Shown piece after piece: positions 1 to 11,240 of a DNA stretch of 11,240 nt; within the stretch, counting starts at the first letter, position 1, and each line of letters opens with the position of its first letter. The notes beneath the pieces are model-generated. The model searched no databases. It was given only the letters and a program-made list of their open reading frames with translations, and was not told the DNA's origin. A program made the position numbers and the translations under genes. Source of the stretch: Sedimenticola sp. GTDB lineage: Bacteria; Pseudomonadota; Gammaproteobacteria; Chromatiales; Chromatiaceae. The stretch covers positions 1 through 11,240 of the forward strand of contig JALWGP010000201.1 of NCBI GenBank assembly GCA_027038775.1, read 5' to 3'.

Positions 1-711
1 CACTTTCACCGCGGTGTTCACCTTCACTTCGTCCAGCCTTTCGTAGGGGACCTGGATCTCGAGCCACAAGGGATCCAGGCGGCCGATGCGGTAGATGGGG
101 CTGGCGATCTCCACCCGCTGGCCGGGCGTGGCGAGCTGTTCGAGCACCACCCCGTCCATGGGCGAGCGCACCTGGAGGGTGGCGGAGAGGCGGTGGTGCT
201 TTTCCAGGGCTTTCACGGCCGCTTCGTCCATGCCGGAGAGCACGAGGGCCTGTCGCCGCTGTTCCACCTCGGTTCTGGCCTGGGTGAAACGTGCGCGGGT
301 TTCGAGAAAACGCCGCTCGGCGATGATGCCCTCCGCTTTGAGCTGGCGGTCGCGGTTCAGTTCGGCGCGCGCCAGGCCGAGGCGGGTGAGGGCCTCCAGG
401 TAGAGGCGCTGTTCCTCCACCAGCCTGGGGCTCTGGATGGTGGCGAGGGGTTGGCCCTTGCGTACCTTTTCACCCTCGGCGACCAGCAGGCTGGTGAGCA
501 GCCCTTCCTGGGGCGCCGTGACCACCCGGAGCTGGGCGTTGGGTACCCTCACCTTGGCGGGATAGGCGGTTCCCCATGCCCGGGAGACGGGGGCCACGGT
601 CGTGGTGTGGATGCCCAGCGCCTTCTCCTGTTCCGGCGCGATGTCGATGCGTGGGGCCGCGTGGGCGGTGCCGCCCAGCAGCAGGGCGAGTGCGAGAAGC
701 GTCTTTTTCAT
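1..711 (-). CDS. RND efflux periplasmic adaptor (membrane fusion protein), CusB/CzcB-like, 3' end cut by window
   Basis: Periplasmic adaptor that would link an inner-membrane RND pump to the outer-membrane channel encoded just upstream. The visible 237 codons begin with a Sec signal peptide (MKKTLLALALLLGGTAHA, residues 1-18). A biotinyl/lipoyl-like half follows around residues 70-95 (AEGEKVRKGQPLATIQSP), then a helical hairpin of alternating charged and Leu/Ala residues (about 97-165). The second lipoyl half has the family-typical SPMDGVVLEQLATPGQRV, and then the start of the beta-barrel domain appears (DPLWLEIQVPYERLDEVKV). The ATG at 711 overlaps the TGA of the upstream channel gene (ATGA), indicating translational coupling. 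The motif pattern resembles heavy-metal CusB/CzcB adaptors more than AcrA drug adaptors, but the substrate is inferred. The reading frame is open to base 1, so the C-terminus and probably the pump gene lie outside the window. Confidence 0.88.
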   Translation of the reverse strand, partial: MKKTLLALALLLGGTAHAAPRIDIAPEQEKALGIHTTTVAPVSRAWGTAYPAKVRVPNAQLRVVTAPQEGLLTSLLVAEGEKVRKGQPLATIQSPRLVEEQRLYLEALTRLGLARAELNRDRQLKAEGIIAERRFLETRARFTQARTEVEQRRQALVLSGMDEAAVKALEKHHRLSATLQVRSPMDGVVLEQLATPGQRVEIASPIYRIGRLDPLWLEIQVPYERLDEVKVNTAVKV

Positions 712-1922
712 CGGGGGATCACTCCTGAAACGTGATTCTTGCGGGCCAGGGCGCGGGCCTTTTCCAGTTTTCTCAGCCGCAGTTCACGGGTGGCCTGGTA
801 GGACTGCCGCCGCGCCAGCAGCAGCTGGTAGAGATCCATCTCTCCCAGCTCGAATGCCCGCTGTGCCAGCTTCAGACGGGAGAGGGAGAGGCGGTGGTTC
901 CGCTCTGCCAGCAGGTGGAGCCGGGTGGCTCGCGCCACCTCCTGTTCGGCCCGGGCCAGCTCCAGCTGCAGTTCCCTGCGGGCAAGGTCGAGGGAGGCCT
1001 GGGCCCGGGTGAGCTCGGCCTCCGCCTCGGCGATGGCGGGTGCCGCGGGTGCGCCGGTGCCAAGTGGCATGCTCACCTCCAGGCCCAGGGAGTCGGTATA
1101 GTCCTGGTTGCGGTCGCCGCGATCCCGTTTCGCAAACAGCGAGACCACCGGCGTGGCGCGGCGCCGGGCGCGGGCGTCGGCGGTCCTGGCCCGGGCCGTC
1201 TCCACCTGGGCCACCAGTGCGGCCAGCCGGGGGTGCGTGGCGGGGTTTTCCTCCGCCTTCCTGGCGGAAAAGGCTTCCAGGTCGTCCGGGAGGGCGTCCA
1301 GGCCGGTGTAGTTGCGCCAGGCGATACGCGCCTTCCGCAGGGCGTCCAGCGCCTCCTGGTAACCTGCTTCGGCAGTGATCAGGTCCTGTTGGGCCAGCAG
1401 AAGGTCGTTGCGGCTCACCTCACCCACCTCGTGGCGATGCCGGATGTCCTGGACCAGGGCCCTGGCCGCGGCCCACTGCTTCGTGGACTCCTTGAGTTCG
1501 GCCTGGGCGATACGCAGCTGCCAGGCCCGTTCCAGCACTTCGCCGGCCACCTGCCAGAGCAACCTCTTCCGGTCGTCGTCGGCGAGGCGCCCGATGTTGT
1601 CGGCGATGGCTGCCCTGGCGCTGCGTTGGCCGGGGAGCAGCACCGGCAGGGAGATGCCCACCACGTACTCCTCGTAGCCGAAGTCGCTGCCGAAGGTGTC
1701 CCCCGTGGCCGAAAGGGTCACGGACGGATCGCCGCCGAGCAAGGATTCCGCCTGCTGCCGGTAGCCGGCTTCTACCTTGTGCCGGGCCTCCGCCAGTCGA
1801 GATTCGGGATGTCGTTCCAGGGAAGCCTGGACGGCCTCGGCCAGGGTGACGGCGTGTACGGGCAGGGCCGCCAGGACGAGGATCGCCAGCAGGGCGGTAT
1901 GAACCAGGTGTCCGGTATGCAT
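708..1922 (-). CDS. TolC-family outer-membrane efflux channel (CusC/CzcC-like)
   Basis: A 404-aa outer-membrane factor with a signal peptide of about 25 residues (MHTGHLVHTALLAILVLAALPVHA) followed by VTLAEAVQASLERHP, the classic opening of TolC-family proteins. Two long helical repeats follow. Each has amphipathic Ala/Glu/Arg-rich helices, and each repeat has a short beta-strand region (YEEYVVGISLPV near 84-95; YTDSLGLEVSMPLG in the second half). The second repeat ends with LAQRAFELGEMDLYQLLLARR, a typical TolC C-terminal motif. The length (about 400 aa) fits the CzcC group. It is the first gene of the efflux operon and its stop overlaps the start of the adaptor gene. Its putative promoter is half of the shared operator at 1975-2015; the implied 5' leader is about 30 nt. 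The Shine-Dalgarno before ATG 1922 is weak. Function as channel is secure; the exported substrate is not. Confidence 0.88.
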   Translation of the reverse strand: MHTGHLVHTALLAILVLAALPVHAVTLAEAVQASLERHPESRLAEARHKVEAGYRQQAESLLGGDPSVTLSATGDTFGSDFGYEEYVVGISLPVLLPGQRSARAAIADNIGRLADDDRKRLLWQVAGEVLERAWQLRIAQAELKESTKQWAAARALVQDIRHRHEVGEVSRNDLLLAQQDLITAEAGYQEALDALRKARIAWRNYTGLDALPDDLEAFSARKAEENPATHPRLAALVAQVETARARTADARARRRATPVVSLFAKRDRGDRNQDYTDSLGLEVSMPLGTGAPAAPAIAEAEAELTRAQASLDLARRELQLELARAEQEVARATRLHLLAERNHRLSLSRLKLAQRAFELGEMDLYQLLLARRQSYQATRELRLRKLEKARALARKNHVSGVIPR

Positions 1923-1959
1923 CGGATGATCTCGAAATCGGTGACCGTCGGAAGGGGCA

Positions 1960-1991
1960 AGTGTACGGGGTTAGACTGAATCCAAACTGAA
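1960..1991 (-). promoter_or_regulatory. Predicted promoter of the efflux operon with response-regulator direct repeat
   Basis: Read on the minus strand, the arm TTCAGTTTGGATTCAG (1991-1976) contains TTCAG twice with an 11-bp period. Exactly 10 bp later comes TACACT (1965-1960), a reasonable -10 hexamer. No good -35 hexamer is visible, which fits an activator-dependent promoter of the PhoB/PhoP/PmrA kind. The start point would fall near 1953. Confidence 0.55.
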
Positions 1992-2015
1992 AATGGTGTT
2001 CAGTTTGGGTTCAGT
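1975..2015. promoter_or_regulatory. Symmetric operator: 17-bp inverted repeat built from 11-bp-spaced direct repeats
   Basis: The left arm CTGAATCCAAACTGAA (1976-1991) and right arm TTCAGTTTGGGTTCAG (1999-2014) are reverse complements with one mismatch and a 7-bp spacer. The flanking 1975 A and 2015 T extend the pairing to 17 bp. Within each arm the pentamer CTGAA/TTCAG occurs twice, one helical turn (11 bp) apart, which is the layout bound by dimers of OmpR/PhoB-family regulators (PmrA/QseB-type boxes have the same geometry). It lies between the efflux operon and the operon containing an OmpR-family regulator, so that regulator is the likely ligand (inference). Confidence 0.7.
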
Positions 2016-2030
2016 TCGTGCGGCTAGAAT
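1999..2030 (+). promoter_or_regulatory. Predicted promoter of the PepSY-regulator-kinase operon
   Basis: The right operator arm (1999-2014) is followed after exactly 10 bp by TAGAAT (2025-2030), a good -10 hexamer. There is no convincing -35 element, consistent with activation by a regulator bound to the direct repeat. The start site would be near 2037, giving a leader of about 36 nt. The same spacing is seen on the opposite strand. Confidence 0.55.
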
Positions 2031-2072
2031 CTGCCCAGACATGGGCTCCGCCCTTCGGTTATTGTTCTCGTG

Positions 2073-2426
2073 ATGAAACCTCTTTCTTTTCTTGTCGTGG
2101 CTTTCCTGGCATTCCTGCTGGGCGCGCTGGCCCTGTGGATGGCGCGTGAACAGTGGGAAAGCTACGAGCACGACGTGGAGCACGGGGGGTATTGGGACGG
2201 CGGTGATGCCGTGGAAACGGCCGGGCTGCTCTCCCTGGAGGAGATCGTCCGACGCCTGGAGCTGCCGGCAAAGAGCCGTATCCTGGAGGTGGAACGGGAG
2301 CTGGAGTCGGGGCGGATGTACTACGAGATCGAATTCCTCCTGCCGGATGGCCGCATCGAGGAGGTGATGGTGGATCCGCGCACCGCCGAGGTGGTGAAAA
2401 GAGAGCGCGAGGAGGGGGAAGATTGA
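2073..2426 (+). CDS. Small membrane-anchored PepSY-domain protein
   Basis: A 117-aa protein with one N-terminal hydrophobic segment (residues 4-22, SFLVVAFLAFLLGALALWM), uncleaved anchor or signal. An acidic linker and a single PepSY-like domain follow (about 53-113: LSLEEIVRRLEL, then YYEIEFLLPDGRIEEVMVDP). PepSY modules are often encoded beside two-component systems and are thought to act in the periplasm. Here the gene comes first in the operon, and its TGA overlaps the TTG start of the response regulator. It may modulate the kinase sensor domain or act as an extracytoplasmic sensor, but this is inference. A GTG directly before the ATG (2070) is an alternative start adding one residue. No clear Shine-Dalgarno precedes either. 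Confidence 0.8.
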   Translation: MKPLSFLVVAFLAFLLGALALWMAREQWESYEHDVEHGGYWDGGDAVETAGLLSLEEIVRRLELPAKSRILEVERELESGRMYYEIEFLLPDGRIEEVMVDPRTAEVVKREREEGED

Positions 2427-3082
2427 GGCTGCTGCTGGTGGAGGACGACGAAGCGTTGGTGAAGGGGCTGCTGCCCCAGCTGCGCCAGGCCGGCTACGCC
2501 GTGGACGTGGCCACGGACGGGCGGGAGGCGCTGTTCCTTGGAGAGACCGAGAGCTACGACCTGGTGGTGCTGGATCTCGGCCTGCCGGAGATGGGCGGGC
2601 TCGAGGTGCTGACGCAGTGGCGCGCGCGGGAGATCCCGGTGCCCGTGCTGATTCTCACTGCCCGGGACAGCTGGATGGAAAAGGTGGAGGGGCTCCGCGC
2701 CGGTGCCGACGACTATCTCACCAAGCCCTTTCACACGGAAGAACTGCTGGCGCGATTGCAGGCGCTGCTGCGGCGCAGTCACGGCCGGGTAGAGGGACAA
2801 CTGCGGGTGAACGACATCCTGCTGGACGAGGAGCACCAGCAGGTGCGCCTGGACAGCGGCGAGACGGTACCCCTCACCGGCACCGAGTTTCGCCTGCTGC
2901 GATACTTCATGATGAACCCGGGCAAGCTGCTCTCCAAGAGCCGCCTCACCGAGCACGTCTACGAACAGGACTTCGACCGTGACAGCAACCTCATCGAGGT
3001 CTACGTGCGGCGCCTGCGGGAGAAGATCGGCAGGGAGCGCATCGAGACGCGCCGGGGGCAGGGGTATGTCTTCCGCGGATAG
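2423..3082 (+). CDS. OmpR-family response regulator (PmrA/QseB/PhoP-like)
   Basis: A 219-aa DNA-binding response regulator. The receiver domain (1-115) has the acidic pocket E7/D8/D9, phospho-acceptor D51 (VVLDLGLPEMGG), T79 (ILTARD) and K101 (DDYLTKPF). The C-terminal winged helix (about 125-217) contains TGTEFRLLRYFMMNPGKLLS, then the recognition-helix region SNLIEVYVRRLREKI and the wing RRGQGYVF. The start is TTG, supported by a GGAGG 7 nt upstream and by the match of MRLLLVEDDE to family N-termini; TTGA overlaps the stop of the PepSY gene. The kinase gene starts inside its last codons. It probably binds the operator at 1975-2015, making the efflux operon and its own operon targets. The signal is unknown, possibly a metal or cationic compound given the pump. 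Confidence 0.92.
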   Translation: MRLLLVEDDEALVKGLLPQLRQAGYAVDVATDGREALFLGETESYDLVVLDLGLPEMGGLEVLTQWRAREIPVPVLILTARDSWMEKVEGLRAGADDYLTKPFHTEELLARLQALLRRSHGRVEGQLRVNDILLDEEHQQVRLDSGETVPLTGTEFRLLRYFMMNPGKLLSKSRLTEHVYEQDFDRDSNLIEVYVRRLREKIGRERIETRRGQGYVFRG

Positions 3083-4382
3083 CCGGCCGGTCTCCCTGGA
3101 GGCCAGCCTCAGCCGGCTGCTGACGCTCCTGCTCTTCCTGGTGCTGCTCCTGCTGCTGGGCATCGCCGCCTGGATCGGGCGCGAGAGCGCCATCCAGTTC
3201 GCGCTTTCCCGGCTGCACCACGACGCCGAGGCCATCATCGGCAACCTGGACGTGGGTGGCAGGCGGCTGGCAGGCGACATCCAGCCCATCTACCGCCAGC
3301 CCCTTTCCGGGCACTACTACCTGGTCCGCTTCCGGGACGGCACCTCCATCAAGAGCCGCTCCCTGTGGGACGAGGGGCTGCAGGTTCCGGAACGGGTTTC
3401 CCGGCTGCCCCGTTACTGGCTGATGAACGGCCCACGGGACCAGAAGCTGCTGGTGTGGCAGAAGTCCTACGAGAAGAACGGGGAGACCTTCACCATCGCC
3501 ATCGCCGAGGACGTGGCACCCCTGCTGGCCGCCATCTGGCGCTTCGTTGGCATCGGCGTGGTGGCTTCCGTCGCCGCGGTGCTGCTCATGCTGCTGCTGC
3601 AGCGATTCATCATCCGCCGCGCCTTCACCCGGCTGGACCGGATCGGTGAGGAGGTTCGGGAAGTGCGCAAGGGAAGCCGGGAGGAGGTGGGCACCGACGT
3701 GCCCGCCGAGGTGCTTCCCGTGGTGGAGGAGTTCAACCAGTTGCTGCACGCCTGGCGACAGCACCAGGAGCGGTCGCGCAACGCGGTGGGCAACCTGGCC
3801 CATGCGCTGAAGACCCCGCTGCAGGTGATTATGCGCTTCGGCGAGGCCCGGAACGAACCCGTGATCCTGGAACAGAGCCGGCACATGCAGCACCTCATCG
3901 AGCAGGAACTCAAGCGGGCCCGCATCACCGGCCGGGCGGCGGTGGGGCGTCACTTCCGCCCGCGGGAGGACCTGGGGGCACTGGCAGAGACCCTGAGCAC
4001 GCTCTACCACCAGAAGGCGCTGCACATCGGCCTGGAGGTCGAGTCGCCCGAGACCCTCTACCTCGACCAGGGAGACATGCTGGAACTCGTCGGCAACCTT
4101 CTCGACAATGCCGCCAAGTGGGCGGAAAAGGAGGTGCGCCTGCACCTGGATGTGGACGGGAACCTGGCAGTGGTGGTGGAGGACGACGGTCCCGGCATCG
4201 ACCCCCATCGGCGGAAGCGGCTGCTGGACCGCGGAAGCCGCCTGGACGAGAACCGGCCCGGCCACGGGCTCGGCCTGGCCATCGTGCGGGACATCGTGGC
4301 GCTCTACGGCGGCAGCCTGGAGCTGGACGATTCACCCTCGCTGGGCGGGCTGCGGGTGCGGGTGACCTTGCCCCTGGAGTGA
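3066..4382 (+). CDS. PhoQ-like membrane sensor histidine kinase
   Basis: A 438-aa inner-membrane kinase. The first transmembrane helix is at about 17-37 and the second at about 158-178, enclosing a periplasmic sensor of roughly 120 residues. A HAMP-like linker follows, then the dimerisation helix with phospho-acceptor H246 in NLAHALKTPLQVI. The H-box form A-H-x-L-K-T-P is that of PhoQ relatives rather than the common SHELRTP. The ATPase domain has the N-box ELVGNLLDNAAKW (N344, N348), G1 DDGPGID (G375) and G2 GHGLGLAIVRD. The ATG at 3066 lies 17 nt inside the regulator gene and matches the start of a plausible cytoplasmic N-terminus; in-frame sequence upstream is only a shadow of the regulator. 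Its 3' end overlaps the opposing kinase gene by 51 bp. It is the cognate partner of the upstream regulator by operon structure. Confidence 0.9.
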   Translation: MSSADSRPVSLEASLSRLLTLLLFLVLLLLLGIAAWIGRESAIQFALSRLHHDAEAIIGNLDVGGRRLAGDIQPIYRQPLSGHYYLVRFRDGTSIKSRSLWDEGLQVPERVSRLPRYWLMNGPRDQKLLVWQKSYEKNGETFTIAIAEDVAPLLAAIWRFVGIGVVASVAAVLLMLLLQRFIIRRAFTRLDRIGEEVREVRKGSREEVGTDVPAEVLPVVEEFNQLLHAWRQHQERSRNAVGNLAHALKTPLQVIMRFGEARNEPVILEQSRHMQHLIEQELKRARITGRAAVGRHFRPREDLGALAETLSTLYHQKALHIGLEVESPETLYLDQGDMLELVGNLLDNAAKWAEKEVRLHLDVDGNLAVVVEDDGPGIDPHRRKRLLDRGSRLDENRPGHGLGLAIVRDIVALYGGSLELDDSPSLGGLRVRVTLPLE

Positions 4383-5699
4383 CTTCACCTGCACGCAGGC
4401 CGCCAGCCCTCCTTCGTGGCGGTTTTCCAGTTTCACCTCCCATCCCTGGATGGCCGCCAGTTGGCGGACGATGGCCAGGCCCAGACCGCTGCCGCCGGTG
4501 GCGGTGCTGCGCGAGGGCTCCAGGCGGTGGAAGGGCTGGAACACCCTTTCCAGTTCCGCTTCGGGGATGCCGGGACCGCGGTCGATCACGCAGACCCTGG
4601 CCTTCGCTTTCCCGCACTCCAGGCGCAGCACGACCTCCTTCCCGTTCCCGTAGTGGAGGGCGTTGTCCAGCAGGTTGCCGAGGATGCGGCGCATGGGCAG
4701 CGCCGGTACCTCCATGGAGCAGGAGGAGGGCAGCTCCACGACGAGGGCTTCTCCCTGCCTGCGGTACTCTTCCGCCACCGTCTCCACCAGGTGCTGCAGG
4801 GGCCGCCGTTCCATTGCGCCGTCGTCCGCCTGCAGGGCGCCGGCCAGCTCCAGCGTGCGGGTGACGATGTCGTTCATCTCTTCCAGGTCCCGTCTCATCT
4901 GCGCCAGCAGCTCCGGGTCAGAGTGCTCTTCCAGGAGCTCCAGGGCGATGCCGAGGCGGGCGAGCGGGGTGCGCAGGTCGTGGGAGATCCCTCCCAGCAG
5001 CGTGGTCCGGTTCTCCAGCAGCCGCTGTACTTCGCTGCCAAGCTCGTTGAACTTGCGGGCCAGGAGGGCCAGTTCGGTGGGGCCGCTCTCTTCCAGGGGC
5101 TCGAGAAGACCGCTCTGGCCGAGCCGCTGCACCCCCTGGCCCAGGCGGGTCAGGGGACGGTTGATCCGGCGCACCACGAGCAGGGTCGTGATGAGAATGA
5201 AGGTTCCCGCACCGGCGAAGATCCACAACAGTGCCCGCGGCGGCCTGGCGCCCACCCGGTCGTGGGAGAAGCCGAGGTAGAGGATCCTGTCGCCCGCCGG
5301 TACGGGGGCCCAGTACCACTGTTCTTCTTCGGGTACCTGGTGGAGGTGGGTTGGTTGTCCCAGGCGCCGGTCCAGTGCCTTTTCCAGGAAACGCATGTAG
5401 GGGGAGTGGTAGGCGAGGGGTTGCAGGGATCCCGGTGGAGGGGTATCCCGGAGCCGGAGTCGATGCTCCTGCTCCAGTTCGGCGACGAACTCGGGCCGGA
5501 TCGGCGGGGGCAGCTCCACCCAGGTCTGGGCCGACAGCACGATGAGGGCCGCCAAGTCGTCCGCTGCCTGCTGGCCGACCGGTAACAGGATGTACCTGAA
5601 GGTGACGATGCCCGTGAAAAGGATGAACAGGAGGAGGGCGGCGGCGAGGGTGAGCGCGGTTCTTGCGAAGAGGCTGTTGGGGGCTCTCATGCCGGTCAC
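4332..5699 (-). CDS. envZ: EnvZ-like sensor histidine kinase
   Basis: A 455-aa kinase with transmembrane helices at about 16-38 and 158-176, and a periplasmic region of about 115 residues between them. A HAMP domain (RRINRPLTRLGQGVQRLG) follows, with phospho-acceptor H240 in GGISHDLRTPLARL, N-box ILGNLLDNALHY, G1 DRGPGIP, F-box VFQPFHR and G2 GSGLGLAIVRQ. Order, H-box and length agree with the EnvZ family (about 450 aa). The GTG start at 5699 overlaps the TGA of ompR (GTGA); ATG at 5690 is an alternative three codons in. It would phosphorylate the OmpR encoded upstream. The last 16 codons, rich in Gly, His, Pro and Gln, read antisense through the end of the PhoQ-like kinase gene and look like non-conserved read-through. 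Confidence 0.88.
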   Translation of the reverse strand: MTGMRAPNSLFARTALTLAAALLLFILFTGIVTFRYILLPVGQQAADDLAALIVLSAQTWVELPPPIRPEFVAELEQEHRLRLRDTPPPGSLQPLAYHSPYMRFLEKALDRRLGQPTHLHQVPEEEQWYWAPVPAGDRILYLGFSHDRVGARPPRALLWIFAGAGTFILITTLLVVRRINRPLTRLGQGVQRLGQSGLLEPLEESGPTELALLARKFNELGSEVQRLLENRTTLLGGISHDLRTPLARLGIALELLEEHSDPELLAQMRRDLEEMNDIVTRTLELAGALQADDGAMERRPLQHLVETVAEEYRRQGEALVVELPSSCSMEVPALPMRRILGNLLDNALHYGNGKEVVLRLECGKAKARVCVIDRGPGIPEAELERVFQPFHRLEPSRSTATGGSGLGLAIVRQLAAIQGWEVKLENRHEGGLAACVQVKSLQGQGHPHPQPAQRG

Positions 5700-6406
5700 G
5701 CCGCGTCCGGCTCCGGCGTAAACATGTAGCCCTTGCCCCAGACAGTGCGGATGTAGCGGGGCTCCCTCGGATCGGGTTCGATCTTGTGCCGCAGGCGGGT
5801 GATGCGGACATCGATGCTGCGGTCGTAGGGTGAGCGCTCGTAGCCCTTGAGCAGATCGATGAGACGATCCCTGCTGAGAACCCGGTTGGGGTTGCGGGCC
5901 AGGATCTCCAGCAGTGCCATTTCCCCGCTGGTGAGCGGGACCTCCGTTTTCCCCTTCCAGAGCGTGTGGCTGTGCAGGTTGAGCCGGTAGGGACCGAAAC
6001 GGAAGACCTCGGTTTCACCGGTTTTCCTGCTGCTCTCGGTGCGCCTGAGGATGGCGCGGATGCGGGCCGCCAGTTCGCGGGGGTTGAAGGGCTTGGCGAG
6101 GTAGTCGTCGGCACCGATCTCCAGTCCGACGATGCGGTCGATCTCCTCGCCGCGCGCGGAGAGGATGAGTACCGGCAGGTCCGTGGCGGCCCTGAGTTCC
6201 CGCGTCAGCGTCAGGCCGTCGTCCCCCGGCAGCATGAGGTCCATCACCACCAGGTCCGGCCGCTCCCGGGAGATCAGCGCCTTCATGGTCCTGCCGTCAG
6301 CGGCGGTGCGCACCTCGAACCCCTGCCCGCGCAGGTAGCGCTGGAGCAGGTTCCGCAGGGCCGGGTCGTCGTCGACGACCAGTATGCTGGGCGGGTGGCG
6401 GGACAT
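5696..6406 (-). CDS. ompR: OmpR response regulator
   Basis: A 236-aa regulator closely resembling OmpR. The receiver has D12/D13/D14, phospho-acceptor D56 (VVMDLMLPGDDGL), S83 in place of the usual Thr, K105 (DYLAKPFNPRELAARIRA), and the stretch EEIDRIVGLEIGADDY that is almost diagnostic for OmpR. The winged-helix domain includes PLTSGEMALLEILARNPNRVLSR, split here by nothing unusual, then DRSIDVRITRLRHKIEPDP and the wing VWGKGYMF. ATG 6406 is chosen because MSRHPPSILVVDDD fits the family N-terminus; upstream in-frame codons lie in the intergenic gap and then shadow the divergent gene. The Shine-Dalgarno is weak. It forms an operon with the EnvZ-like kinase. The regulated genes are not visible, but a possible OmpR-like motif lies in its upstream gap. 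Confidence 0.9.
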   Translation of the reverse strand: MSRHPPSILVVDDDPALRNLLQRYLRGQGFEVRTAADGRTMKALISRERPDLVVMDLMLPGDDGLTLTRELRAATDLPVLILSARGEEIDRIVGLEIGADDYLAKPFNPRELAARIRAILRRTESSRKTGETEVFRFGPYRLNLHSHTLWKGKTEVPLTSGEMALLEILARNPNRVLSRDRLIDLLKGYERSPYDRSIDVRITRLRHKIEPDPREPRYIRTVWGKGYMFTPEPDAA

Positions 6407-6541
6407 GGGGGCGATGGTAGCAGAAGCCCCTGGGAAGGCCGGCAGATGAAACAAATTGTTACCGATTGTGGGGTGTGTGCCAGGGGCGGGCGCTGTATCA
6501 TTCCGGCGGTTTCGGATTTCGTGCAAAGAGGAAATGCAAAC
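6407..6541. promoter_or_regulatory. Divergent ompR / cytochrome intergenic region with small palindrome
   Basis: This 135-bp gap must hold the promoters for ompR (minus) and the cytochrome gene (plus). It contains the 11-bp palindrome AACAAATTGTT (6450-6460). Read on the minus strand from 6461, GTAACA and GTTTCA start 10 bp apart, resembling OmpR-type half-sites (GxxAC). A TATCAT at 6496-6501 could be a -10 for the cytochrome gene but has no matching -35. All assignments here are tentative. Confidence 0.3.
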
Positions 6542-7006
6542 ATGTGCCGGTTGTGCTGGATCGTTCTTTCCCTGCTGCTCCTGGTGATGGCCGGGGTGGC
6601 CTACAAGGTGGTGGTCGTGGGCAGCGTGGAGGAGACGCCGGACGGGCGCCAGGCGCTGCTGCTGACCCGTGCCGAGCGCAACCTGGTGCTGGCCGAGATG
6701 CGGGGATTCCTGGTGGCGGTGCAGGCCATCGTCGCCGCCACCAATGATGAGAAGATGGAAGCGGCGGCGGAGGCGGCCGCCCGGGTGGGCATGGCTGCGC
6801 AGACGGATATTCCCCCGGGGCTCATCGCCAAGCTGCCGCTGGAGTTCAAGAAGCTGGGCTTCGACACCCACCGGAAGTTCGACGCGCTGGCGCTGGATGC
6901 CCGTCAACTGGGCGATCCCGACCACACCCGGGAACAGCTGGCGGCGCTCATGGCCAACTGCCTCGCCTGCCATGCCGCCTACAGCCTGAAGGTGGCGGAC
7001 CAATAG
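6542..7006 (+). CDS. Membrane-anchored cytochrome c'/c556-like monohaem protein
   Basis: A 154-aa protein with an N-terminal hydrophobic segment (about 5-22, CWIVLSLLLLVMAGVAYK) and a helical, Ala/Glu/Arg-rich body. A single haem-binding site CLACH (C140, C143, H144) lies near the C-terminus, the arrangement of the four-helix-bundle cytochromes c' and c556. The conserved-looking stretch LPLEFKKLGFDTHRKFDAL precedes the haem helix. A Met in the first helix (AEMRGFL) could be the sixth ligand as in c556; if not used, the site would be open as in c', which binds NO and CO. AGAGGA (6527-6532) sits 9 nt before the ATG; a nearby ATG at 6534 is in another frame. It would function in the periplasm. 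Cleavage of the N-terminal segment is uncertain because no good signal-peptidase site is seen. Confidence 0.78.
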   Translation: MCRLCWIVLSLLLLVMAGVAYKVVVVGSVEETPDGRQALLLTRAERNLVLAEMRGFLVAVQAIVAATNDEKMEAAAEAAARVGMAAQTDIPPGLIAKLPLEFKKLGFDTHRKFDALALDARQLGDPDHTREQLAALMANCLACHAAYSLKVADQ

Positions 7007-7019
7007 CGGCGGGCCGGGT

Positions 7020-7706
7020 TTACTCCTGCGGCAGGCTCTGGATCCCCTTCATCGGCAGGAAGAGGCCGCAGCCCAGGTGGCGGTGGCCGCCCAGCCCCTC
7101 CTCCTGCAACGCGAGAGAGTCTTCGGGACCGAGGTCGGCCAGCATCAGGCTGCGGGTGACCAGCGGACCCTCCGGCGTGGCGATCTCGGTGGCCCTGCCG
7201 CAGAGCGCCTTCTTGACGCGGATGCGACGCGCCTTCAACTCGCGGGCGATGCGCTCGAGGAAGCGGTTCTCGTCCTCGGCCTCCCCTTCCAGCATCCGCA
7301 TGTGCCGGGCGTAGAGGGTGGGGTGGCTGAAAAGGCGCTTCTCGCGCGCCTTGCCCAGGGTCAGCTCGAAGCCGCCGAGGTCGAGGGTCACCCCTTCCAG
7401 CCGTTGCCGTACCTCCCCGGCCCGCTCCAGGGGCACGCGCAGCTGCATGCGGCTGCGGCGCGAGGGGATGAGGTGCTGGCCCAGCGCGGGGTCGGGTCGC
7501 TCCCAGCCGTTCTGGGAGCCGGCCAGGTGGATCTCGTGGACGCCGATGCCGGCTTCCACCAGGTCGGGCAGGTGGGCCTGCAGCGCCCGGCTCAGGGCGT
7601 GCAGGTGATCGACCGGCAGCATGCGGCTGGTGAGGGCGAAGGAGAGGTCCACCACCCGGGGCGATTCCTCGACGATATCACCGTCGGTCTCTTCTTCCCA
7701 GAGCAT
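7020..7706 (-). CDS. Cas6/Cmx6-like (RAMP-superfamily) protein, not CRISPR-linked
   Basis: A 228-aa protein resembling the Cas6/Cmx6 family (the type I-MYXAN Cas6 group). Visible hallmarks are LPVDHLHALSRAL (30-42), then SRRSRMQLRVPLE, a second half opening EDENRFLERIARELKAR, and the C-terminal glycine-rich loop GLGGHRHLGCGLFLPMKG (204-221). The Gly-rich loop near the C-terminus is typical of RAMP-fold RNA-binding proteins. H34 and the His/Arg residues in the loop (H208, R209, H210) could serve catalysis or RNA contact, which cannot be decided here. ATG 7706 is preceded by GGAGGAGTGAGC, a strong Shine-Dalgarno that overlaps the upstream stop codon; a GTG two codons earlier is possible. It is the last gene of a three-gene unit. 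No repeats or other cas genes are seen, so a role in crRNA processing in cis is unlikely. Family call is from remembered motif pattern. Confidence 0.68.
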   Translation of the reverse strand: MLWEEETDGDIVEESPRVVDLSFALTSRMLPVDHLHALSRALQAHLPDLVEAGIGVHEIHLAGSQNGWERPDPALGQHLIPSRRSRMQLRVPLERAGEVRQRLEGVTLDLGGFELTLGKAREKRLFSHPTLYARHMRMLEGEAEDENRFLERIARELKARRIRVKKALCGRATEIATPEGPLVTRSLMLADLGPEDSLALQEEGLGGHRHLGCGLFLPMKGIQSLPQE

Positions 7707-7708
7707 GC

Positions 7709-8419
7709 TCACTCCTCCGGCAGGCGGGCCTGCAGTGCCTCCCGGTCGAACCACCAGTCGTCCTGCACCAGCACGTCCACGATGTTGCGCAGGCGCACCA
7801 GGAACTTCTCCGGCTGGTCGAGTTCCAGCTTCTCGATCCAGTAGTCGAACTGCTGCTGGCTCTCCACCTCGCTGTGGCGCCGCGCCACGTTGCCCAGCAT
7901 CTGCTGGGTGAAGAAGCGCAGGTCCTCCCGCTGCCTGGGCCCGGTGGCGCGCAGGTCGGCCACGAAGGCGGCGGTGGCGGCGGCCACGGCGGCGCCGTCG
8001 GCGTCGGGCGGCGTGTCGTCGATGAGGTGCTGCAGCAGGGTGATGGTCACCTCGGGGTCGATGGGGTAGGTGACCGCCAGCCAGATGCCCTGGCCCAGGG
8101 CCGCCAGGGAGCCGGGCTGGTCGGCCAGGTAGAGCACCTCGCACGCCTCGGCGGCCGGCTGCCACTGTTCGGTCTCGATGAAGTGGTCCAGCGCCTCCCG
8201 CGCCAGGGGCCAGGCCTCCCCGCCCCGCTCGAGCAGCGCCAGGTTGCGGGCCATTTCCAGCGCCAGCTCGTGGCGGCGGGCCGCCTCCGAGGGGGGCAGG
8301 GCGGCATGCTGCTCACGCAGTTCCGCCAGTTCGCCCTCCAGGCGCGCCTTTTCCGCCGCCTCCTCGGCGGGGGAGACGGGCATCACGTCCGGCTGCTGGC
8401 CGGGATCGAGGAAGTCCAT
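7709..8419 (-). CDS. Conserved-looking hypothetical helical protein (236 aa), middle gene of the Cas6-like operon
   Basis: Not recognised. The 236-aa product is soluble and acidic, with no signal peptide or membrane segment. Residues about 18-60 form a charged Ala/Glu/Leu/Arg segment likely to be coiled coil (AEKARLEGELAELREQH). Residues 60-110 (ALEMARNLALLERGGEAWPLAREAL, broken here by turns, then WQPAAEACEVLYLADQP) look like TPR-type helix pairs. The C-terminal third has FVADLRA, FFTQQMLGNVARRHS and a Trp/Asp-rich end (VLVQDDWWFDREAL). The stop lies 2 bp before the ATG of the Cas6-like gene and the start is 3 bp after the stop of the 67-aa gene, so the three are surely co-transcribed. A scaffold or partner of the Cas6-like protein is a plausible but unproven role. 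Confidence 0.72.
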   Translation of the reverse strand: MDFLDPGQQPDVMPVSPAEEAAEKARLEGELAELREQHAALPPSEAARRHELALEMARNLALLERGGEAWPLAREALDHFIETEQWQPAAEACEVLYLADQPGSLAALGQGIWLAVTYPIDPEVTITLLQHLIDDTPPDADGAAVAAATAAFVADLRATGPRQREDLRFFTQQMLGNVARRHSEVESQQQFDYWIEKLELDQPEKFLVRLRNIVDVLVQDDWWFDREALQARLPEE

Positions 8420-8422
8420 GGC

Positions 8423-8626
8423 TCACACCCTGCCGCAGAAGGCGGCCTCGATGCGGTCTTCCCAGTCCTCGGGCGTGTCGGGAAATTCCGGCTTCACGTC
8501 GGTCTTGAGGAAGCGTTCGCCGGCGCGGGCGTACTCGCGCACCAGTTCCAGCAGCTCCTCGAAACTCTCCAGTTCGTAGTTGGAGACCAGGATGTTGCTC
8601 AGGGCCAGGGGTTCGTCGTTCATCAT
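8423..8626 (-). CDS. Small acidic hypothetical protein (67 aa), first gene of the Cas6-like operon
   Basis: Not recognised. The 67-residue protein is strongly acidic and mostly helical in appearance: ESFEELLELVREYARAGERFL in the middle, then a Pro/Asp-rich turn (EFPDTPEDWEDRIEAAF) and a C-terminal CGRV. There is no signal or membrane segment. Two successive ATG codons (8626 and 8623) can start it; AAGGA lies about 11 nt upstream. It is the promoter-proximal gene, 3 bp before the next gene, and behind a promoter with an FNR-type box. Tight packing, GC-biased third positions and operon placement argue that it is real in spite of its size. Confidence 0.65.
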   Translation of the reverse strand: MMNDEPLALSNILVSNYELESFEELLELVREYARAGERFLKTDVKPEFPDTPEDWEDRIEAAFCGRV

Positions 8627-8652
8627 TTTCTTGGGATCCTTCTCGTACGGGT

Positions 8653-8658
8653 TTATGC
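8653..8658 (-). promoter_or_regulatory. Candidate -10 element of the Cas6-like operon
   Basis: CATAAA on the minus strand lies about 30 bp downstream of the centre of the FNR-type box. This puts the expected start near 8646 and the box centre near -40, the usual class II position (-41.5) for FNR/ANR activators. The hexamer itself matches TATAAT at four of six bases, normal for activated promoters. Confidence 0.45.
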
Positions 8659-8678
8659 AGCAGAATATGGCATCCGTT

Positions 8679-8692
8679 TGATCCAGATCAAC
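8679..8692. promoter_or_regulatory. Perfect FNR/ANR/DNR box
   Basis: TTGATCCAGATCAA matches the consensus TTGAT-N4-ATCAA at every conserved base. FNR-type regulators sense oxygen through an Fe-S cluster, and DNR-type relatives respond to nitric oxide; both bind this motif. Position relative to the minus-strand -10 fits class II activation of the Cas6-like operon. Relative to the plus-strand promoter at 8709-8738 the centre is about 60 bp upstream of the start, a class I position, so one site could serve both directions. Confidence 0.75.
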
Positions 8693-8708
8693 ACCTCACC
8701 CATAGCGG

Positions 8709-8738
8709 TTGACGCTCGAAGCGTTGGTTGTCTAAGAT
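8709..8738 (+). promoter_or_regulatory. Candidate sigma-70 promoter toward dsrA
   Basis: TTGACG (8709-8714) and TAAGAT (8733-8738) are separated by 18 bp, five and four matches to consensus. The start would be near 8745, leaving a leader of about 410 nt before dsrA. The long leader is a reason for caution; a closer, activator-dependent start (for example TACAGT at 8976-8981, without a good -35) is also possible. Confidence 0.4.
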
Positions 8739-8901
8739 CTGCCGTCAATTTTGCAGGATGAGTATACGCTAAAATACTGATTCTGCTTCCCAGGGCGCCG
8801 CCACTTGGCGTCTGCCAGCTCTTGTAAGCTGTAAAAAACACCGGTCGGTCAAGGAGTTGTCAGGCCGGTACCGCCGTTTTCCGCGCCCAGAGGCACGGTG
8901 A

Positions 8902-8921
8902 TCTATCCCATAGGGGATAGA
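8902..8921. promoter_or_regulatory. 20-bp palindrome, candidate operator upstream of dsrA
   Basis: TCTATCCC (8902-8909) and GGGATAGA (8914-8921) are perfect reverse complements with spacer ATAG. The inner part can be read as two heptamers TATCCCA and TATCCCC (opposite strand, 8919-8913) in a 7-2-7 arrangement like NarL/NarP sites, although each departs from the NarL consensus. The binding protein is unknown. Confidence 0.5.
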
Positions 8922-8938
8922 CGCAAGGGATGAAAATA

Positions 8939-8965
8939 CCCCCGATGGCGGAGTGTTTCCGGGGG
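8939..8965. promoter_or_regulatory. GC inverted repeat in dsrA leader
   Basis: CCCCCG (8939-8944) pairs perfectly with CGGGGG (8960-8965) around a 15-nt loop. The left arm with its flank reads TACCCCC, similar to the TATCCC units of the palindrome 17 bp upstream. It may be a DNA site or an RNA hairpin; no run of T follows, so it is not an obvious terminator. Confidence 0.35.
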
Positions 8966-9156
8966 AATGCTCGGCTACAGTTAGCAGCTGCTGATGAAGG
9001 TGGGGTTTTCCGCGGCGCGGTTCCCAACCATCGTCAAGAGGAGTGACAACAGTTTCGGGCCACCGCCCGTCCGATACGGGTCCCGGGCCGTACAGGCGGC
9101 CCAGGCGTGGCGCACGAGAGAACTACCGTATTCACGATCTAGTCAGGAGACTCAAA

Positions 9157-10425
9157 ATGGCGATCGAAAAACACCATACCCCCATGATTGACCAGCTCGA
9201 GGACGGTCCTTGGCCGAGCTTTATCAAGGGCATCAAGCGCCTGCGTGACGAGCACCCCGATGAGCGCATCAACGCCATGGCCAACGACCTGCTGGGTCAG
9301 CTGGAGACTTCCTACGAAACCCGTCTCGGTTACTGGAAGGGCGGCACCATCACCGTCTTCGGTTACGGTGGCGGCATCATCCCCCGCTTCACCGAGCTGA
9401 AGGACGACGAGGGCAACCCCCGCTTCCCCAACGCCGCCGAGTTCCACACCATGCGCATCCAGCCCCCGCCGGGCTTCTTCTACAACACCGACGTGCTGCG
9501 CAAGATCATCGACATCGACGAGAAGTACGGCTCCGGCATGATCTGCATGCACGGTCAGACCGGCAACCTGATGCTGGTGGGCATGGACTCCGACGCCATC
9601 CAGCCCTGCTTCGACGAGATGAACGAGCTGGGCTTCGACCTCGGTGGCGCAGGTCCCTGTGTGCGTACCGGCATGTCCTGCGTGGGTGCCGCCCGCTGCG
9701 AGCACTCCAACATCGACGAGGGCAACATCATGCGCACCCTGCTGAACAACTTCCAGGATGACATGCACCGCCCCGCGCTGCCCTACAAGTTCAAGTTCAA
9801 GGTCAGCGGCTGCGCCAACGACTGCACCAACTCCATCCAGCGCGCCGACATGGCCATCATCGGCACCTGGCGTGACGACATGAAGGTCAACCAGGAAGAG
9901 GTGAAGGCCTTCGTGGAGAAGAAGGGCCGCAAGTACGTGATCGACAACGTCATCACCCGCTGCCCCACCAACGCCCTGACCCTGCATGACGACGACACCC
10001 TCGAGGTGAACAACAAGGACTGCGTGCGCTGCATGCACTGCATCAACGTCATGACCAAGGCCCTCTCCCCCGGGGACGACAAGGGCTGCACCATCCTCAT
10101 CGGCGGCAAGCGCACCCTGAAGATCGGCGACCTGTTCGGTACCGTGCTGGTGCCCTTCATGAAGGTCGAGACCGAAGAGGACCTGGAGAAACTGGTGGAG
10201 CTGGCCGAGGAGATCATCGACTTCTTCGCCGAGAACGCCCTCGAGCACGAGCGTACCGGCGAGATGATCGAGCGCATCGGCCTGGCCAACTTCCTGGAAG
10301 GCATCGGCATCGACGTCGATCCCAACATGGTGGAGCGTCCCCGCACCAGCAGCTACGTCCGCATGGACGGCTGGGACGAGGAAGCCGCCAAGTGGGAAGA
10401 GCGCAAGAAGGCCGCGGCCAGCTGA
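9157..10425 (+). CDS. dsrA: Dissimilatory sulfite reductase alpha subunit (probably reverse/oxidative type)
   Basis: A 422-aa DsrA, normal length for the family. With DsrB it forms the cytoplasmic sirohaem enzyme that, in sulfur oxidisers, oxidises stored or DsrC-bound sulfur to sulfite. Sirohaem/[4Fe-4S] ligands are C175 and C181 (MSCVGAARCEHSN) with C219 and C223 (SGCANDCTN). The inserted ferredoxin domain has C269 (RCPTNAL) and the CVRCMHC motif (C289, C292, C295). The ATG at 9157 is supported by CAGGAG 7 nt upstream and by the family-like N-terminus MAIEKHHTPMIDQLEDGPW. Codon use is strongly biased to C-ending codons, indicating high expression. The oxidative assignment rests on overall resemblance to Allochromatium-type sequences and the gammaproteobacterial neighbourhood; a phylogeny would settle it. 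Confidence 0.95.
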   Translation: MAIEKHHTPMIDQLEDGPWPSFIKGIKRLRDEHPDERINAMANDLLGQLETSYETRLGYWKGGTITVFGYGGGIIPRFTELKDDEGNPRFPNAAEFHTMRIQPPPGFFYNTDVLRKIIDIDEKYGSGMICMHGQTGNLMLVGMDSDAIQPCFDEMNELGFDLGGAGPCVRTGMSCVGAARCEHSNIDEGNIMRTLLNNFQDDMHRPALPYKFKFKVSGCANDCTNSIQRADMAIIGTWRDDMKVNQEEVKAFVEKKGRKYVIDNVITRCPTNALTLHDDDTLEVNNKDCVRCMHCINVMTKALSPGDDKGCTILIGGKRTLKIGDLFGTVLVPFMKVETEEDLEKLVELAEEIIDFFAENALEHERTGEMIERIGLANFLEGIGIDVDPNMVERPRTSSYVRMDGWDEEAAKWEERKKAAAS

Positions 10426-10449
10426 TCCCGCAAACCACATACCGACAGA

Positions 10450-10476
10450 CCGGCCGCGGCCCCGCGCCGCGGCCGG
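10450..10476 (+). promoter_or_regulatory. Strong GC hairpin between dsrA and dsrB
   Basis: CCGGCCGCGG (10450-10459) and CCGCGGCCGG (10467-10476) form a perfect 10-bp, all-GC stem with a 7-nt loop. It begins 24 bp after the dsrA stop and ends 27 nt before the dsrB ribosome-binding site. No T run follows, so full termination is unlikely. It more probably stabilises or delimits the dsrA message or sets the dsrA:dsrB balance. Confidence 0.7.
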
Positions 10477-10503
10477 CATGGAACAGACGAATTTCAGAAT
10501 CTT

Positions 10504-10510
10504 AGGAGGT
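10504..10510 (+). promoter_or_regulatory. Consensus Shine-Dalgarno of dsrB
   Basis: AGGAGGT is a perfect anti-16S match and lies 4 nt before the ATG at 10515. It fixes the dsrB start and implies efficient initiation immediately after the intercistronic hairpin. Confidence 0.85.
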
Positions 10511-10514
10511 ACGC

Positions 10515-11240
10515 ATGTCCGATCAACCTCGCATGCCCATCGAATCCGGTACGCCGGATCATTTCCAGTACATGCATCCCACGCTGCGCAAGAACTACGG
10601 CCAGTGGGCGTATCACGACCGTCCGCGCCCCGGTGTCCTGCACCATGTCTCCAAGAATGGTGACGAAGTCTGGACCGTGAAGGCCGGTTCCCCCCGTCAG
10701 CTGGACATCCTGACCCTGCGTACCATCTGCGACATCGCCGACGAGTTCTGCGAGGGCTACCTGCGGTTCACCATGCGCGGCAACATGGAGTTCATGACCA
10801 CCGACGGCTCCAAGGTGGATGCCCTCATCGAGCGCCTGGAGAGCGCCGGCTTCCCCGTGGGCGGCACCGGCAACTCGGTGACCATGCTCTCCCACACCCA
10901 GGGCTGGCTCCACTGCGACATCCCCGGTACCGACGCCTCCGGCGTGGTGAAGGCGATGATGGACGAGCTCTACGAGGAGTTCAAGAACGAGGAGATGCCC
11001 AACCGGGTGCACATCACCACCTCCTGCTGCCAGATCAACTGCGGCGGCCAGGGGGACATCGCCATCAACGTGCAGCACACCAAGCCGCCCAAGATCAACC
11101 ACGATCTGGTGGCCAACGCCTGCGAGCGTCCCGCCGTGGTTGCGCGTTGCCCGGTGGCGGCCATCCGTCCCGCCATGGTGAACGGCAAGCCCACCCTGGA
11201 GGTGGACGAGAAGAAGTGCGTCTGCTGCGGCGCCTGCTTC
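10515..11240 (+). CDS. dsrB: Dissimilatory sulfite reductase beta subunit, 3' end cut by window
   Basis: The first 242 codons of DsrB (full proteins are about 355-360 aa). The N-terminus (MSDQPRMPIESGTPDHFQYM) and the sirohaem-binding elements GWLHCDIP (C134) and TSCCQINCGG (C171, C172, C176) are in the order expected for DsrB, which carries the catalytically active sirohaem. The ferredoxin insertion begins with RCPVAAI (C212) and continues KKCVCCGACF (C235, C238, C241) at the window edge. It follows dsrA by 89 bp and has its own consensus ribosome-binding site. Codon use is the same highly biased pattern as in dsrA. dsrEFHCMKLJOPN-type genes would be expected downstream, outside the window. 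Confidence 0.95.
   Translation, partial: MSDQPRMPIESGTPDHFQYMHPTLRKNYGQWAYHDRPRPGVLHHVSKNGDEVWTVKAGSPRQLDILTLRTICDIADEFCEGYLRFTMRGNMEFMTTDGSKVDALIERLESAGFPVGGTGNSVTMLSHTQGWLHCDIPGTDASGVVKAMMDELYEEFKNEEMPNRVHITTSCCQINCGGQGDIAINVQHTKPPKINHDLVANACERPAVVARCPVAAIRPAMVNGKPTLEVDEKKCVCCGACF

Follow-up and report, generated by a model that had tools for sequence, protein, structure and literature searches.

The closest described counterparts of the protein analysed here are the Cas6 of a type I-B CAST (8fcj) and the type I-MYXAN Cas6, Cmx6. The branch described below differs from both in its dsr neighbourhood, with no cas operon or array beside it, and in having an NGW insertion and a weakened basic loop. 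The DevTRS proteins are other Cas subunits and belong to a CRISPR-Cas system, whereas the dsr branch is a Cas6 without such a system. The dev locus of Myxococcus nevertheless offers a parallel, since its Cas-type proteins have a regulatory function other than defence, in development, according to an excerpt of PMC8616872.

Two gene families near dsr also have described relatives. A subgroup of the DsrC family that lacks cysteines is named RspA. The gene that follows cas6 belongs to the DsrC/TusE family (PF04358) and differs by its KGGY end and the missing penultimate cysteine; an excerpt of PMC4287430 likewise reports dsrC homologues without the two cysteines in a Solemya symbiont genome. The tauD-like dsrQ adjoins dsr clusters (Loffler et al. 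2020, citing Lenk et al. 2012; excerpt of PMC7596348), an arrangement matched by the TauD gene of the present cassette. According to the same excerpt, tauD accompanies dsr outside Gammaproteobacteria too. The main text of PMC7596348 contains no occurrence of Cas6 or CRISPR, and that of two Dsr-evolution surveys (PMC11406059 and PMC10504309) contains no Cas6, CRISPR or TauD. In the excerpts of papers matching both Cas6/Cmx6 and dsr, Cas6 was mentioned only for CRISPR loci or in a gene list, and the open-access literature on CRISPR-free Cas6 gave no description of a dsr link. Hence a link between Cas6/Cmx6 and dsr is not described in the open-access literature searched, and an account elsewhere is possible.

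The window, that is, the whole stretch of 11,240 nucleotides analysed (contig JALWGP010000201.1 of Sedimenticola sp., assembly GCA_027038775.1), contains the following features.

7020..7706, minus strand: dsr-linked Cas6-family gene, 228 aa (TIGR02807, PF09559, AF2/Foldseek, tree)
7709..8419, minus strand: acidic TPR-like helical protein, 236 aa
8423..8626, minus strand: "small", acidic, 67 aa, with the core D-[VI]-K-P-x3-D-T-P-x2-W-E in its majority form (alignment; 45 of 52 loci)
8678..8691, no strand: FNR-type box TTGATCCAGATCAA (sequence reading; scan of related loci)
8709..8738, plus strand: sigma-70-like promoter TTGACG-18-TAAGAT (1 in the stretch against 0.2 expected from shuffles)
8904..8919, no strand: palindrome TATCCC-N4-GGGATA (alignment of intergenic regions; genome search)
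8938..8954, no strand: second inverted-repeat site ACCCCCGATGGCGGAGT, about 34 bp beyond the palindrome
9157..10425, plus strand: dsrA, dissimilatory sulfite reductase alpha subunit, divergent (TIGR02064, 578 bits)
10578..11240, plus strand: dsrB, truncated at the contig edge, with a provisional start (TIGR02066, 342.5 bits)

The set of three genes with a Cas6/Cmx6-like member beside dsr, proposed by an earlier sequence-only reading, was confirmed at 7020..7706, 7709..8419 and 8423..8626. Two OmpR-type regulator/histidine-kinase pairs (2423-6418) and a TolC-like gene (708-1922) were also observed in the window.

The 228-aa protein narrowly passed the curated cut-off of TIGR02807 (type I-MYXAN Cas6/Cmx6; 105.2 bits against 98.85), matched PF09559 at 1.1e-57 over residues 19-220 of 228, and was matched by the PADLOC Cas6 model at 5.3e-55. 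The top match of its AF2 model (pLDDT 87.8) in Foldseek/VIA was 8fcj_B, the Cas6 from the type I-B CAST. The protein is a member of the Cas6 family (PF09559, RAMP/ferredoxin-like), and the Cas6 fold is present. The similarity first read from motifs was borne out by the TIGR02807 and PF09559 matches and by the structural match to 8fcj_B; a lack of similarity, which would speak against it, was not found.

In a maximum-likelihood tree, 30 dsr-linked rows (27 gamma rows and three rows, L134-L136, named beta-like from their divergence alone) were split from nine CRISPR-type/cyanobacterial rows with support of 100/99, and the gamma rows formed one clade (99/97); the tree is unrooted, its bootstrap had not fully settled, and L065 and L070 were left out. 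The CRISPR-type rows include a low-scoring second Cas6 copy that occurs in some genomes of the window's order. Cas1 lies near this second copy in four stretches (L063-L066), two of which have an array. The stretches L067-L070 had no Cas1 among the matches listed and no array was seen in them, so that three of the nine rows are CRISPR-type by sequence only. In L067 and L069, the Cas6-like paralogue is acidic and adjoins a gene that, judged by eye, is likely a WYL-type regulator, with no Cas1 or array in the stretch; these two are possibly another CRISPR-free Cas6. A cas or array context, as expected for type I-MYXAN, was not found for the 228-aa protein, nor did it group with the CRISPR-locus Cas6s in the tree. 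Since that context is missing and the protein is yet a member of the fold family, it was filed as a non-CRISPR variant of the Cas6 family.

The C-terminal glycine-rich loop of the 228-aa protein, GLGGHRHLGCG, lies at residues 204-214, and its glycines 204, 206, 212 and 214 are 96-100% conserved in the 27 gamma rows. The loop pattern GG[RK]R[RK][ML]GCG has become GGHRHLGCG or similar in the dsr branch, with most of the basic residues gone. Residues invariant in the gamma rows include H34, R84, R90, E146, K166, G170 and Q201. H34 is also invariant in the beta-like and CRISPR-type rows; the corresponding position in 8fcj holds N, and therefore H34 need not be the catalytic residue. Of the 27 gamma rows, 26 carry the NGW insertion, which the three beta-like and nine CRISPR-type rows all lack. 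The dsr-linked gamma rows have a median net charge of -5 (pI 6.1; positive in two of 27) and the beta-like rows of -0.6 to -4.6, against +5.7 to +16.9 for the six CRISPR-locus rows (three cyanobacterial, L063, L064 and L066). As L067-L069, assigned to the CRISPR type from sequence alone, range from -6.9 to -14.6, an acidic charge does not set the dsr branch apart.

The 147 genomes of the window's order were searched for the gene (with the Cas6-like alignment), dsrA and Cas1. The gene and dsrA occurred together in 131 genomes, neither in 11, the gene only in three, and dsrA only in two. Cas1, present in 99 of the 147, was not associated with the gene (92 of 134 genomes with it, 7 of 13 without; p = 0.35, a value that ignores phylogeny): 42 of the 134 genomes with the gene had no Cas1 match at 1e-6, and Cas1 was retained in 7 of the 11 genomes, spanning six genera, that lack both dsrA and the gene. 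The family name, the models and the presence of Cas1 in 99 of the 147 relatives' genomes would suit a conventional Cas6 of a CRISPR system, with crRNA processing for arrays located in another part of the genome. That explanation is very improbable in view of the missing association with Cas1 and of a branch separate from the CRISPR copies of related genomes. The 228-aa protein is a distinct Cas6 (PF09559) branch that is not tied to CRISPR. The non-CRISPR setting supposed in the sequence-only reading thus holds on the wider sample, where presence tracks dsrA and not Cas1, as well as locally, no array being found in the window and no Cas1 in its own genome.

In the class (n = 369), both genes were found in 110 genomes, neither in 244, the gene only in eight and dsrA only in seven (p values ignore phylogeny). 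One genome of each discordant kind was inspected: in G273, which has the gene only, the contig stops inside the neighbouring tauD, and in G352, which has dsrA only, it stops just upstream of dsrA. In a phylum sample, dsrA was detected in 52 of 349 genomes; apart from the window's own, the gene was present in all three from the class, and it was not detected in any of the 48 dsrA genomes outside Gammaproteobacteria, 18 of which fall below the 90% completeness/5% contamination standard. The branch is an almost obligate companion of DsrA in Gammaproteobacteria.

The position of the gene was consistent with its occurrence. At least 110 of the 134 order genomes with the gene carry it divergent from dsrA and within 2.7 kb, a lower bound because 12 of the 134 have no dsrA among the matches listed; in 11 others it lies on a contig other than that of the listed dsrA, and in G046 it is distant on the same contig. 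Among 114 class genomes outside the order, 76 have the two genes adjacent and divergent, 28 on different contigs and two distant on one contig, while eight have no dsrA among the matches listed. No adjacent pair in any other orientation was found among the 119 order and 114 class genomes paired; the 15 order genomes outside this pairing mostly have a gene that does not adjoin a listed dsrA. A genome-collection scan gave 41 relatives, with titles including Solemya gill symbiont, Thiohalocapsa, Thiocapsa, Thiolapillus and Sedimenticola. The gene is divergent from dsrA in 35 of the 41, and four of the remaining six have at most about 2.1 kb of upstream sequence. As the sequence-only reading had proposed to survey, the homologues examined sit in dsr loci and not in cas loci, except for the separate CRISPR-type copies.

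Tight linkage to dsr would also be expected of an inert relic that is merely carried along. This is extremely improbable, since residues are invariant over the class sample and the gene is retained far from dsr (G255 and G469) and in genomes of 1.0-1.1 Mb. Taken together, occurrence, position and the separate branch firmly support recruitment to the reverse dissimilatory sulfite reductase (rDsr), and we hold it very probable that this Cas6-family protein has been so recruited. An RNA-handling fold has seemingly been recruited to sulfur metabolism, since a separate Cas6 branch nearly always accompanies the dsr genes of Gammaproteobacteria that oxidize sulfur. The sulfur part of the function first suggested is upheld by this occurrence with dsrA, mostly adjoining it, and the nitrogen-metabolism part found no support.

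The neighbours of the gene were compared in 53 loci, a non-random set made up of the 41 relatives, the window and 11 loci (L126-L136) picked for special reasons. The usual cassette, divergent from dsrAB, comprises tauD/dsrQ, small, the TPR-like gene, cas6 and a DsrC paralogue ending in KGGY. The gene for small was found in 45 of the 52 loci with room for it, that of the TPR-like protein in 39 of 53, and a DsrC-family gene (PF04358) next after cas6 in 41 of the 49 loci with at least 490 bp downstream; a TauD-family gene lies between dsrA and small in many loci. In the beta-like loci L134-L136, dsrA directly faces cas6, which is followed by the DsrC-family gene, without small and the TPR-like gene; next come an unknown gene of about 200 aa (L135 and L136) or a rhodanese gene (L134), and then tauD. 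A further small protein (64-67 aa, MSTKQEKIQEMLDMQK...) was observed after the cassette in L231 (5351-5554), L238 (6624-6827) and L230 (6905-7099), and matched no Pfam family in the two cases tested (L231 and L230). Copies away from dsr have neighbours that include RNase III, a SpoU methyltransferase and a Dus enzyme. In L127, L128 and L133 (one family, genomes of 1.4-1.6 Mb), the dsr-type cas6 stands away from dsr, in a head-to-head arrangement with rnc (RNase III) and the genes that follow rnc. A TauE-family gene lies nearby in L232 and an Obg GTPase gene in L234. The RNA-related neighbours are suggestive of an RNA role, as an anecdotal and post hoc observation in which the RNase III cases are one family.

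At the C-terminus of the DsrC paralogue, KGGY takes the place of PTGCV, and the penultimate cysteine of DsrC is thereby lost. The cysteine before it has likewise been exchanged in all copies compared but that of L136. The operon's own DsrC (L006 and L014) retains ...CRYAGLPKPTGCV. The paralogue adjoins cas6 in L006 (10775-11119), L014 (from 10834), L036 (10945-11283) and L134-L136, and in the window's genome it lies on another contig (C58). Four other-class genomes without a detected cas6 also have it, as read from the C-termini (G599, G685, G725 and G737); a match of equal extent in G783 is a candidate further case. Because of these occurrences, the cassette as a single co-gained unit was rejected in part. 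Sulfur transfer to RNA through the paralogue was set aside, as the penultimate cysteine is missing. The KGGY paralogue is possibly a decoy or regulator of DsrAB/DsrEFH.

The divergent intergenic region was then compared. In 13 aligned regions, the FNR-type box, the sigma-70-like promoter, the palindrome and the second inverted repeat are conserved. The FNR-type box (TTGA[TC]-N4-ATCAA) lies at -370 to -480 of dsrA in the window and in 15 of the related loci scanned; in the window, it is upstream of the dsrA-directed sigma-70-like promoter, about 480 bp before the dsrA start codon. Such a box in close relatives fits redox or oxygen control. The palindrome TATCCC-N4-GGGATA was found as a sole copy in the window's genome. 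It is single-copy in 11 and located at dsrA in 11 of 12 genomes hand-picked, several because relatives had shown the element, and the reversed control gave a count of zero. With search patterns fitted to the element of close relatives, 60 class regions gave an exact palindrome in 19, a relaxed one in 30 and neither in 30; none was found upstream of dsrA in 28 genomes outside the class. Half-sites vary (TATCTC..GGGATA in nine and TATCCC..GAGATA in five of the 60 rows). A second dyad, about ACCCCAT-N2-RTAGGGT, lies some 31-34 bp further along, and a -10-like element at about 75 bp (e.g., L171, L184 and L226). Together, the palindrome and the second dyad look like tandem 7-2-7 sites of a NarL/LuxR-type dimeric regulator.

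A role of the palindrome as an RNA ligand of the Cas6-like protein was considered, as it is hairpin-capable, and rejected: because the half-sites vary and the second dyad and -10-like element lie downstream with promoter-like spacing, it is read as a DNA operator. It therefore says nothing in favour of an RNA ligand, for which the analysis yielded no candidate. A structured dsrA leader was likewise unsupported (RNAalifold z of -1.6 for 13 close relatives and -0.45 for 15 others). A GATCTAGTCAGGAG-like motif is conserved at the dsrA ribosome-binding site in part of the order only.

Divergent cassettes often encode a regulator of the neighbouring genes, and the cassette is divergent from dsrAB. 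With the operator-like architecture found across the class, this would accord with the Cas6-like protein being part of a dsr transcription regulator which, with the KGGY paralogue, senses sulfur or redox state and works through the conserved operator region ahead of dsrA. We consider this improbable. The three window proteins (Cas6-like, TPR-like and small) had no DNA-binding domain above cut-off, a NarL/LuxR-type dimer, whose sites these resemble, was not among the scanned window genes, and the exact element was missing in the three beta-like cas6 loci, in L129-L131 (genomes of 1.0-1.1 Mb) and in 41 of the 60 class regions.

How the recruited protein acts was weighed between RNA and protein partners. 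An RNA-acting mechanism comes close to even chances, falling slightly short of them: the intact Cas6 fold, the conserved His and several basic residues that stay invariant although the protein is mostly acidic argue for a narrow, specific RNA site. Against RNA action stand the acidic protein, the weakened basic loop and the missing conserved dsrA-leader structure. Consequently, of the RNA processing or regulation that the sequence-only reading had supposed, the Cas6 fold stood, while the RNA role itself is opposed by the acidity, the loop without most of its basic residues and the lack of a conserved leader structure. In the course of events that we favour, a type I-B/MYXAN-like Cas6 would be the ancestor; the broadly basic surface for repeat RNA would have been lost and a conserved site (H34, the NGW loop, R84, R90, K166 and R185) gained, by which the Cas6-like protein may still bind, and perhaps cleave, a specific RNA. 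With the TPR-like protein and small, it would serve the sulfur-oxidation system specifically, as a post-transcriptional regulator or an RNA-processing factor. The fuller version posits a single domestication of a CRISPR processing endoribonuclease, in the ancestor of the Gammaproteobacteria that bear rDsr; dsr expression or the sulfur relay would then be controlled through a specific RNA, with the KGGY DsrC as decoy and the TPR-like protein as platform. It is offered tentatively.

Alternatively, the Cas6 fold may act on proteins only, serving DsrAB/DsrC or the sulfur relay in scaffolding, assembly or quality control, together with the TPR-like protein and the KGGY paralogue. The acidic pI, the loss of most basic residues from the C-terminal loop, partners of a protein-protein type (TPR-like, small acidic, and a DsrC paralogue without the penultimate cysteine) and the near one-to-one occurrence with dsrA are consistent with such a role. 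We regard it as possible but rather doubtful, as the conserved His and basic residues have no evident use in a scaffold, small and the TPR-like gene are missing beside cas6 in the three beta-like loci, and no copy was detected in 48 of 48 dsrA genomes outside the class.

All names given by the sources to the 120 relatives listed, of 805 in the database, are CRISPR Cas6. Counts of CRISPR systems may be distorted by such naming, which also conceals a near-constant companion of rDsr. Knock-outs could be tried, since the genes are few, conserved and present in cultured strains; cassette loci occur in Thiocapsa imhoffii DSM 21303 and Thiohalocapsa marina DSM 19078. Should the protein act on RNA, this would be a rare permanent move of a Cas nuclease family from immunity to energy metabolism, and would mean post-transcriptional control of a pathway important to the sulfur cycle and to chemosynthetic symbioses.
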